A stretch of DNA of 64,000 bases from Pyrinomonadaceae bacterium. GTDB taxonomy: Bacteria; Acidobacteriota; Blastocatellia; Pyrinomonadales; Pyrinomonadaceae. Made by a program: the position numbers and the translations under genes. The stretch covers positions 1 through 64,000 of the forward strand of contig JAVEDE010000117.1 of assembly GCA_030841105.1 (NCBI GenBank), written 5' to 3'. Shown here piece after piece: positions 1 through 64,000 of this stretch (positions within the stretch are counted from its first letter, which is position 1; each line of letters starts with the position of its first letter). Under the pieces are notes generated by a model that was not told the DNA's origin, did not search any database, and was given only the letters and a program-made list of their open reading frames with translations.

Positions 1-446
1 GCACGACCGACGCCGCCGTGCTCAAGTTCCGGCGCACCTTCACCAACCTGACGAAGAAGCCCGTCACGCGCCTGCGCTTCCGCGTCGTGGACATCACCAC
101 CGCCCCGCGCGTTGACAACTCGAAGGCCGACCTGCGCGTCATCAATTCGCGGAACGAGATCGTCAATCTCTCCGACGGCGGGTCGAGACTCGTCAACGGC
201 GTGACGCTCGAAGACCTCAAAGGGAGCCTCGTCGCGCTGAGGGAGGGCGGACTCAACACGAGCCTCGTCTTCGCTCTGGCGCAACCGCTCCCGCCCGGCG
301 AGAGCGTTGACGTCAACTTCTGGCTGCGCGTCGTGGCCGAGGGCGAGTTCAGCTTCCTCGTCAACGTCGAAGCGGCCACCGCGCCCGCCCCCGGCGTCAA
401 CCCGCGCAAAGGCGCGAGCGCGACGAGGACTAAAAACATCCAGTAG
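1..446 (+). CDS. C-terminal part of a secreted/surface protein (5' end outside window)
   Basis: The reading frame is open to the left edge of the window, so the GTG at 18 in the ORF track is probably internal and this is the 3' end of a longer gene. The visible ~147 residues alternate hydrophobic and polar positions as in beta-sandwich (Ig-like) domains, for example 'FTNLTKKPVTRLRFRVVDI', and end in an Ala/Pro-rich tail. I recognise no catalytic motif. The general look is that of the terminal module of a large secreted repeat protein, but the family is not identified. A GC-rich hairpin with a T-run follows the stop. Confidence 0.6.
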   Translation, partial: TTDAAVLKFRRTFTNLTKKPVTRLRFRVVDITTAPRVDNSKADLRVINSRNEIVNLSDGGSRLVNGVTLEDLKGSLVALREGGLNTSLVFALAQPLPPGESVDVNFWLRVVAEGEFSFLVNVEAATAPAPGVNPRKGASATRTKNIQ

Positions 447-477
447 GCTGGCAACACCGAAAGTCGAAGTTGAAGCA

Positions 478-518
478 CGGGGCGAGGGCGTTAAGCGTCC
501 GCGCCCCGCGCCTTTTTA
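478..518 (+). terminator. Rho-independent terminator after the first gene
   Basis: The stem CGGGGCG(a)GG(g)CG pairs with CG(t)CC(g)CGCCCCG across the loop TTAAG. It is followed by CGCCTTTTTACT. It lies about 30 nt after the stop codon and before ybaB. Confidence 0.75.
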
Positions 519-628
519 CTCAACTGCCGCGACGCGGCGGGGGCGGCGTTGCATTCGCGCGGGCGGGAAGTTAGGATGAGTGCGGGCAACACAAACTTTT
601 ATTTCGACGCGAAGCGAGGTCTAAGGCG

Positions 629-934
629 ATGAAGTTTCCGGGCGGCATGAACATGCAGCAGATGATGAAGCAGGCGCAGCAGATGCAGGAGAAGATGCAG
701 CGCGAGATGGAGGCGCTCGTCGTGGACGCGACGGCGGGCGGCGGCGTGGTGACGGTGCAGATGAGCGGCACGAAGGAGGTCACCTCCATCAAGATTGACC
801 CCGAAGCCGTGAAGGAAGGCGACGTCGAGATGCTCCAAGACCTGATCGTCGCCGCCGTCAACGAAGCCGGGCGCAAAGTTGACGAAGCCATGCAGGGCAA
901 ACTCGGCGGCATGCTCCCGCCCGGACTCCTTTAG
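629..934 (+). CDS. ebfC: YbaB/EbfC-family nucleoid-associated protein
   Basis: This 101-residue protein has the usual family length. The N-terminus is Met/Gln-rich and helical ([17 protein letters not shown]), followed by the conserved core '[21 protein letters not shown]' and a C-terminal helix. YbaB/EbfC proteins are small dimeric DNA-binding proteins that coat the nucleoid. The next gene on the same strand is recR, the classical partner. Usually dnaX lies directly upstream; here it is 19 kb away on the other strand. The ATG at 629 is preceded by a purine-rich AGGTCTAAGG. Confidence 0.93.
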
Positions 935-937
935 AAC

Positions 938-1036
938 AGTGACAAGTGACAGGTGACAAGTGACAAGTTAAAGCAGCACCACTCTCTTTAAACTTGTCCT
1001 TGCTCTCGTCACTTGTCACTCGTCACTTGTCACTTG
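938..1036. repeat. Heptad-arm palindromic element, GTGACAA family
   Basis: The left arm is four near-repeats of GTGACAA/GTGACAG ending in GTTAAAG. The right arm is the complement (CTCGTCACTTGTCACTCGTCACTTGTCAC), about 35 nt later. It fills the ybaB-recR gap. The right arm is open in all frames and gives the false 'SLVTRHLSL' N-terminus of the recR ORF in the track. Confidence 0.9.
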
Positions 1037-1041
1037 AATTT

Positions 1042-1656
1042 ATGTTGGATTACGCCGAGCCGGTCACCAAGTTGATTGACGAGTTTAAGCGCCTGCCGGG
1101 CGTGGGGCAGAAGTCCGCGCAGCGTCTGGCGTTTCACATCCTGCGGATGTCCGAGCCGGACGTAGCGCGCTTCGTCGCGGCGATGGAAGAGGTGAAGCGG
1201 AAGATCGTCTTCTGCACGGTCTGCAACAACCTGACGGACGTTGACCCGTGCCGCTACTGCTCGTCCACCTCGCGCGACCGCTCGATCATCTGCGTCGTGG
1301 AAGAACCCTACAACCTCGTCGCCGTGGAGAAGACGCGCGGCTATCACGGCCTCTACCACGTCCTGCACGGCAGCCTCTCGCCGATCCGCGGCATGAGTCC
1401 CGACGACTTGCGGCTGCAAAATCTGCTGCCGCGCCTGCGCCCCGAAAACAACGACGGCATCGAAGTGCGCGAAGTCATCCTCGCCACCAACCCCAACACC
1501 GAAGGCGAAGCCACCGCCAGCTACATCAGCCGCCTCTTGAAGCCGCTCGGCGTCCGCGTCACGCGCATCGCGATGGGCATGCCCGTCGGCAGCGACCTCG
1601 AATACGTTGACGAGGTGACGATGGACAAGGCGATGGCTAACCGGCACGAGATTTAG
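1042..1656 (+). CDS. recR: Recombination mediator protein RecR
   Basis: This is a 204-residue RecR of normal length. It has the N-terminal helix-hairpin-helix ('[21 protein letters not shown]'), a C4 zinc motif (CTVCN...DPCRYC) and a Toprim domain beginning '[17 protein letters not shown]'. RecR works with RecF/RecO to load RecA at gaps. I chose the ATG at 1042 ([11 protein letters not shown]), which matches RecR N-termini. The ORF-track start at 994 only adds residues encoded by the heptad-repeat element. It probably shares transcription with ebfC upstream. Confidence 0.96.
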
Positions 1657-1694
1657 ACTGTGCCTCAAGGTTCGCACATAAATCCCGTTTGAGC

Positions 1695-2330
1695 ATGAAG
1701 AGTTCGAGGAAGACAGCGGCGCTGATCGTCATCGCGCTGGCGCTCGTCGCCTGCCTCGTCTGGCTCGTGTCGCGACCGGATGAGCCAGACGCCGCGAGCG
1801 TCTCGGACACGTCGCGAAGCCCTTCGTTCGAGGTGCAGGTCGAGAAGCCTCGCATGGATCGGTTTCTCGGCGGCATCCTCCCGACCAAAATTGAGTCGAA
1901 GCTATTAGGGGGCGGCGAACTGCGGTTCGACCAAGCGAGCCGCGGCGCACAGGTCGGCAGCGTCGGGCGCGACCGCCTCGAACTCCGCGCCGACGGTTGG
2001 GAACTCCTCGTCCAGACCGACGGCCAGGGGCGCATCACTCCCGCGACGAGCCTCGTCTTCCCGATTGAGATCGCGGAGAAACAGTATACGCTGCGCTGCC
2101 GACCGGCAGACGCGGCCACCGGCTATCTACACGCCAACGCGCGCGCTAACTCCGACTTGATTGACGGCCGCTTTCTCGTCGAACTCGCCGCCTGCGTGAA
2201 TGCCGAGTCGGGGAAGATTCTCGATACGGAAGCCGGAGGTAACCCGGGCGACGCGTGGCCGTCGTCACCGCTCACCGTCCGCGGGAGCTTCAACGGCCTG
2301 CCCACACGGCCGTCCCCGCAGTCTAAGTGA
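1695..2330 (+). CDS. Membrane-anchored hypothetical protein
   Basis: A protein of about 211 residues. It begins with a positively charged N-terminus and one hydrophobic segment (AALIVIALALVACLVWLV), so it is a signal anchor or lipoprotein-like export signal; the Cys lies inside the segment and is not a convincing lipobox. The remainder is a soluble extracytoplasmic domain rich in beta-type sequence, for example 'LVFPIEIAEKQYTLRCRP'. I do not recognise the family. ATG 1695 is preferred over the TTG at 1689. It lies 38 bp after recR and ends just before a perfect palindromic element shared with the converging pyrE. Confidence 0.6.
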   Translation: MKSSRKTAALIVIALALVACLVWLVSRPDEPDAASVSDTSRSPSFEVQVEKPRMDRFLGGILPTKIESKLLGGGELRFDQASRGAQVGSVGRDRLELRADGWELLVQTDGQGRITPATSLVFPIEIAEKQYTLRCRPADAATGYLHANARANSDLIDGRFLVELAACVNAESGKILDTEAGGNPGDAWPSSPLTVRGSFNGLPTRPSPQSK

Positions 2331-2341
2331 GACCGCCCAAA

Positions 2342-2429
2342 AGCAGTGACGAGTGACAAGTGACGAGTGACGAGTTAAAGCAGTTTGCTTTTCTAACTCG
2401 TCACTCGTCACTTGTCACTCGTCACTGCT
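2342..2429. repeat. Perfect 36-bp inverted repeat built of GTGAC(A/G)A heptads
   Basis: The left arm 2342-2377 and right arm 2394-2429 are exact reverse complements over 36 bp and are separated by a 16-nt loop. Each arm contains four GTGACRA heptads plus flanks AGCA and GTTA. It fills the space between two converging genes and ends one base from the pyrE stop codon. A transcript from either side would form a very stable hairpin. Confidence 0.95.
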
Positions 2430-2430
2430 T

Positions 2431-3042
2431 TTAGAACCTGACGTGCTCGGCGGGCGCGCCGTCTTTGCAGCCGACGCATTCTTCGCCGGAGTCGTAGAAC
2501 TTGGAGTCGAACTCGACGAGCGACTTGATGGGGATGTCGTCGTTAATTTTGTCTATGGCGTCGTGGAAGCGGACGATAGTGCCGCAGCCGATGACGCGCG
2601 CGCCGAGTTCGCGCACGAGTTCGACCGTCTCGCGGATGGCGTCGCCGCTGCGGATGATGTCGTCCACGATGATGCACGGGTTGATCTCGCCCTTGTTGAT
2701 GTACTGGCGAAACATGCGCTTGCCTTCTTCGCGCTCCGCCCAGTAAATCTGCTCCGCGCTTAAGGCTTCGCGCACGCCGAAGGCCACGGGGATGCCACCC
2801 GGCCCCGGACTGATGATCGCCACCTTCGGCAGCACGCTCGACACGTCCGGCTCGACGCGCAGCAGCCGCGAGAGCGCGACGGCCAAGACGCGCGCCGTGT
2901 CGTAATAGCGGAAGGCGAGCGGCATCTGGAAATAGTTCGGCGTGTGCTTGCCCGACGGGTAAATGAAGTGGCCTTCACGAAACGCGCCCGTCTTCTTCAG
3001 CATGTCCATGACTTCATCTTGCGATGGAACGAGTTGCACCAT
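2431..3042 (-). CDS. pyrE: Orotate phosphoribosyltransferase
   Basis: A 203-residue protein with a type I phosphoribosyltransferase fold. The PRPP-binding signature is 'CIIVDDIIRSGDA'. The N-terminal 'MLKKTGAFREGHFIYPSGKHTPNYFQMP' is typical of the PyrE subgroup that lies close to archaeal/thermophile enzymes. It converts orotate plus PRPP to orotidine 5'-phosphate in pyrimidine synthesis. No other pyr gene is nearby. The C-terminus contains an uncommon ECVGCKDG tail with two Cys, which could bind metal. Downstream is the perfect palindrome; upstream is another heptad element. Confidence 0.93.
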   Translation of the reverse strand: MVQLVPSQDEVMDMLKKTGAFREGHFIYPSGKHTPNYFQMPLAFRYYDTARVLAVALSRLLRVEPDVSSVLPKVAIISPGPGGIPVAFGVREALSAEQIYWAEREEGKRMFRQYINKGEINPCIIVDDIIRSGDAIRETVELVRELGARVIGCGTIVRFHDAIDKINDDIPIKSLVEFDSKFYDSGEECVGCKDGAPAEHVRF

Positions 3043-3063
3043 TAGTCGTTTCTCCGTAATTAG

Positions 3064-3150
3064 AAGAGGTCAGAGGTTAGAGATGAGAGGTTAGTGCGGA
3101 TCAGTTTTCGCTTCTGACTGACCTCTAACCTCTGACTTCTGACCTCTTTT
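3064..3150. repeat. Heptad-arm palindromic element, GAGGTCA family
   Basis: The left arm GAGGTCA-GAGGTTA-GAGATGA-GAGGTTA and the right arm (ACTGACCTCTAACCTCTGACTTCTGACCTC) are imperfect reverse complements about 25 nt apart. The unit is again 7 bp, but the sequence differs from the GTGACAA family. Confidence 0.85.
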
Positions 3151-3165
3151 TCCGACAGCATACCA

Positions 3166-3645
3166 CTACTCCGCCCGCTTCGCGCCACCCGCGAGAGCGT
3201 CGGCGATGATGCGGCGTTGATCGCGCGAGAGTTCGGACGGCAGCGCGTCGGCCTCGAACCAGCCGACGCGGTTGATTTCCATGCTCCGCGGCCGCGCGCT
3301 CGCGCCCGCACGCACGCGGCAGCGAAAGTGTATCTCCACCTGCTGCGGATGGCGGAGCGTGCGCACGTGAACGAGTTCGGCCGCGTCGAGTTCGACGCCG
3401 ATCTCCTCGCGCAGTTCGCGCCGGAGTCCTTCGAGCGGCTGCTCGCCCCGCTCCAGAAAGCCGCCCGGAATGCCCCACCCGCTGCCCGTGCGAAACTCGT
3501 GCTGCAACAGCAACACGCGCCCCTCATCGTCCAACACGATTGCGCCCACCGTCACCATGAAACGCGGCTCAACGAGCCACACGCCCCAACGTCGCACGCG
3601 CCCCGGCGAACCACGCCACAGCGTCCCCAACAATTTTTTCCACAT
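3166..3645 (-). CDS. Nudix hydrolase
   Basis: A 159-residue protein. The Nudix box is complete: 'GGFLERGEQPLEGLRRELREEIGVEL' fits Gx5Ex7REUxEExGU. It is preceded by strands of the Nudix fold ('VGAIVLDDEGRVLLLQHEF'). Nudix enzymes hydrolyse nucleoside diphosphates linked to other groups; the substrate cannot be told from sequence. The N-terminus has an amphipathic, Arg-rich stretch before the domain. It is a single gene upstream of pyrE on the same strand, separated by a palindromic element. Confidence 0.9.
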   Translation of the reverse strand: MWKKLLGTLWRGSPGRVRRWGVWLVEPRFMVTVGAIVLDDEGRVLLLQHEFRTGSGWGIPGGFLERGEQPLEGLRRELREEIGVELDAAELVHVRTLRHPQQVEIHFRCRVRAGASARPRSMEINRVGWFEADALPSELSRDQRRIIADALAGGAKRAE

Positions 3646-3662
3646 GCGACGACATCATAAAC

Positions 3663-3790
3663 GATGAACGACGAAGATAGGAGACAGGAGACGGAAGACA
3701 TGAGCCGGAAGGAAGACCGCCGCTCGTCTTATTCCGACTTCTGTTTCTGTCTTCTGTCTCCCGGCTTTCCGTTCATCTTTCCCTTCATCA
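3663..3790. repeat. Heptad-type palindromic element, GGAGACA family
   Basis: The left side has GATGAACGACGAAGAT followed by GGAGACA-GGAGACG-GAAGACA. The right side has the complement, TTCTGTTTCTGTCTTCTGTCTCC, then CCGTTCATC. The arms are 7-bp periodic and imperfect. It lies between the divergent Nudix gene and the zinc-ribbon protein gene. Confidence 0.75.
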
Positions 3791-3800
3791 TTTCTTTTCA

Positions 3801-3830
3801 TTGACTCGCTCCGACGTTTCTCCGTAAGAT
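3801..3830 (+). promoter_or_regulatory. Sigma-70-type promoter for the zinc-ribbon repeat protein
   Basis: A -35 box TTGACT (3801-3806) and a -10 box TAAGAT (3825-3830) are separated by 18 nt. It lies about 95 nt upstream of the chosen start codon at 3927. Confidence 0.5.
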
Positions 3831-3926
3831 TGCGCGCAAGTTTTTACACGTCGTCTGAACACCGGGAGCGCGCGGGCGTTGGCATCCACCAGCGTGAGGC
3901 GCGCGACAAGTCGGAAAGCGAAAATC

Positions 3927-5237
3927 ATGTCAACCAACGAGAGCAGAGCGCAAGGGACGAATGCGAGCGCGCCCGTCGCGAAGGACGCCCCGACCGAGCA
4001 GCAGGCGTCGCAGGCGGGCGCGCCGAAGCGTTTCGAGCGCGGTCAGACCGTCTGTAACGAGAAGAACGATAAGGGCAAGTTGTGCAACGGTCATCTCAAG
4101 CAGGTCAGCCCCGTCGGCGAAGAGGCGCGGCAGCACATGCGCGGCGACGATCTGCTCTACCGTTGCCAGACCTGCGGCGCGCGCTACATGGGGCCGCCGC
4201 TCGGCCACGTCCGCGACCCGCGCAAGCAGGCGCGCTACGTGCAGAGCGAACTCGTCGCCATCCTCGAAGCGGCGGGCGGCACGCTCCCCGCCTTCAAACA
4301 GAACGAGGCGGGCGCATGGATTCCGGCGGGCGAAACGACGTCGCACGCGCACGCCCCCGTCGCCGCAGCGGCGCAGAACATCAAGCCCGTCGCTCCGGTC
4401 AAACCGACTCCGCCGGTCGCACCCGCCGCGACGGGAGACGCGCCCTCCGACGAGACGCCCGAAGAGAAACGCGCGCGCATCATCGCCGAGGCCAACGCGA
4501 AGGCCGCCGCGCGCATGGCGGGAGGCGGCGCGACCGCTCCAGGCACGACTCCGGCGGCAACGTCGCCGACGGCCGCCAGCCCCGCGCCCGCCGCGTCCGG
4601 CGACGCGCCCGACGGCGAGACTGCCGACGAGAGACGCGCGCGCATGATGGCCGAGGTGAAAGCGAAGACGGCCGCACGGATGGCCGCGAAAGGCGGCGCG
4701 GCCAACGCGAGTGATGCGCCGGAAGCAGCAGCCGCGAGCAAGACCACGAACGCGCCCGCCGCGACGAAGACCACGGACGCGCCTGCCGCGAGTAAGACAC
4801 CGACTGCGCCTCCCGCCGCTGTGGCGGCCGCGCCGTCGGTTGCGCCCGAAGGCGAGACGGCCGATGAGAAACGCGCGCGGCAGATGGCCGAAATTAAAGC
4901 GAAGGCTGCCGCGCGGATGGCCGCCAAGAATAATAGTGCGGGCGGCGCGAAGACGGGCGGGGAGACTTCCATCGCCACGCCGCCCACCACCGCGCAGCCG
5001 CCGTCGCCCACTTCCGGCACGGATTCGTCGGCCGCGGCCGACGCGCACCGCCCCGCCGCCGAAGCGCAAGCCGCCACGGGTCAGGCGTCCGCCGCGCCGT
5101 TGAGTCCCGCCGCGGCCACCGCCTCGCCCGCCGCCGGGGCGGAAACCGTCGCCGACCTCGCGCCCGACGCCTCTACCGAACTCACGCCCGGCGCGCCCAG
5201 AGACGAGCGCGCCGCAGACGAAGGCGCGACCGAATAG
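3927..5237 (+). CDS. Zinc-ribbon protein with three charged helical repeats in Ala/Pro linkers
   Basis: About 436 residues from ATG 3927 (MSTNESRAQ). An N-terminal Cys4 motif (VCNEKNDKGKLCNG...YRCQTCGARYMG, residues ~45-95) looks like a zinc ribbon and is followed by a short conserved stretch. The rest is low-complexity Ala/Pro/Thr sequence carrying three copies of a ~28-residue charged helix: 'SDETPEEKRARIIAEANAKAA', 'DGETADERRARMMAEVKAKTA' and 'EGETADEKRARQMAEIKAKAA', each ending ARMA. There is no signal peptide, so it is probably cytoplasmic. I know no characterised protein with this order; the function is unknown. A promoter and a terminator make it a single-gene unit. Confidence 0.7.
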   Translation: MSTNESRAQGTNASAPVAKDAPTEQQASQAGAPKRFERGQTVCNEKNDKGKLCNGHLKQVSPVGEEARQHMRGDDLLYRCQTCGARYMGPPLGHVRDPRKQARYVQSELVAILEAAGGTLPAFKQNEAGAWIPAGETTSHAHAPVAAAAQNIKPVAPVKPTPPVAPAATGDAPSDETPEEKRARIIAEANAKAAARMAGGGATAPGTTPAATSPTAASPAPAASGDAPDGETADERRARMMAEVKAKTAARMAAKGGAANASDAPEAAAASKTTNAPAATKTTDAPAASKTPTAPPAAVAAAPSVAPEGETADEKRARQMAEIKAKAAARMAAKNNSAGGAKTGGETSIATPPTTAQPPSPTSGTDSSAAADAHRPAAEAQAATGQASAAPLSPAAATASPAAGAETVADLAPDASTELTPGAPRDERAADEGATE

Positions 5238-5261
5238 CAACACTCTTCGGACACAAAGAAA

Positions 5262-5300
5262 CAGCGCGCAAGGATGAACGCTCATCCGTGCGCGCTGTCG
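5262..5300 (+). terminator. Long hairpin terminator after the repeat protein
   Basis: CAGCGCGCA(a)GGATGA pairs with TCATCC(g)TGCGCGCTG across a 4-nt loop, followed by TCGTTTG. The T-run is weak, but the stem has 15 bp with one bulge pair and lies 25 nt after the stop. Confidence 0.6.
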
Positions 5301-5371
5301 TTTGTAAGTGGCGGTTGTTAACTAAAGCCTTCACCGCAGAGACGCAGACTTTACGTTGAGGGGGCGGAGAG

Positions 5372-5466
5372 AAAGATGAAAGAGGAACGCTGAACGATGA
5401 ACGGAAGAAAGTTTGTCTGTCAGTTCATCGTCCGCGTTCGTACTTCATCATTCTTCCCTCATCGCT
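5372..5466. repeat. Heptad-type palindromic element, GAACGAT family
   Basis: GATGAAAGAGGAACGCTGAACGATGAACGGAAG pairs imperfectly with GTTCATCGTCCGCGTTCGTACTTCATCATTC. The GAACGCT-GAACGAT-GAACGGA units are 7 bp. It lies between converging genes. Confidence 0.7.
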
Positions 5467-5486
5467 TCCCTCTGCGGCGAGTGCTC

Positions 5487-6494
5487 TCAGCCTTCCGTGA
5501 TCGTCAAGCCTTCCGGCGCGAAACGCCAGTCGAGCACCTGCACGTCCGGTTCTTCCGCGAGCGCGCGGGCGACCGACTCTTGCATCCCCTCGGCGCAGAT
5601 GAACGCGATGCAGCCGCCGCCGCCCGCGCCGCACACCTTCGCCGCCTCCGCGCCGTGCCGCGAGGCCTTCTCGACGAGACGCTCCATGTGCGGCGTCGTG
5701 ATATTGGGCGCGAGCCGCTTGCGGTTCGGGTAGGCCGCGCTCATGATCGCGCTCACCTCCGGCCAGTCGGCCGCCGAGAGCGCGGCGCGCATCCGCTGCG
5801 CCGAGTCGCGGATGCCCTCGAAGAGTTGGAAGATAACTTTGTCGCCCTCGATGTGCGTCTTGAACATCTCCCAGTTGTTGATGCCGGACAGGCGCGGCTC
5901 GCCCGTGTAGCAGATGACGAGACGGCGTTCGAGTTCGGCGGCATCAACCTGCAACTTCTCGCGCTCGATGCCGTCGGCGCGGAAGTGGATGCAGTTCGCG
6001 CCGCCGTAGAACGCGCCGTAATAATCTTGAAAGCCCGCGGGCACGCGGATCACGGTCGTCTCGACGTTGGCCGCAATCGTGATGAAGCGACGCTCCTCGT
6101 AGCGGTTGCCGACGAGCCGGTTGAGCGCGCCGATGCACGCGATGGCGAGCGCGCTCGACCCGCCTAACCCTGCGCCCGCAGGGGCTTGCGACTCCGCGAC
6201 GAGATGAAAGCCCGTCGCCGGTTTGAAGAAGTGGACGAGTTTCGAGATGAGTTCGAGCCGCTCCTCGTGGACGAGTTCGGCGACGCCCGCCAGATCGGTC
6301 TCGAACGACAGCCCGCGGTCGCGCGATTCGAGAATGACGCGCCCGTCGTCGCGCGTCTCAATGCGACAACGCGCGCGCAGAGAGATGGCGAAGTTAACCG
6401 TCGCCGCGTTCGGGTGGAACAGGTAGAGCGGCCAAATGTCAATCGTGCCGCCAGCCAGATCAACCCGCGTGGGTGCGCTTGCTTCGATAATCAT
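5487..6494 (-). CDS. GHMP-family sugar kinase
   Basis: 335 residues from ATG 6494 (MIIEASAPTRVDLAGG). The start further upstream in the track is encoded by a repeat element. The N-terminal substrate motif 'APTRVDLAGGTID' and the glycine-rich ATP loop 'PAGAGLGGSSALAIA' are clear, and a C-terminal GHMP segment 'AAKVCGAGGGGCIAFI' is present. Such sequences belong to the HddA/galactokinase-like branch acting on heptose-7-phosphate or related sugars, probably for cell-surface glycans. No sugar-nucleotide genes are adjacent, so the substrate is undetermined. Confidence 0.88.
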   Translation of the reverse strand: MIIEASAPTRVDLAGGTIDIWPLYLFHPNAATVNFAISLRARCRIETRDDGRVILESRDRGLSFETDLAGVAELVHEERLELISKLVHFFKPATGFHLVAESQAPAGAGLGGSSALAIACIGALNRLVGNRYEERRFITIAANVETTVIRVPAGFQDYYGAFYGGANCIHFRADGIEREKLQVDAAELERRLVICYTGEPRLSGINNWEMFKTHIEGDKVIFQLFEGIRDSAQRMRAALSAADWPEVSAIMSAAYPNRKRLAPNITTPHMERLVEKASRHGAEAAKVCGAGGGGCIAFICAEGMQESVARALAEEPDVQVLDWRFAPEGLTITEG

Positions 6495-6498
6495 AAGT

Positions 6499-6660
6499 AA
6501 AGTGACAAGTGACGAGTGACAAGTGACGAGACAAGAAAGAGCCGCGGATCGTGAATCGTGAATCGTAAATAGAAAGAACAAGTCTTACTTCTATTCACGA
6601 TTTACGATTCACGATTGACGTTCTTCTCTTGTCACCCGTCACTTGTCACTCGTCACTGCT
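6499..6660. repeat. Nested heptad palindrome (GTGACAA outer, TGAATCG inner)
   Basis: The outer arms are GTGACAA/GTGACGA repeats (6499-6532 and ~6627-6656). In the loop sits a second complete palindrome made of TGAATCG heptads (about 6549-6615, ATCGTGAATCGTGAATCG...CGATTTACGATTCACGATT). One family therefore lies inside another. The whole fills the gap between the GHMP kinase and DedA genes. Confidence 0.9.
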
Positions 6661-6662
6661 TT

Positions 6663-7418
6663 TCAGTCTCCTTCGGCGTCGCCGCTGCTGCTACGTGCGG
6701 CGCGCGCTTTTTTCTTCACCACCTCTTTGTCTTTGCGGCGCGCGAGCGGCGGCGGGAGGTGTTCCTTGATCTCTTCGCCCAACTCCTGCAACTTCTCCTG
6801 CACGTTCTCTTCAAACTCGTGGACGCGTTCAGGGTCTGCCTCCTCCACCTTCGGCGAGAGCCAGTAACGCTCTGCGAGGTAGAAACCCGCGACGCCCAAG
6901 ACGACGATCACGAGCAGGTACTTCCCCAGATGCTCGAAGTCGCCGATGAAGTTCGTGATGATGCCGTGGAAGAAGTAGCCCGCGCTGCTCAGGATGAGCA
7001 CCCACAGGAAACAACTCGCCACCGCAAGCGGCAGGAAGCGCGTCGTGTAGCGCATCTTCGCCACGCCGTAGAAGACGCAAGAAGCCGTGCGCAGCCCGTA
7101 GACGTACTTCGACAGAAAGATCGAGAGCGGCCCGAACGTGTCCGTCAGGCGTTCGATGCGCGGGCGCGCGCCGCGGTAAAACTTCCGGTCGCGGATGCTG
7201 GAACGAAACCCGCGTCCCATCGCGTAGGCCACCTGATCGCCCGCCACGCCGCCCGCCGTGCCCGCCGCCAGCACCTTCACGAAACTATACTCGCCGAAGA
7301 ACGCCCCGTGCGCCAGCACGCCCGCCAACAGCAGCGTGATATCCCCCTCAATCATCGCGAGGAAGAAGATCGCGTACAACCCGTACTGCCCCACCAGTTC
7401 GTAGAAATGTTGCTCCAT
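6663..7418 (-). CDS. DedA-family integral membrane protein
   Basis: 251 residues from ATG 7418 (MEQHFYELVGQYGLY); the longer track start reads through a repeat. It has about five hydrophobic segments, the DedA motif region 'GTAGGVAGDQVAYAMGRGFR', and a following 'FLSKYVYGLRTAS', equivalent to the 'RFIPGxR' helix of the family. DedA/VTT proteins are linked to lipid scrambling and membrane homeostasis. The C-terminus adds ~50 charged residues (EKLQELGEEIKEHL...RRKDKEVVKKKARAARSS), longer than usual and probably cytoplasmic. Confidence 0.88.
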   Translation of the reverse strand: MEQHFYELVGQYGLYAIFFLAMIEGDITLLLAGVLAHGAFFGEYSFVKVLAAGTAGGVAGDQVAYAMGRGFRSSIRDRKFYRGARPRIERLTDTFGPLSIFLSKYVYGLRTASCVFYGVAKMRYTTRFLPLAVASCFLWVLILSSAGYFFHGIITNFIGDFEHLGKYLLVIVVLGVAGFYLAERYWLSPKVEEADPERVHEFEENVQEKLQELGEEIKEHLPPPLARRKDKEVVKKKARAARSSSGDAEGD

Positions 7419-7427
7419 TGATAAACG

Positions 7428-7499
7428 CAGTGACGAGTGACAAGTTAAAACAGCGTGTCTTTCAAACTTGTCGCTTGTCACCTGTCACTTGTCACTCTC
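7428..7499. repeat. Heptad-arm palindromic element, GTGACAA family
   Basis: GCAGTGACGAGTGACAAGTTAAAAC and the right arm CAAACTTGTCGCTTGTCACCTGTCACTTGTCAC. The right arm overlaps the 3' end of the uspA-like gene and supplies its last codons and stop. Confidence 0.88.
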
Positions 7500-7943
7500 T
7501 TTGGGTTTGACGACGAGCACGGGGCAGTGTGCGTGGCGCACGACCGACTCGGCGGTCGAGCCGAAGATCATGCGCCCGAAGCCGGTGCGCCCGTGCGACG
7601 AGATGACGATCAGATCAATGTCGCGTTCGCGCGCGACGCGCACGATCTCGCCCGACGCCTCGCCGTGCGCGATGATTTCTTCCACGTCCAGCCCCGCACA
7701 CTCTTCGCGCGCCGCGAGCTTCGGCAACTCGCGCGTAGCAGACTCTTCCAGTTGCCCGCCGACGTCCACCGCCGGCAGCGGCTCGGCCACCGCCGCGTAG
7801 CCGACCGGCGGCACGGGCGTCTCCACCACGTGCAGGCACACGAGGCGCGCCTTCATCTGCCGCGCCAGATCGGCCGCGTAGGGCAGAGCCGACTCGGCGC
7901 ACCGGCTGAAATCGGTCGGCAACAGGATGGAACGAATGATCAT
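7485..7943 (-). CDS. Universal stress protein, UspA family
   Basis: A 152-residue single-domain protein. It begins with 'IRSILLPTDFSRCAESALPYAADLA' and carries the ATP-binding motif of the MJ0577 type, 'SSHGRTGFGRMIFGSTAESVVRHAHCPVLVV' (Gx2Gx9GS). It probably binds ATP and acts in stress survival. The last residues ESDK and the TGA stop are encoded by the palindromic element, so the element has replaced the original gene end. Confidence 0.92.
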   Translation of the reverse strand: MIIRSILLPTDFSRCAESALPYAADLARQMKARLVCLHVVETPVPPVGYAAVAEPLPAVDVGGQLEESATRELPKLAAREECAGLDVEEIIAHGEASGEIVRVARERDIDLIVISSHGRTGFGRMIFGSTAESVVRHAHCPVLVVKPKESDK

Positions 7944-7950
7944 AAGAACT

Positions 7951-8031
7951 AAGGTGTTGAGTGTTGAGTGATGAGTGATGGGTGATAAGTCAAACGCTTT
8001 AACTCATCACCCATCGCTCAACACTCAATGC
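7951..8031. repeat. Heptad-arm palindromic element, GTTGAGT/GATGAGT family
   Basis: GTTGAGT-GTTGAGT-GATGAGT-GATGGGT-GATAAGT, then the right arm AACTCATCACCCATCGCTCAACACTCAA. The arms match closely across a loop of about 9 nt. Confidence 0.88.
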
Positions 8032-8068
8032 TTCTTCGGCTCGTCATTCTACACGCAGAAGGGTTGGT

Positions 8069-8097
8069 TTGACAGCCCCCTACCCCTTTGTTACCAT
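8069..8097 (+). promoter_or_regulatory. Sigma-70-type promoter for the ROK kinase
   Basis: A consensus -35 TTGACA (8069-8074), 17-nt spacer and -10 TACCAT (8092-8097). Transcription would begin near 8104, giving a ~55-nt leader before the ATG at 8160, which has GGAG 10 nt upstream. Confidence 0.7.
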
Positions 8098-8159
8098 TTT
8101 CGCCGTTTCCTACCTGAACGACTTTTACGCCCGTTGCTCCCGTCTGGAGATCAAAGATC

Positions 8160-9116
8160 ATGTCAACTGTAACATCCGACAGCAACTATATCGGCATTGA
8201 TATTTCCGGCGCATCGCTGCACGCCGCGCTCGTCTCGCACGAAGGCCAGGTCGTCGCGCGCCGCGAGGCCGCGCTTGAAACCGCCACGCTGCCCACGCAG
8301 ATCGCCGGACTCGTCGCCGAACTCCGCGACGCCGCGCCGAACGTGGTCGCGCTCGGCCTCGGCGTGCCCGGACTCGTCAACCCGGAGACGGGGCGTGTCG
8401 TCGTCTCGTCGGATCTCCCCGCGGCCGTCCGCGCCGACCTCCAGACGGAACTCGCGCGCGCCACGGGTCTCCCCATCGCGCTCGCCAATGATGCGAACGC
8501 CGCCGCCTACGGCGAATACATCGCGGGCGCGGGGCGCGGCAGCCGCAACATGTTCTACGTCACCATCGGCACGGGCATCGGCGGCGCGCTCATCATGGAC
8601 GGCAAACTCTGGTACGGCGATTCGGGCTTCGCGGGCGAGTTCGGCCACATCACCATTGACCGCGAGGGCATTGAATGCACCTGCGGCAACACGGGCTGTT
8701 TGGAGACGGTCGCCTCCGCCCCGAACATCGTCCGCCGCACGCACGAACGACTCGTGCGCGACAGCACCTCGTCCTTGACGCGCCTCGGCCTCAACAAAAA
8801 CTTCACCGCCGCCGACATCGCCCACGCCGCCAACGAAGGCGACGACTTCGCCCTCCTGATGATCGAGCGTACCGGCCGCTACATCGGCACGGCCATCGCC
8901 GCCGTCATCAACCTCCTCAACATCCAGCGCATCGTCCTCGGCGGCGGCGTCATGGACGCGGGCAAACTGATCCTCGACCCCATCATCCGCGAAGCCGGTC
9001 GCCGCTCCTTCCAGCCCTGCTTCGAGGCCACACAGATCGTCGCCGCCACGCTCGGCGCGGACGCCGTCCCCACCGGCGCGGCCATGCTCGCCCGCGACGC
9101 GGCCACCACGAAATAG
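8160..9116 (+). CDS. ROK-family sugar kinase (glucokinase-like)
   Basis: A 318-residue protein with the full ROK architecture. The N-terminal phosphate loop is 'YIGIDISGASLHAALV', the sugar/ATP region is 'ALANDANAAAYGEY', the ROK signature is 'FYVTIGTGIGGALIMDGKLW', and the zinc site is 'CTCGNTGCLET'. The catalytic Asp is in 'NDAN'. It phosphorylates glucose or a related hexose at C6. There is no HTH, so it is an enzyme rather than a NagC-type repressor. Own promoter and terminator; a single gene. Confidence 0.92.
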   Translation: MSTVTSDSNYIGIDISGASLHAALVSHEGQVVARREAALETATLPTQIAGLVAELRDAAPNVVALGLGVPGLVNPETGRVVVSSDLPAAVRADLQTELARATGLPIALANDANAAAYGEYIAGAGRGSRNMFYVTIGTGIGGALIMDGKLWYGDSGFAGEFGHITIDREGIECTCGNTGCLETVASAPNIVRRTHERLVRDSTSSLTRLGLNKNFTAADIAHAANEGDDFALLMIERTGRYIGTAIAAVINLLNIQRIVLGGGVMDAGKLILDPIIREAGRRSFQPCFEATQIVAATLGADAVPTGAAMLARDAATTK

Positions 9117-9137
9117 ATATTTCACCACTCAGCTTTC

Positions 9138-9172
9138 AAACGGGCGCGCGTGCGGTTTCGCGCCCGTTTTGT
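9138..9172 (+). terminator. Rho-independent terminator after the ROK kinase
   Basis: AAACGGGCGCG pairs with CGCGCCCGTTT across CGTGCGGTTT, with a terminal T-rich TTTTGTT. Confidence 0.85.
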
Positions 9173-9216
9173 TATGTTAGAAGTGAAAAGTCAGGCGAAT
9201 ATCGGCACACTAGATA

Positions 9217-11016
9217 ATGAATCCAGAACGCATCAGAAATTTTTCGATCATCGCGCACATTGACCACGGGAAGTCCACGCTGGCCGACCGCCTGTTGGAG
9301 TTGACGGGCGCGGTCGCGGGGCGCGACATGGAAGCGCAGGTGCTCGACAACATGGACTTGGAGCGCGAGCGCGGCATCACCATCAAGGCGCACGCAGTCC
9401 GCCTCGACTACCGCGCCGACGACGGCACGGACTACGTGTTGAATCTGATTGACACGCCGGGGCATGTTGATTTTTCGTATGAAGTCTCGCGCTCGTTGTC
9501 GGCGTGCGAGGGCGCGCTGTTGGTGGTTGACGCGTCGCAGGGCGTCGAGGCGCAGACGCTGGCGAACACGTATCTGGCGATTGAGAACAATCTGGAGTTC
9601 ATCCCCGTCATCAATAAGATTGACTTGCCGGGCGCAGAGCCGGACAAGGCCATCGAACAGATCGAGCAGGTGATCGGATTGGACACGTCGAACGCCGTCT
9701 TGACGAGCGCGAAGACGGGCGTGGGCGTGCATGAAGTTTTGGAAGCCATCGTGCGCGACGTGCCGTACCCGAAGGGCGATCCGAAAGCCCCGCTCAAGGC
9801 GCTCATCTTCGATTCGTGGTACGACGCTTACCGCGGCGTGATCGTCCTCTTTCGCGTGATTGACGGGCGCGTCAAGCCGGGCATGAAGATTCGTTTCTTC
9901 AACACGGGGCGCGATTATTTAGTTGAAGCCGTCGGCGTCAACCGCCCGCGCCCGACACCGATTCAAGAACTCGGCGTGGGCGAAGTGGGCTTCCTCACGG
10001 CCTCGATCAAGACGGTCGCCGACGTGCAGATCGGCGACACTATTACAGAAGCGGCGCGGCCGACCACCGTCCCCTTCCCCGGCTTTCAAGAGATCAAGCC
10101 GATGGTCTTCGCCGGTCTCTACCCGGTCGAAGCGAACCAGTACGAGGAACTGCGCGACGCGCTCGACAAGCTGCGTCTGAACGACGCCTCGTTCTTCTAC
10201 GAGCCGGAGTCTTCGACCGCGCTAGGCTTCGGCTTTCGCTGCGGCTTCCTCGGCCTCCTCCACATGGAGATCGTGCAGGAGCGTCTGGAACGCGAGTTCA
10301 ACCTCGATCTCATCACGACCGCGCCCGGCGTGCGCTACCGCGTCACGACGACCGACGACGAGATTCTCGAAATTGACTCGCCCGCGAAGATGCCCGACCC
10401 CGTGCGCATCCAGAAGATCGAAGAGCCGGTCATCCTCGCCACCATCCTTACGTCGGACGAATACCTCGGCGGCATCCTGCCCTTGCTCGAAGAGAAGCGC
10501 GGCGTGCAGAAGAAGTTCGAGTACATCGCGGCCAAGCGCGTGATGCTGACCTACGAGTTGCCCCTCAACGAGATCGTGCTCGACTTCTACGACCGCCTCA
10601 AATCCGTCTCGCGCGGCTACGCGTCGCTCGACTATCACTTCGCCGACTACTGGGTGAGCGATCTCGTCAAACTCGACATCCTCGTCGCGGGCGAACCCGT
10701 GGATGCGCTCTCGCTCATCGTCCACCGCACCAACTCCGAGTCGCGCGGTCGCCTGCTCGCAGAGAAGATGCGGCAGTTGATCCCGCGTCAACTTTTTGAA
10801 GTGCCGATTCAGGCCGCCATCGGCAACAAAGTGATCGCGCGCGAGACCGTCAAGGCGATGGGCAAGAACGTCATCGCCAAGTGTTACGGAGGCGACATCT
10901 CGCGCAAGCGCAAACTTCTGGAGAAGCAGAAGGAAGGCAAGAAGCGCATGAAGCGCGTCGGCCGCGTCGAAATCCCGCAGGAAGCATTCCTCGCCGTGTT
11001 GAAAGTGAACGAATAA
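9217..11016 (+). CDS. lepA: Elongation factor 4 (LepA)
   Basis: 599 residues, the standard LepA length. G1 is '[13 protein letters not shown]', G3 is 'DTPGHVDF' and G4 is 'NKIDLPGA'. The diagnostic C-terminal domain ends '...[19 protein letters not shown]'. EF4 is a ribosome-binding GTPase that back-translocates or remodels stalled ribosomes under ionic stress. A Shine-Dalgarno sequence is not obvious before ATG 9217. It stands alone between two transcription units on the same strand. Confidence 0.97.
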
Positions 11017-11370
11017 AACTCGCCTCGAAAAAGGAGCGGTTGAGATGAAGCGTCTGCTTGTTGTCTCCCTCTTTTCCTCGCCTCCGCGGCGCGCGCTTTA
11101 ACGCTCCGTCATTCTCGATTGCAATCGGCCACAAAAAAAGTAGAATGGCAGCCATCAAGTCTGAAAGCGAGATTAACGACGTGAACATCTCTCTGACATT
11201 CCCTCCCTGGTAACTTCCTAACCCGGCACTCGTATCTGTCCGCGCGCCGACGCTCGCTCGGCGGCTCAGGTACGCCCGCGCCCGCTCGTTGATTCCTCCG
11301 CCACGGAGAACGCACTAACGCGCACACCCGCCCGAAGCGTTCACAGTTCCGAGACGAGAGGAATCAGCAC
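11017..11370. other. Intergenic region between lepA and the MFS gene
   Basis: 354 bp without a convincing gene. A possible 18-codon ORF (ATG 11045, MKRLLVVSLFSS..., stop 11099-11101) has a GGAG-like sequence upstream and resembles the start of an export signal, but it is too short to support a function. The region also contains an Arg/Ser-biased GC-rich stretch and the AGAGGAA ribosome-binding site of the MFS gene. I see no strong hairpin or RNA. Confidence 0.4.
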
Positions 11371-12687
11371 ATGTCGAATCATGCACAATCGAAGACCGCC
11401 CCGCCATTGTCGCCGTCGCCGCCGACGCGTGCGGGCGTGCGCGCGCTCAGTCGCTTCACCTTCACACTGCTCGCGATTGAGTTTCTGGACGAACTCGTTG
11501 ACGGTTCGCGTCAGGCCGCGTGGCCGCTCATCCGCCGCGACCTCTCGCTCTCCTACGCGGACATCGGCCTCCTGCTCACCGTGCCGAACTTCGTCGGCAA
11601 CTGCATCGAGTCGCCGCTCGCGCTCCTCGGCGACACGCGACACCGCCGCGCGATCATCCTTGTTGGTGGAGTCTGTTTCGCGCTCGCGTTGCTGCTCGTC
11701 GCGCACAGTTCCGGCTTCGCGACGCTGCTCGCGGCCTTCGTGCTGTGCTACCCGGCGTCGGGCGCGTTCGTCAGTTTGTCGCAGGCCGCGCTGATGGACG
11801 CCGCACCCGCGCGGCGCGAACAGAACATGGCGCGCTGGGCTTTCGCCGGTTCGCTCGGCATCCTCGCCGGTTCGCTCGCGCTGAACGCCGTGGTCGCGGC
11901 GGGCGCGACATGGCGCGCGTGGTTCGGCGTGATGTCGGCCGTTGCCCTGTCGCTCGTTCTGGCCGCGCGCCGCTTCGCATTCTCCACGAACGCTCGACAC
12001 TCCGATCCGCCGCTCGAACGCGCCGACGCTTCACATGAACGAACTGACACGACTGCCGAACGCAACGACGACGCCGACGCGCCCGCAGCACACCCCGGCA
12101 TCCGGCAGGGCGCGCTCGACGCGTGGCGCGCTGTGCGGCGCGGCGCGGTGCTGCGCTGGCTCGTGCTGCTGGAGTTTTCCGACTTGATGCTCGACGGCTT
12201 CCACGCCTTTCTCGCGCTCTACTTCGTTGACGTGGTGGGCGTGAGCGACCGCGAGGCGGGCGTGGCGATCGCCGTCTGGACGGGCGTCGGGTTGGGCGGC
12301 GACTTGTTGCTCATCCCGCTGCTTGAGCGCGTGCGCGGCCTGAGCTATTTGCGTTGGAGCGCGCTCGCTATGCTCGTCCTGTTCCCGGCCTTTCTGCTCG
12401 CGCCGAACCTTTACGCCAAGCTCTTGCTGCTCGGCCTGGTCGGCATCACGAACGCCGGTTGGTATTCGATCCTCAAGGCGCAACTCTACGCCTCGATGCC
12501 GGAACGGAGCGGCGCGGCGCTCGCGCTCAACAACTTGTCCGGCCTCTTCGGCGGCATGATCCCGCTCGCGCTCGGGCTGGTGGCCGAACGTTTCGGCCTC
12601 GCCTCGATGATGTGGCTTTTGCTGGCCGCGCCGCTGATGTTTCTCGCCGCCATCCCGCGCAAGGAAAAAAGTTTGGAGACATGTTAG
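11371..12687 (+). CDS. MFS transporter
   Basis: 438 residues with twelve predicted hydrophobic segments in two halves. The halves are joined by a hydrophilic, Asp/Arg/His-rich central loop (residues ~210-250: 'HSDPPLERADASHERTD'). The N-terminal half has 'FLDELVDGSRQAAWPLIRRDLSLSYADIGLLLTVPNF', typical of the MFS_1 fold. The substrate is not predictable. The start has a good AGAGGAA site 10 nt upstream. No regulatory or efflux partner gene is adjacent. Confidence 0.85.
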   Translation: MSNHAQSKTAPPLSPSPPTRAGVRALSRFTFTLLAIEFLDELVDGSRQAAWPLIRRDLSLSYADIGLLLTVPNFVGNCIESPLALLGDTRHRRAIILVGGVCFALALLLVAHSSGFATLLAAFVLCYPASGAFVSLSQAALMDAAPARREQNMARWAFAGSLGILAGSLALNAVVAAGATWRAWFGVMSAVALSLVLAARRFAFSTNARHSDPPLERADASHERTDTTAERNDDADAPAAHPGIRQGALDAWRAVRRGAVLRWLVLLEFSDLMLDGFHAFLALYFVDVVGVSDREAGVAIAVWTGVGLGGDLLLIPLLERVRGLSYLRWSALAMLVLFPAFLLAPNLYAKLLLLGLVGITNAGWYSILKAQLYASMPERSGAALALNNLSGLFGGMIPLALGLVAERFGLASMMWLLLAAPLMFLAAIPRKEKSLETC

Positions 12688-12702
12688 GCTAAGGTTTCAA
12701 CG

Positions 12703-12762
12703 CCCCGCCGCTGCGACGCACGTCCGCCGATTTTCGCGGACGCGCGTCGCGCACAGCGGGCG
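12703..12762 (+). terminator. Long GC-rich hairpin between the MFS and SMC-like genes
   Basis: CGCCGCTG(c)GACGCACGTCCGC pairs with GCGGACGCGCGTCGCGCACAGCGGGCG around the loop CGATTTTC. It has no T-run, so it may be a Rho-type or simply a stabilising hairpin. Confidence 0.45.
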
Positions 12763-12781
12763 ATTGACCGACTGAAACATC

Positions 12782-15700
12782 ATGCACGTCACACGGGTCG
12801 AGTTAGACAACATCAAATCTTACGAGCGCGCCGACTTCTCTTTCCAGCCGGGCACGACGGCCATCGTCGGCCCGAACGGCGCGGGCAAAACCACCATCCT
12901 CGAAGCCATCGCGTGGACGCTCTTCGACACGCTCGACTATAGCAAGGACGACTTTCTGCGACGCGGCGCGAAGAAGGGTTCGGCGCGCGTCACCTTCGAG
13001 AGCGACGTGGACGGCCGCCGCTACACCGTCTACCGCGACACGGCCAACGGCTATTACATCTACGACCCCGAACTCAAACTCAAACTCGAAGAGAAGAAGG
13101 CGAACGTCGCGCCCATGCTCGGCAAGTTGCTCGGCATCGAGGCGGGGACGGACTTGCCCGCCCTTTTCAAGTCGGCCATCGGCGTGCCGCAGGGTTTGCT
13201 CACGGCCGACTTCCTCAAAACGTCGAGCCAGCGCAAAGCCTCCTTCGACCGCCTGCTCAAAGTGGAAGAGTACCGCGAGGGCGCGGAACGCCTGCGCGAC
13301 ACGGTGAATTTGATCCGCGAACGCGTCTCCGAGACGCGCGAACGCATCGGCCGCGCTGAAGGCACGCTCGCGCGCTACGAAGAGATGACGGCGGAGCACG
13401 AGTCAACGTCGGCGCGCGCGCGCGAGTTGAACGCCGCGCTCGAAGACTTGCGGCGCGAAGTGGCTACGGGCAAAACGCGTGTCGCGTCGTTTGAAGAGGC
13501 CGAGCGGCGCGTCGCGGAGTCGCGCGCACGCGCCGACCGCGCCGACGTGGAGCGCAAGGCCGCCGAACGCAGTCTCGCAGAGTTGCGTAGCAAACTCGAC
13601 GAGGCCGAACGCGCGCGCACGCAGCAGCAAGCGTCCGAGGCGGGCTATCACGCGCACCTCGCCGCGCTCACAGAGTTGGGGCGACTCGAAACTGAACGCG
13701 CCGAGCGCGACCGTCTGCTCGCGGAGATCAACCGCGTGTCGGGTCTGCTCGCCGCTGCCGAAGCGGACGCGCGTCGTCTCTCCGTCGCGCTCGAAGCGGC
13801 GGGGCGCGCGCGCGGGTTGCTCAAAGAGATCGAAGTCGAGGTGACGGCGCAGGAAGAGTTGGAGCGCGAGCGCGAACGTCTGCGCGAGTTGCGTTCGCAC
13901 GCGATGGCCGCGCGCGACAGCCTCGCACGGCTCGACAGCGAACTCAACAACCTCCGCGCGCAGCACAAGCAGACGAGCGAGAGTTTCAAACAGGCGGAAC
14001 GCGCGCAGGACGCGCCCGCCCGCGTCGTCAATTTGGAGAGCGAACGTCTCGGTCTCGAAACCGCGCTCAGCCGCGCCGAACGCGCTTCGACCGAGCGCAA
14101 GCACCTGACCAACCAGCGGCGTGATCTGACGCGCGAGATCAAACGTCTGCAAGAGATCACCGCGTCGCTCGAACGCAAGACGCGCGATCTCGAAACGCGC
14201 GCCGCGGGCGCGGAGCGTGCCGCCGAACTCGAAGCCAGCGGGCGCGAACTCGCCGAACAGGCCGCGCACCTGCGCGCAGAGATCGCGCGCGACGAGAAGA
14301 TGCGCGCCGAAGTCAAAGGCGGCCTCTGCCCGATCCTCTCCGAGCGCTGTTTGAACATCGGCGAGGGGCAGACGCTCGAAGGTTATTTCAAAGATCACCT
14401 GACGGCCAACCGCGCCGAGTTGCAGACGGTGCAAGCGGAAGCCAAGCGCGTTGACACACAAGTCCGCACGGCGCGCGAAGCGGGCGTCGCGCTCGTCCAG
14501 TTGGAGCGCGAGCGCGGCCAACTCGCGCACGAACGCGAACTGCTCAGGACGCGCGAGTCGCTCCTTGCCACGCTTGACCGAGACCTCGCCGCGCTCCCTT
14601 CGGACGACCGCGAACTCGACGGGTTGCGCAGTAAGTTGATCGGCGTTGACGCCGATCTCATTAGTGCTCGCGAGACTCTCATGCGCCACGCCGAACTAGA
14701 GCCGCTGCGCCAGCGTCTCAAAGAGATCGAAGAGGAGGGCAAGCGCAAGAAGGAAGACCGCGCCGGACTCGCCGCCGCCGCGAGCGCCATCGAGACGCTC
14801 GAACGCGACATCGCCGAGACGGACGCGCGCCTGCGCGCTTTGAACGATCCGCGCGCGCGTCTCAGCGTCCGCCGCGCCGAGGCCGAACAGGAGACAACGC
14901 TGCGTGCTGAAGTCGCGGGCGCACAGGACGCCGCGAATGCCCTCACCGCAGAGCGCGACGAACTCGCCGCGCGCGCCGAACGCTTCACGGACTTCGACGC
15001 GCGTTGGGCGTCAACGCTCGCCGCGCGCGAAGCGACCGCCCCGGCCTACCGCGTCTATCTGGAAAGCGCGTCGCTCGCGGCCACGGTCGGGGCGCGCGCG
15101 GGCGAGGTCGAACGCGCCACCGAAGAGGCAACGCGCGCGTCGCGCGAAGCGGAAGAGACGCAGGGCGCGCACGACGCGGCCGTCGCGGCCTATGATCGCG
15201 CCGCGCACTCCGACGCGCGCGACGCGCTCGCACTCGCGCTCGCGTCGGAGGCGAACACGTCGGCCAAGCTCGAACACGCGCGCGAGTCGGTGGAGAAACT
15301 CGCGGCCGAGATCGCGCGGCTCGACGCGGTGCGCGCCGAGTGGCAGGAAGAGATACGCGCGCAGGAACGGCTCAAGCGTCTGGACGAGGCGACCGAGTTC
15401 ATGCGCGACATTCTCAAAAAGGCGGGGCCGGAAGTGACGCGCAGCTACGTCGCGCACATCTCGGTCGAAGCGAACCAGTTCTTCCGCGAGATCACGGGCG
15501 ACGCAGGGCGCACGCTCCGCTGGTCGAGCGACTACGAGATCATGCTCGAAGAGGACGGCCATGAGCGTTCGTTCATCAACCTCTCCGGCGGCGAGCAGAT
15601 GGTCGCGGCCTTGTCCGTGCGCCTCGCCTTGTTGAAGCAACTCTCGGACATCCGCATCGCCTTCTTCGACGAGCCGACGGTGAACATGGACGCCGAGCGG

Positions 15701-15847
15701 CGCGAAAATCTCGCGCGCCAGATCGGGCAGGTGCGACATTTCAGTCAACTCTTCGTCATCTCGCACGACGACACGTTCGAGGAGTCGGTTGATCACGTCC
15801 TCGTCTTGACGGGTGAACAAGAAACGGCGGGGGCGTCAGCAAGTTGA
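12782..15847 (+). CDS. Rad50/SbcC-like ATPase with coiled coil and atypical hook
   Basis: A 1021-residue SMC-type protein. It has Walker A 'IVGPNGAGKTTILEAIAWTLF' (res ~30), long Arg/Glu-rich coiled coils, and a central 'CPILSERC' at residue ~515 where Rad50 proteins carry the CxxC zinc hook. It ends with ABC signature 'FINLSGGEQMVAALSVRLALL', Walker B 'IAFFDEPT' and D/H-loop 'VISHDD'. With an SbcD-type nuclease it would process DNA ends and hairpins. The only SbcD gene in the window is 35 kb away. A TTGA overlap couples it to RNase HI. Confidence 0.88.
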   Translation: MHVTRVELDNIKSYERADFSFQPGTTAIVGPNGAGKTTILEAIAWTLFDTLDYSKDDFLRRGAKKGSARVTFESDVDGRRYTVYRDTANGYYIYDPELKLKLEEKKANVAPMLGKLLGIEAGTDLPALFKSAIGVPQGLLTADFLKTSSQRKASFDRLLKVEEYREGAERLRDTVNLIRERVSETRERIGRAEGTLARYEEMTAEHESTSARARELNAALEDLRREVATGKTRVASFEEAERRVAESRARADRADVERKAAERSLAELRSKLDEAERARTQQQASEAGYHAHLAALTELGRLETERAERDRLLAEINRVSGLLAAAEADARRLSVALEAAGRARGLLKEIEVEVTAQEELERERERLRELRSHAMAARDSLARLDSELNNLRAQHKQTSESFKQAERAQDAPARVVNLESERLGLETALSRAERASTERKHLTNQRRDLTREIKRLQEITASLERKTRDLETRAAGAERAAELEASGRELAEQAAHLRAEIARDEKMRAEVKGGLCPILSERCLNIGEGQTLEGYFKDHLTANRAELQTVQAEAKRVDTQVRTAREAGVALVQLERERGQLAHERELLRTRESLLATLDRDLAALPSDDRELDGLRSKLIGVDADLISARETLMRHAELEPLRQRLKEIEEEGKRKKEDRAGLAAAASAIETLERDIAETDARLRALNDPRARLSVRRAEAEQETTLRAEVAGAQDAANALTAERDELAARAERFTDFDARWASTLAAREATAPAYRVYLESASLAATVGARAGEVERATEEATRASREAEETQGAHDAAVAAYDRAAHSDARDALALALASEANTSAKLEHARESVEKLAAEIARLDAVRAEWQEEIRAQERLKRLDEATEFMRDILKKAGPEVTRSYVAHISVEANQFFREITGDAGRTLRWSSDYEIMLEEDGHERSFINLSGGEQMVAALSVRLALLKQLSDIRIAFFDEPTVNMDAERRENLARQIGQVRHFSQLFVISHDDTFEESVDHVLVLTGEQETAGASAS

Positions 15848-16305
15848 AGGAAGTAACGATCTATTGCGACGGGTCGAGTCTCGGCAACGGGCAGGCCGAG
15901 CCGCGCGCGGCGGCCGTCGCGCTGTTGAACTTCCGCGATCAGTGGCGCGCGTTCGGCTGCTACCTCGGCATGGCGACGAACCAGCAGGCCGAGATCGTCG
16001 CGGCCGCCGTCGGCCTCGAACAACTGCGCGAGCCGTGCCGCGTGCGCGTGCTGACCGATTCGCGCTACGTGGTCGAGACGATGGCGGGACGTTTCCGGCG
16101 CAAGTCGAACCACGAGTGGTGGGCGCGTTTGGACAAAGCGCGCGACGCGCACCGCATCGAATGGGAGTGGATCAAAGGCCACGCGGGACACAACGCGCAG
16201 GAGGCCGTAGACCGTGCCGCGCGCCGCATCGCCGCCCTCGGCCGCGTTGACGAGAGCGTGCTGCGCGAGGCGGCCGACGCGCTCGCATCGTCGGCCGCCG
16301 GTTAA
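15844..16305 (+). CDS. Ribonuclease HI family protein
   Basis: A 153-residue protein. The four catalytic carboxylates are in place: 'IYCDGSSLGNG' (D), 'QQAEIVAAAVGLE' (E), 'VLTDSRYV' (D) and 'HAGHNAQEAVDRAA' (H/D). RNase HI cleaves the RNA of RNA:DNA hybrids. TTG at 15844 overlaps the TGA of the SMC-like gene by four bases (TTGA), so translation is coupled. This suggests a joint role in clearing R-loops or ends; that link is inference. Confidence 0.9.
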   Translation: MKEVTIYCDGSSLGNGQAEPRAAAVALLNFRDQWRAFGCYLGMATNQQAEIVAAAVGLEQLREPCRVRVLTDSRYVVETMAGRFRRKSNHEWWARLDKARDAHRIEWEWIKGHAGHNAQEAVDRAARRIAALGRVDESVLREAADALASSAAG

Positions 16306-16396
16306 CTGGCAACGGGCAGCCGGTAGTGGTAAGTTTAAGAAGGAATACTTGCACAGTTTATCGTCTCTAATCGTCTCCCCTCCCCGACTTTGATTC

Positions 16397-18406
16397 ATGT
16401 CGCTGCTCCGTCACATCATCACGCCACGAACGCCGCGCGCGAGTGTCTCTCTGATGCTCGCGCTCGTCGGCATGCTCGCTTCGACTGCGGCGGCGCAGAC
16501 GCGCGGGTGGCTGTGGCAGAACCCGCTGCCGCAGGGCAACGCGATCCACGCGCTCCGCTTCGCGGCCGACAAGTTGAACGGCTGGGCGACGGGCGCGGAC
16601 GGCGCGATCCTGCGCACCGAAGACGGCGGCTACGAGTGGGAGAGTCAGAGCGCGCCCGTCTCGACGACGCTCTACGGGTTGTTCGTGCGCGACAAGCAGA
16701 CGGCCGTCGCCGTCGGCGCGCGCGGCGTCGTCATCACGACGGAGAACGGCGGCGAGCGTTGGACGCTCAGGCCGACGGGCGTCAAAGATCATCTCTACAA
16801 CGTCGCCTTCGCCGGGCGTGATGCGCGCCACGGCTGGGCGTGCGGCACATACGGCCGCATCATCGCCACGACAGACGGCGGGCGCACGTGGCGCGAGCAG
16901 ACTTCGGGCGTGACGGCGCACCTCTTCTCGATCTCTTTCGGCGACGAAAAAACCGGCGTCGCCGTCGGGGCGAACGGCACGATGCTCACGACTGCGGACG
17001 GCGGCGCGAGTTGGAAGAGTCAACCGCAGGCGAAGGAGTTTCCGTTGACGGGCGTCGCCTTCGCGGGCGAGTCGAAGCGCGCCGTGGCGGTCGGCTACGG
17101 CGGCCTCGTCCTGAAGACCGGCGACGGCGGCGAGACGTGGGCGCGCGTCGAAGTTTACCAACAGGCCGATCTCTTGTCGGTCTACTTCGCGGACGAGCGG
17201 AACGGTTGGGCGGCGGGCAACGATGGCGTGGTGCTGGCGACGGCCGACGGCGGCGGGACGTGGCTGCCCGTCAGCGTCAAGACGCAGCCACGCCTGACGA
17301 CTATCCACTTCGCCGACGCAACGACCGGCTGGACGGCAGGCGGCGACGGCCTCATCCTGCGAACGGATGATGGCGGCGTCGAATGGCGCAGGCTCTCCGA
17401 GGGCGGGCGCGAAGACCTCGCCGACATCTTTTTTCTAGACGGCTCGCGCGGCTGGGCGGTCGGCTCGCGCGGCCGGATTCTCTACACGAGTTCGGGCGGC
17501 AAGCGTTGGACGGCGCGGCAGTCAGGCACGACGGCGCGGCTCACGCACGTCTTCTTCGTGGACGAGGCGCACGGCTGGGCGGTGGGCGAGGCGGGCACTA
17601 TCTTGCGCACGGACGACGGCGGACTGACGTGGGCGAAAGTTGATGCGCCCGTCACGCAGGAACTATCAGGCGTCCACTTCGCTGATGAGAAACGCGGCCT
17701 CGCCGTCGGCGCGCGCGGCACGATCCTCTCGACCGAAGACGGCGGCGAGACGTGGCGACAGCGGCGTTCGGACACGATCACGTGGCTCGAAGATGTCTCT
17801 TTCGCGGGCGCGGGCGCGTCGGCGTCGGTCGCCGTCGTGGTCGGCGCGCAGGGCATGATTTTGCAAACCGAGGACGGCGGCGCGTCTTGGCGTTACATCG
17901 AGACGAACACGAAGGAGTGGCTCTACGGCGTCGCGTTCGCGGACAAGTCGCGCGGCTTCATCGTCGGCGAGCGCGGTTTGATCCTGCGCACGGACAGCGC
18001 GGGCGCGCGTTGGAAGCAGCAGGAGAGCAAGGTCAAACTCAACCTCTTCGCCGTCTCGGTCGCCACGCCGCTCGACGTGCTCATCGTCGGCGAGCAGGGG
18101 CGCGTGATGCAGACGCGTGACGGCGGCGAGACGTGGGACGCGCTGGCGAGCGCGACGAGCGTGCCGCTCTTTGCCGTCGCCTACCGGGGCGGCTCGGCCG
18201 CGTGGGTGGCGGGGCGGGGCGGCGCGATCCTGCGGCGCACGGACGCGGTCGCCACCGTCAACATCCCCCGCCCGAAACTGCCGCCCGCCCTGCGCGGCAA
18301 GAAACCGAATTCCGACGCCGACGACAACAACACTCCCCCCACGCTCAACGAACGCGACATCCCCCGCGCGCTCCCCCCGGACAAGAAACGCCCGCCCGCG
18401 AGTTGA
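16397..18406 (+). CDS. Secreted Ycf48/HCF136-like beta-propeller repeat protein
   Basis: 669 residues. The signal peptide ends near 'LASTAAAQT'. The rest is about thirteen ~45-residue repeats of the pattern 'GWAVG..G.IL.T.DGG.TW', for example 'ILRTEDGGYEW', 'IIATTDGGRTW' and 'ILSTEDGGETW'. This is the photosystem II stability factor-like/BNR fold, which forms beta-propellers. Thirteen or more repeats suggest two propellers. The final ~60 residues are a Pro/Asn/Asp-rich tail. Ycf48 assists photosystem II assembly in phototrophs; in heterotrophic bacteria the secreted homologues have unknown roles, and no photosynthesis gene is seen here. Confidence 0.88.
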   Translation: MSLLRHIITPRTPRASVSLMLALVGMLASTAAAQTRGWLWQNPLPQGNAIHALRFAADKLNGWATGADGAILRTEDGGYEWESQSAPVSTTLYGLFVRDKQTAVAVGARGVVITTENGGERWTLRPTGVKDHLYNVAFAGRDARHGWACGTYGRIIATTDGGRTWREQTSGVTAHLFSISFGDEKTGVAVGANGTMLTTADGGASWKSQPQAKEFPLTGVAFAGESKRAVAVGYGGLVLKTGDGGETWARVEVYQQADLLSVYFADERNGWAAGNDGVVLATADGGGTWLPVSVKTQPRLTTIHFADATTGWTAGGDGLILRTDDGGVEWRRLSEGGREDLADIFFLDGSRGWAVGSRGRILYTSSGGKRWTARQSGTTARLTHVFFVDEAHGWAVGEAGTILRTDDGGLTWAKVDAPVTQELSGVHFADEKRGLAVGARGTILSTEDGGETWRQRRSDTITWLEDVSFAGAGASASVAVVVGAQGMILQTEDGGASWRYIETNTKEWLYGVAFADKSRGFIVGERGLILRTDSAGARWKQQESKVKLNLFAVSVATPLDVLIVGEQGRVMQTRDGGETWDALASATSVPLFAVAYRGGSAAWVAGRGGAILRRTDAVATVNIPRPKLPPALRGKKPNSDADDNNTPPTLNERDIPRALPPDKKRPPAS

Positions 18407-18526
18407 AGCGACGCTGCGAGACAACGGGCGCGGGGAAGCCGCCGCGCGTTTCGCCGTTAGCGCAAACACGCCCGCTTCTGCGATACTGAGGGAACGAAAA
18501 ACCGCGGAGAGTAATCGAATAAAGAG

Positions 18527-19150
18527 ATGATGTCCTGTCCAGTTTGCGCCCACGAAAATCCAGACGGCGTGCGGTTCTGCGTCAAGTGCGGCTGGCAACT
18601 CGTCCAGACGGGCGGCGGCAACGAGACCGTCGGGCTGACTCAAGCGTCGCCAGCGGCAGCGTCGGCCGACGCCGCGTACCCGAACGAAGCCCCGCTCACC
18701 ACCAAACTGCATGCGAACGCCGACACGCAGGAGTTCACCCCGCAGGATTTCCTCGTGCTTGTCGTGGACGACACGGTTGACAACCTCGTCATCATCAGTT
18801 TGCATCTGCAACAGTCGGGCTACCGCGTCGTCACCGCGGGCGACGGCGAAGAGGCGATCAAGGTCGCCGCGCTCACGCACCCCGATCTGATCCTGATGGA
18901 CATCAGCATGCCCGGCCTCGACGGCCTCGGCGCGACGCGCAAGATTCGCGAGCACCCGACCCTGCGCGCCGTGCCCGTCATCGCCGTCACGGCATTCACC
19001 ACCGAAGGCTTCCAGCGCGCCGCCTACGACGCAGGGATGGAGGGCTACCTCACCAAGCCGATTGACTTCGAGCGGCTCAACGATCTCATCCGCAGTCTCC
19101 TCCCCGTCAAGAAAACCGACGCCGCCGACACGCTCGGCGGCGACACATAA
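18527..19150 (+). CDS. Zinc-ribbon / response-regulator receiver fusion
   Basis: 207 residues. The N-terminal double-Cys zinc ribbon (CPVCAHENPDGVRFCVKCGW) is followed by a ~45-residue linker and a complete CheY-like receiver. Receiver landmarks are the acidic pocket 'VVDDTVDN', phospho-acceptor Asp in 'ILMDISMPGLDG', and Thr/Lys in 'AVTAF...LTKPIDF'. There is no output domain after it, so signalling may run through the zinc ribbon or through protein contacts. No kinase is adjacent. Zinc ribbons are more often fused to membrane or FHA proteins than to receivers. Confidence 0.85.
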   Translation: MMSCPVCAHENPDGVRFCVKCGWQLVQTGGGNETVGLTQASPAAASADAAYPNEAPLTTKLHANADTQEFTPQDFLVLVVDDTVDNLVIISLHLQQSGYRVVTAGDGEEAIKVAALTHPDLILMDISMPGLDGLGATRKIREHPTLRAVPVIAVTAFTTEGFQRAAYDAGMEGYLTKPIDFERLNDLIRSLLPVKKTDAADTLGGDT

Positions 19151-19225
19151 AAAACCGCGCAGGCCGCGCACTCAAGCATAACAACGCAGCCCGCACACCG
19201 GCGCATAAAAAAAGCGCAGGCCGCG
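19144..19225. repeat. Pair of short direct repeats after the receiver gene
   Basis: CATAAAAAACCGCGCAGGCCGCGCAC is repeated about 60 bp later as CATAAAAAAAGCGCAGGCCGCGCAC, separated by AT-poor sequence with GCCCGCACACCGG. The origin is unclear. Confidence 0.5.
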
Positions 19226-19278
19226 CACACGCACGCGACCCGCGCCTCCTTGGTAACTCGTTCAGCTAAGCGAAACTT

Positions 19279-19488
19279 CTACACGCGCACGCGATGCTCT
19301 TTCGCGTAGCTGTATGCCGTGTAAGCGGCGACGACGTGACACACCCAACCGAGCGTGCCGCCCGTCCCGATCCAGAAACCCGGCGTCAGCAGCAACCACA
19401 GGATGCCCGCCAGAATGCGCCCGTTATAAAGCTGCCCCAAGCCCGGAATCACGAAACTCAACAGCCCCGCCAGAAAAGGATCACGCAT
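19279..19488 (-). CDS. Small TM2-like membrane protein
   Basis: 69 residues with two or three hydrophobic segments. It starts 'MRDPFLAGLLSFVIPGLGQLYNGRILAGILWLL', which matches the TM2-domain pattern (PGLGQLYNG). Such small proteins are common and uncharacterised. It is a single gene at the end of the leftward dnaX block. Confidence 0.75.
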   Translation of the reverse strand: MRDPFLAGLLSFVIPGLGQLYNGRILAGILWLLLTPGFWIGTGGTLGWVCHVVAAYTAYSYAKEHRVRV

Positions 19489-19556
19489 CGTCTCTACCCT
19501 CCGTGCAAACTATACGTGCGCCCGCGCGGCTTTGTTCGCAGGAAAAGAATCGTCCG

Positions 19557-19640
19557 TGGTCAGTAGTCCGTAGTCAGTTGTTCAAGCCAATCTTTAGCAA
19601 GTCGTGTGATTGCCACATGCAACGGACAACTGGCAACGCA
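19557..19640. repeat. GTAGTCA-family element with conserved core, copy 1
   Basis: The left arm GGTCAGT-AGTCCGT-AGTCAGT-TGTTCAA is followed by a core that recurs at 56.8 and 61.9 kb ('CAATCTTTAGCAAGTCGTGTG...GCCACATGCAAC') and by GGACAACTGGCAAC. It lies between the TM2-like gene and dnaX. Confidence 0.85.
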
Positions 19641-19655
19641 CAGTTTTCTTACCGC

Positions 19656-21770
19656 TCACTTCGTCCCGTCCACGCGGCGCACGTCCACGATCTCGGCTTG
19701 AAAGGCGCGCAGGACTTGCTGCACCGACGGGTGGTTCTCGGCCAACTCGCGCAGGCGTCGCCGCTCCTCTGCTTCCGCTTCGCGCGCCGACGCACGCTCG
19801 GCGTCCTCGTCGCCGACGCTGGTCTCGCCCTTCTCTTTGACCACGATGCGCACGCCCATCTCGCGCCCGCACACGACGGCGCACACCTCGCGCAGAAGTT
19901 TGACGCTCTCCGGCTTCGCGAGATTGTCGCGCAGGTGCTTGGCCTCCGGCGCGAACTCGACGTACAACTCTTCGCCCTCGACCGAGACCTTGCGCGCGCC
20001 TTCGAGCGCGATGGCGAGAAACGGTTTGCGCCGCTCTTCGAGTCCCGTCTTGATCCGCTCAATGGCGCTGCCCGCCGCGCTCGAAGCCGACATGACGTAC
20101 GCGTCGCCGGACGACTCACGCGCGGGCGTGTGTGCCGCGGCAGTGGCGGGCACGGCTGCTGCCGCGGGCGCGCCCTGCTGCGGCGAAGGCGGCACGAGTT
20201 TGAGCGGGGGCGACTGCGACGCCGACGCAGTGGTGGCGTTGATGGGCGGTTCTTCCCACGGCGGCGCTTCCCACGGCGGCGTGTCCGCCGCTGCGGTGGC
20301 CGCCTTCGACACGAATGAACTATCTGCCAGTTGCGCGCCGGACTTCGCGGCGTCGTTCGCCGGAGACGCCGCAGCGTCGAGCGAAGTTGAAGAGGTTGAC
20401 GCGGCCGAGGCTTCGCGCCCCGCCTCTTGCTCCGGCGACGCGTTGGCGCGCGAGGCTGGAGTTACTCCTCTACTACTGCCGCCGCTCTTGCCGCCTCCCG
20501 TGTATCCGCTACCGCTTCGCGGCGCGCTGCCGCCGCCACCGCTGCCGCCGCCCGTCGGCGCGGGCGTGGACGCCGAACCGACGGCGGGCGCTTTACCTGT
20601 ACGTAAAGCTTCTTCGAGCGCGTTCAGGCGTTCAAGCAAGAGGCCGAGCGGAGCGAGGCGTCGCATCTCGATCAACTTGACCAAGCCGATTTCTAGTTGA
20701 TAACGCGGGTGCGCGCCCTCGCGCAAAATGCGCTCCGTCTCCGTCAGGCTGTGGAAGAAACGCACGAGGTCTGACTCGGAAAATTCATTCGCAGCGAGTT
20801 GCAGTTCCCTGCGCTCGGCGTCGTTGGCGTCAAGCCCTTCGGCCGCGTCGCCCGCCACCTTCACCACCAGCAGATCGCGCACGTGCGACATCAGGTCGCG
20901 GCAAAAATTTCGTAGGTCGTGTCCGCGCATCACCAAGTCGTCCACGACGGCGAGCGCGTCGCGCGGCGCGGCTTCCGCAATCGAGCGCATCACGCGCCCG
21001 CGCAACTCCGCCCCGGCGATGCCGAGCGCGGCCTCAACGTCGGCGACGGTGATCTCCGCGTCGCTGAAACTGATGACCTGATCGAAGGCCGACTGCGCGT
21101 CGCGCATAGAGCCTTCCCCGGCGCGCGCGATCTCGCGCAGGGCTTCGTCGGCGACGTTGATTTTTTCGGCGTCGGCGATGAGCCGGAGTCGTTCGGCGAT
21201 GCGCGCCGTGGCGATGGTGCGAAACTCGAACTGCTGGCTGCGCGAGAGGATCGTGTCGGGAATTTTGTGCGACTCGGTCGTCGCCATGATGAAGACGACG
21301 CGCGGCGGCGGCTCTTCCAAAGTCTTCAAGAGCGCGTTGAAGGCCGCGCCAGACAGCATGTGAACCTCGTCAATGATGAAGACTTTGTAGCGGTCGCGCG
21401 CCGGGCTGACGCCGACCGTGTTGATGATCGAATCGCGCACGTTGTCCACGCCCGTGTTCGAGGCCGCGTCAATTTCGAGCACGTCAATCGAACGCCCCTC
21501 GGCCACCTCGCGGCAAGAGGCACACTGATCCTTGTCGGTCGTCTTGCAGGGCGTCGCCGTGGGTCGGTCGGACTTGTGACAGTTGAGAGCTTTGGCGAGC
21601 AAGCGCGCCGTCGTCGTCTTCCCGACGCCGCGTGCGCCGGAGAAGAGATAAGCGTGGTGGAGGCGTTCGTGTTCGAGCGCGCCGCGCAATGTCCGCGTGA
21701 TCGGCTCTTGCCCGGTCACTTCCTCGAAAGTTTGCGGACGCCATTTGCGTGCGATGACTTGGTAAGCCAT
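19656..21770 (-). CDS. dnaX: DNA polymerase III subunit gamma/tau
   Basis: 704 residues. Walker A '[18 protein letters not shown]', a zinc module (C...C...CASC, residues ~64-85), Walker B 'FIIDEVHML', sensor 1 'TTESHKIP' and the clamp-loader domain III are all present. A Ser/Gly/Pro/Ala-rich linker (residues ~400-560) leads to a C-terminal domain as in tau. It loads the beta clamp and organises the replisome. I do not see a clear slippery heptamer that would force gamma production. The SRP RNA and tadA lie upstream on the same strand, as in Bacillus. Confidence 0.96.
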
Positions 21771-21832
21771 AAAGCTATCAGTTGTCTCTCGTCAATCGGT
21801 CGGTCAGCGGTGGTCGCTCGTCCGGTAGTTGG

Positions 21833-22204
21833 TCAGTCAGCCGTGCGCTCGAAAAATTCGATGCGGTTGTCGAAGGGGTCGAAGAGGGAGAAACGCTCCA
21901 TCCCCGCGAGCGCGATTTCGTCTTTGGTGCGCACGCCGTTCTGTTCGAGATAGCTTCTGACCGCCGCGACGTTTTCGACCTCGAACGCGGGGTGGCGTTT
22001 CGACTTGCTCTGGTCGCGCTCGACGCCGATGTGCAGTTGAATGTCCGCGATCTCGAACCAGAGGCCGCCGTTCGCTCTGAGGGGCGCGGGCTTCTCGATC
22101 TCCGCGAGGCCGAGCACGCGGCCGTAGAAATCGCGCGCCTGTTCCTCTGCGCCCGGCGGGATGCAGAGTTGCACGTGGTCGAGTCGTTTGACGTTGATTT
22201 TCAT
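21833..22204 (-). CDS. VOC (glyoxalase/dioxygenase superfamily) protein
   Basis: 123 residues from ATG 22204 (MKINVKRLDHVQLCIP). The paired beta-alpha-beta-beta-beta modules carry the metal-site residues His ('LDHVQL'), His/Glu ('QLHIGVE') and Glu ('NRIEFFE'). The family includes glyoxalases and thiol transferases; the substrate is unknown. The longer start at 22309 in the track runs through a strong hairpin and is rejected. It lies between the SRP RNA and dnaX. Confidence 0.85.
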   Translation of the reverse strand: MKINVKRLDHVQLCIPPGAEEQARDFYGRVLGLAEIEKPAPLRANGGLWFEIADIQLHIGVERDQSKSKRHPAFEVENVAAVRSYLEQNGVRTKDEIALAGMERFSLFDPFDNRIEFFERTAD

Positions 22205-22211
22205 GCGTGAC

Positions 22212-22345
22212 CCGGAAATGAAAAAGAGTTGCCGCGCTTCGTGGGTGCGTTTTGGTTTCTCTCGCGGCGGCGACGCTGGATTGTGCTCCAAACTCGCCCG
22301 CCCCGGCAACCCTCACGCGCACCTTTCGCGGCAACTCTTTCCCGG
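22212..22345 (-). other. Long stem-loop in the leader of the VOC gene
   Basis: On the minus strand CCGGGAAA-GAGTTGCCGCG (22345-22327) pairs with CGCGGCAACTC...TTTCCGG (22236-22212). There is an 11-bp perfect inner helix and a second outer helix, with a bulged TTTTTCA on the 3' side. The ~90-nt interior can form further GC-rich stems (GGTGCG/CGCACC). It begins just after the SRP RNA and ends eight bases before the VOC start codon, so it may be a leader structure, a processing stem for the RNA, or a relic of a palindromic repeat. Confidence 0.5.
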
Positions 22346-22352
22346 ATATGGT

Positions 22353-22456
22353 CAGACTTCGGACTGACCCGCAACACACGCGGTCAACGCTACCGTTGCT
22401 CCATTCCTGGCCTGGCGGAGTTCGCGAGACGAGCGTTGTGCGGAGCCCGAAGTCTG
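22353..22456 (-). ncRNA. ffs: Signal recognition particle RNA, small bacterial (4.5S) type
   Basis: Minus-strand ~104 nt. Terminal helix CAGACTTCGG/CCGAAGTCTG closes the RNA. The apical domain reads GAACTCCGCCAGGCCAGGAATGGAGCAACGGTAGC, which carries the conserved Ffh-binding internal loops (CCAGG...GGAGCAACGG) and a GGAA tetraloop. The middle helix pairs CCGCA..AACGC with GCGT..TGCGG. SRP RNA with Ffh targets nascent membrane proteins to SecYEG. Position between tadA and dnaX is the ancestral synteny. None of the ORFs in this interval is a gene. Confidence 0.9.
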
Positions 22457-22568
22457 ATAAATTGTCAAACCCGACAAGCGGCGCGCGTTGCGCGCCTCAT
22501 ACCTTGCCCGACGCCGTTTACTTTAACCCGTGCGCCACGCGTTGCGCAAACGCGTCGTGCAGCCGCCG

Positions 22569-23078
22569 TCAAGTCCCGTTGAAGCCGATGCTCATGCGGC
22601 GCACATTCGCGCCCGCGAATTTGCCTGTGGCTTTGACCCGCGCGAGCATGGCGTTGGCCTCGGCGCGCGTCCGCCCCGCGTAGACGGCCATGAAGTGCGC
22701 GCTCGACAGCGTGCCCTCGTAGAAAGTCTCGCCGGGTTCGCCGCACCCTCGATCCGTAAAGACCTTGTGGCGCGGGAACAGAGCCTGCGCCGCCAGTCGC
22801 TCGTCTTCCGGCACGAACTTCTGGCAGTCCTGTTCCGACGCTTTGATGCTCTTCAAAATAACTGCGTAGAAAGGTTCGCTCCCCCAGATCACCGCCCGCG
22901 GGGGAAGGCGGAACGGCAGGTCGTGCGGCTCGAACTTCAAGTCGCCCGTCCGGCACGGCAGCGTCGGGTCGCCACAGACCGTGCCCTTCGGCTGCGGTCT
23001 GCGCGTGCGCTGCGCTTGACTCGCGCCCGTCAACAACAGACAGAGCAGCACGGCGCTCATGAAGGTTAATTTGTTCAT
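22569..23078 (-). CDS. Secreted hypothetical protein with SPOR-like C-terminal part
   Basis: 169 residues. The signal peptide (MNKLTFMSAVLLCLLLTGASQAQ) is clear. The mature part contains five Cys ('TVCGDPTLPC', 'QDCQKF', 'RGCGEPG'), consistent with disulfides outside the cytoplasm. The C-terminus 'FMAVYAGRTRAEANAMLARVKATGKFAGANVRRM' resembles a SPOR-type beta-alpha unit, but the match is not decisive. The function is unknown. It is upstream of the SRP RNA on the same strand. Confidence 0.6.
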   Translation of the reverse strand: MNKLTFMSAVLLCLLLTGASQAQRTRRPQPKGTVCGDPTLPCRTGDLKFEPHDLPFRLPPRAVIWGSEPFYAVILKSIKASEQDCQKFVPEDERLAAQALFPRHKVFTDRGCGEPGETFYEGTLSSAHFMAVYAGRTRAEANAMLARVKATGKFAGANVRRMSIGFNGT

Positions 23079-23148
23079 GCGCTTTACAGGGTTGCCGTCC
23101 GTTCGCGGGGACGTTCATCGCAGACGCGCCGTCCCGGCCACATCGCCG

Positions 23149-23667
23149 CTAGATTTCCGTCTTGCGGTGCGCGACGAGACGCAGCAACTTATTGATCCCC
23201 AGGTGCAGCACGGCGTACACGACGATGGCGAGCAAGATTGAGAGCGCGAGGCGCGCGCCGCCCGCCGTCGGCTCGGCCACGATGCCCTTGAAGGGCGCGT
23301 AAAACGGATCGCTGATCGTGTAAATAAACTTCACGAATCCGGCGGTGGAGCGCGCGGCCAGAAGCGCGAGCAGGAACCTGATGGCGAGCAGGGCGTAAAT
23401 CACCCAGAAGATGAAATCCACGACTTGCGAGATGCGCGCTGCCCCGCGCCCGCGTTCCACCTCCCGCTCCGTCTCGACCACTTCGTCGAGAGCCTTGCCG
23501 CGAAACTCCCCGGCGACGTGCTCCATCCGCTCGGCTTCGGGGCGTGTCGTCGGGCGGTCGGCGCGGGCGGCGATCTCGGAGTTCACGTCGCCTTCGACTC
23601 CGGCCTTGAGCGCTTCGTGCTGCGCGAGGCGGCGCGCCTCGTCGGCGGCGAGTTTGTCATCTTGCAT
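23149..23667 (-). CDS. YggT-family membrane protein
   Basis: 172 residues from ATG 23667 (MQDDKLAADEARR). AAAGGA stands nine bases upstream of this ATG, but directly abuts the alternative ATG at 23676, so the inner start is favoured. The N-terminal ~70 residues are charged and soluble. Then come two hydrophobic regions with 'FVKFIYTISDPFYAPFKGIV', the hallmark of YggT (TDPFLxPFRxIxP). YggT proteins are linked to osmotic tolerance and cell division in some bacteria. The upstream 'WGKLHRGFESHPLR' in the track is antisense of the adjacent tRNA gene. Confidence 0.8.
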   Translation of the reverse strand: MQDDKLAADEARRLAQHEALKAGVEGDVNSEIAARADRPTTRPEAERMEHVAGEFRGKALDEVVETEREVERGRGAARISQVVDFIFWVIYALLAIRFLLALLAARSTAGFVKFIYTISDPFYAPFKGIVAEPTAGGARLALSILLAIVVYAVLHLGINKLLRLVAHRKTEI

Positions 23668-23695
23668 GAAAGTCATTCCTTTATTTGAACGAAGG

Positions 23696-23782
23696 CGGAG
23701 AGGGTGGGATTCGAACCCACGGTGGAGTTTCCCCCACACAGCATTTCCAGTGCTGCCAATTCAACCACTCTTGCACCTCTCC
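23696..23782 (-). tRNA. tRNA-Ser (anticodon GGA)
   Basis: The minus strand folds as a class II tRNA. Acceptor GGAGAGG/CCTCTCC with discriminator G, anticodon stem CAGCA/TGCTG with loop CTGGAAA (anticodon GGA), a long variable arm TGGGGGAAACTCCA, and T-arm GTGGG-TTCGAAT-CCCAC. CCA is not encoded. Confidence 0.95.
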
Positions 23783-23788
23783 GAAGAC

Positions 23789-23868
23789 AGTAACAAGTGA
23801 CGAGTGACAAGTGACGAGCCAAACCCTGTCCTTAGCTCGTCACTTGTCACTCGTCACTTGTTACTGCA
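23789..23868. repeat. Heptad-arm palindromic element between two tRNA-Ser genes
   Basis: AGTAACAAGTGACGAGTGACAAGTGACGAG and its nearly perfect complement CTCGTCACTTGTCACTCGTCACTTGTTACT are separated by CCAAACCCTGTCCTTAG. The arms are about 30 bp. Confidence 0.92.
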
Positions 23869-23877
23869 ATTTTGTGG

Positions 23878-23964
23878 CGGAGAGGGTGGGATTTGAACCC
23901 ACGGTGGAGTTTCCCCCACTCCGGTTTTCGAGACCGGTGCACTAAGCCACTATGCGACCTCTCC
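23878..23964 (-). tRNA. tRNA-Ser (anticodon CGA)
   Basis: A class II tRNA on the minus strand. The acceptor, variable arm and T-arm are nearly identical to the neighbouring tRNA-Ser(GGA). Anticodon stem CCGGT/ACCGG with loop CTCGAAA gives anticodon CGA. Discriminator G; CCA is not encoded. The pair probably arose by duplication. Confidence 0.95.
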
Positions 23965-23972
23965 GCAAAAGT

Positions 23973-24048
23973 AAAAGTGATGAGGGATGAGGGATGAGTT
24001 AAAGACAGTTTCTTTGTTAACTCATCACTCGTCACTCATTACTTTTTC
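23973..24048. repeat. Heptad-arm palindromic element, GATGAGG family
   Basis: AAAGTGATGAGGGATGAGGGATGAGTTAA pairs with TTAACTCATCACTCGTCACTCATTACTTTTT across a loop of about 14 nt. The right arm overlaps the tadA 3' end. Confidence 0.9.
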
Positions 24049-24520
24049 TGCGCGCTCTAAAGAATGCTTGCATCACTTCGCGGCATTCCGTTTCGAGCAC
24101 GCCCGCCGTTAATTCCATTCGATGATTCAAAGAACCGGCATCGCAGATGCGGAAGATTGACTCGACCGCACCCGCCCTTTCGTCGCGCGCCCCGTAGACG
24201 AGACGCCGCACGCGCGCCTGCACCAGCGCGCCCGCGCACATCGCGCACGGCTCGATGGTCGAGTAGACCACCGCGCCCGCGAGCCTGTAGTTTTCAATCC
24301 GGCGTGCCGCCGCGCGCAGGGCGATGATCTCGGCGTGCGCGGTCGGGTCGCAGTCAGTGCGCGTGCGGTTTCCCGCGACGGCCAACAGTTCCCCTGCGGG
24401 ACTGACGACGCACGCCCCGATGGGCACTTCGTTGCGCTCCGTCGCGGCGGCGCGCGCCGCGTCTAAAGCCACGCGCATCCAGCGCGCGTCGGCGTCAACT
24501 TCCACCTCAGGCTCAAGCAT
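24032..24520 (-). CDS. tadA: tRNA adenosine(34) deaminase TadA
   Basis: A 162-residue protein. The zinc/catalytic motifs are 'DCDPTAHAEIIALRAAA' (HAE) and 'STIEPCAMCAGALVQ' (PCxxC), in the TadA rather than cytidine-deaminase arrangement. It converts A34 to inosine in tRNA-Arg(ACG). The last residues (KSNE) and the TGA come from the adjacent palindromic element. A consensus promoter lies 36-70 nt upstream. Its place next to ffs and dnaX matches the Bacillus order. Confidence 0.93.
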   Translation of the reverse strand: MLEPEVEVDADARWMRVALDAARAAATERNEVPIGACVVSPAGELLAVAGNRTRTDCDPTAHAEIIALRAAARRIENYRLAGAVVYSTIEPCAMCAGALVQARVRRLVYGARDERAGAVESIFRICDAGSLNHRMELTAGVLETECREVMQAFFRARRKSNE

Positions 24521-24562
24521 ATCGCGCTACAGACGCTTTCAATCAGCGGCAGACAAAAATTG

Positions 24563-24591
24563 ACTATAGGCACGCCCGCGCCCGCTGTCAA
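24563..24591 (-). promoter_or_regulatory. Sigma-70-type promoter for tadA
   Basis: On the minus strand -35 TTGACA (24591-24586), 17-nt spacer, -10 TATAGT (24568-24563). It is one of the best promoter matches in the window; transcription would begin about 36 nt before the tadA ATG. Confidence 0.75.
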
Positions 24592-24639
24592 GCGAGCAGA
24601 CTTTGACGCCCCGCGCCCGTTTCTGCCACACTTCGCGGC

Positions 24640-25665
24640 ATGCCCGAACACACCTTGCGCGCCCTCGCGCCCTTCGATTTCGCGTCCACCGCGCGCTTCC
24701 TGCGCTTCACCGACGCCGAAGCCGTGGACACTTTCACGGACACTCCCGAAGGCGGTCGCTATGCCCGCGCGATCCATTTCGGCGAGCAACTTTTCCTGCT
24801 CTCAGTCGAACCGGACGGCACGCCCGCGCGCCCCACGCTCCGTCTCAAACTCGCGCCGGAACGATTCGTCACCCAACAAATTTTGGACGACGCGGCGCGC
24901 GTGGTGCACGACATGTTCAACCTCGCGCACGACCTCGCGCCGTGGCGCGCGCGACTCGTGCGCGATCCCTTGATGCGGCGGCTCGAAGCAGAGCATAGGG
25001 GTTTGCACCTGCCCCGCTGGCCTTCCCTGTTTGAAGCCTTAGTCACTTCGATCCTCTTGCAGCAGATCGCGACGAGCGTGGCGATCACGTTCCGGCGTCG
25101 CGTTGTCGAGCGATACGGCGAGCGTCTGGAACTGGAAGGCGAAACTCACTTCGCCTTCCCGCGCCCCGAAACCTTGACGCGCGCGTCCGTCGAAGAGTTG
25201 CGCGCGCTCGGCCTGTCGAACGCGAAGGCCGCGTGCATCATCGAGGCGGCGCGCGCGTGCGCGTCCGGTGAACTCACTTCCGCGTCGCTTGAGCGAGAAG
25301 ATAACGAGACGGTCATCGCGCGCCTGTCGGCCTTGCGCGGCATCGGGCGTTGGACGGCGGAGTGGGTCTTGATGCTGCACTTCGGACGCCCCGACCTGTT
25401 CCCCGCCGCCGATCTTTTCCTGCGCGGCGTCGTCGTCAAGTATTACAACCGGGGCGCGGCGATGAACGAGCGCGAGATTCGCGCGTTCGCCGCCGGGCGT
25501 TGGGGCGGCTTCGAGTCTTACGCCGCGCTCTACTTCCTCGCCGGGATGCGCGCCGGAACTATCACGCTTAAACCGGAGTGCGTGTTATCATCCGATCAAC
25601 GCGATGCGAAGCCGACGCATCGCCGCATGCGAAAGAAGACGACCGACCGACACGATGAAACCTGA
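24640..25665 (+). CDS. DNA-3-methyladenine glycosylase, AlkA/HhH-GPD type
   Basis: 341 residues. The N-terminal ~125 residues form an AlkA_N-like domain; residues ~130-320 are an HhH-GPD fold. The helix-hairpin-helix is 'LSALRGIGRWTAEWVLML', followed by the catalytic Asp region 'FPAADLFLRG'. It excises alkylated purines to begin base excision repair. The sequence after residue ~315 is basic and probably disordered. The stop overlaps the start of the next gene by 11 bp, implying coupling. Confidence 0.88.
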   Translation: MPEHTLRALAPFDFASTARFLRFTDAEAVDTFTDTPEGGRYARAIHFGEQLFLLSVEPDGTPARPTLRLKLAPERFVTQQILDDAARVVHDMFNLAHDLAPWRARLVRDPLMRRLEAEHRGLHLPRWPSLFEALVTSILLQQIATSVAITFRRRVVERYGERLELEGETHFAFPRPETLTRASVEELRALGLSNAKAACIIEAARACASGELTSASLEREDNETVIARLSALRGIGRWTAEWVLMLHFGRPDLFPAADLFLRGVVVKYYNRGAAMNEREIRAFAAGRWGGFESYAALYFLAGMRAGTITLKPECVLSSDQRDAKPTHRRMRKKTTDRHDET

Positions 25666-26683
25666 GATGCGTCCCAGAACACCGACCGGCTCACTCGCCG
25701 GCGGCGAACGCCAGCACACGGGCGGCTTCCGCCCCCCCGCCGCGCAAACGAAAGAGACCGCCGCCCCCTCCGCCGCGACCGCCGACAAATCTCCAGACTC
25801 TTTCACCTTGCTCGGCCGCAAACTCTCGGCTTCCGAATTCAACACGGCGATGGTGCATTTCTACCGCGGCGAGGTGCAACGCTCGAACACGTGGCGCAAC
25901 CGTCTCGACACGACGACCAACTGGGCTGTGCTCACGGCAGGCGCGACGCTCTCCTTCGCCTTCAGTTCGGCCGAGAACCCGCACTTCGTCATCCCGATCA
26001 ACTCCGTGCTCGTCGCCTTCTTCCTCTTCATGGAAGCGCGCCGCTATCGCTACTACGAAATCTGGGCGAGCCGCGTGCGCATCATGGAGACGGGCTACTT
26101 CGCGCAGATGCTCTCGCCGAGCGCGACGCAGGATCAGGAGTGGGCGGAGCATCTCGCGGCCGACATGCGCGCGCCGCACTTCACCATCAGCGAGTGGGAG
26201 GCCGTCGGGCGTCGCCTGCGCCGCAACTACCTCTGGATTTTCATTCTGCTGGCGGTCAGTTGGAACTTGAAAGTTTACCTCCACCCGTTCCCCGCGCGCG
26301 GCTTCGAGATGTTCGTCCGGCGCGCAGGGATCGGCTCGCTCTCCGGCGAGTTCATGTTGATGTTCGGCGTCATCTTCAACGCCGTGGTCTTCATCTTCGC
26401 GTTCGCCACCGTGCGCCTGAAACAGGCGACGGGCGAGGTGCTGCCGGATCACGACTTCAACTTTCACCCGATCCGCACCGTGACGACGACGCTCTCACGC
26501 GCCACCAAGCAACGCCGCGTCACCGAACGCCGCACCAAGCGGGCGCGCCAGCGCACGCGCACCACGCGCCCCGGCCACACCGGCGCACTCACCGGCAACC
26601 TCAGCGGCGAATGGAAACGCCCCGACACCGGCGACCTCCGCCCAGCCGACCGCGAGCCGGTCGCGGAAGAAACGTTGACTTGA
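25655..26683 (+). CDS. DUF2270 integral membrane protein
   Basis: 342 residues from ATG 25655, overlapping the glycosylase stop. The core (residues ~65-285) has the DUF2270 features: 'FNTAMVHFYRGEVQRSNTWRNRLDTTTNWAV', two hydrophobic segments, then 'EARRYRYYEIWASRVRIMETGYFAQML' and two further segments. The N-terminus is Pro/Ala/Thr-rich. The C-terminus is very basic (Arg/Thr-rich), ending in a copy of a 'GALTGNLSGEWKRP' type tail. Function unknown; family assignment by motif memory. Confidence 0.8.
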   Translation: MKPEMRPRTPTGSLAGGERQHTGGFRPPAAQTKETAAPSAATADKSPDSFTLLGRKLSASEFNTAMVHFYRGEVQRSNTWRNRLDTTTNWAVLTAGATLSFAFSSAENPHFVIPINSVLVAFFLFMEARRYRYYEIWASRVRIMETGYFAQMLSPSATQDQEWAEHLAADMRAPHFTISEWEAVGRRLRRNYLWIFILLAVSWNLKVYLHPFPARGFEMFVRRAGIGSLSGEFMLMFGVIFNAVVFIFAFATVRLKQATGEVLPDHDFNFHPIRTVTTTLSRATKQRRVTERRTKRARQRTRTTRPGHTGALTGNLSGEWKRPDTGDLRPADREPVAEETLT

Positions 26684-26826
26684 AGTGACGAGTGACGAGT
26701 GACAAGTTAAAACCGTCAATCGTCACTCGTGAATCGTGAATAGAGAAAACGAGTTCTTTCTATTCACGATTCACGATTGACGATTTACTTGCTTCTCTCG
26801 TCACTCGTCACTTGTCACTCGTCACT
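26684..26826. repeat. Nested heptad palindrome before hutH
   Basis: The outer arms are GTGACGA/GTGACAA heptads. The inner palindrome is made of TGAATCG units (CGTGAATCGTGAATAGAG...CTATTCACGATTCACGATT), with an extra GTCAATCG transition. It ends eight bases before the hutH ATG, so it forms the whole leader. Confidence 0.9.
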
Positions 26827-26834
26827 GTTTTCCT

Positions 26835-28334
26835 ATGCTTGAGTTGAACGGACAATCTCTGACGCTCGAACAGGTCGCGGCGGTGGCGCGCGGGGCGGAG
26901 CAGGTGCGACTCGCACCGGAAGCGCGCGAGCGCGTCGCGGCGTCGCGGGCGGTGGTCGAACGCATCGTGGAAGAGGGGCGCGTGGTGTACGGTGTCAACA
27001 CGGGCTTCGGGAAGTTGTCGGATTATTCGATCCCGCGCGAGGAGTTGCGCGAGTTGCAGTTGAACCTCGTGCGCAGCCACGCGTGCGGCGTCGGGCAGCC
27101 GCTCTCGTCGGACGAGACGCGCGCGATGATGTTGTTGCGCGCGAACGTGCTCGCGCTCGGCTACAGCGGCGCGCGCACAGTCATCGTCGAAACCTTGATC
27201 GAGATGTTGGAGCGAGGCGTTGTACCCGTCGTGCCGGAGAAAGGTTCGGTCGGCGCGAGCGGCGATCTCGCGCCGCTCGCACACCTCGCGCTCGCGGTCA
27301 TCGGCGAGGGCGAAGCATTTTACGAGGGCGCGCGTATGACGGGCGCGGAGGCTCTCGCGCGCGCCGGGATTCGCCCCGTCGAGTTGGAGGCGAAGGAAGG
27401 TCTCGCGCTCTTGAACGGCACGCAGGCGCTCGCGGCCGTCGGCGGTCTCGCGCTCCGACGCGCCGCACAACTCGCGCGCGCCTCGGACGTAGCGGGCGCG
27501 ATGTCGCTCGAAGCGTTGCGCGGCACGCCCGCCGCTTTCGACCCCCGACTCCACGACGCGCGCCCGCACCCCGGCCAGATCGAAGCGGCCGCGCACCTGC
27601 GCGAACTGCTCCGCGAGAGCGAGATCAGGGAGTCGCACAAGGAGAACGACCCGCGCGTGCAGGACGCCTACTCTCTGCGCTGCATGCCGCAAGTTCACGG
27701 CGCGGCGCGCGACTGTTTCCGCCACGCCCGCGCCGCCGTCGAGATCGAGACGGGCGCGGCCACAGACAACCCGCTCGTCTTCGCAGACACCGACGAACTC
27801 ATCTCCGGCGGCAACTTCCACGGCGCGCCGCTCGCCCTACAGTTCGACTACGCGGGCATCGCGCTCACGCACCTGATGAACATCAGCGAGCGGCGCATCG
27901 AACGTCTCGTCAACCCGGACATGAACGAGGGCTTGCCCCCGTTCCTCACGGCGCACCCCGGCACGTCCTCCGGCTTCATGATCGCGCAGGTGGCGGCCGT
28001 CGCGCTCTTGAACGAGATGAAGGTGCTGGCGCACCCGGCGACGACGGACAATTTGCCGACCTCGGCGGGCAAAGAGGATCACGTCTCGATGGGCATGACC
28101 GCCGCGACCAAACTTCGCAGCATGGTGACGAACGCCGAATACGTCCTCGCCATCGAACTGCTCGCCGCCGCCGAAGGACTCGAATACCGCGCGCCGCTCA
28201 AACCCGGCCTCGGCGTCCGACGCGCCTACGAAGTCGTCCGCGCACACGCCCCGCGCCTCACGCGCGACCGCGCCCTCTCGCCCGACATCGAACGCCTCGC
28301 CGCAGCCGTCCGCGCTGGCGAGTTTGATCTCTAA
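26835..28334 (+). CDS. hutH: Histidine ammonia-lyase
   Basis: 499 residues. The MIO prosthetic-group triad is in 'KGSVGASGDLAPLAHLAL', with 'YGVNTGFGKLSDYSIP' (catalytic Tyr) and 'MPQVHGAARDC', all typical of HutH. It deaminates L-histidine to urocanate. The next pathway enzyme, HutU, is 4.3 kb downstream on the same strand, with four or five unrelated genes between. hutI and a formiminoglutamate hydrolase are not in the window. The ribosome-binding site is poor, since the leader is a palindromic element. Confidence 0.95.
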   Translation: MLELNGQSLTLEQVAAVARGAEQVRLAPEARERVAASRAVVERIVEEGRVVYGVNTGFGKLSDYSIPREELRELQLNLVRSHACGVGQPLSSDETRAMMLLRANVLALGYSGARTVIVETLIEMLERGVVPVVPEKGSVGASGDLAPLAHLALAVIGEGEAFYEGARMTGAEALARAGIRPVELEAKEGLALLNGTQALAAVGGLALRRAAQLARASDVAGAMSLEALRGTPAAFDPRLHDARPHPGQIEAAAHLRELLRESEIRESHKENDPRVQDAYSLRCMPQVHGAARDCFRHARAAVEIETGAATDNPLVFADTDELISGGNFHGAPLALQFDYAGIALTHLMNISERRIERLVNPDMNEGLPPFLTAHPGTSSGFMIAQVAAVALLNEMKVLAHPATTDNLPTSAGKEDHVSMGMTAATKLRSMVTNAEYVLAIELLAAAEGLEYRAPLKPGLGVRRAYEVVRAHAPRLTRDRALSPDIERLAAAVRAGEFDL

Positions 28335-28360
28335 AACTCACAACCAAAGTTTTTGGATTC

Positions 28361-28423
28361 TTTTGCGTCCCTGCGCCTCCGGCGAGAGTTTAATGTTCTC
28401 GACGGAGGCGCAAAGACGCAAAG
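28361..28423. repeat. Palindrome between hutH and the alpha/beta hydrolase
   Basis: TTTTGCGTCCCTGCGCCTCCG pairs with CGGAGGCGCAAAGACGCAAAG, 20 bp with few mismatches, around GCGAGAGTTTAATGTTCTCGA, which itself folds (CGAGA/TCTCG). The arm again has 7-bp spacing (TTGCGTC-CCTGCGC). It creates a false N-terminal extension of the next ORF. Confidence 0.8.
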
Positions 28424-28484
28424 AAAGATTTTTCAACTTTCCGCGTCGCCCGCGTTTAATCTTCTCGCGCGGGGCGGGAAATGT

Positions 28485-29408
28485 ATGTTGAAAAAGTTCG
28501 TCGTCAATCTCTGGTCTAACAAAAATTTCGGGTGGCGCATGACGCGCATCTGCGCGCTGCTCTGCGCGTGCCTGTTGGGGTATGTCATGTTGTTCGAGGA
28601 CAGTTTCATTTACTTCCCCGCGAAGTACCCGGAGGGCGTCTGGAAGCGTGACGCGCCGCGCGCACGCGAGGGGCAGATCGTCGCGCACATCGAGGACGTG
28701 CAACTCACGGCGGCCGACGGCGTGCGTCTGCACGGTTGGTACTGCACGCCGCGCGTCGGCCGCGCGGGCGGCGCACTCGAACTTGTCGAGGCGCGCACGA
28801 CGCTGCTTTTCCTGCACGGCAACGCGGGCAACATCTCGCACCGCTACGAGGTCATCGGCGACTTCATGCAACTGCCCGCGAACGTCCTGATCATAGATTA
28901 TCGCGGCTACGGCAAGAGCGAAGGCCGCCCGTCCGAAGCGGGCTTGTACGCGGATGCGCGCGCGGCGTGGGATTATCTGACGACGACGCGCGCCGTCCCG
29001 GCTGACCGCATCATCATCTTCGGCGAGTCGCTCGGCGGCGCGGTGGCAGTTGATCTGGCGAGCCAGACGAACGCGTGCGGCCTCGTCGTGCAGTCGAGTT
29101 TCACCTCGATTGCGGACATGGCGGGCGAGGTCTTGCCGTTCGTCCCGCGCTTCGCGCTCCGCACGAAGATGGATTCGCTCTCGAAGATCGCGTCCGTGTC
29201 GTGCCCGAAACTTTTCATTCACAGTCAGGCCGACGAGATCATCCCTTACCGCCTCGGCCGACGCCTCTTCGATGCGGCGGGCGAGCCGAAACGCTTCTAC
29301 GAAGTCAAAGGCGCGCCGCACAATCTCACATACGAGATCGGCGGCGCGCCTTACTACGAAGCGTGGCGCGACTTTATCAAGTCGTCGTGCGACGCGAAAC
29401 TTCGTTAG
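28485..29408 (+). CDS. Membrane-anchored alpha/beta hydrolase (ABHD13/Bem46-like)
   Basis: 307 residues from ATG 28485 (MLKKFVVNLW). One N-terminal membrane segment (ICALLCACLLGYVMLF) precedes 'EDSFIYFPAKYPEG', typical of the Bem46/ABHD13 group. The oxyanion region is 'LLFLHGNAGNISHR', the nucleophile elbow 'IIFGESLGGAVA', and Asp ('SQADEIIPY') and His ('GAPHNLTY') complete the triad. Probably a serine hydrolase acting on lipid or acyl substrates at the membrane. It converges on the L,D-transpeptidase gene across a tandem repeat. Confidence 0.88.
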   Translation: MLKKFVVNLWSNKNFGWRMTRICALLCACLLGYVMLFEDSFIYFPAKYPEGVWKRDAPRAREGQIVAHIEDVQLTAADGVRLHGWYCTPRVGRAGGALELVEARTTLLFLHGNAGNISHRYEVIGDFMQLPANVLIIDYRGYGKSEGRPSEAGLYADARAAWDYLTTTRAVPADRIIIFGESLGGAVAVDLASQTNACGLVVQSSFTSIADMAGEVLPFVPRFALRTKMDSLSKIASVSCPKLFIHSQADEIIPYRLGRRLFDAAGEPKRFYEVKGAPHNLTYEIGGAPYYEAWRDFIKSSCDAKLR

Positions 29409-29413
29409 ACTTC

Positions 29414-29515
29414 AACTGCGCTTCTACTTACTTAAAGGTTAACTGCGCTTCTACTAACTCAGAAGTTAACTGCGCTTCTACTTACTTAGAGGTTAACTGC
29501 GCTTCCCCTTCTTCT
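29414..29515. repeat. 27-bp tandem repeat array including the end of the L,D-transpeptidase gene
   Basis: Units start at 29414, 29441, 29468 and 29495, each AACTGCGCTTCTACTTACTTA plus a variable RAGGTT end. The fourth unit is the actual 3' coding end of the minus-strand gene (…KRS-stop). The three others are non-coding copies that fill the 84 bp to the converging gene. Confidence 0.92.
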
Positions 29516-30956
29516 CGGCCGCAGGAGGTTTGCCCGCGCCGCTGCCCGTGTCGAAAGCGACGGGCGCGGGGTAGCCTTTGCCTTTGAGCGCGGCGAGTTC
29601 GATGACGATCTCTTTCTGGCCTTTGATCGTGCGCGTCACCTTCCCGCTTTCGGCGTCCGACTGCTTGTTCGCGTTCTTGTTCGACGCATTCTTGTTCGAT
29701 GCATTCTTGTTCGCGTTCTTGTTCGACGCGTCCGGCGAGGCGTCGGGCGTGCCGTCGGCGGGTTTGCCGTCGGCGTCGCGCGCCATCTGCTTGAGCGCGT
29801 CCAACACCTGCGCGCGCTCCGTCTCGCTCAACGTGTCGAACGAGACGCCGTTGGCTTCAAGCACGGCGCGCAGGTTCGCCTCCGTGTTCGTGTTGCGGTC
29901 GTACACGTCGCGGTAGATGTGTAGCTTGCCGTCCTCGACGACGATGGTCTCGTAGCGCAGTTCGACGGGCACGGGTCGTTCGAGTTTGAGTTCCTTCGTC
30001 TCCTTGCGGTTCTTCGCATAGGCGGCCATGTCTTCGTCGGTCAACTCCGCCCCGCCGATCTTCGCCATCAGGCGCGCCACGTCCTGCACCTGCGAGTTCG
30101 TCAGGCCGACGCAGCCGTGCGAAGCGAAGCCGCCGAGTTTGGCGACCGACTTGCCGCCGTGAATGAGCGACGGCAAGCCGATGGGAATTTTGACGGGGCC
30201 GAGAGGATTGAGCGGGCTGCCCGCGTCAACTTTCTCGCCGACCTTCACCTTGCTTGTAGGCGACTCGACCCAAGGCTCGTCGGGCGGCGTCCACGTCGGG
30301 TTGAAGATGATCGTGTTCGCGCGCCGCAAGCCCACGGGCAGCGGGAACTCCGGGTAGCCGATGCCGACTTTGTAAGACTTTACGAGTTGGCCTTGCTCGA
30401 ACACGTCCATGCGATAAGCGGGCGCGTTGACGACGATGCGCGTGTCGGACGGCACGGAGTTCGGCTTGCCGCCACTTGTCGCTCCCGCCGTCGCGCCTTC
30501 GCCGCCGCCCGCCCAACGCGCGCTCACGAATTCGGAAAAACGCGCCGCGCGTTCGTCGCCGAGCACGCTTTTGATCTGCTCGGTGGCGCGCGTGGTGGCG
30601 GCGGTCGTCGTGCCGCCGTGCTCGCCCGTCTCGGTCTCGCGCAGGCTTCCCGTCTCTTCGCGCGCCACTTTACGCAGACGCTCGATCTGCTCGTCCGTCA
30701 GTTGCAACTCCGACTTCAAATCGGCCGCGAACTTTTCGTCGGCGAACATGGCGTCGAGCACCGGCAGCGTCACCGGCAGATTGTTTGCGCCCGCGCTGTT
30801 GGCCGACGCGGCCGCAGGCGTCGCGCTCGCGGCGGGCGTCGCGACGCCCGTCGTGCCTGCATTGCCGTTCGACACGGGCGCGGCCTGACACCCGGCGAAA
30901 ATAAACAGGGCGAACAGACACAACGCCCCGCCCCCCACACGCCACACTCTTTTCAT
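29493..30956 (-). CDS. Lipoprotein L,D-transpeptidase (YkuD)
   Basis: 487 residues from ATG 30956. The lipobox is 'LFIFAGC'. An Ala/Thr-rich linker leads to a helical domain (~residues 60-150), then the YkuD domain with 'PIGLPSLIHGGKSVAKLGGFASHGCVGLTN', the HG...SHGCxxL(T/R)N catalytic motif with Cys nucleophile. It would make 3-3 peptidoglycan cross-links or attach proteins to the wall. The region after residue ~400 has an Asn/Lys/Ala repeat (NKNASNKNANK) from a 15-bp DNA tandem repeat. The track start at 31220 is extended through a palindrome. Confidence 0.88.
   Translation of the reverse strand: MKRVWRVGGGALCLFALFIFAGCQAAPVSNGNAGTTGVATPAASATPAAASANSAGANNLPVTLPVLDAMFADEKFAADLKSELQLTDEQIERLRKVAREETGSLRETETGEHGGTTTAATTRATEQIKSVLGDERAARFSEFVSARWAGGGEGATAGATSGGKPNSVPSDTRIVVNAPAYRMDVFEQGQLVKSYKVGIGYPEFPLPVGLRRANTIIFNPTWTPPDEPWVESPTSKVKVGEKVDAGSPLNPLGPVKIPIGLPSLIHGGKSVAKLGGFASHGCVGLTNSQVQDVARLMAKIGGAELTDEDMAAYAKNRKETKELKLERPVPVELRYETIVVEDGKLHIYRDVYDRNTNTEANLRAVLEANGVSFDTLSETERAQVLDALKQMARDADGKPADGTPDASPDASNKNANKNASNKNASNKNANKQSDAESGKVTRTIKGQKEIVIELAALKGKGYPAPVAFDTGSGAGKPPAAEKKGKRS
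29661..29730. repeat. 15-bp coding tandem repeat in the L,D-transpeptidase
   Basis: TTCTTGTTCGACGCA, TTCTTGTTCGATGCA, TTCTTGTTCGCG and TTCTTGTTCGACGCG follow one another. They encode the NKNAS-type tract, which is likely to vary in copy number without a frame shift. Confidence 0.85.
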
Positions 30957-31253
30957 ACTTGCTTTAGCTCCTCCGGCGATAACTTTCGCGCCCCGTCGCG
31001 CCAACGCGCGCCGCGACTCCGGCGCATCCCCACATCCTTTAGCAACCCACGTTCCCATCGCCCCGGTCGCACACAATCGCCGCCTTTTCGCGTTTCCCGC
31101 TTTCCGCGCCCGCCCGCGCTCGCACCATAAACGGACGGCGGAGGGATGAAAAAGGAACAAAGAGAAGTAAATCGTGAATCGTCGATCGTGAATAGAGAAA
31201 ACTTGATTTCTTCTATTCACGATTCACGATTCACGATTTACTTCTTCCCTTCA
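30957..31253. other. Leader region of the L,D-transpeptidase with nested palindrome
   Basis: About 180 bp of GC-rich sequence without a gene lies next to the start codon. The remainder (31137-31258) is a palindromic element. I see no clear promoter. Confidence 0.4.
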
Positions 31254-31258
31254 TCACT
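31137..31258. repeat. Nested heptad palindrome (GATGAAG outer, TGAATCG inner)
   Basis: The inner arms AAGTAAATCGTGAATCGTCGATCGTGAATAG and CTATTCACGATTCACGATTCACGATTTACTT are nearly perfect. Outside are GGATGAAAAAGGAAC and CTTCCCTTCATCAC. The element supplies the stop codon of the M23 gene. Confidence 0.88.
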
Positions 31259-32054
31259 TCTTTGTCAGTAGCGGATAGGGGTTGACGTTCTCGCCGTCCC
31301 AGAAGCGTTTGGGGTCGGTGATGAGCCAGATGGAGAAGTGTAGGTGGCAGTTGTCTTTTCCGGCGTTGCCGCTGTCGCCGACGTAGCCGAGCAGTTCGCC
31401 GCGGCGCAGGAGGCGGTTTTCGGCGATGCCGTCGGCGTAGCGTTCGAGGTGCGCGTAGTAGTAGACGGTGCGTTCGTCCGTGCCGAGTTGGTAGAGGGTG
31501 ATGCCGCCGCGCTCGCTCTGAAAGAGCCGGACGATGCGGCCGTCGGTGGCGGCGACGACGGGCGTGTTGCGCGCGGCCATGATGTCAATGGCGTTGTGTG
31601 TGCGCCCTTCGCTGCGCGACTGCGTGTAGGTGTCTTGCAGTTGTTCGGGACGAATGCCCGCGACCGGGATCAACAGACTCGACGCGGCCGCGTTCGCAGT
31701 CGCGTGCGCGCCTTCGCCGGAGACGGGCGGCGAAGGCGACGTTTGCGTTGCGTTGTTGACGAAGGGCGTCGGCGTGCTCGTCGGAGACGTGGAAGCCTCC
31801 GCAGACGAAGACGCGCCGGGCGAAGGCTGCGCGCCCTCCGTCGTCCCTATCGGCGTCGTGGACGGGGCGGCGAAGTTGGCGTTGCCCGCGTCGTTCGGCG
31901 TTGGGTTGAGTTCGCCCGTGGTCGCAGGCGGCGTGGAGATCGGCGTGACGGGCGTCGCGCGCGGCTTGCTGCTGAGATACCAGACGAGCGCGGTCAACCC
32001 TAAGAGGATGGACGCCGCCAGAAGCAGGACGCGTGCGCGCGGGCCGAGTGCCAT
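31254..32054 (-). CDS. M23-family peptidoglycan endopeptidase
   Basis: 266 residues from ATG 32054 (MALGPRARVLLLAAS), which starts a signal anchor. A Pro/Ser/Thr-rich spacer of ~100 residues projects the C-terminal LytM/M23 domain. The zinc ligands are His/Asp in 'RTHNAIDIMA' and the pair 'HLHFSIW', with 'YYYAHLERY' between, so the enzyme looks active. It would cleave peptidoglycan peptide bridges in the periplasm. The neighbouring L,D-transpeptidase suggests a small wall-remodelling pair. Confidence 0.87.
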   Translation of the reverse strand: MALGPRARVLLLAASILLGLTALVWYLSSKPRATPVTPISTPPATTGELNPTPNDAGNANFAAPSTTPIGTTEGAQPSPGASSSAEASTSPTSTPTPFVNNATQTSPSPPVSGEGAHATANAAASSLLIPVAGIRPEQLQDTYTQSRSEGRTHNAIDIMAARNTPVVAATDGRIVRLFQSERGGITLYQLGTDERTVYYYAHLERYADGIAENRLLRRGELLGYVGDSGNAGKDNCHLHFSIWLITDPKRFWDGENVNPYPLLTKK

Positions 32055-32248
32055 GTGACCGTAGTCTCCGGGAAAGTTTGACGCGATTTGAAAAAGCGAA
32101 CGGGGGAGAGACAGGATATGCGCTCGCCACGGGCGAAGCAAGCGAAGGAGTGGCGTGCGGCGGCCGTTTTCTGTTATTACAATGGCGTTCAAAAATTTTA
32201 CGCGCGGGCGGGCGACCCGCGAGCAATCGCAAGAGGAGAGACCAAATC

Positions 32249-32560
32249 ATGTCAGAGATTTTCGATGAACGGCGCAAGGCACTCGAAGAGGAATATTTCC
32301 GTCGCAAGGAGCGCGAGACGCTCGACAAGTTGCGGCAGGAGTTGGCGGCGGAAGCGGCGGCGCGCGGGCAGGTCGAAGGCCGTCAGTGCCCGCTCGGTCA
32401 CGGCAAGCTGACGGAAGAGACGAAGGGCACGGTCGTGATTGATCACTGCCAACAGTGCGGCGGCGTCTGGCTCGACAAAGGTGAGTTGGAAGAGTTGACG
32501 CACCACGCCAAGAGCGGCGGCTGGTTCGACAACGTGATGAAAAGTTTCTCCAGCGAGTAA
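32249..32560 (+). CDS. Zinc-ribbon protein of the zf-TFIIB type
   Basis: 103 residues from ATG 32249 with a good AGAGGAGAG site. The N-terminal half is a charged helix (SEIFDERRKALEEEYFRRKERETLDKLRQEL). The C-terminal half is a TFIIB-type zinc ribbon: 'CPLGHGKL' and 'DHCQQCGGVWLDKGELEELTHH'. Such proteins are common, small and uncharacterised in bacteria. The longer ORF-track start at 32033 overlaps the M23 gene and is rejected. Confidence 0.85.
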   Translation: MSEIFDERRKALEEEYFRRKERETLDKLRQELAAEAAARGQVEGRQCPLGHGKLTEETKGTVVIDHCQQCGGVWLDKGELEELTHHAKSGGWFDNVMKSFSSE

Positions 32561-32665
32561 CCGTCCTCATTTAAGACTGACGCGGCGAGACCGACGCAAG
32601 GCTGCCGAACTTGTTCGGGGTCGTGTCGTGAGATGAATTAATTCGTTGTTTGGAAGAGCCAACAC

Positions 32666-34324
32666 GTGAGCACACGTAGAGAAATCAGCGCGCCGCGCGG
32701 CGCGCAGTTGAACTGCAAGGGCTGGCATCAAGAGGCCGCGCTGCGCTGCCTGATGAACAACCTCGACGCGGATGTCGCCGAGCGACCCGAAGACCTCGTG
32801 GTCTACGGCGGCACGGGGCGCGCGGCGCGCAACTGGGCAGCCTTCGACCGGATCGTGCGCGAGTTGCGCGAGTTAGAAAACGACGAGACGCTGCTCGTCC
32901 AGTCCGGCAAACCCGTCGCCGTCTTCCGCACGCACGAGTACGCGCCGCGCGTCTTGATCGCCAACTCGAACCTCGTCGGCGCGTGGGCGACGTGGGAGCA
33001 CTTCAACGAACTCGAACGCCGCGGCCTGATGATGTACGGGCAGATGACGGCGGGCAGTTGGATTTACATCGGCACGCAGGGGATCGTGCAGGGCACGTTC
33101 GAGACGTTCGCGGCGATGGCCGAACGCCATTTCGGCGGGACGCTCGCCGGGCGGCTTGTCGTCTCCGGCGGCATGGGCGGCATGGGCGGCGCGCAGCCGC
33201 TCGCCGCGACGATGAACGGCGCGGTCTTCCTCGGCGTGGACGTGGACGAGGCGCGCATCGAACGCCGCGTGCAGACGGGCTACTGCGACCAACTCGCCCA
33301 CACGCTCGACGAAGCCCTCGCCATCTGCGAAGAGGCGCGCGCGGAAAGGCGCGCCGTCTCCGTCGGCCTCATCGGCAACTGCGCGGAGGTCTTGCCGGAG
33401 ATCGTGCGGCGCGGAGTCACAGTTGATGTTGTCACGGATCAGACGAGCGCGCACGATCCGCTCGGCGGCTACGTGCCCGCCGGGTTGACGCTCGAAGCGG
33501 CGGACGAGTTACGCAAAACAGACGCGGCTGCTTACGTCGCGCGTTCGACCGAATCAATGGCGCGTCACGTCGAGGCGATGCTCGCCTTGAAACGCGCGGG
33601 CGCAATCGCCTTCGACTACGGCAACAACATACGCAAGTTCGCGCACGACGCCGGGTGCGCTGACGCCTTCGAGATTCCCGGCTTCGTGCCCGAATACATC
33701 CGCCCGCTCTTTTGCGAAGGCAAAGGCCCTTTCCGCTGGGTTGCTCTGTCGGGCGACGCGTCCGACATCCGCCGCACAGACGACCTCGCCCTCGAACTCT
33801 TCCCCGAAGACGCGACGCTCAACCGCTGGCTTCGACTCGCGCGCGAGCGCGTGCAGTTTCAGGGACTCCCCGCGCGCATCTGCTGGCTCGGCTACGGCGA
33901 GCGCGCCGAGATGGGCGAGCGGATCAACGAACTCGTCAAGCGCGGCGACCTCAAAGCCCCGGTCGCCATCGGCCGCGATCATCTCGACACGGGTTCGGTC
34001 GCCTCGCCCTACCGCGAGACCGAAGCGATGCGCGACGGCTCGGACGCCGTGGCCGACTGGCCGATCCTGAACGCGCTTTTGAACACGGCGAGCGGCGCGT
34101 CGTGGGTCTCCTTCCACCACGGCGGCGGCGTCGGCATCGGCTACTCGCTGCACGCCGGTCAGGTCTCGGTCGCCGACGGCACGCCGGAAGCCGCGCGCCG
34201 ACTCAACCGCGTGCTCACCAACGACCCCGGCCTCGGCGTCGCACGCCACGTGGACGCGGGCTACGAGGAAGCCGAAGCGACCGCCCGCACCAAAGGCATC
34301 AACATCCCGCTGCTCGACGCTTAA
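32666..34324 (+). CDS. hutU: Urocanate hydratase
   Basis: 552 residues starting at GTG 32666. The family signatures are '[17 protein letters not shown]', the glycine-rich '[14 protein letters not shown]', the catalytic-Cys region '[12 protein letters not shown]', and '[26 protein letters not shown]'. It uses NAD+ as an electrophile to convert urocanate to imidazolone propionate. It follows hutH by 4.3 kb but is separated from it by wall-remodelling genes on the other strand, so the hut pathway is dispersed. Confidence 0.95.
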
Positions 34325-34381
34325 CGAATTCACCCGCTTGAGGAGACGCTAGTGTCCGACGTTAAAGAGAGGTGACGAACG

Positions 34382-34639
34382 ATGACCGGCGAAGAATTGG
34401 ATCGCGCGATTGAGTTTCTCCTACAGGGTCAGGCCAACCATCAAGTGCGGCTCGACGAACTGACCGCGCAAGTCGCGGAGATCGGCCGGGTCGTGCAACT
34501 TCAAGCGGAGACGCAGAGCGAGTTCATCCAGATCGTGACTCACACCATGACCGGACTTGCGGAAGCGCAGTCACGGACAGAGGAACAGTTGAACAAGTTG
34601 ATTTCGGTGGTCGGGCAACACATCTCCGGCCATCCTTAA
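34382..34639 (+). CDS. Small coiled-coil protein
   Basis: 85 residues, almost entirely helical with heptads: 'IEFLLQGQANHQVRLDELTAQVAEIGRVVQLQAE' and 'SRTEEQLNKLISVVGQH'. No membrane segment and no Cys. It resembles the short coiled-coil regulators or adaptors often seen as single genes in Acidobacteriota, but I cannot name the family. GAGGTGACG precedes ATG 34382. Confidence 0.65.
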   Translation: MTGEELDRAIEFLLQGQANHQVRLDELTAQVAEIGRVVQLQAETQSEFIQIVTHTMTGLAEAQSRTEEQLNKLISVVGQHISGHP

Positions 34640-34860
34640 AAGCTCAGGGCGCGTAAGTATGCCGGGCTTAAGTGCGGTTTGACCAACAGATCATGGAAGG
34701 CCACAGCGACGCCCGACGGAACACCGGGCGCGTGGAAACTGTGTCTCATGCACGGGGCGAGCCTCACGAGTGCGCGCTTTCGTGCGGGGCGGGCGAATCT
34801 TCGCCCCGCCTGCGCGCGTATAACCTTCTCGGTCAGCACATCATTCACCGGAGAAAATTT

Positions 34861-36327
34861 ATGAAACCGTTTCGCGCCTCGCTGTTGTCTTTCAGTCTAC
34901 TGCTTTCGTCCGCAGGCTTCGCGCAGCAACCCGCCGCCACCGCTGCTGGGTCGGAGCAGACTTCGGCGCGGCTGGCGGGCGACGTACTCGTCAACGGCCG
35001 CGCGTTGGAGTACGTGCAGAACCTTTCGGATAAGTTCGGCGGGCGGTTGAGCGGGTCGGCGGCCTACCGTCGCTCGGCCGAATGGGCGGCCGAACAGTTT
35101 CGCGCCGCGGGCGTCAAAGACGTGCGGCTCGAACCGTTCACGCTCGAAAGCACCTGGTCGCGCGGCCTCTCTCGCGCGCGCATGACCGCGCCGCAGGAGC
35201 GGCCGCTGCATCTCGAATCGCTCGGCTGGGCGCCCTCTACGCCCGCGGGCGGCGTGCGCGGCGACGTGTACATCCTGACAGACCTGTCGCGCGATTTCAT
35301 CAAGCGCGAGTCCGGCAAGATCAAAGGCCACGTCGTCATGCTCGACCTCTCGGCGCTCGCCAAAGACGGCTACGCGGCCTTCTCCAAGTTGGTCGCCGCG
35401 CCGCAGTTTCTCAAAGACGCGGGCGCGTCGGCGGCCGTCATCGGGAGCAGCGACGCGAACAACGTGCTGAACGCCTTCAACCTCAACTGGGGCGCAAGCA
35501 TCAGCCCTCTGCCGCTCGCGCAACTCGGCATGGAAGACTCGAAGTTGATCCAACGTCTCATCGCCGGAGGGACGGCCGTGTCGGTCGAGTTTGCATACGA
35601 GAACGGGACGGGCGGCGCAACCGAGGACAACAACGTCGTGGCGGAGATACGCGGGCGCGAGCGCCCCGAAGAGTGGGTCATCATCGGCGCGCACCTCGAC
35701 TCGTGGGACTACGGCACGGGCGCGCAGGACAACGGGACGGGCTGCGCGATGGTCTTGGAGGCGGCGCGCGCCATCGCCGCGCTCGGCACGCCGCCGCGCC
35801 GCTCGATCCGCTTCGCGCTCTGGGGCGGCGAGGAGCAGGGGTTGTTAGGCTCGGCCGCTTACGTCCGCGCGCACGCGCGTGAACTCAAGGATTGCGTCGC
35901 CGCGCTCAACACAGACAACGGCGCGGGACACCCGCGCGGCTGGAAGTTCGAGGGGCGCGAAGACGTGCAGGCGGCGATGACGCCGATCAGCAAGTCTCTG
36001 CTCGCAGGGATCGGCGGCGACGGCCTCTCGCCCGAACTCTCGTTCGACACGGATCACGGCCATTTCTTCTTAGCCGGAATCCCTTCGCTCGACCTCTGGG
36101 TTGACATGGAGCACTACGACGAGATTCACCACAAGCCGAGCGACACCGTGGACAAGATCACGGCGCACAATCTGGTGGCGGGCGCGGCGGTCGTCGCCGT
36201 CACGGCGCACGCGCTCGCCGAGCGGCCGGGGCGCATCGCGCCGCAACTCAAACACGACGCCGTCGGCGACCTGCTCAAGAAGGCGAACCTCGAAGAGTTT
36301 CTCAAGAGCGTGGGGGTGTGGAAATAG
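34861..36327 (+). CDS. Secreted M28-family aminopeptidase
   Basis: 488 residues from ATG 34861 with GGAGA seven bases upstream. The signal peptide ends near 'SSAGFAQQ'. A PA-type insert lies at ~residues 120-230. The M28 metal ligands are 'GAHLDSWDYGTGAQDNGTG' (His, Asp), 'WGGEEQGLLGS' (Glu, Glu), 'NTDNGAG' (Asp) and 'DEIHHKPSDT' (His). It releases N-terminal amino acids from peptides outside the cytoplasm. The region upstream (34640-34860) holds a GC-rich hairpin (GCGGGGCG/CGCCCCGC). Confidence 0.9.
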   Translation: MKPFRASLLSFSLLLSSAGFAQQPAATAAGSEQTSARLAGDVLVNGRALEYVQNLSDKFGGRLSGSAAYRRSAEWAAEQFRAAGVKDVRLEPFTLESTWSRGLSRARMTAPQERPLHLESLGWAPSTPAGGVRGDVYILTDLSRDFIKRESGKIKGHVVMLDLSALAKDGYAAFSKLVAAPQFLKDAGASAAVIGSSDANNVLNAFNLNWGASISPLPLAQLGMEDSKLIQRLIAGGTAVSVEFAYENGTGGATEDNNVVAEIRGRERPEEWVIIGAHLDSWDYGTGAQDNGTGCAMVLEAARAIAALGTPPRRSIRFALWGGEEQGLLGSAAYVRAHARELKDCVAALNTDNGAGHPRGWKFEGREDVQAAMTPISKSLLAGIGGDGLSPELSFDTDHGHFFLAGIPSLDLWVDMEHYDEIHHKPSDTVDKITAHNLVAGAAVVAVTAHALAERPGRIAPQLKHDAVGDLLKKANLEEFLKSVGVWK

Positions 36328-36337
36328 TGCGCGCGAC

Positions 36338-36488
36338 AAACAATCTCGGCTCGACGCGCCGGAGTTTCCACGCCGCGCGAATGCGTAACGGTGAGACGCA
36401 CCGGAGTTTCGACACGGCGCGCGCAAGGTGCGACGCGTCGCAACGTTCACGCGACGCGTCGCAGGCGAGTTGCGACGCGTCACGAGAG
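36338..36488. repeat. Repeat-rich start region of the esterase gene
   Basis: CGCCGGAGTTTCCACGCCGCGCG is echoed 41 bp later as CACCGGAGTTTCGACACGGCGCG. Then three copies of (T)GCGACGCGTCGCA follow at ~20-bp spacing. GACGCGTC is itself palindromic. The unit differs from the heptad elements. Confidence 0.75.
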
Positions 36489-37388
36489 CGTTTCCGGCTG
36501 ACGCGTGCGCGCTTCGTCTCTCTCTGCTGCGTGCTGCTGCTGGCGTTCGTTTCGTGTCAGGCGCAGACGCCGCAACGGCAGCCCGCGGCGCGCGTCGAGT
36601 CGGTCAAGTTCGAGAGCAAACTCGTCGGCAAGCCTCTGCCTTACCACGTCGTCCTGCCGCCGCTCTACGACGCGCCGGAGTCACGCGCCGTGCGTTACCC
36701 AGTCATCTACCTGCTGCACGGACTCGGCGGCGGCGCGGGCGACTGGGTTTCCGAACGCGCCCACCTCGCCGCGCACGCCGCCGGGTATCGCTTCATCATC
36801 GTCACGCCCGAAGGCCGCGACGGCTGGTACACAGACAGCGCGACAATCGAGACCGACAAGTTCGAGACTTACATCCTCGCCGAGTTGATCCCCGACGTGG
36901 AGCGTCGCTACCGCGCTCTCCCTGCGCGCGAGGCACGCGCCGTCGCGGGGCTTTCGATGGGCGGCTACGGCGCGTTGAAGTTCGGCGTCAAGCACCCGCA
37001 GACGTTCGCCCTCGCCGCCTCTCTCAGCGGCGCGTTCGGCGCAGCCTCCTGGGATCACACCGATCCGAACGTGCTCGCCTTCATCAAACCATCCATCTCG
37101 CGCACCTACGGCGCGATGGGCAGCCCTACGCGCGCCTCAAACGACCTCTTCAAACTCTTCGCAGACCTGCCGCCTGAACGCTTCCCCACGCTCCCCTTCA
37201 TCTACTTCGACTGCGGCACGGAAGACTTTCTCATCAACTACAACCGCGCCCTCTCCGACCTCCTCCTCAAACGCAAAATCCCACACGAGTACCGCCAACT
37301 CCCCGGCTCACACTCCTGGCCTTACTGGGACACCCAAGTCCAAGAAGTCCTCAAACTCGCCACGCGCAAACTTCGTGCGGCACAATAG
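36381..37388 (+). CDS. Secreted esterase (PF00756-like alpha/beta hydrolase)
   Basis: The catalytic domain is of the esterase D/antigen 85 type: 'YPVIYLLHGLGGGAGDWV', nucleophile 'AVAGLSMGGYGALKFG', acid 'DCGTEDFL' and base 'GSHSWPYW'. An export signal 'FVSLCCVLLLAFVSCQAQ' precedes it. The start is uncertain: ATG 36381 gives a long repetitive n-region (CDASQRSRDASQASCDAS), and GTG 36318 would overlap the M28 stop. The first ~100 bp consist of repeated GACGCGTCGCA units and may not be translated. It probably follows the M28 gene in one transcript. Confidence 0.85.
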   Translation: MRNGETHRSFDTARARCDASQRSRDASQASCDASRERFRLTRARFVSLCCVLLLAFVSCQAQTPQRQPAARVESVKFESKLVGKPLPYHVVLPPLYDAPESRAVRYPVIYLLHGLGGGAGDWVSERAHLAAHAAGYRFIIVTPEGRDGWYTDSATIETDKFETYILAELIPDVERRYRALPAREARAVAGLSMGGYGALKFGVKHPQTFALAASLSGAFGAASWDHTDPNVLAFIKPSISRTYGAMGSPTRASNDLFKLFADLPPERFPTLPFIYFDCGTEDFLINYNRALSDLLLKRKIPHEYRQLPGSHSWPYWDTQVQEVLKLATRKLRAAQ

Positions 37389-37412
37389 TAATTAGGGGGA
37401 TTCGAAACAAGG

Positions 37413-37880
37413 ATGAATGGCAACGACAGACTAATGGAAATCTTGGGAGCAGCAAAGAAGCTTGCGCAGGAATACCGTGCCCTAACTGGCAAACCACTCG
37501 GCATTACTGGCGAAGTCGCAGAGTATGAGGCTGCAAGAATCTTGGGTGTCGAACTTACGCCAGCAAGGCAAGCCGGCTATGACGCGCTGGAAACCTACGA
37601 CAGCACGGTGCGAAAATTACAGATAAAAGGAAGATGCCTCCTTGATGACTGCATGTCCGGACAACGGCTTGGCTCGATCAGAGTTGAAAAAGAATGGGAC
37701 GCAGTGCTGATGGTTCTACTCGATCAAAATTTCGATTGCTTCGAAATCTATGAGGCTGAACGCGACGCCGTCATTGCTGCTCTTATAGCACCCGGATCGA
37801 AGGCTCGTAATGTGCGCGGCGCACTGAGCGTGACTAAGCTCAAATCAATTGGGAAGTTGCGTTGGCGACGCGCCGCCTAG
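37413..37880 (+). CDS. Orphan protein of lower GC content (DUF6998-like)
   Basis: 155 residues. The pattern 'AQEYRALTGKPLGITGEVAEYEAARILGVEL' plus 'ARQAGYDALETYDSTVRKLQIKGR' matches what I recall of the uncharacterised DUF6998 family, but that is memory only. The following 'EWDAVLMVLLDQNFDCFEIYEAERDAVIAAL' resembles a restriction-fold core (D...E.K-like spacing), which is inference. The base composition is clearly more AT-rich than that of the neighbours and codon use is mixed, as for an acquired gene. Confidence 0.6.
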   Translation: MNGNDRLMEILGAAKKLAQEYRALTGKPLGITGEVAEYEAARILGVELTPARQAGYDALETYDSTVRKLQIKGRCLLDDCMSGQRLGSIRVEKEWDAVLMVLLDQNFDCFEIYEAERDAVIAALIAPGSKARNVRGALSVTKLKSIGKLRWRRAA

Positions 37881-38004
37881 CAATGACATGCTCTCGACCG
37901 CGAATTAGTGTCCTTCTCGTCGTTAAGTCGTCCGTGGTGTAATCTCACCGCGGCGGGTGATGCTCGGCGGCATAGGACAGTCAGCGTCTAATATCTAGGA
38001 TAGA

Positions 38005-38448
38005 ATGATCAAAATAATCTCAGGTGATATTTTGCGGGCGAACGCGGAGTTCGTTGCGCTTGGCGTGGCGACGGGTGCGCCGGAGGGCGGTGGGCGTGGC
38101 GCGGGGGCGGCGGCGAAGGTGTCGTCGAAGTGGCCGGAGGTGCAGCAGCACTTGCGGCAGTTTACGCGTGGGAATAAGTTTCAGGGGGGCGACCTGTTCG
38201 TGGTCGCGCCGGGGAAGAATCGCCCCGGCGTTATTTTTATGGCCGTGCTGTCGGACGCCGAGCACGTCTCCGTGTCGTTTTTGAACCGGGGCTTGCGGAA
38301 GTTGGCGCGCTATTGCATCAAGCACAAGGTGAAGAGCGTCACGCTGCCGAAGATCGCGGCGGGGGTGGACTGGGAAGAGGAAGTGCGGCCGCTGGTCGAG
38401 AAGTTTTTGGAGGGCGAGCGCACGGAGTTTTACATCTACGAAGATTGA
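38005..38448 (+). CDS. Macro-domain protein
   Basis: 147 residues, a single macro-type fold. It starts 'IKIISGDILRANAEFVALGVATG', equivalent to the ADP-ribose-binding 'GDIT...DAIVNAAN' edge. 'GGGRGAGAAAKVS' is in place of the GGGVAxAI loop, and 'KSVTLPKIAAGVDWEEEVRPLVEKFL' matches the TARG1-like C-terminus ('PRIGCGLxxLDW'). The usual Asn of NAAN is missing, so catalysis is uncertain. Macro domains bind or remove ADP-ribose. AGGATAG precedes the ATG. Confidence 0.75.
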   Translation: MIKIISGDILRANAEFVALGVATGAPEGGGRGAGAAAKVSSKWPEVQQHLRQFTRGNKFQGGDLFVVAPGKNRPGVIFMAVLSDAEHVSVSFLNRGLRKLARYCIKHKVKSVTLPKIAAGVDWEEEVRPLVEKFLEGERTEFYIYED

Positions 38449-38500
38449 GCGCGCTCGTAGGGAAGAGTTTGTCTTTGAACCTTGAGACGGGAGTTCGCCA

Positions 38501-39280
38501 TTGTTAGATTTTGCGATTGAGACGGCGCGGGAGGCGGGGCGTTTGTTGGCCGAGCGGTTCGGGCACACGTCGCTGGAGGTGTCGCACAAGGGCGACATTG
38601 ATCTCGTCACCGAGTCCGATCTGGCGGCCGAGCGTCTGATCATCGAGCGCATCCGCAGCCACTACCCGCGTCACGCCATCCTCGCCGAAGAGTCGGGGCA
38701 GTCCGAACACGAAGGCTCGGCGTCGGCGGCCTACAAGTGGATCGTCGATCCGCTCGACGGGACGACGAACTACGCGCACGGCTACCCCTGCTACTGCGTC
38801 TCCATCGCGCTCGAACGCGAGGGCGAGCTAGTCATCGGAGTCATTCACGACCCGACGCGCGACGAGACGTTTGCCGCCGAGCGCGGCGCGGGTGCGACCT
38901 TGAACAGGCGGCGCATCCGCGTCTCCGAAATTGATGATCTCAACGAAGCCCTGCTCTGCACGGGCTACCCTTACGACGTGCGCGGGCGCGACAACTTCGC
39001 GCGCCACTTCAAGAACTTCATCCTGCACGCGCAGGGCGTGCGCCGCGACGGCTCGGCCGCGCTCGATCTCGCTTACGTCGCCGCCGGTCGCTTCGACGGC
39101 TTCTGGGAAGAGGGCTTGCGCCCTTGGGACGTGGCCGCCGGGGTGCTCCTCATCGAAGAGGCGGGCGGGCGCGTCTCGCGCTACGACGGCTCGCCCTTCC
39201 ACATCTACGCGCCGCCCATCATGGCCTCGAACGGTCTCGTCCACGAAGCGATGATGCGCGTGCTCGCGCTGCGCGACTGA
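38501..39280 (+). CDS. suhB: Inositol-1-monophosphatase family protein
   Basis: 259 residues from TTG 38501 with GGGAG upstream. The metal motifs are complete: 'LAEESG', 'WIVDPLDGTTNYAHGYP' and 'GLRPWDVAAGVLLIEEAGG'. The enzyme hydrolyses inositol-1-phosphate or related sugar phosphates; SuhB members also act in rRNA transcription, which cannot be decided here. A second, CysQ-type member lies at 57.5 kb. Confidence 0.92.
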   Translation: MLDFAIETAREAGRLLAERFGHTSLEVSHKGDIDLVTESDLAAERLIIERIRSHYPRHAILAEESGQSEHEGSASAAYKWIVDPLDGTTNYAHGYPCYCVSIALEREGELVIGVIHDPTRDETFAAERGAGATLNRRRIRVSEIDDLNEALLCTGYPYDVRGRDNFARHFKNFILHAQGVRRDGSAALDLAYVAAGRFDGFWEEGLRPWDVAAGVLLIEEAGGRVSRYDGSPFHIYAPPIMASNGLVHEAMMRVLALRD

Positions 39281-39289
39281 ATCTCGATT

Positions 39290-40528
39290 TCACGGCGCGT
39301 TGAAGGCGTAGACGAGGGTCTGCGGGTTGTAGAGTTTCCAGTCGAACCAGTAGTCTTTGAGCAGGGGAATCTTTTTCAGTTGCCGCCCGGCGAGCGCGCC
39401 CGCGACGGCGCGGCCGGTGAAGTCCCACTCGCTCCGCGTCTCGCCGTCGAACATGCGCCACGCGCCGCCGCCGCCCGCGTCCGCCTTCACGTAAAACTCC
39501 AACGCGCGCCCGTCAACCGTCGTCTCGAAGGCACGCACGGACTTTTTATCTTCGCCGAGCACGACCAAGAGCGGCACGCCGCCCACCTTGTCAACTAAAG
39601 GACTCTGCCGCTCGACCGCCTCAAGCGGGTAAGCCTTCGACGCGCCGTTCAAGTTCACGCCCATGACGACGGCGCGCGGCGCGAGCGTGTCCTGCGCGGC
39701 GGCCTGCGTGACGACCGGCAGCTTCGCCGTCTGCTCCTCCCAACGCTCGGAAAATTTTCGCCACGCGTCGTTGTCCTCCGACGGGCGCAAGACGCGCCCC
39801 TGCGGCCGCTCGCGTCGCCAAGTGGCAAACGTCAGTTCGTCGTGAAAGACGCCGTTCAGTCGCCGCCCTTTGAGCGGGCCGTGGATGGCCTCGCCCGACA
39901 CCTGCTGCCACCAAGTGCCCGTCTCCTCGTCCGCCATGATGAAGTTCTGGTTGTTGATCCCCGTGAGGTGAAATTTCAAACGCCGCCCGTCGCTCATCGC
40001 TTCCCACACCAGACCGGTGTGACAGAGCGTTCAATAAGTTGACACGACCGGGAGACCCCCGACCGTGTCCTCGACGACGTGGTGATAAGCCAACTGCCGG
40101 ACGGGGTAAGCCACGGCGTCGCCGTTGACTTCGACGGCCAGCACCATCTCGTCGTCGCCGACGAAATCAACCTTGTCGGCCGCGACGTAGGCGCTCTGCG
40201 CCAGCGGCTTGAACATCCACTCGAAATGGTTCTGCTGCGCGAACCACGTCGCCGCGACGGCGGGCACGAGCAGCAAGACGAGCGCGACCTTCATCCACCA
40301 GCGCGTGCCGCGCCAGAGCACGACGACTAAGAGCGCAGCCAGCGCAAGCGCGACGGGCGTGACGAGCGTTGACCAACTGCGCAGCGTGTAAGAGAGGCTC
40401 ACGCCGCCGGGCGTCTGCGCCTTGAACGGCTGGATCGTCCAGACCGGGACGAAGACCCACGCGAACGCGGCGACGACGATAGCGACGAGCGCGAGCCAGA
40501 GCAGATGACGTTTCGTTTTAGTGTTCAT
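39290..40528 (-). CDS. DUF3179 membrane protein with in-frame TGA at the CxxC motif (candidate selenoprotein)
   Basis: Two ORFs (40528-40031 and 40030-39290) are collinear in one frame and separated only by one TGA (40033-40031). Read through, the protein has 412 residues: three N-terminal membrane segments, then two pseudo-repeats of DUF3179 ('EVNGDAVAYPVRQLAYHHVVEDTVGG' and 'NLNGASKAYPLEAVERQSPLVDKVGG'). The family normally has 'VTYCPLCGTG' where this gene has VSTY-TGA-TLCHTG, so the TGA takes the place of the first Cys (residue 166; Cys169 remains). No other stop or frameshift is present. A SECIS-like hairpin follows. Alternatives are a nonsense mutation or a sequence error. Confidence 0.75.
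39998..40029 (-). promoter_or_regulatory. Candidate bacterial SECIS element in the DUF3179 gene
   Basis: Immediately after the TGA the mRNA can fold CGCU-(CUGU)-CACACC-[GGUCU]-GGUGUG-(GGA)-AGCG. The 6-bp upper stem is perfect, the 4-bp lower stem is perfect, and the loop starts with GG 16 nt after the UGA. This agrees with the known bSECIS constraints: apical loop 16-37 nt from UGA, with a G in the first two loop bases. Confidence 0.55.
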
Positions 40529-40562
40529 TGTTACTTGCGACCTTCGTCTCTGCATCACACGC

Positions 40563-41249
40563 TCACAGCGCGGAGTGGATGATCTCGTAAAGTTTGTCGG
40601 TTTCGCGGCGCGCGGTCTGGCGCGTGTCTTCGCCGGGCAGCGGCGTCAAGTGGTGCAGCGGGTGGTAGACGATCTCGACGCGGCCGAGGCTGGGGTAACG
40701 CCGGTCGCGCGGCCAGACGCGGTGGCCGCCGCGGATCGTGATGGGCAGGACGGGCACGCCCGCTTCGAGCGCGAGCCGCGCCGCGCCCACCTTGAACTCC
40801 TGCATCTTGCCGTCGGAAAAAGAGCGCCCGCCTTCGGGAAAGATGACGAGCGCGCCGCCGCCGCGCAGCCATTGCAGCGAACGGCGGATGGCGCGGCGGT
40901 CGCCCTTCTGCACTTGCAGCGGCCACGCGCCGAGCAGTCGCATCAGTTTCCCGGCCACCGGCCAGTCGAACACTTTGTCCCACGCGAGAAAGCGCGTGTA
41001 GATCGGGACGGGGACGCCGAGCCAGAACGGGTCGAGATAGGTTTGGTGGTTCGCGGCGATGATGACGCCGCCGGAGGCTGGAATGTTCTCCACGTTCAGG
41101 TAGCGCATCCGCCACAACAGGCGAAACAGTAGATGCAGGATCGCGCGCAGCAGACGGATCGCCCACAACGGCAGCACGTAAGGCTCGTCGCGTTGTTCGC
41201 TCGCAGGCTTCTTATCGCGCCGCACGACACTCGTTTCCGTCTCGCTCAA
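40563..41249 (-). CDS. plsC: 1-acyl-sn-glycerol-3-phosphate acyltransferase
   Basis: 228 residues from TTG 41249, overlapping the previous stop by four bases (TTGA). The acyltransferase motifs are 'AANHQTYLDPFWL' (NHx4D), 'LVIFPEGGRSFSDG' and 'AGVPVLPITIRG'. An N-terminal hydrophobic helix anchors it to the membrane. It adds the second acyl chain to lysophosphatidate. The third gene of the PilZ operon; the DUF3179 gene follows after about 34 bp. Confidence 0.9.
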   Translation of the reverse strand: MSETETSVVRRDKKPASEQRDEPYVLPLWAIRLLRAILHLLFRLLWRMRYLNVENIPASGGVIIAANHQTYLDPFWLGVPVPIYTRFLAWDKVFDWPVAGKLMRLLGAWPLQVQKGDRRAIRRSLQWLRGGGALVIFPEGGRSFSDGKMQEFKVGAARLALEAGVPVLPITIRGGHRVWPRDRRYPSLGRVEIVYHPLHHLTPLPGEDTRQTARRETDKLYEIIHSAL

Positions 41250-41662
41250 AGCGACTCGTCTCCCCCGTCACCCGGCGCATCCTTCGCGCCGCGCCCTTCG
41301 AGTTGGCCGGAGTGCCGTGCCCGACTCTGCCATGCCTCGCTCAAACGCGCGACCACTCCGCCGCCCTCCTCGTCGCCGCCCGCTCGCGACGACTCATCGC
41401 CGCCGCCGGACGACGTGCCGCGCAACGTCGCCAGCCCCGTGACGTTCAACTCTTCCCACCAGTCGGGAATGTCGCGCTCGGTCAAATTGTCCTCGTTGAG
41501 GCGTTCGCAAACTTCGCACACGAAGCCGTCGTAGAGCCGCGCCTCTTCCTTGGTCAGCCCGATGCGCGTGCGCGCGTTGCAAGCCGCGTCCGCACAGTGC
41601 CGCTCGATCTCGATGAGCAACACCTCGCGCGGGAACACCAATGTCTGTCGCTTCTTTCGCAT
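41246..41662 (-). CDS. Hypothetical Cys-rich small protein in the PilZ-plsC operon
   Basis: 138 residues from ATG 41662, which lies one base after the PilZ stop (TGA-g-ATG). Two Cys pairs ('RHCADAACNART' and 'FVCEVCERLNEDN') can bind zinc. The C-terminal half is Gly/Glu/Asp-rich and probably disordered. The tight coupling to PilZ and plsC suggests a shared process, but I recognise no family. Confidence 0.7.
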   Translation of the reverse strand: MRKKRQTLVFPREVLLIEIERHCADAACNARTRIGLTKEEARLYDGFVCEVCERLNEDNLTERDIPDWWEELNVTGLATLRGTSSGGGDESSRAGGDEEGGGVVARLSEAWQSRARHSGQLEGRGAKDAPGDGGDESL

Positions 41663-41663
41663 C

Positions 41664-42407
41664 TCAACCGAACTCTTCAAGCGGCCACTCTCGATCTATG
41701 AACTCGACGTGGAGACGCGGGATGCCGTCGTTGCCCGTGCGAGACGCGCGCACCACCGCGAAGGCCGAAGTCTGGTAGCGCGCGCTCGTCAGCCGCACGA
41801 AGCGTCCGCGCTCCGCCCGTATCGTCGTGTAGACTGCCGCGCCGCGGCGGCTGATGTTTTCCGTAACGGTCTCCTCGCGCGCCGTGATGTTCCAGTTCTC
41901 GTCGTACAGTTCGACCGTCACCTCGACGGGCACGCTCAGCCGCGACTCTTTCTTCTCGATCTGCCCCGCCGCGACGGGTGTCTGCTCCAACAGTTTCCAC
42001 AAGCCGCCTTCCTCGTCCGGCTCGAACACTTCGTAACGCTTCTGCGGATCGAGTTGGTAACTGTTCGGCGGCCGCTTGCCGACGAAGGCCACGCCCAACT
42101 TGAAACTCGGCGCGCTCGCCCCCGCAGGAAACTCCGCCCGCAGCGAACGCACCAGCGCGTAGACGCGGTATTGATCTTCGACGTGATCGAAGCAACGCAG
42201 TTGGCGCGGCATCGGCAGGGTCATGTGCACCAGCCGCCCGATGTCAACCGGCCGCGTGAGACTAAAACCCGCCCCGAACGGCGTCAAGTCGGCGAGGCGC
42301 GTCATCTCCGTCCACTCGGTCGCGGCGTCCTCGCGCACCTGCACGCGCGCGGGCAGCGAGAGCTTCAAACGCTCCCGCAGGCGTCGGTCTTTGCCCGGAT
42401 ATTTCAT
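41664..42407 (-). CDS. PilZ-domain protein
   Basis: 247 residues from ATG 42407 (MKYPGKDRRLRERLKLSLPARV). The N-terminal 'RRLRERLKLSLPARV' resembles the RxxxR c-di-GMP-binding start of PilZ. A second PilZ-like half follows at ~residue 155 ('KKESRLSVPVEVTVELYDE...ENISRRGAAVYTTI'), including the (D/N)xSxxG part. Two tandem halves are uncommon. It could sense c-di-GMP for the operon. The region upstream also carries the divergent gyrA promoter. Confidence 0.8.
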   Translation of the reverse strand: MKYPGKDRRLRERLKLSLPARVQVREDAATEWTEMTRLADLTPFGAGFSLTRPVDIGRLVHMTLPMPRQLRCFDHVEDQYRVYALVRSLRAEFPAGASAPSFKLGVAFVGKRPPNSYQLDPQKRYEVFEPDEEGGLWKLLEQTPVAAGQIEKKESRLSVPVEVTVELYDENWNITAREETVTENISRRGAAVYTTIRAERGRFVRLTSARYQTSAFAVVRASRTGNDGIPRLHVEFIDREWPLEEFG

Positions 42408-42821
42408 CGTTTTGGGGCGTGCCTCGCGAGGCTCGTGCGCCTCAATATATTGTGCCCGCGCCGATGCCCGCAAAGTGCCGTTAAAAACCGCCCGAAACCC
42501 TGATTTTACAAGGCTTTCGCACCCTCCCGGCGGTTGCGAAAAGCGACTTTTCGGGCTACAATATGTCGTACTTCAACCCGGTACTTGACGACCCGGAAAA
42601 GTATCGTCGGACACCAGTTTTAAGGTCTCTCAAACACGGCGTTTCGGACACTCCCGGCGCGGGCGTCTCCCCGCCGAAAGCGCGCCGCGCGCTCGTCAGG
42701 TTTTCCCCGTCGGCGCGGAAACTTGAAAGAGCGTGGTGGCGAGTGGAGTGCCGGGCGCGAAGTTTAAGTGAAGCCGTCCCCCTTCAGGACGGACGCCAGA
42801 TTGTACTCGAAAGGTTTGTTA
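42408..42821. other. Divergent promoter region and long gyrA leader
   Basis: 414 bp separate the PilZ and gyrA genes. A strong gyrA promoter is at 42534-42562, so the gyrA leader is about 250 nt. It contains GGTCTCTCAAACACGGCGTTTCGG and GC-rich stretches that may fold, but no recognised riboswitch or convincing ORF. Confidence 0.5.
42534..42562 (+). promoter_or_regulatory. Sigma-70-type promoter for gyrA
   Basis: -35 TTGCGA (42534-42539), 17-nt spacer, -10 TACAAT (42557-42562). Confidence 0.75.
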
Positions 42822-45383
<2,562 letters not shown>

Positions 45384-45416
45384 GTCGAGGTTAAGTCGCT
45401 CTCAACTTGCGATAAA

Positions 45417-45459
45417 CAAAACTCCCGCTCACACATTTATGTGAGCGGGAGTTTTTTAT
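45417..45459 (+). terminator. Strong terminator after gyrA (works both ways)
   Basis: AAAACTCCCGCTCACA pairs perfectly with TGTGAGCGGGAGTTTT around CATTTA, with T6 on the plus side and an A-rich left flank that would serve the opposite strand. Confidence 0.93.
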
Positions 45460-45510
45460 TTGTCACTTGTCAGGGCGTCAGAAAACTAACGGGTGAACGC
45501 GCCGTGGCGT

Positions 45511-46998
45511 TTACTGTCCGGCCAGAATCAACTCCTGCATCTTGCGGCTGACGGGCGGCGAGCCGCCGCCGTAGTTGGACATGACGATGGCGGTGTAGCC
45601 GCTGTCGAGGAACATGTCGAGGTTGGAACTGATGCCGGAGAAGCCGCCGCTGTGGCCGACGATGCGGTTCTTCGTGTCCACGCCGAAGCCGTAGCCGTAT
45701 CGTGGCGAGTTGAGTTCGGGCTTGGCCGAGAGCAGTTGCTTGACGTACTCCGCACCGACAAGTTTGTTCGCGCGCAAGGCCGTGTCGAACTTCAACAGAT
45801 CGCCGACCGTCGAATAGCCGCCGCCCGCCGGGCCGCCGCGGATGACGTGCTGGAAGACGTTGTTGCGAAAGCGCGTCGTGCCGTCCTCGTTAAACTCTTT
45901 CTGGTAGCCGACTGCGAGGTTCGGCGTCACGAGGTCTAACTCGTAGGCGTCGGTGTTCGTCATCCCGGCGGGCTTGTAGATGTTTTCGCGCACGTAGTCG
46001 AAATAACTCTGCCCCGTCACCTTCTCGATGACCGCGCCGAGCACGAGCATGCCCGTGTTGCTATAAGCCCATTTCGTGCCCGGCTCGAAGGCGAGCGTCT
46101 CGCCCTCTGCGAGCGTCATCATCTCGTTGACGGTGCGGAAGCGTGCGCGCGACGACTCCATGAACTTCCGGTTGAAGTAGCTGCCGAGGCCGGAAGTGTG
46201 CGTCAGCAAATGTTTGATCTTGATCTTCTGCGCCGCCTCTTTGTTCGGAAACTCAGGGAGGAACTTCGAGAGCGAATCTTCAAACGAGAGCTTGCTGCGC
46301 TCTGCGAGTTGCGCGATGGCGACCGCCGTGAACATCTTGTTCATCGAGCCGAGGTTGAACTTCGTGTCAACGCGGTTCGCGATGCGGAAATCTTTGCTCG
46401 CCTCGCCGTAAGCGCGCTCGAAGAGAATTTTGCCGTCCTTCGCCAAGAGCACCGCGCCAGAGAACACGTCGGCCTCGGCCAACTTCTGCACGTAAGCTTC
46501 GAGTTCGCGCGCGCGTTCCGCGTCGGTCAACTTCTTCGCAGGGGCGCGCTCCGCGTCGGGCGCGTCCGCCGTGTCAACGTCAATGTCCGTGATGCGGTAC
46601 GGCGCGTCGGCTTCGACGTGCACGGCGAGGGTGTGCCACGCGCCCGTCAGGTTCGTGCGGATCAAGGCCGTCGCGTCCGTCGCGCTGCTCTTGCGAATGC
46701 CGCGAAACTCGATGCCGCGCGACTGGTCGCGCATGTAGGCGATGAAGTTGAGGTGCGCGCTCAAGGGCAGCTTGCCGAACTCGCCGCCATAGTTCTCGCG
46801 CACATAACTCTTCGTCGCCGCCGCGTCCGGCGTGTTGATGATCTTGATCAACTCGGCGACGCGGCGCGTGGCCGGAGTCTCGGCAGGCGCAGAGACGGGC
46901 TGCGCCTGCGGCTGCTGTGCCACGGCGACGGCCGACAGGCAGACGATTAACATGACCGCGCGGGCGGCCGGATTGATGACGGCTGAAATTTTTCTCAT
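45511..46998 (-). CDS. Secreted serine hydrolase, beta-lactamase/class C family
   Basis: 495 residues. The signal peptide ends near 'AVAVAQQ'. Residues ~35-150 are a nuclear-transport-factor-like extra domain. The class C domain has 'NLGSMNKMFTAVAIA' (SxxK), 'YSNTGMLVLG' (YxN) and 'GHSGGFSG' (HxG). Such proteins are often DD-peptidases or esterases; beta-lactamase activity is not implied. It converges with gyrA across the bidirectional terminator. Confidence 0.87.
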   Translation of the reverse strand: MRKISAVINPAARAVMLIVCLSAVAVAQQPQAQPVSAPAETPATRRVAELIKIINTPDAAATKSYVRENYGGEFGKLPLSAHLNFIAYMRDQSRGIEFRGIRKSSATDATALIRTNLTGAWHTLAVHVEADAPYRITDIDVDTADAPDAERAPAKKLTDAERARELEAYVQKLAEADVFSGAVLLAKDGKILFERAYGEASKDFRIANRVDTKFNLGSMNKMFTAVAIAQLAERSKLSFEDSLSKFLPEFPNKEAAQKIKIKHLLTHTSGLGSYFNRKFMESSRARFRTVNEMMTLAEGETLAFEPGTKWAYSNTGMLVLGAVIEKVTGQSYFDYVRENIYKPAGMTNTDAYELDLVTPNLAVGYQKEFNEDGTTRFRNNVFQHVIRGGPAGGGYSTVGDLLKFDTALRANKLVGAEYVKQLLSAKPELNSPRYGYGFGVDTKNRIVGHSGGFSGISSNLDMFLDSGYTAIVMSNYGGGSPPVSRKMQELILAGQ

Positions 46999-47141
46999 CG
47001 CTTGATTATCCTCGCTCGTTTCGTGTCGCGCTCGTCCGGGCGCGTTCGAGTTTTGAGTTGCGCGCCGTGGGGTGTTTGATGTTTCGTTTCCGCGGCGAGC
47101 GTAGAGACCGGGTGCGGGCTGTGGCTTCGCCGCTTCGTGCG

Positions 47142-47807
47142 TCAGCGGCGGCGACGCGGCGGCCTCGTCGTCGTCGTCACGGGTGCGTCCCGTTGTCGGA
47201 GCAGGCCATTCAGGATCAGATCGGCGATGTGCTCGGTCTTCTCTTTGATCTCGTCGCGCTCGCCGAGTTCGGTTGTGCTCAGGCTGTAGGGCAGGAGCGA
47301 GTTGGTGGCGTGGAGCAGCGCGAACGCGGTCGAGAGCGCATCCTTGACTTTGAAGACCCCGGCGCGCTTGCCCTCGCCGAGCACCTCCGCGAAGACGCGC
47401 GCCTCCTCTTCAAAATAACGCGCGCGCCGCGCCAGCAACTTCGGGCGCAAGGCGGCCAGCAGGTCGTTCAAACTCTGCGTGTAGTGCTGCACGCTGTCGA
47501 AGCGAAAGAGGACGCGCGCCACCAGCATCAGGCGCAGGCGGATCGCCACGTCGGCGTCTGTCCGCGCAATCGCCCACAGGCGCTCCTTCAGACGCTCGAC
47601 GATGCGGTCAACGTGCGACAGCGTGACCTCTTCCTTGCTCGTGAAGTGGAGATAGATCGTGCCCTTGCCGATGCCCGCCTCCTGCGCGATGTCGTCCACC
47701 GTCATCTTGCGGTAGCCGTAGCGCGCCAGCAGGTGGTCGGTCGCGTCGAGAATCGCCTCGCGCGTCTCTTCCCTCGTCAATGTGCTGACCATAACTTTCT
47801 GACCCAT
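47142..47807 (-). CDS. TetR-family transcriptional regulator
   Basis: 221 residues. The N-terminal HTH 'ILDATDHLLARYGYRKMTVDDIAQEAGIGKGTIYLHFTSKEEV' is canonical TetR. The ligand domain is all-helical and unassigned. ATG 47807 is taken; ATG 47792 is possible. The C-terminus is Thr/Arg-rich (TTTTRPPRRRR). No efflux gene is adjacent, so the target is unknown. Confidence 0.88.
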   Translation of the reverse strand: MGQKVMVSTLTREETREAILDATDHLLARYGYRKMTVDDIAQEAGIGKGTIYLHFTSKEEVTLSHVDRIVERLKERLWAIARTDADVAIRLRLMLVARVLFRFDSVQHYTQSLNDLLAALRPKLLARRARYFEEEARVFAEVLGEGKRAGVFKVKDALSTAFALLHATNSLLPYSLSTTELGERDEIKEKTEHIADLILNGLLRQRDAPVTTTTRPPRRRR

Positions 47808-47940
47808 GACCAAAAACGCCTTTCAGTCATAATTACGCCTGACGGGACGCGTAGTTCCAAACTTTTTCAAGCGTCCTTCAAGTTGACGTGAGGCGGGTTT
47901 TGCAGTTGAGCGCGGCTCGCAGCGAAAGCGACGCAGAGGT

Positions 47941-48024
47941 TAACGATGAAGCAGGAACGCGGAACAATGAACTGAAAGTAACTGTCTTCAGTTCATCGCT
48001 CCACGTTCTGACTTCACCGTTTCT
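47941..48024. repeat. Heptad-type palindromic element, GGAACGC/GAACAAT family
   Basis: GTTAACGATGAAGCAGGAACGCGGAACAATGAACTGAAG pairs with CTTCAGTTCATCGCTCCACGTTCTGACTTCACCG. The arms are less well preserved than in the GTGACAA family. Confidence 0.65.
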
Positions 48025-48045
48025 CGCTTCCTTCCGCGCGGCCGT

Positions 48046-48690
48046 TCAGTTCGAGGCGGCGACGGCGTTGAGGTATTTCTCCGACAGTTCGCTTTGACAC
48101 GTGATGCAGATGTCCAACTCGCGCAGGAGGCCGTCTTCGAGGCCGTAAATCCAACCGTGGACGGCCAACTCCTGCCCGCGCTCCCACGCGCTCTGCACGA
48201 TAGTCGTCCGGCTCACGTTCAAGACCTGCTCGATCACGTTCAACTCGCAGAGCGTGCGGAAACGCGCCGTGTCGTCGGCCAACGCGTCGAGCGCGGCGGC
48301 GTGCTGGTGCTTCACGTCTTGCACGTGCCTGAGCCAGTTGTCAATCAATCCGTACTTGCTGTTGTCGAGCGCGGCCTTCACGCCGCCGCAGCCGTAATGC
48401 CCGCACACGATAATGTGCTTCACCTTGAGCACCTCCACGGCGTATTGAATCACCGCGAGGCAGTTGAGATCGGTGTGGACGACGACGTTCGCCACGTTGC
48501 GGTGGACGAACATCTCTCCCGGCAGAAGTCCGACGATCTCGTTCGCGGACACGCGACTGTCCGAACAGCCGATCCACAGATAGCTCGGCGACTGTTGCTG
48601 CGAGAGACGTTTGAAGAAGTCGGGATCGGCATCCGTCATTTTCTTCGCCCACGTGCGGTTGCGTTCAAGCAAGTGTTCTAAGTTTTCCAT
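48046..48690 (-). CDS. can: Beta-class carbonic anhydrase
   Basis: 214 residues. Zinc ligands Cys-Asp ('IGCSDSRVSANEI') and His/Cys ('VCGHYGCGGVKAAL') are complete, and the family lengths agree. It interconverts CO2 and bicarbonate in the cytoplasm. The ATG is four bases after the moaDE stop, so it is the last gene of the operon LON-domain - moaDE - can. Confidence 0.94.
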   Translation of the reverse strand: MENLEHLLERNRTWAKKMTDADPDFFKRLSQQQSPSYLWIGCSDSRVSANEIVGLLPGEMFVHRNVANVVVHTDLNCLAVIQYAVEVLKVKHIIVCGHYGCGGVKAALDNSKYGLIDNWLRHVQDVKHQHAAALDALADDTARFRTLCELNVIEQVLNVSRTTIVQSAWERGQELAVHGWIYGLEDGLLRELDICITCQSELSEKYLNAVAASN

Positions 48691-48694
48691 TGTC

Positions 48695-49510
48695 TTAAAC
48701 GGCGGGCGCGCCTTCGCCTTCGACCCAGACTTCGCCGCCCGCGAAAAACTCCTTTTTCCAGATTGGGACAGTGCGTTTGAGTTCGCGGATCGCCCATTCG
48801 CACGCCTCGAACGCGGCGCGGCGGTGCGGCGCGCTCACCGAGATGACGACCGAAGTCTCGCCGATCTCCAGACGCCCCGTGCGATGCACGATGCCGACGT
48901 GTGCGATCTCGAATTTCTTGTGCGCCTCTTGGCCGAGCCGTCGCATCTCGCCGAGCGCCATCGGCGCGTAGGCTTCGTAGACGAGGTACAAAGTCTCGCC
49001 GCGGCCGCGTGTGAATTGGCGCGCGTAGCCGTCGAGCGTGACGGTCGCGCCGCAACGCGCGGGCACGACGCGTCGCGCGACCGCGCCGACGTTGATGGGG
49101 TCGGTAGTCAGTTCAAAAAAATCTTTCGACGCCGCGCCCTGCTCGTCTTCCACCGTGCCATGCTCGTCGTCAGGTTCGTCTCTCTTCCCTTGTTGCGCCC
49201 CGGCGTCCGCGCCGCCGCTGACGGGCGGGAAGATGGCGATCTCGTCGCCCGCGCGCACCTCCGCCCCAGCTCCCGCGTATTCCTCATTGACCGCGACGAG
49301 GAGCGAACGGCCGAAGCGTCGGAGCGCGGGATGCGCCTCCAAGACTTCCGCGAAGACGCTCGCGGCCGTGGCGGGTGTGCCGACTTCGAGTTGCTCCTCT
49401 TCGCGCCCCGTCTCTTCGCGCGCCGCGCCGAAATAGAGCAGGCGCACGCGGATCGTCTCGCGCGCGCTGCCGCGTTGGGGTTGTTTGAGATCGCCGCTGG
49501 TAGAAGTCAT
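48695..49510 (-). CDS. Molybdopterin synthase fusion, MoaD-MoaE
   Basis: 271 residues. Residues ~20-100 are MoaD (ubiquitin-like), including 'VRLLYFGAAREETG' and the tail 'DEIAIFPPVSGG'. A ~35-residue acidic linker follows, then MoaE ('TTDPINVGAVARRVV...CGATVTLDGYAR', 'AHVGIVHRTGRLEIGETSVVISV', 'VPIWKKEFF'). MoaD must have a free C-terminal Gly-Gly for sulfur loading, so the fusion is expected to be cleaved after GG, as known for mycobacterial MoaX. Its ATG overlaps the stop of the LON-domain gene (ATGA). No other moa gene is nearby. Confidence 0.9.
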   Translation of the reverse strand: MTSTSGDLKQPQRGSARETIRVRLLYFGAAREETGREEEQLEVGTPATAASVFAEVLEAHPALRRFGRSLLVAVNEEYAGAGAEVRAGDEIAIFPPVSGGADAGAQQGKRDEPDDEHGTVEDEQGAASKDFFELTTDPINVGAVARRVVPARCGATVTLDGYARQFTRGRGETLYLVYEAYAPMALGEMRRLGQEAHKKFEIAHVGIVHRTGRLEIGETSVVISVSAPHRRAAFEACEWAIRELKRTVPIWKKEFFAGGEVWVEGEGAPAV

Positions 49511-50211
49511 TCTTCGAGGTTCGGGTGTCGGCCGCCGTGGCCGTTGCCCTTGGCGAGTTTATGGGTGCGCGCGCGCTCCTCGTAGTTGCCGACGACTTGC
49601 GCGAGCAGCGTCGAGATACGTTCGAGTCGCTCCGCGCCGGAGCGCAGTTCGAGCAGACCTTGCTTGGCCTCGGCGTCGAGTTCCATCGCGGCGGCGACGA
49701 GGAACGAGAGCCGTTCGGGTTCGGCGTCGGGCAGATCGGGGAGACTGGCGCGGTCGTCGTTCAAAGAGCGCACGGCGCGCGCGATGCGCGTGAAGAGTTC
49801 CGCGACCTGCCGTGCACGCGCTGCGAGCAACTCGTCGTCCTCACGCTCGTCTTCAAAAAACTCGACGCGGCCGATGAGGTAAGGCTCGCCGAGTTCGACG
49901 TACTCAAGGACGCGGTAACGGACGAGGCCGACGGTCAGAATGTTGGAACGCCCATCTGCCAGCAGTTGCGACTCGACGACTTCGGCCGCGCAGCCGACAT
50001 GGCCGACGGGCGGGCGCGTGTTGGTGGCCGTGTTCAAGTCGAAGTAAGACAGCCCGAACAAGTTGTTGCCCGCGCGCACGTCGGCGAGCATTTGGCGATA
50101 ACGCTCCTCGAAGATGTGGAGCGGCAGCGGCACGCCCGGAAACAGCACCAGCGGCAACGGGAACAGCGGCAACACGCTCACGCCGCGCACTCTCTCGAAT
50201 GAATCTGTCAT
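49507..50211 (-). CDS. LON peptidase N-terminal-like substrate-binding protein
   Basis: 234 residues from ATG 50211 (MTDSFERVRGVSVLPLFPLP). The LON_substr_bdg domain is recognisable: 'LPLFPLPLVLFPGVPLPLHIFEERYRQML', 'VGCAAEVVES' and 'GLVRYRVLEY'. There is no AAA+ or protease domain, as in the stand-alone family of bacteria. The role is unknown. First gene of an operon with moaDE and can; the longer track start is repeat-derived. Confidence 0.88.
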   Translation of the reverse strand: MTDSFERVRGVSVLPLFPLPLVLFPGVPLPLHIFEERYRQMLADVRAGNNLFGLSYFDLNTATNTRPPVGHVGCAAEVVESQLLADGRSNILTVGLVRYRVLEYVELGEPYLIGRVEFFEDEREDDELLAARARQVAELFTRIARAVRSLNDDRASLPDLPDAEPERLSFLVAAAMELDAEAKQGLLELRSGAERLERISTLLAQVVGNYEERARTHKLAKGNGHGGRHPNLEE

Positions 50212-50218
50212 TTTTGAA

Positions 50219-50305
50219 TAGTGACGAGTGAGGAGTGACAAGTGACGAGCAAAGGCAAGTTTTGTTGTTTCAACTCGTCACTCGTCACCCGTCACTCGTC
50301 GCTGC
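50219..50305. repeat. Heptad-arm palindromic element, GTGACAA family
   Basis: AGTGACGAGTGAGGAGTGACAAGTGACGAG pairs with CTCGTCACTCGTCACCCGTCACTCGTCGCT. The right arm encodes the last residues (TSDG) and stop of sbcD. Confidence 0.9.
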
Positions 50306-51712
50306 TTTCAATGCGTTTCGCTCGATGGCCTGAAGCGCGCTGGCGGAGGCGACGAGTTCCCCTTCGTCGGCCGCGCCCGTTCGGGCGTGCATGGCTTCAT
50401 CGCCGCTGCCCGTCAAGGTCGCGTGCGCGCCGTCCGTTTGTGTGGCGGCGAGTTCGAGTTGTTGTTCGATGAGACTCAGGATTTTTTCGGGCGACTCGTC
50501 GCCGAGCGCGAGGCGTTTGGCTTCGAGCGTGAGCGCGGCCATGTCGTGAGCGCGGCCGCGGAAGCGTATGTCGCGCGTGATGAGGTCTTCGATGATGCGG
50601 CGTTCGCGCACCTGCCGCGACGCGTCCGAATCGAGTCCGGCGGCGACGGCGTACTCGACGGGCACGCTGCGGTTGCTGATCATGATGTGGAGCGCGCCGG
50701 TCAACGCGCGCGCCTCATCGCGCAGGCGCGGGATGTCGAGCAGCGAGTTTTTGAAACCGAGGTGGCCGCGCAAATTGATCTCGATGATCGGCGCAGGCGT
50801 CGTGTCGCGCTCCGGGTCGTGCGCGCGCGCTTCGAGGCGGATCACTTCCAAGACACCCGCGTGGACGGCTTCGGCGTCGGGCACGCCGGACACGTCGAAG
50901 TTGAGACGCTGGAACGGCCGTTGCGTGTAGTCGCGCGAATGCTCGGCGGTGACGCGCCCCGCCGCGTCAACCTCGACGAGATAAAGGCCGCGCTCCTCTT
51001 TGAACTCGTCAATCGTGCAGGCTTCGAGCGAGCCGGGGTTGAACGCCCAGTCCTCGATCTCGAAACGCTTGTGCGTGTGGCCGAGCGCGACGTAATCAAC
51101 GAGCGCGCGCAGTTCCTTCATGCGCGAGATGGAGAGCGCGGGGATGTTCGGGCGGTTGAGTTGGCCTTCCACGTCCGTGTGCAGCATCAGGATATTGAAC
51201 AGCCCCTCGCCGCGCGCGTCGCGCAGCGCGTCCACGACGAGCGGCACGGCGGCGTTCGTCGAAGTGCCGAACCAGTGCGTGCCGAAGATGCGCGCGCCCG
51301 CGATGTCTATGTAAGAGCCGCTGCGCTCATCTTCGTTCCAAGGGACGAGGCGGAAGCCGTCGCGCGTGTCCGGCTCTAACAGGATGAGGTAGCCCCACTG
51401 CGAGAGCGAGCGCATCCAACTGAAACGGTTGACGGCGTCCGACTCGTGCTGATCGTGATTGCCCTCGATGGCGACGACGGGGATGCCCGCCTCCTTCAAC
51501 ATCTGGAGGCCGATGATGGCGTGGTTCATCGCCTGCGGATCAACTTTACGCGAGTTGAAGAAGTCGCCGCAGATGAGCACGAAGTCCACGGCGTTCGGCA
51601 GCGCGTGGCGCGCGATCACGTCGCTCCAAGCGCGGAAAAAATCGGCCGTGCGCTCCTCCACATTGTAGCGACGGCAGCCGAGATGTATGTCTGCGAGATG
51701 AAGAAATTTCAT
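50285..51712 (-). CDS. sbcD: SbcD/Mre11-like DNA repair nuclease
   Basis: 475 residues from ATG 51712 (MKFLHLADIHLGCRRYN). Phosphoesterase motifs: 'LHLADIHLG', 'LICGDFFNSRKV', 'AIEGNHDQHE', 'LMLHTDVEG' and 'VALGHTHKRFE', so both metals can be bound. With SbcC/Rad50 it would open hairpins and trim DNA ends. The Rad50-like gene is at 12.8 kb, not adjacent. The region after residue ~300 is longer than E. coli SbcD and its C-terminus overlaps a palindromic element; this is striking since SbcCD cuts exactly such hairpins. Confidence 0.9.
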   Translation of the reverse strand: MKFLHLADIHLGCRRYNVEERTADFFRAWSDVIARHALPNAVDFVLICGDFFNSRKVDPQAMNHAIIGLQMLKEAGIPVVAIEGNHDQHESDAVNRFSWMRSLSQWGYLILLEPDTRDGFRLVPWNEDERSGSYIDIAGARIFGTHWFGTSTNAAVPLVVDALRDARGEGLFNILMLHTDVEGQLNRPNIPALSISRMKELRALVDYVALGHTHKRFEIEDWAFNPGSLEACTIDEFKEERGLYLVEVDAAGRVTAEHSRDYTQRPFQRLNFDVSGVPDAEAVHAGVLEVIRLEARAHDPERDTTPAPIIEINLRGHLGFKNSLLDIPRLRDEARALTGALHIMISNRSVPVEYAVAAGLDSDASRQVRERRIIEDLITRDIRFRGRAHDMAALTLEAKRLALGDESPEKILSLIEQQLELAATQTDGAHATLTGSGDEAMHARTGAADEGELVASASALQAIERNALKAATSDG

Positions 51713-51799
51713 AATAATCACGACGAAAGCGCGCGGGCTGACGAACCCGGCGGGGGCGGCGAACGCGTGCGCTGTCGTGTGACTATTATACCTTAAAGA

Positions 51800-51885
51800 C
51801 AGTGACAAGTGACGAGTGAGAGGTGACAAGTTAAGGCAGAAATCTTGTCTTTAACTTGTCACCTGTCACTCGTCACTTGTCACTT
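51800..51885. repeat. Heptad-arm palindromic element, GTGACAA family
   Basis: AGTGACAAGTGACGAGTGAGAGGTGACAAGTTAA with right arm TTAACTTGTCACCTGTCACTCGTCACTTGTCACTT, nearly perfect 33-bp arms, 18-nt loop. It lies directly downstream of a minus-strand terminator-like hairpin. Confidence 0.92.
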
Positions 51886-51943
51886 AAAAAAGATGAAGCC
51901 CCCGCGACTCTGGGAATGAGTCAAATTTGGAAGCGGGGGCTTC
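51884..51943 (-). terminator. Y-shaped terminator hairpin of the candidate RNA
   Basis: The 11-bp stem 51895-51905/51933-51943 holds an inner 5-bp stem and is followed on the minus strand by a run of six T. Confidence 0.75.
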
Positions 51944-52075
51944 GGCTCCGGGCGGCGGCAGAAGGGAATACCGTATGTGCGCGGAGCGCAACGGTCTCTC
52001 GTGAAGGGGACGAGAGCCGAACTCGTAAAATCTCTCAAAGAGCTACACTGGCGGGCGCGGCGGTAGTGGGGAGTT
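51884..52075 (-). ncRNA. Candidate small structured RNA ending in a terminator
   Basis: On the minus strand this orphan region has the stems CTCTCGT/ACGAGAG and GCTCCG/CGGAGC. It ends with GAAGCCCCCGC/GCGGGGGCTTC (11 bp, enclosing GACTC/GAGTC), followed by ATCTTTTTT. The plus-strand ORF of 73 aa in the track shows no protein-like features. I could not match it to 6S, tmRNA, RNase P or any riboswitch known to me. The 5' end is not defined. Confidence 0.4.
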
Positions 52076-52087
52076 GACCGCCGCGCC
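52054..52087. other. Perfect 11-bp GC-rich hairpin
   Basis: GGCGCGGCGGT and ACCGCCGCGCC flank AGTGGGGAGTTG. It lies between the candidate RNA and the 73-aa protein gene; it may end the latter's transcript. Confidence 0.6.
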
Positions 52088-52110
52088 GGCGACCGTGAGG
52101 ACAGTAATTG

Positions 52111-52332
52111 TCAACGACCGTGTTTCTGTCCTTGCGCCGTCCGCAGTAACTGTGAGGCTGCGACGGCATCGCACATAATCTTGTTGAGGGCATCTATGGC
52201 CGGGCGTGCGACGTGCTCGGAAATCTTCTTGCGCGCCAGTTGGAGCAACACCCCGCGGATCTCGGCGGGGGTCAGTTCGCCGTCGGGACTCTCCTCAAGT
52301 TTTTTCAATAACGCTTTCAAAAAACTCACCAC
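52111..52332 (-). CDS. Small hypothetical protein
   Basis: 73 residues with GTG start. It is amphipathic-helical: 'VSFLKALLKKLEESPDGELTPAEIRGVLLQLARKKI'. No Cys pairs and no membrane segment. The 'ELTPAEIRGVLLQLARKK' part looks like a helix-turn-helix-sized unit but without a diagnostic pattern. It lies 43 bp after the receiver gene on the same strand, so it could be cotranscribed from the sigma-54 promoter. Function unknown. Confidence 0.5.
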   Translation of the reverse strand: MVSFLKALLKKLEESPDGELTPAEIRGVLLQLARKKISEHVARPAIDALNKIMCDAVAASQLLRTAQGQKHGR

Positions 52333-52375
52333 CTAACCGTATATGAAATCGAGGCTCGTTTCATTACTAAACTTT

Positions 52376-52768
52376 TCAGGCCGCTTCGAGCCGCGCGGCG
52401 AGCGTCGAATGGCGCACGGTCGTGAGCAACTGTTCGACGTCGAGGGGCTTCGACAGGAAACCGTCCGCGCCCTGTTGGAAACATGCCTTCTTCGTCTCGA
52501 TGCTCTCGTCGGAACTGACGATGTAGACCTTCGAGGACGGGCACTGCTCCTTGAGATAGTCGAGGATGCGCAGGCCGACTTCGGGCGAATCAAGCACGGG
52601 GGGCATGTGCAGATCGAGTATGGAGATGACCGGCTCGAAGTGCGTCGCGTGGCGCATGGCGGAGGGAAAGTCGCTCGCCGTCGTCACGTCGTACTCGTCG
52701 CAGAGCGTCCAGTAAAGTTGCTGTCTGATGGCGGTTTCGTCGTCAACGATGAGAAGTTTCGGTTTCAA
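52376..52768 (-). CDS. Single-domain response regulator under a sigma-54 promoter
   Basis: 130 residues, receiver only. The acidic pocket is 'LLIVDDETAIRQQLYW', the phospho-Asp lies in 'ISILDLHMPP', and 'VSSDES' (Ser) and 'LSKPLDV' (Lys) follow. The 'LDLHMPPVLDSPEVGLRILDYL' pattern is close to the '[19 protein letters not shown]' of the neighbouring sigma-54 activator, suggesting duplication of its receiver. A consensus -24/-12 promoter is about 100 nt upstream, so the adjacent activator may drive it. Confidence 0.88.
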   Translation of the reverse strand: MKPKLLIVDDETAIRQQLYWTLCDEYDVTTASDFPSAMRHATHFEPVISILDLHMPPVLDSPEVGLRILDYLKEQCPSSKVYIVSSDESIETKKACFQQGADGFLSKPLDVEQLLTTVRHSTLAARLEAA

Positions 52769-52871
52769 CGTCTTGGTTCCTTTCCGCCACTCGCGCCTTT
52801 AGTAGAGCGTGCCTGCCACTGACTCTGAATAACTTTTCAACTCACTTCCTGTCTTACGCCGAACATACATC

Positions 52872-52886
52872 GCAACGCGCGTGCCA
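52872..52886 (-). promoter_or_regulatory. Sigma-54 (-24/-12) promoter
   Basis: On the minus strand the sequence is TGGCAC-GCGCG-TTGC, an exact match to the consensus TGGCAC-N5-TTGC. Transcription would start near 52860, giving a leader of about 90 nt before the receiver gene. Confidence 0.8.
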
Positions 52887-52971
52887 CAAGCCGCGCGCGA
52901 CGCAAAACAACCGTTTGCGCCGCAATCGCGCACTAACGGCCTGAACCGACGAGTCGCATGTGTGAACTAGA

Positions 52972-53002
52972 GTAGACAGGCGGGCGGCCGTGTGTAGACA
53001 GG
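52972..53002. promoter_or_regulatory. Possible enhancer (UAS) direct repeats for the sigma-54 activator
   Basis: GTAGACAGG occurs at 52972-52980 and 52994-53002, 22 bp apart (about two helical turns), roughly 85-130 bp upstream of the -24/-12 promoter, the usual place for activator binding. Confidence 0.4.
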
Positions 53003-53015
53003 AGAGGACGGACAG

Positions 53016-53100
53016 AAGTAGATCGTGAATCGTCAATCGTGAATAGAAAGAACTGAGTTTTATCTATTCGCGATTGACGATTCACGATTCACGGCTTTTG
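53016..53100. repeat. Heptad-arm palindromic element, TGAATCG family
   Basis: GTAGATCGTGAATCGTCAATCGTGAATAG pairs with CTATTCGCGATTGACGATTCACGATTCAC across about 18 nt, just before the activator's stop codon. Confidence 0.9.
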
Positions 53101-53110
53101 ATTCATCCCT

Positions 53111-54535
53111 TTAAGCAGTGATGTTGAGTTCGCCGATGAGGCGGTGGAAGTAGGAGCGGCTGATGCCGAGGCGTTTGGCGGCGGCGGCCTTGTTGCCGCC
53201 TTCGGCTTGCATGGCGCTGATGAGGAGGCGTCGTTTGAGTGCGAGCATCGCGCCTTCGAGCGTGGTTTCGTCGCCGCCGCCGTTGTCCGACGCGGCCGCA
53301 GTAGCGGCGGCCGGGCGGCGGATGTGCAGCATCTTTTCGGGGAGAAACTCCGTGCCGAGCCGCGAGCCGGTGGTTAAGACGACGAGCCGCTCCATCAGAT
53401 TTTCGAGTTCGCGGACGTTGCCCGGCCAGTCGTACTCCTGCAAGGCTTCGATGAGTTCGGGGTCGAGCGCGGCGGGCGGGCGGGCGTGTTTGTCGGCGGC
53501 CTTCGCGGCGAAGTGCGCGGCGAGGATGGGAAGGTCTTCGCGCCGCTCGCGCAGGGCGGGCAGTTGGAGCGGCACGACGTTGAGGCGATAGAAGAGATCG
53601 CGTCGGAAGCGTCCCTCTTCCACCTCCTGTTCGAGATCGCGGTTGCTGGCGGCGACGAGACGGATGTCCACGTTCAAAGTCTTCGTGCCGCCGAGACGCT
53701 CGAAGGCGCGCTCCTGCAAGACGCGCAGCAACTTCACCTGCACGGCCTGACTGAGTTCGCCGATCTCGTCGAGGAACAAAGTGCCGCCGTCGGCCAACTC
53801 GAAGCGACCCATCTTCGCCTGCGTCGCGCCGGTGAACGCGCCCTTCTCGTGACCGAACAGTTCCGACTCGATCAAATCTTCGGGGAGCGCGGCGCAACTG
53901 ACGGCGACGAAAGGCTCGTCGGCGCGCGGGCTTTCCTCGTGGACGGCGCGCGCGAGCATCTCCTTGCCCGTGCCGTTCTCGCCCGTCAAGAGCACGGTCG
54001 CGCTCGTCGAGGCGACGGCGCGCGCTTGCTTCATGATGCGTTCGAGCGCGGGCGAACTGCCGAGCAGGCGGCCGAAGCCGCGGCAGGCGAGGAGCGAGGC
54101 GCGCAGTTTCAAATTCTCTTCTTCGAGGTGGCGCACGCGCGCCGCCTGCCGGACGATGTGCGTAACCTCCGCCTCGTTGAAGGGCTTCTCGAAGAAGCCG
54201 TATGCGCCGCAGCGGATGGCTTCAAGCGCGGTCTGCCGCGAGTTGCTGCCGGTGATGACGACGACCGGAATGCTCGGTCGCGCGGCGCGCGCGGCTTCGA
54301 TGACGGCGAGACCTTCGCTGATGCCGTCGAGGTCGGGCGGCAGGTGCAAATCGCACAGCACTACTTGGACGCGCCCGCCGCGCAACTGCGCGATGGCCGA
54401 GGCGCGCGAGTCGGCTTCGAGGACGTGGTGCTCCGCGTCGAGCGCCCAGAAAAGTTGACGCCGCAAAACCTGATCGTCGTCAACGACGAGCACGGTCGCT
54501 TTGTCCGGCGCGGGTTCGGGCGTGGGTTCGGTCAT
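53111..54535 (-). CDS. Sigma-54-dependent response regulator (PrsR/NtrC-like)
   Basis: 474 residues. Receiver (~15-135) with phospho-Asp in '[14 protein letters not shown]', then AAA+ domain: Walker A '[10 protein letters not shown]', the sigma-54 contact loop '[10 protein letters not shown]', Walker B '[12 protein letters not shown]', and R-finger region '[14 protein letters not shown]'. A Fis-type HTH follows at the end ('[20 protein letters not shown]'). The '[12 protein letters not shown]' receiver is typical of PrsR, the activator tied to exopolysaccharide/PEP-CTERM genes. The kinase gene lies just upstream on the same strand. Confidence 0.93.
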
Positions 54536-54672
54536 GGGACGTGTGCCTGCCTGCGGGGGAGATTAAAGTCCGTCCTGCGTCGTGGCCGCCCTTCGCGGGC
54601 GCACGGCGGACGGTTTCTCTCAATCTACGGGCGCAATGTTTTATGAACTCTTCAGGAGCGAAAGGGACGCGC

Positions 54673-56664
54673 TCAGTTGGCCGCGCCGGTCTTCGCAGTG
54701 GACTTCGCCTGCGAAGCCTTCTCCGCCGTGCGGGCGTGTGAGGCCATGAGCGGGATGGATGGTAGCACGACGCGGAAGCGCGTGCCAGACCCTAGCTTCG
54801 ATTTGACTTCGAGACGACCGCCGTGCGCCTCGACGATCTCGCGGCAGGTGTAGAGGCCGAGGCCAATGCCGCGCTTCTTCGTCGTCGCGAAGGCGCGGAA
54901 GAGGCGCGTCCGCATGAAGTCTTCGGTCATCCCCGGCCCCGTGTCTTCGACGCTGAAGTAGACGAGCGTGTCGCTCTCTTCCCCGGCCGCGACGGTGAGC
55001 CGCCCGCCACGCCCGCCCATCGCCTCGAAGGCGTTGACGACGAGGTTCTCCACCACGCGCTCGATCCGCTCGGCGTCAATCGGGGCGACGAGCGTGTCGG
55101 GCAACTCCGTCTGGATGTCGTAGAACTCGGCGCGCGGTTCGGCCGTCGCGGCCAGCACGCGGCGGATGACGGCGACGAGATCGGCCGGGTGCGGCGCGCG
55201 CCGGTATTCGCCGCTCAGCGTCTTGACCGGCTCGCTCAGGCGCGCGACGAGTGCGCCGAGTTTCTCCGTCGCCTGCCGGAGCGAAGAGACTGCGTCTTCG
55301 CGAAACTCCGCGCGGTGAAATTGACGCTCCATGTTCGTGACGAGCATCGAGAGGCCGGTGATGGCGTTTTTGAGATCGTGCGTGAGCATCGCCGAGAGAC
55401 GCACGAAGGATTGAAACTGCCGCGTCTCGGCCTCGCGCGCGATGAGTTCGCGCAGGCGGTCGCTCATCCGGTTGAAGCCTTCGGCCAGCGCGTGCGTCTC
55501 GTCGTTGGCGCGGACTTCGATGCGCTGGCTGAGGTCGCCCTCGCCGATTGTTTCCGCCGCCTCGATGACGCGCCGGATGCGACGCGTGGTGCGCGTGACG
55601 GTGATGAAGACGAGCAGCGTCGCCACGCCCGCGACGAGCAGGGCGAGCGTGAGCGACGTGAAGTTGTCGCGGTTGAGGGTCGCCACGGCGCGCGTGTAAT
55701 TTTCGGCGGCGGCCACCGAGAGGTCGCTGCCCGCGACCGGCCGGTAAGCGGCGAGCCAGCGCGTGCCGTCGGCCGCCACGGTGTAGAAATCCGTCCCGCT
55801 GTTGCCCGCCTGCATCGCGCGCGTGAAGTTGTCGAAGTAAGGCATCGCCGCGCCCACCGGCTGGTACTTGAGCGCGGGGCTGGTGTGATAGACGATCCGC
55901 CCCGCCCGATCCAGCACGAGCAGGGAGCGCGTGCTCTGCGTCGTCCCGACATTGACGACGCGCGCGGGCGCGCTCTGAGCGGGAGCGTTCGCGGCGTTCG
56001 CGTCGTGCCCGGCCTCTTGCAGCAGCGCGTCCAACTTCAGTTCGGCGACGAGCGCGAGGCGCGGGCTGCGCTCGCTGTCGGGCGAGAAGACGGGCACGGT
56101 GTAGACGATGCAGGGCGTGCCGTTCGCGTCGCGCGTCACGTTCGAGCGCAGGGGCTTCGGCTCGGCGGCCGTCCAGACGCGTTCGTCGAGTGGCAAACGG
56201 CCGGGCAGCAGGTCGCCCGGCGTCACGCGCACGGACGAGTTGCCCGCGTCCGGCGGCTCGAAGCGAATTGGCGCGCGCCCCGCCCCGGCCAGCGTGACGG
56301 CCGAGTAGTAATCGCGATTGTGCAAAACGAAATTGGCGACGGCCGCGCGCACCGCTTCGGGCAAGGCCGGTTCGTTCGCCGCGGGCGAACTATTAATTGC
56401 CGCAGGTTGCGCCCCGGCGGCGGCGACGCCGCGCACGTAGTCGCGCACCACACCCGCATGCGCCAGTTCGTTCAGGTCAACTTCGCGCGCGCGCAGCGCA
56501 ACTTCCACGTCGCGTGCGACGCGCGACGCCTCCGCCTCGACCCGCTCGCGCAGCATCCCCTCGACCACGTTCCGGCTGTTGCGATACGACACCAAGCCGA
56601 GGAGCAAGACCGGCACGAGGCTGCCGAGGACGAAGAAGATTAAGAGTTTGGTGCGGAGGTTCAC
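54673..56664 (-). CDS. Membrane sensor histidine kinase (PrsK/NtrB-like)
   Basis: 663 residues. First membrane helix at residues ~7-27, a large extracytoplasmic sensor domain (~30-340, Cache-like), second membrane helix 'LTLALLVAGVATLLVFI', HAMP ('IRRVIEAAETIGEGDLSQRIEV'), and the kinase core. The H-box is 'AMLTHDLKNAITGLSMLV', with HDLKN as in PrsK/NtrB. The N-box is 'VVENLVVNAFEA', G1 'VEDTGPGM' and G2 'GIGLGLYTCREIVEAHGG'. It is the probable partner of the downstream sigma-54 activator. Confidence 0.92.
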   Translation of the reverse strand: MNLRTKLLIFFVLGSLVPVLLLGLVSYRNSRNVVEGMLRERVEAEASRVARDVEVALRAREVDLNELAHAGVVRDYVRGVAAAGAQPAAINSSPAANEPALPEAVRAAVANFVLHNRDYYSAVTLAGAGRAPIRFEPPDAGNSSVRVTPGDLLPGRLPLDERVWTAAEPKPLRSNVTRDANGTPCIVYTVPVFSPDSERSPRLALVAELKLDALLQEAGHDANAANAPAQSAPARVVNVGTTQSTRSLLVLDRAGRIVYHTSPALKYQPVGAAMPYFDNFTRAMQAGNSGTDFYTVAADGTRWLAAYRPVAGSDLSVAAAENYTRAVATLNRDNFTSLTLALLVAGVATLLVFITVTRTTRRIRRVIEAAETIGEGDLSQRIEVRANDETHALAEGFNRMSDRLRELIAREAETRQFQSFVRLSAMLTHDLKNAITGLSMLVTNMERQFHRAEFREDAVSSLRQATEKLGALVARLSEPVKTLSGEYRRAPHPADLVAVIRRVLAATAEPRAEFYDIQTELPDTLVAPIDAERIERVVENLVVNAFEAMGGRGGRLTVAAGEESDTLVYFSVEDTGPGMTEDFMRTRLFRAFATTKKRGIGLGLYTCREIVEAHGGRLEVKSKLGSGTRFRVVLPSIPLMASHARTAEKASQAKSTAKTGAAN

Positions 56665-56786
56665 GTCGAAAATTTAAGCGGCGCGGTGCGAGTGAGGTCG
56701 TGCCCAAAGACTGAGTGCGCGGACGGTGATGTTCGCGCCGCAGATGCTAACGCGGGGCGTCTCAACTGTCAAAAAAATATCGCCGT

Positions 56787-56900
56787 CAGTTGTCCGTAGT
56801 CAGTAGTCCGCGTCAGTTGTCCGTAGTCAGTTGTTCAAGACAGTCTGTAGCGACTCGTGTGAGTGCCACATGCAACTGACAACCAGCCACGGACAAAGAA
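56787..56900. repeat. GTAGTCA-family element with conserved core, copy 2
   Basis: GTCAGTT-GTCCGTA-GTCAGTA heptads, duplicated, then GTTCAAGACAGTCTGTAGC, GTGTGAGTGCCACATGCAAC and TGACAACCAGCCACGGACAA. The core matches the 19.6 kb and 61.9 kb copies. Confidence 0.85.
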
Positions 56901-56907
56901 CTATCTC

Positions 56908-57471
56908 TTAGTTCATCCCTCCGCCCTCGTATTCCTCGCGCGTGAGGGCGTAGCGGATGACGCGTTCCTCCGAGCCGTCGCCGATGAAGCGGAAGTTGTT
57001 TTTTTCCAGCACGCGGATCGAGGGGCGCAGTTCGGGGTAAGTCTCGGCGATGACGCGCGCGACGTGCGGGTCGGAGAAAGCCTGACGAATGAGCGCGCCC
57101 GCGGCCTCCGTCGCGTAGCCCGCGCGTTGAAACTCAGGCAGCATCGAGTAGCCGATCTCCACCGTCCCGTCGGCCGACGGCTTCCCCTTGTAGCCGATGC
57201 CGCCGATGAGCGTGCCGCCTGCTGCTTCACCTTCGTGCGCCGCGAGGATGATGAAGTAGAACGTCCACGCGCCCGCGTCCGGGTTCTCGTCCAGATACTT
57301 CGCCATCCACTCCAACGCCTCTTGATCGTAGAGCGGCGGCGGCCACTCGTCCGGCACGCGCGCCCCCAGACGCCGACGCAAAAACTCGCGGTCGTCAACC
57401 CGCACGCGGAACAGTTCCGCCGTGCCCGCGACCAACTCCAAACGCTCTGTCCTCAGTTTAAGATTTTCCAT
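56908..57471 (-). CDS. GNAT-family N-acetyltransferase
   Basis: 187 residues from ATG 57471 (MENLKLRTERLELVAG). The start resembles RimJ-type GNATs ('LRTERLxL'). The acetyl-CoA core is 'IGYSMLPEFQRAGYATEAAGALIRQAF', with the terminal 'SIRVLEKNNFRFIG'. The acceptor substrate is unknown. The ORF track's far-upstream start overlaps the CysQ gene and is rejected. A short palindrome CGTGAAC-CAAC-GTTCACG separates it from that gene. Confidence 0.87.
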   Translation of the reverse strand: MENLKLRTERLELVAGTAELFRVRVDDREFLRRRLGARVPDEWPPPLYDQEALEWMAKYLDENPDAGAWTFYFIILAAHEGEAAGGTLIGGIGYKGKPSADGTVEIGYSMLPEFQRAGYATEAAGALIRQAFSDPHVARVIAETYPELRPSIRVLEKNNFRFIGDGSEERVIRYALTREEYEGGGMN

Positions 57472-57497
57472 ATACATGTATGGTCGTGAACCAACGT

Positions 57498-58397
57498 TCA
57501 CGGCACGCGCGTGCGGCCGAACTTGGCGAGCAGCGGCGCGAGGCGCGCGACGACGAGCGGGTGCGCCGCGCCGTTCGCGGCGACGACCCCGTTGAGATTT
57601 CGCACGTCCTCGGTGTTGTAGCGGAGCGGCTCGCCCCAGAGGTCTGTCAGCCGCCCCCCGGCTTCGGCGAGGATGGCTTCGGGCGCGCACGTGTCCCACT
57701 GCTTCGTGCGCGGCGAGAGGTGGACGTAGAGATCGCACTGCCGCTCGGCGATGAGTCCCGTCTTGATGCCGACCGAGCCGCGCCTGATCTCTTCTCTGAG
57801 GCCGAGCGCGCGCATCACCTCCGACATGCGCGGGCTGTGGTGATTCCGGCTCGCCGCCAGACGCATCCGTCGAAACTCCGTCTCCGCGGCGACGCTCATG
57901 CGCTCCGGTTGCGCCTCCGGCCGCGCGACCCACGCTCCCACGCCGCGCGCCGCGTAGTGCAACACGTCTGGCACGGGTTGATAGACGACGCCGACGACGG
58001 GCGTGCCGTCTTCGACCAGCCCGATCTGCACGGCGAAGTCGCCGTTGCCCTCGATGAAGCCCTTCGTGCCGTCGAGCGGGTCAACCATCCAGACGCGCGA
58101 GAGGCTCAAGCGGCGCACGGTGTCGAGCGTCTCTTCGGACAACAGGCCGTCGGCGGGAAACTCGCGCTGCAACCCTGCGACGATCACGTCGTTGGCCGCG
58201 TGGTCGGCCTGCGTCACCGGGTCGTCGTTCTCGCTCTTGTGGACTATATGCAGCGGCCTGCCATAGTGCGCGAGCGCGGCCGCGCCCGCCGCCCGTGCGA
58301 GCGTGATCGCCGCGCCGAGTTCGCGCTCGTAAAAGTTGCCGCCCGCCGCGGCGGCTTCCGGCTGTGCATCACCGTTCAAGTTTCTCTGCGTCCCCAA
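57498..58397 (-). CDS. cysQ: 3'(2'),5'-bisphosphate nucleotidase, CysQ-like
   Basis: 299 residues with TTG start. Metal motifs 'LLSEET', 'WMVDPLDGTKGFIEG' and 'KQWDTCAPEAILAEAGG' put it in the CysQ branch of the IMPase superfamily (DGTKxF instead of DGTTNF). It would remove the 3'-phosphate from PAP formed in sulfate assimilation. The N-terminal ~20 residues are low-complexity. Upstream is the decarboxylase on the same strand. Confidence 0.87.
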   Translation of the reverse strand: MGTQRNLNGDAQPEAAAAGGNFYERELGAAITLARAAGAAALAHYGRPLHIVHKSENDDPVTQADHAANDVIVAGLQREFPADGLLSEETLDTVRRLSLSRVWMVDPLDGTKGFIEGNGDFAVQIGLVEDGTPVVGVVYQPVPDVLHYAARGVGAWVARPEAQPERMSVAAETEFRRMRLAASRNHHSPRMSEVMRALGLREEIRRGSVGIKTGLIAERQCDLYVHLSPRTKQWDTCAPEAILAEAGGRLTDLWGEPLRYNTEDVRNLNGVVAANGAAHPLVVARLAPLLAKFGRTRVP

Positions 58398-58457
58398 AGG
58401 TTCAATCTAACACCAGACAAGGAAAGTCTCATTTCTTCACAATCCGCGCGCCTTCTT

Positions 58458-60008
58458 TCACAACTCGCGCCCCGCTTCGCGGATGATGTCGAGCGTCTCA
58501 TCTATGTCGCGGCGCGTCGTGCGGAAGTTGACGATGCAGGCGCGCAGGGCGAAGCGGCCGCGCAACAGCGCGTTCGACACGTAGGCGCGCCCGCCGTGTT
58601 GCACCGCGCGCAGGATGCGCTCGTTCAACTCGTTCACTTCCGCTTCGAGTCGCGCACGCTCTGCCTCGTCAGTAGTAGCCAGTTGACGCCGCATCTGAGG
58701 CGGCACGTAACGAAAACAGCAGATGCTCAACTCGACCGGCGCGAGCAGTTCAAAGTCTTCCGCCGCTTCGACGCGCGCGGCGAAGTAGGCGGCGAGCGCG
58801 TTGTCATCCGTGATCGCGTCGGCGATCGCCTGCGCGCCGTAGTAACGCAGCAGCATCCAGATTTTCAGAGCGCGAAAGCGGCGCGACAACTCCACGCCGT
58901 AGTCGAAGAAGGCGAACGACTCCTCCTCCGTCTCTTCAAAAATTTTGATGTAATCGGCCTCGCTGCCCGCCCACGCCGCGCGCACACGCGCCGCGTCGCG
59001 GTAGAGCAGACAACCGCAATCAACCGGCGTGTAGAGCCACTTGTGCGGGTCGAGCGCGACGGAATCGGCCGCGTCGAGTCCGGCGAAGAGAGCGCGCTTC
59101 GACGCGTCCGTAGCCGCGAGCGCGCCGTATGCGCCGTCAACGTGAAACCAGAGATCGTGTTCGCGCGCAAGGCTTGCGATCTCGGCGAGCGGATCAACCG
59201 CGCCCGTGTTGACCGTGCCCGCGCTCGCCACCACGCAGCACGGTTGAAAGTTGTCGCGCACGTCCCCCTCGATCCGCTCGCGCAAGGCGCGCACGTCCAT
59301 GCGGTAGTTCTCGTCCGACGCGACGACGCGCACCTGCTCGCGCCCGAAGCCCAGTATGTCCGCCGCCTTCGCGATGGACATGTGTGCCTGATCCGAGACA
59401 TAGACGGTCGCCGGTCGCGCGACGCGCCACAAGCCTTTTTGCGACACGTCAGACGCGCCCGCGGCGGCGTCGCCCTGTGCGGCGCGCGCCTTGGTGCGGT
59501 GCGCGACGTAGAGCGCGTTCAAGTTCGCCATCGAGCCGCCGCTCGTCAACAAGCCGCCCGCGCCTTCCGTGTAGTTGACCAACTGCGCGAGCCAGCCGAT
59601 GACGGTCTTTTCCACGTGCGTCGCCGCCGGGGACGAACGCCACGCGGGCACGTTCTGGTTGAGCGCGGACGCGATGAGGTCTGCGAACGCGCCCGCGGGC
59701 GTTGCGGGCGAAGCGACGTAGCCGAAGAAGCGCGGATGTCCGCTGTGGCGGCTGCCCTCGAAGATGCGCCGGCAATCGGCGAACAACGCGTCGAGCGCGT
59801 CGGGCGCGCCGGGCAGCGGCGCGTCGAACCGCGCGGCGAGTTCGGACGCGGACGTGTGCGTCAGGACGGGCGACGCCGAGACGCCCCGGAAGTAGTCCGA
59901 CACCAACTCGACGGCGCGCGCGGCGAGTTCGCCGAACGCCTCGTCCGTGATGTCGAGCGACGAGGCGCGCACGCCGTCGTCCCCTTCTGTGTCTCGCGCC
60001 TCGCTCAT
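58458..60008 (-). CDS. Group II pyridoxal-dependent decarboxylase (aromatic amino acid type)
   Basis: 516 residues. Substrate loop 'HPRFFGYVASPATPAGAFAD', PLP contacts 'TSGGSMANLNAL' and 'WFHVDGAYGALA', and Schiff-base Lys 'SVALDPHKWLYTPVDCG' are complete. The family decarboxylates tyrosine, tryptophan, DOPA or glutamate; the specific amino acid is not clear. Before the start there is a short run of CTATCTCGC 9-mers. No transporter is linked. Confidence 0.9.
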   Translation of the reverse strand: MSEARDTEGDDGVRASSLDITDEAFGELAARAVELVSDYFRGVSASPVLTHTSASELAARFDAPLPGAPDALDALFADCRRIFEGSRHSGHPRFFGYVASPATPAGAFADLIASALNQNVPAWRSSPAATHVEKTVIGWLAQLVNYTEGAGGLLTSGGSMANLNALYVAHRTKARAAQGDAAAGASDVSQKGLWRVARPATVYVSDQAHMSIAKAADILGFGREQVRVVASDENYRMDVRALRERIEGDVRDNFQPCCVVASAGTVNTGAVDPLAEIASLAREHDLWFHVDGAYGALAATDASKRALFAGLDAADSVALDPHKWLYTPVDCGCLLYRDAARVRAAWAGSEADYIKIFEETEEESFAFFDYGVELSRRFRALKIWMLLRYYGAQAIADAITDDNALAAYFAARVEAAEDFELLAPVELSICCFRYVPPQMRRQLATTDEAERARLEAEVNELNERILRAVQHGGRAYVSNALLRGRFALRACIVNFRTTRRDIDETLDIIREAGREL

Positions 60009-60164
60009 CTCACCTATCTCGCTTGTCTCGCCTATCTCGCCTATCTCAGTAGCGCCACGCGGTCAAACGTCGAAACCCTATCACACCGCCGCGCTTCCCT
60101 GAAATATTCTTGCCGCGCCGCGCCCGCAACGCTTATAGTCTGTCCACACGACCGAATCTATAAA

Positions 60165-60332
60165 ACAGTGACGAGTGACAAGTGACAAGAGAAGATGAGT
60201 GAATTGTGAATCGTGAATCGTGAATAGATAAAACCTGTCTTCTTCTATTTACGATTTACGATTCACGACTCACTTGCTTCTCTCATCACTCATCACTTGT
60301 ATTAACTTGTCACCTGTCACTTGTCACTGCTT
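60165..60332. repeat. Nested heptad palindrome before the aldo/keto reductase
   Basis: Outer arms CAGTGACGAGTGACAAGTGACAAG and CTTGTCACCTGTCACTTGTCACTG enclose a TGAATCG palindrome (GAATTGTGAATCGTGAATCGTGAATAG...CTATTTACGATTTACGATTCACG), with a GATGAGT-type layer (CTCATCACTCATCAC) between. Three unit types are stacked. With the flanks it makes up most of the 339-bp gap; the next ATG has GGAGG upstream. Confidence 0.92.
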
Positions 60333-60347
60333 TCGGAGGTTTGAACC

Positions 60348-61478
60348 ATGTCCATCACAGGCCACGCCACGACGGAGGGAACGGCGCGCTACCGGGAGCG
60401 TTTGCAGGCGGAGACGATTGCCGCAACCCACTTCCGGCTCGAACAAAACCTCTGGCTCTCTTCGCTCGGCATCGGCACGTATCTCGGCCGACCCGACGCG
60501 GAGACCGACGCGCGCTACACCGAGTCAATCGCGCGCGCCGTCGAACTCGGCGTGAACGTCGTTGACACGGCGGCCAACTACCGTTTCCAGCGCAGCGAGC
60601 GTGCCATCGGCGCGGCCTTGGAGACGTTGGTCGAAAGCAAGCGCGCGGCGCGCGACGAGGTGGTCGTCTGCACGAAGGGCGGCTACATTCCCTTCGACAC
60701 AGACCCGCCCGCGGGGCAGGAGGGCGTCACCCGCTACATCGAAAAAACTTTCATCAAGACGGGCGTCGCCTCGATGTCGGACATCGCGGCGGGCAGCCAT
60801 TGCATGACGCCGAAATATCTCGCGCACCAGATCGAGCAGTCGCTCCGCAACCTGCGCCTCGACGCGGTTGACGTCTACTACATCCACAACCCGGAGACGC
60901 AACTCGGCGTCGTCGCGCGCGACGAGTTCGAGACGCGACTGCGCGCCGCCTTCACGCAGTTGGAGCAGAGCGTCGCCGACGGCCACATCAAACATTACGG
61001 CGTGGCGACTTGGAACGGCTTCCGCGTCGCGCCCGCCGAGCGCAACTATCACTCGCTCGAACGCATGCTCGAACTCGCGCGCGAGGTCGGGGGCGACCGG
61101 CATCACTTCCGCTTCATCCAACTCCCCTTCAACCTCGCCATGCCCGAAGCCCTGACCCTCTCGAACCAAACCTTTCAGGGCGCGCACGTGTCGCTCCTCG
61201 AAGCGGCGCGCGCGCTCGGCGTAACGGTCATGGCGAGCGCGTCAATCTTGCAGGGCAAGGTCGCGCGCGGTCTGTCCGAAGACATACGTGAACCGCTCGG
61301 CTCGCTCGCCTCCGACGCGCTCACCGCGATCCAGTTCACGCGCTCGACGCCCGGCATCACCACCGCCCTCGTCGGCATGAGCCACCGCGCGCACGTCGAA
61401 GAGAACCTCCAACTCGCGCGCCTCGACCCCGCGCGCCCCGAACAATATCAACGCCTGTTCTCGGCAGGCGCGGAGTAA
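60348..61478 (+). CDS. Aldo/keto reductase
   Basis: 376 residues, TIM-barrel AKR. Catalytic Asp/Tyr in 'NVVDTAANYRFQRSE', Lys in 'VVCTKGGYIPF', His in 'VYYIHNPETQ', and a C-terminal NADPH region 'QFTRSTPGITTALVGMSHRAHVEENL'. The insert 'SMSDIAAGSHCMTPKYL' after the Lys strand distinguishes this subgroup. Substrate unknown. GGAGG eight bases before the ATG confirms the start. Confidence 0.9.
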   Translation: MSITGHATTEGTARYRERLQAETIAATHFRLEQNLWLSSLGIGTYLGRPDAETDARYTESIARAVELGVNVVDTAANYRFQRSERAIGAALETLVESKRAARDEVVVCTKGGYIPFDTDPPAGQEGVTRYIEKTFIKTGVASMSDIAAGSHCMTPKYLAHQIEQSLRNLRLDAVDVYYIHNPETQLGVVARDEFETRLRAAFTQLEQSVADGHIKHYGVATWNGFRVAPAERNYHSLERMLELAREVGGDRHHFRFIQLPFNLAMPEALTLSNQTFQGAHVSLLEAARALGVTVMASASILQGKVARGLSEDIREPLGSLASDALTAIQFTRSTPGITTALVGMSHRAHVEENLQLARLDPARPEQYQRLFSAGAE

Positions 61479-61533
61479 ACAGGCGACGGCGGCACGATTG
61501 ACGTAAGCTATGTTCGCCTGACGGAGAAACAAA

Positions 61534-61875
61534 ATGACGCGAGCAGAAATGAAAACTTTTGCCGACGTGACGCCAGCGGAGTTGAAAACCTTCGCCGACT
61601 TTTGGCCGCACTATCTGGCCGAGCACAGCCACGCGGGCACGCGCCTTTTGCACGCGGCGGGCACGATCACGAGCACCGCGCTGGCCGTCGCGCTCGTGGC
61701 AACGAATCGCTGGCGTTGGCTGCCCCTCGCGCTCGTCACCGGCTACGCCGCGGCGTGGGTCTCACACTTCTTCATCGAACACAACCGCCCCGCCACCTTC
61801 AAGCACCCGCTCTGGTCTTTCGCCGCCGACTACAAAATGGTCGCGTTGATGCTGACGGGGAAGATGAAGGGATGA
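61534..61875 (+). CDS. DUF962 (Mpo1-like) membrane protein
   Basis: 113 residues. The motif 'FWPHYLAEHSHAGTRLLHAAGT', two membrane segments and 'SHFFIEHNRPATFKHPLWSFAADYKM' match DUF962, whose yeast member Mpo1 is a dioxygenase acting on 2-hydroxy fatty acids through similar His residues. The stop TGA is provided by a GATGAGG repeat. GGAG precedes the ATG. Confidence 0.88.
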   Translation: MTRAEMKTFADVTPAELKTFADFWPHYLAEHSHAGTRLLHAAGTITSTALAVALVATNRWRWLPLALVTGYAAAWVSHFFIEHNRPATFKHPLWSFAADYKMVALMLTGKMKG

Positions 61876-61890
61876 GGGATGAATAAGAGA

Positions 61891-61994
61891 TCGTTCTTTG
61901 TCCGTGGTCAATTGTCAGTTGCATGTGGCTACCATCCGAGTCACTTAAAGATTGGATTGAACAACTGACTACTGACTACTGACTACCGACCGAT
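61891..61994. repeat. GTAGTCA-family element with conserved core, copy 3 (reverse)
   Basis: In reverse orientation: GTCAGTA heptads, GTTGTTCAATCCAATCTTTAAG, a core 'TAGCCACATGCAACTGACAATTG', then ACCACGGACAAAGAAC. It shares the core with the copies at 19.6 and 56.8 kb. Confidence 0.85.
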
Positions 61995-62014
61995 TTGAGT
62001 TCATCCCTCATCCC

Positions 62015-62533
62015 TTACTTCTCCGGTGGCGGCGGGATGCGCGCGGCCTCTTCGGGGGTGCGTGCGCGGCGGCGCGCGAGTTCGAGTTTGAGACTCTCTT
62101 CGCCGCGGCGCATGGCGTACTGGTGGTTGGAGGCGAGGAGCGGCCGGAGCAGAAGCGAGAGCGCGCGCACGACGGGCTTGCGGGCGCGCACCTTCCAATC
62201 ATAGGTGATGTCGCAGAGCAGGCCGTCCTGCCGAAACGTCCAGATGCCGCGCCCCTGCAAGTCGCCGATGGCTTCGAGCGTCGAGCCGTGAGGGTGGCGC
62301 GACTCCGTGACGCGAAACTGCCAGCGCAGGCTGTAGGGCAAGTAGCCGCGCGTGTGCAGGCTGACCAGTTTCCCGACGCCGCGCTCGTCGCCCTCCTCAA
62401 GCACTCGCACGTCCAGATAAGTCGCAGGCCACCAGCGACGCAAGTCTTCCACGTTTTCGATCACGGCCGACACTTCCTCACACGTTCCTTCGACGCGCCA
62501 GCGCGAGATGAAATGATAATCGGAAATTGACAT
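62015..62533 (-). CDS. SRPBCC-family (START-like) protein
   Basis: 172 residues from ATG 62533 (MSISDYHFISRWRVEGTCEEV). 'ISRWRVEGTCEEVSAVIENVEDLRRWWPATY' and 'ESRHPHGSTLEAIGDLQGRGIWTFRQDG' follow the polyketide-cyclase/START layout: a helix-grip fold binding a hydrophobic ligand. The last ~25 residues are Arg/Pro-rich. The track's longer start is not supported by a ribosome-binding site. Confidence 0.78.
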   Translation of the reverse strand: MSISDYHFISRWRVEGTCEEVSAVIENVEDLRRWWPATYLDVRVLEEGDERGVGKLVSLHTRGYLPYSLRWQFRVTESRHPHGSTLEAIGDLQGRGIWTFRQDGLLCDITYDWKVRARKPVVRALSLLLRPLLASNHQYAMRRGEESLKLELARRRARTPEEAARIPPPPEK

Positions 62534-62625
62534 AGACACTTTCTCTTCGCGATAGAGATTTGCGATGGCGCTGATCGTTTCTCCGCGCCGGTTGCACGTC
62601 CGGGCGTTCTCTGTCTTTGTCGCCC

Positions 62626-64000
62626 TCAACCGCCCTCGGACTTGGCCGCGCGCTGCTTCTGTTGATAGAGGAACGAGACGGCGAGCAGGATCGCGCCGAG
62701 CACGAGGAACGAGACGATGCGATAAAACTTTTCGAGCACGGCCAGATCGAGGAAGAAGACTTTCAAGGCCGTCGCCGTCAAGAGCAGCAAAGCCATGATG
62801 CGGAGCAGGCGATTGCCGCGCCGGTGTCCGTAGAGCAGCATCGCGCCACCGTAGAGCGTCCAGACGAGCGAGAGCGAGAGTCCCTGCGCGAGCCTGAGGT
62901 CGCGCGTGTCGCGTTCGGCGAGCGCGCCCGCGCGGATCAGTTTCTCGAAGTAGCCGGTGGCTTCGAGGCTGAGCGCGGCGATGGCGTAGAGGTTCGCCGC
63001 GACGACGAGGGCGGTGAGGACGGCGTGCCGCTCGCGCTCGTCAATTTTGTCTGCGCGCGTGTAGAGCCGCCCGGCGTACCAGAGCGCGGCGATGAAGGCG
63101 ACGAAGGCCGCGAAGGTTTGGTTGACGAGCGGCAGATGCCACGCCGCGTTGTAGAAGCCCGCGTCGAGGGCGATGATTTTCACGCCCGTCACGACGAGCC
63201 ACGCGAGCGCGGCGAAGCGCAACGCGGGCAGGTTGCGCTTCACGCCGACGACGAGCGCACAGAGCGCGTAAAACGCCCACAGCACGCTCAAAGTAAACTG
63301 CCGCGCGTTCTCGACGGCGCGATACACGTCGTAGTCTTCCGTCCCGACGGCGAACAGGCGCGCTTTGAAGTAGTCGTTCACATCAACGGTGAGCAGCGTG
63401 AGGGCTAAGACGTTGGCGGCGAGGATGAGGACTGCGCCGAGGGTCTCGCGTTCATCGCGCGCCACACGCTCGCCCGCGCGCCGGTAGAGCCAGACCGCCC
63501 CGCCCAGCGCGGCGACGAGCGCGGCGGCGGAGACGGCGCGGCGGTTGACGAGCGGCACGAACCCGTCGCCCTCTCGGTAAGCGAACTCGAACACGTCAAC
63601 CGTGAACCAGCGCAGCAGCGCGAAGGCGAAGACCGGGAGCGCGACGTAGCGCGGCGCGTCGGCGTCCGAGCGCAGGCCGATCCACGTGAGCATCAGGGCT
63701 TCCACCGCCCACGCGATGGTGACCCACTGCTGGTCGAGTTGGATCGAGGCGGCGATGGTGAAGAAGGTGACGGCCGCGCCGACGTAAGAGAGCGCGAGCA
63801 ACTTGTCGGCGCGGTTGCGTTGATAGGTGAAGTAAAACAGGAGAACGTAGAAGCCCGACAGGACGAGCGCGTATGAACCGAGCAGCGAATGGTGGCTCGC
63901 TTCCAAGAGCGCGTAGCTCGCGGCGAAGAAGAGCGTGGCGTTCGACATGATGAGCGAGATGTCGAACCAGCGCGCGGGTCTCTGCTTGATGACGTTGTAG
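62626..64000 (-). CDS. DUF2339 multi-pass membrane protein (5' end outside window)
   Basis: The frame stays open from the window edge; ATG 63948 is probably internal. The ~458 visible residues have at least twelve hydrophobic segments. The C-terminus 'LLRIMALLLLTATALKVFFLDLAVLEKFYRIVSFLVLGAILL' matches the end of DUF2339 proteins (LLLGITLLKVFLYD...YRILSF). These are large, uncharacterised bacterial membrane proteins. It lies in the same direction as, and upstream of, the SRPBCC gene. Confidence 0.82.
   Translation of the reverse strand, partial: YNVIKQRPARWFDISLIMSNATLFFAASYALLEASHHSLLGSYALVLSGFYVLLFYFTYQRNRADKLLALSYVGAAVTFFTIAASIQLDQQWVTIAWAVEALMLTWIGLRSDADAPRYVALPVFAFALLRWFTVDVFEFAYREGDGFVPLVNRRAVSAAALVAALGGAVWLYRRAGERVARDERETLGAVLILAANVLALTLLTVDVNDYFKARLFAVGTEDYDVYRAVENARQFTLSVLWAFYALCALVVGVKRNLPALRFAALAWLVVTGVKIIALDAGFYNAAWHLPLVNQTFAAFVAFIAALWYAGRLYTRADKIDERERHAVLTALVVAANLYAIAALSLEATGYFEKLIRAGALAERDTRDLRLAQGLSLSLVWTLYGGAMLLYGHRRGNRLLRIMALLLLTATALKVFFLDLAVLEKFYRIVSFLVLGAILLAVSFLYQQKQRAAKSEGG

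Follow-up and report, generated by a model that had tools for sequence, protein, structure and literature searches.

The STRR of cyanobacteria are heptameric short repeats. GGGAATC and GGGGA(C/T)T heptameric repeats have been described in Xanthomonas and Nostoc, where some of the Xanthomonas arrays are inverted pairs (PMC4692102), and the TAACTGA repeats of Beggiatoaceae, most of them direct repeats, precede start codons (PMC4679880). The hairpins of Pyrinomonadaceae described here resemble these repeats in being intergenic and made of tandem seven-base words, with many different words in use. Unlike them, nearly all of the Pyrinomonadaceae elements are looped palindromes that hug stop codons, and a hairpin persists at orthologous sites as its word changes.

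REP and REPIN sequences are short intergenic hairpins present in hundreds of copies and in several families per genome, and new insertions into existing copies or beside them give rise to clusters (PMC3116915). Their conserved end tag is GTAG or CGTC (PMC3733652). The likeness to the Pyrinomonadaceae elements lies in the many short intergenic palindromes per genome and the several families; the latter differ in that their arms are built from heptads, that no RAYT-type gene was found in the genome studied here or its close relative, and that their sites are common to species with different words. The insertion sequences IS1397, ISKpn1 and ISPsy8 use REP palindromes as targets (PMC1525189). They set a precedent for a mobile element that has a palindromic repeat as its target, whereas the inserted item in Pyrinomonadaceae would be the small non-coding heptad hairpin itself. 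The SDR of Nostoc are very small repeats with units of 21-27 nt that often lie within arrays of heptamers and nest in one another; they may resemble our hairpins in small size and nesting. Intrinsic terminators share with the Pyrinomonadaceae elements a hairpin just past the stop codon, but they lack the long arms of repeated words, the families dispersed over the genome and the sites at which the whole word is exchanged; T-runs are enriched at the edges of the Pyrinomonadaceae hairpins, equally on both sides. Our literature search, which covered few of the subscription journals, found no description of site-shared, word-swapped heptad hairpins, a weak indication that they are new.

Hairpins of seven-base words after stop codons

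The window, a stretch of 64,000 nucleotides, belongs to a Pyrinomonadaceae (Acidobacteriota) genome (G000) that was compared with a close relative (G001) and a farther congener (G002). The closest named relatives found were Pyrinomonadaceae MAG BP_15 and the MAG9 genome. All compared genomes are draft MAGs, and the sample covered 1.06 Mb of G000, 1.64 Mb of G002 as two whole contigs, and parts of G001 and G003.

Palindromes having arms with a period of 7 nt numbered 114 in the sample of G000 and 226 in that of G002, and about 11 word families dominate the two catalogues. Seven was the best lag for 98 of 106 arms in G000 and 177 of 211 arms in G002, with lag-7 autocorrelations of 0.73 and 0.69, respectively; the other lags under 14 gave values of about 0.2-0.3. 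At our palindrome threshold, the window contained 28 centres in 16 clusters and its codon-shuffled version, the sole null for palindrome counts, contained none. Each word listed in the catalogue occupies the 5' arm and its complement the 3' arm; at a more distant locus (L202), a GGTAAAT-like word has the reverse arrangement. Loops are similar within a word family and dissimilar between families, so that a word and its loop behave as a family by descent. The loop of the GTTTCAR family is asymmetric (AGTTAAAGAACCG...CCTCAGTCC) and was found in both orientations on contigs C40 and C11 of G002, which makes it useful for studying the direction of insertion.

Hairpins of this 7-nt period following stop codons are a Pyrinomonadaceae-wide class. 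The elements are intergenic in 113 of 114 cases in G000 and 223 of 226 in G002 (99%), and are less frequent between divergent gene pairs. Between tandem genes, the median distance is 3 nt from the stop codon to the hairpin and 26 nt from the hairpin to the next start, small distances that carry some error because genes were called with our simple codon-score caller; 224 of 257 tandem cases are nearer to the stop and 28 nearer to the start. This also holds for gaps of 300-600 bp, with medians of 7 nt to the stop and 246 nt to the start. Hairpins are present at 106 of 705 and at 199 of 1208 gene ends, corresponding to about 15% of genes. Their median RNA folding energy is -55 kcal/mol. The mean maximum of T at their edges is 4.4, compared with 3.2 in random intergenic 21-mers, and is equal on both sides of the stem; about half of the elements have at least 5 T in 8 at their edges. 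The position relative to stop codons and the T-runs suggest a possible role of the hairpins as terminators or at the 3' end.

In the window, lone GTGACRA hairpins are located at 938-1036, where G002 has a GTTTCAR word, at 2339-2432, with fully complementary arms, at 23788-23866, where the word is of GGAATGC type in G001 and GGGATGA in G002, at 50220-50303, and at 51801-51884, where G002 has GAGGTYA. A lone GAGGTYA-word hairpin at 3064-3148 has a GGGATGA word at its site in G002, and a lone TGAATCG hairpin at 53022-53093 has a GGAACGC/GATGAAC-type word there. The inverted-repeat search supports those at 2339, 3064, 50220, 51801 and 53022, folding those at 938, 2339 and 50220, and comparison with G002 all but the one at 50220, with G001 as well at 23788. 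AAAAGC...GCTTTT edges, present at 2339-2432, occur in several window elements. Hairpins of words other than GTGACRA and TGAATCG lie at 7954 and 23970; one arm at 7954 holds both GTGTTGA and GTGATGA, which are one base apart. Two tRNA-Ser genes (gga, cga) in a row at 23694-23964 are accompanied by heptad hairpins, which lie immediately behind and between the genes (23788-23866 and 23970-24050), showing that such hairpins occur with RNA genes too. At gathering score, the Rfam 15 matches of the window are limited to SRP RNA and two tRNAs and include none of the elements.

Composites of nested hairpins

The original prediction named four places in the window where a TGAATCG palindrome lies in the loop of a GTGACRA or GATGARG palindrome. 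Below, A denotes a GTGACRA-heptad hairpin, B a TGAATCG-heptad hairpin, and A(B) a B nested in the loop of an A. Three of the four nests were confirmed by the sequence, inverted-repeat search and folding. In the composite at 6499, the outer GTGACRA arms (6501-6529 and 6629-6657, the latter with GCTTTT following the arm) enclose an inner TGAATCG hairpin with arms at 6548-6573, which has AAATAGA at its end, and 6590-6615. In that at 26684, the outer arms lie at 26684-26707, where the arm is followed by the outer loop motif GTTAAAAC, and 26803-26826, and the inner TGAATCG arms at 26714-26744 and 26759-26788. The composite at 60165 has its outer GTGACRA arms at 60167-60191 and 60306-60328, both identified by sequence and folding, around an inner TGAATCG hairpin at 60198-60274 (arms 60198-60228 and 60244-60274), and carries an extra unpaired GTGATGA-type stretch on the 3' side at about 60276-60305. 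The fourth, at 31137-31258, was not confirmed as a nest: the TGAATCG hairpin at 31163-31245 is strong by all three methods, but the GATGARG stem proposed around it (about 31143-31157 with 31245-31256) is a weak, short and imperfect match. In G002 the left piece of this stem, GGCGGAGGGATGAAAA, is conserved beside a different hairpin and therefore appears to be flanking sequence, not an outer element.

With words assigned by strict runs, the 1.06 Mb of G000 contain 13 A(B), no B(A), 39 lone A and 5 lone B. That TGAATCG always lies inside is thus true of the A/B pair, but it is not a general rule: the composite at 61867-62016, taken from the palindrome catalogue and also present in G001, nests GTCAGTTG/GTCCGTGG in GGGATGA, and other word pairs are nested elsewhere. 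Constant association of inner and outer types, which the original prediction had named as the sign of a single unit, was looked for and the contrary was seen in the 39 lone A and 5 lone B. The A(B) composite is not one obligate unit. Many copies of B, lone and nested alike, have two distinct ends, a AAAAGCCG end and a AGAAGACAAG-like end, a pattern that was read partly by eye as automatic assignment left many ends untyped.

Comparison of G000 with G001 shows how the composites change. At 6499 the outer A arms are identical and the inner B is different; the composite at 60165 has an almost unaltered outer left arm and a different inner hairpin. The flanks are 92-97% identical. At 26684, the innermost loop is identical and the outer arms are altered, including one paired change: the outer-arm GTGACCA of G001 (contig C79) is matched by TGGTCAC opposite, which suggests arm-to-arm copying or selection for pairing. 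At 47938-48026, comparison with G001 and G002 identifies a lone GATGAAC/GGAACGC-type hairpin in G000, of which G001 keeps the left arm and the GAAAGC loop motif, followed by a different hairpin in the loop, with the right arm gone. This is the single clearest captured loop insertion, provided that the G000 state is the older.

The idea that loops are the preferred target of new elements gains support from the occurrence of A and B both alone and nested, from the two distinct ends of many B copies, from the inner changes at 6499 and 60165, and from the case at 47938. As the main route, however, it gains none: word changes between relatives are mostly clean and without remnants, which offers no support for loop insertion as a general means of replacement. 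An empty outer element was looked for in relatives, and no composite has an A-only orthologue in G002. Nothing was found in favour of outward growth by added heptads, the other possibility that had been raised. Dating the outer against the inner arms by complementarity was uninformative, as the values are equal (0.93 and 0.94, respectively) and relative age is not visible. Inheritance of nested B from a B-only ancestor was likewise considered, and G002 has word B at 3 of about 10 A(B) sites, near the rate for lone A, which is uninformative.

Shared sites and changing words

Orthologous gaps of 60-600 bp were occupied in both G000 and G002 in 46 cases, in G000 only in 11, in G002 only in 15 and in neither in 143 (odds ratio 40, p=2e-23). 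Among 60 G000 elements with both flanks found in G002, at a mean flank identity of 83-95%, 38 sites had a different word and 10 the same word; the others comprised 10 without a strong palindrome and 2 with another palindrome, and there were no empty sites below 25 bp. Most sites have the same word in G000 and G001; it is altered at 23788, C28:22879 and C28:30627, with flanks 93-99% identical; at 23788, the words are unrelated despite flanks of 93-97% identity. A search of the surroundings of replaced hairpins for traces of the other word gave nothing beyond control.

The site upstream of the GHMP-kinase start extends this comparison to 15 loci of the family and class with a palindrome score of at least 13.5. 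All have a best lag of 7, and the words of the hairpins vary from species to species. Within 190 nt upstream of this start at one locus (L193), a GGGATGA hairpin apparently nests a second GGGATGA hairpin after AATAAAGCAA. No heptad palindrome was found in the 21 kb of L198, from the cultured thermophile Pyrinomonas methylaliphatogenes, unlike most uncultured relatives.

The exact 19-base GTGACRA pattern has 494 matches in G000 and 470 in G001, against a single one in G002, and no other genome that was searched has more than 18, which identifies GTGACRA as a burst in one lineage.

Several further observations concern the arms. At 6499 in G001 and in the G001 orthologue of C28:30627, a single hairpin combines GGTAAAT with adjoining or opposing TGAATCG words, as if the word were changing by mutation and spreading within one arm. 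Templating from arm to arm, judged by the variable R base, showed an excess in GTGACRA (153 of 194) and none in GTTTCAR after simulated register choice, and was rejected. Wobble pairing gave no support for selection at the RNA level: on the gene-sense strand, G-U mismatches did not significantly outnumber those of A-C type (161 versus 138, p=0.2). A plain, non-heptad terminator-like hairpin at C48:127802-127842 of G000 and its orthologue in G002 have retained most of their sequence, unlike the heptad hairpins.

Proposed spread and replacement of the hairpins

We argue that several families of copied 3'-end hairpin elements share and exchange sites, and that nesting is one visible route of insertion; we put the probability of this reading at about one half. 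Each family would be a non-coding element of about 70-160 bp with one repeated seven-base word, its reverse complement in the 3' arm and a family-specific loop. The elements would be copied to, and retained at, positions directly behind stop codons; there, the hairpin would most likely act as a bidirectional terminator or as a stabiliser or protector of the 3' end. The site would be maintained since a hairpin there is useful, while over evolution one family supplants another. In the nests, a discrete TGAATCG element would enter the loop of a resident GTGACRA hairpin. This reading follows from the 7-nt period, the 3'-end placement, the shared occupancy with change of word, the family-specific loops and the GTGACRA burst, and its loop-insertion step from the presence of B both lone and nested, the inner change inside a fixed outer hairpin at 6499, and the case at 47938. 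Spread by copying, as well as the direction of insertion in most composites, is what we infer from these patterns. Against the copied-element reading, no mobilising gene was found in the genomes searched, most replacements are clean, which is not expected under plain nested insertion, and neither a G-U excess nor an arm pairing that marks the inner hairpin as younger was seen.

The composites could instead have been nested only once, A(B) having since spread as a unit in the GTGACRA burst, and they would then be uninformative on loop targeting. Full-length composites do match at many places in G001, and several composites have a common asymmetric junction in which TTAA is retained on the AAAAGCCG side only. 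We nevertheless hold this to be unlikely, given that lone A and lone B are common, that G002, which is almost without word A, has lone B with the identical two ends, that the innermost loops vary among composites, and that at 6499 the inner hairpin differs within unchanged outer arms. It is also conceivable that the hairpins are ordinary, immobile 3'-end structures under selection, whose heptads arise by slippage in place and mutate to new words, with nesting as a by-product. Placement at 3' ends and conserved occupancy would fit, as would the one-base-apart words in one arm at 7954 and GGTAAAT next to TGAATCG in G001. But unrelated words at 23788 within flanks of 93-97% identity, loops specific to a word family, a single arm orientation for the listed words in G000 and G002, and the burst of a single word in one lineage make slippage improbable.

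Homologous recombination of intergenic alleles between strains, in which hairpins neither insert nor replace, would readily produce clean replacements without remnants of the other word. It leaves unexplained where alleles with different words come from and why one word burst genome-wide in one lineage, and we give it little credence. Nor do we put much weight on a dedicated process that would rewrite 3'-end hairpins as cassettes, the site being kept for its function and the arms and loop cleanly exchanged for those of a spreading family. Mobilisation of REPIN-type elements by a RAYT (IS200-like Y1) transposase is brought to mind by small intergenic hairpins in hundreds of copies and by lineage bursts; it is very improbable here, since the Y1 transposase family PF01797 has no match in G000, G001 or G008, at a genome completeness of 83-91%, and both matches in G002 contain in-frame stops.

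We would like to point out what the copied-element reading may mean for these bacteria. Repeats normally have a conserved sequence and a scattered position, whereas in the Pyrinomonadaceae hairpins it is the position that is common to species and the sequence that is swapped. The old question of the origin of bacterial heptameric repeats is thereby made testable, as close relatives have different words at the same site. If cassette rewriting were true, the 3' ends of the genome would be repeatedly overwritten by new seven-base words. If the 3'-end role is true, about 15% of the genes in this uncultured family of soil bacteria would owe their 3' ends to copied repeats, which would also overwrite them.

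Follow-up and report, generated by a model that had tools for sequence, protein, structure and literature searches.

The closest named families for the activator and kinase described here are PrsR and PrsK, which are associated with PEP-CTERM/exosortase systems; in proteobacteria, a PrsR-linked motif of 17 nt that ends in TTTACA lies ~63 nt before the sigma-54 site (PMC1569441). A second relevant system is the enterobacterial GlrK/GlrR (QseE/QseF) pair, likewise a two-component system with a sigma-54 activator, which has the small RNAs GlmY/GlmZ among its products and in which GlrR/QseF recognizes the consensus TGTC-N10-GACA (PMC8745638). FixT, of the FixLJ system, and Osp, of the CckA/CtrA system, are receiver-like feedback inhibitors in which the acidic pair is missing and which do not undergo phosphorylation (PMC7078487, PMC9430884). 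Small RNAs with three C-rich-loop hairpins, variable stems and conserved loops are represented by sX13 in Xanthomonas and alpha-r14/NfeR1 in rhizobia.

The locus examined here comes from a group of uncultured soil Acidobacteria; it lies in a window of 64,000 nucleotides, by which the whole stretch of DNA analyzed is meant, and was compared with relatives that are all draft genomes, mostly from uncultured organisms. As a whole, it probably encodes a PrsK/PrsR-like system controlling a sigma-54 regulon that consists of C-loop RNAs and a phosphorylatable feedback receiver.

The proposed signaling pair and the lone receiver

Domain and family profiles identify a sigma-54 activator composed of a receiver, an AAA+ domain and a Fis-type HTH (HTH_8) at 53111–54535 on the minus strand, as well as a sensor kinase with a weakly matched dCache domain, HAMP, HisKA and HATPase domains at 54673–56664, also on the minus strand. 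The kinase adjoins the activator in relatives and is its proposed partner. A preliminary description of this DNA called the two proteins PrsR-like and PrsK-like, which holds as a resemblance but not as family membership. The activator scores 447.3 bits against PrsR (TIGR02915; curated cut-off 502.6) and 323.9 bits against GlrR (NF011695; cut-off 763), and the kinase scores 188.9 bits against PrsK (TIGR02916; cut-off 300), over its catalytic part only. Exosortase occurs both with the activator (18 of 19 genomes) and without it (15 of 18), and the system therefore does not track it. A true PrsK/PrsR system controlling PEP-CTERM genes was rejected on the basis of both the NCBIfam cut-offs and this distribution.

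The lone receiver (52376–52768, minus strand) is a 130-residue PF00072 protein with a TTG start. The window's own genome together with 59 relatives, 60 in all, contain 17 further orthologues at 51–97% identity, and the acidic pair (DD), the phospho-acceptor D, the S/T and the K, as read from the alignment, are present in all 18 sequences. Codon changes relative to genome G002 number 2, 2 and 17 at positions 1, 2 and 3, respectively. The lone receivers form a single clade (support 100/99) on a long stem, and they group with PrsR-type receivers with moderate support (91/83). Retention of the phosphorylation residues makes a phosphorylation-dependent role possible, whether as a sink or otherwise. 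The phosphate sink proposed in the preliminary description is accordingly only a tentative assignment for this protein, and another role, such as direct control of the kinase, is about equally tentative.

In such a role the receiver could serve as a positive output or regulate the kinase allosterically, for example by inhibiting autophosphorylation directly in the manner of FixT or Osp, which is possible but doubtful. FixT and Osp are themselves receiver-like and made under the control of the systems they inhibit, and the protein described here would similarly be a single-domain receiver produced by the system it is thought to restrain. However, the acidic pair absent from FixT and Osp is retained in 18/18 receivers here, and the four-cysteine motif of Caulobacter FixT was not seen among them; the two conserved cysteines lie elsewhere. 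Of these cysteines, C96 occurs in 18/18 and C23 in 16/18 orthologues, and the receiver domain of the activator has no counterpart of C23.

The sigma-54 promoter and its upstream palindromes

The predicted sigma-54 promoter, TGGCAC-N5-TTGC (52872–52886, minus strand), is the sole exact match in the window and lies 103 nt from the receiver start codon (52768, TTG), in agreement with the ~100 nt reported previously. A single occurrence in 64 kb, where 0.13 would be expected and 12 of 100 shuffles have at least one match, is only mildly unusual by itself, and it becomes convincing because of its conservation in relatives. Across the whole genome, the exact motif occurs 16 times, compared with three times for a reversed control. 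A GG-N10-GC element precedes nearly every receiver orthologue in Pyrinomonadaceae-type MAGs, such that both the -24/-12 signature and the upstream activator sites typical of sigma-54 promoters are kept in relatives. Transcription would be expected to start near 52860. A search for sigma-70-like promoters between 51700 and 53200 found none.

Two copies of GTAGACAGG (52972–52980 and 52994–53002, plus strand) lie 22 bp apart upstream of the promoter, and no shuffled sequence contained two. The preliminary description correctly reported this pair, but the direct repeat is not the binding unit, a candidate that was rejected because the orthologues carry palindromes at fixed places. Each copy is instead one half-site of one of two degenerate palindromes with the consensus TGTyyAC-N4-GTrrACA, centered in the window ~115 and 83 bp upstream of the -24 box. 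The promoter-proximal palindrome 2 (TGTCTAC-TCTA-GTTCACA; 52961–52978, minus strand; center at 83 bp) matches 12 of 14 consensus positions and has an orthologous counterpart at a similar distance, and palindrome 1 (CGTCCTCTCCTGTCTACA; 52993–53010, minus strand; center at 115 bp) matches 10 of 14. The latter is stronger in orthologues, with 14 of 14 positions in G012 and G008.

Comparison with relatives provides several lines of support for this arrangement. First, receiver orthologues usually have two palindromes, centered near 115 and 81 bp from the -24 box in most genomes. Second, 21 palindromes scoring at least 12/14 were found upstream of receiver orthologues, versus 0.2 in shuffles. Third, the enhancer-promoter spacing is nearly fixed in most genomes while the distance from promoter to start codon ranges between 48 and 171 nt, the pattern that a functional unit should show. 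The preliminary description had proposed conservation in relatives as a check, and promoter and enhancer are indeed kept before nearly all receiver orthologues. The combined enhancer-promoter pattern is present in 17/19 activator-positive versus 2/18 activator-negative genomes, and a reversed control gave no matches.

Activator orthologues were defined as clear matches at 66–100% identity, the next best match having at most 53%. Among 119 genomes of the family, 29 contain both receiver and activator, one the receiver only, four the activator only, and 85 neither. The receiver-only genome is 62% complete; in one activator-only genome the activator lies at a contig end, and the others are 67–87% complete. 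The high-quality genomes contain either both genes (15) or neither (54), and none has only the receiver or only the activator. Co-occurrence was evaluated by Fisher test, with the receiver and activator genome lists compared by hand, and the resulting p-values overstate the case because genomes of shared ancestry are not independent. Most receiver orthologues have the same setting as the window's, flanked by the activator on one side and by SbcD/LON/MoaE genes on the other. The kinase-activator pair is unlinked to the receiver in G011, G030 and G035, where the pair lies beside the same CysQ and DDC neighbors.

The co-occurrence of the activator with both the receiver and the enhancer-promoter pattern points to the adjacent activator as the protein that would bind the palindromes. 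Binding by a different sigma-54 activator is improbable: every genome does contain further NtrC-type activators (~41–53% identity), and one (G020) carries the RNA2 unit described below without the activator, but it is the adjacent activator that co-occurs with enhancer and receiver and adjoins the receiver in most genomes. The promoter is thus very likely driven by the adjacent activator, which the preliminary description had also named as controller and which is well supported by the fixed spacing of enhancer and promoter and by co-occurrence of receiver and activator even where the two are unlinked.

Structured RNAs at the receiver locus and at a second promoter

A gene encoding a 73-residue protein (52111–52332, minus strand) lies between the receiver and a structured element, RNA1. 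It exhibits 16 synonymous and four non-synonymous codon changes relative to G002, which indicates that the reading frame is coding and under purifying selection in this genus. Beyond the genus, it was found only in G006 (55% over 42 residues). Cotranscription of this gene with the receiver, as previously suggested, is plausible.

RNA1 (51886–52030, minus strand) contains three hairpins with CCC loops (51992–52019, 51945–51987 and 51895–51943), the last of which is a predicted terminator with a U tract. The fold z-score is -6.7 in the window and ranges between -3.5 and -8.3 across the folds tested. Both sides have changed in 19 of 31 base pairs, versus 6 in shuffles and 2–9 in slid controls, a covariation signal to be read with the caveat that the RNA1 and RNA2 alignments were fitted to their own covariance models. 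The stems diverge strongly among lineages and the loops are kept, with CCC present in 63 of 75 hairpin loops compared with 17% in shuffled sequences; the loop types are CCCC, UCCCUUC and CUGCCCA. RNA1 matches no Rfam family. Matches in the window to Rfam microRNA families were rejected as artefacts of inverted repeats. Near-perfect short inverted repeats occur in the intergenic gaps of the cluster (51798–51887, 53022–53088 and ~50220–50300; e.g. GTGAATCGTCAATCGTGAATAG) and resemble small mobile or REP-like elements.

The RNA1 core pattern was identified in 13 contigs among 84,980 species genomes, all from Acidobacteriota or Pyrinomonadaceae MAGs, and the receiver gene lies just upstream in 13/13, several of these contigs being from the same genomes as the receiver survey. 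A covariance model recovered additional members, including diverged ones in loci L178, L179 and L180, and another was recognized by inspection in L177; in these four loci the first hairpin begins 4–11 nt past the receiver stop codon. RNA1 was not recognized after the receivers of L074–L077 and L174–L176, and is thus not essential to every version of the system. A scan of a phage collection gave no matches. In the window, an SbcD/Mre11-like gene begins ~170 nt further along the same strand, and RNA1, with a terminator at its end, could in principle be a regulatory leader of that gene. This is highly improbable, since RNA1 stays with the receiver where the neighboring genes differ, including L178–L180, in which the next gene encodes a LON-domain protein and not SbcD.

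The receiver-type enhancer-promoter unit recurs upstream of a gene for a membrane J-domain protein. In the window's own genome, this locus (L107) is on contig C48, with palindromes CGTCTACTAGAGTGGACA and AGTCTACTTTAGTAGACA 22 bp apart, plus TGGCATAAACATTGC, and the gene (G000:C48:170107-170901, minus strand) encodes an N-terminal J domain and ~3 hydrophobic stretches. The J-domain protein is present in 37/37 genomes searched, at varying identity. An initial preference for it as the second target was abandoned, given that RNA2, a structured RNA of ~90 nt, directly follows the promoter and the J-domain gene starts ~300 nt further on. Judged by eye, that gene seems to have a -10 box of its own, and it may be reached by read-through from the RNA2 promoter. 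RNA2 is C-rich; its outer stem is long and variable, and it has an inner hairpin as well as a strand, GUCCUYGCCC(C), that is conserved. It covaries and has no match in Rfam. It occurs in the gap upstream of the J-domain gene at 16/16 activator-positive loci (two with weak E-values) versus 1/14 activator-negative loci, the exception being G020. The RNA2 promoter box reads TTGA instead of TTGC in G011, G030 and G035, and in G027 RNA2 is a weak match with no clear sigma-54 box seen.

Several further loci carry related elements. In G020 (L203, G020:C116), the RNA2 enhancer and promoter are present and the activator, kinase and receiver were not found, these genes being either lost or missing from the 87% complete assembly. 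Enhancer and sigma-54 promoters at L084 (G008:C2) and L094 (G032:C171) are followed by a hairpin with a AACCCCUC-type, CCCC-containing loop, possibly a third RNA family. Enhancer plus sigma-54 sites found in single genomes, L095 (G008:C102), L137 (G003:C41), L132 (G017:C71) and L142 (G011:C29), precede genes for a subtilase-like protein and for others, most of them membrane proteins; these are possible lineage-specific targets.

These RNAs bear on whether the promoter serves merely to make the receiver as a phosphate sink for negative feedback, with RNA1 no more than a terminator and 3’ UTR. The receiver does retain all phosphorylation residues and groups with PrsR-type receivers, RNA1 does end in a strong terminator, and several lineages do have a receiver without recognizable RNA1. 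Yet two more conserved hairpins precede the terminator, all three keep their CCC loops as the stems change, and what follows the other conserved promoter of this kind is an RNA rather than a receiver. The sink-only explanation is thus unlikely, and a functional RNA1 carried on the receiver transcript is, from its structure and conservation, quite probable. No clear G-rich pairing target for RNA1 was found at the kinase and activator starts, the only starts examined. A literature search covering part of the published work found no report of RNA1 or RNA2 in this bacterial group.

A proposed circuit and its relation to known systems

In the proposed circuit, the phosphorylated activator would bind the tandem TGTyyAC-N4-GTrrACA palindromes and switch on the promoter at 52872–52886. 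The transcript would begin near 52860, encode the receiver (and, in this genus, the 73-residue protein) and end at RNA1 with its own terminator, and a second enhancer-promoter unit elsewhere in the genome would drive RNA2. Both RNAs are probably antisense small RNAs acting on G-rich ribosome-binding sites, and the lone receiver, which resembles PrsR-type receivers and keeps its phosphorylation site, probably feeds back on the kinase-activator pair. With each of the two promoters expected to yield a new RNA, the output of the circuit seems to include RNAs in addition to proteins. More tentatively, the conserved output of the system in this family may consist of two C-loop RNA families that had not been described before, with one lying in the 3’ end of the feedback-receiver mRNA, such that a single transcript would supply an effector acting post-transcriptionally together with a brake on the signaling pair. 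The observation in the preliminary description thus stands and its interpretation is partly supported; it overlooked that the enhancer is palindromic, that a structured RNA lies downstream and that there is a further RNA target elsewhere in the genome.

For a little-studied and mostly uncultured phylum, this amounts to a specific two-component regulon that can be put to the test: the enhancer sequence is defined, the window's own genome has two of the promoters, and neither RNA family is in Rfam. Should the RNAs work as anticipated, the system would stand beside GlrR-GlmY as a separate instance in which a sigma-54 activator operates via small RNAs; a feedback receiver and a regulatory RNA on one transcript would be an unusual combination.

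The layout of enhancer and promoter is comparable to the PrsR-linked motif and sigma-54 site of proteobacteria. Unlike PrsK/PrsR, the conserved targets here are a receiver and RNAs, and the sensor part of the kinase differs. The best palindromes fit the GlrR consensus (TGTCTACAAATGTAGACA in G008), and the window's own sites do so only in part. However, the activator scores below the GlrR cut-off, the RNAs are unrelated in sequence to GlmY/GlmZ, and one of them is joined to a receiver gene. Similar to sX13 and alpha-r14, RNA1 contains three hairpins with C-rich loops, the last a terminator, with variable stems and conserved loops suited to pairing with G-rich start regions. In contrast to alpha-r14, its loops do not each carry an identical CCUCCUCCC, and unlike both of these RNAs, to which it has no sequence relation, RNA1 lies downstream of a receiver gene with a sigma-54 promoter.
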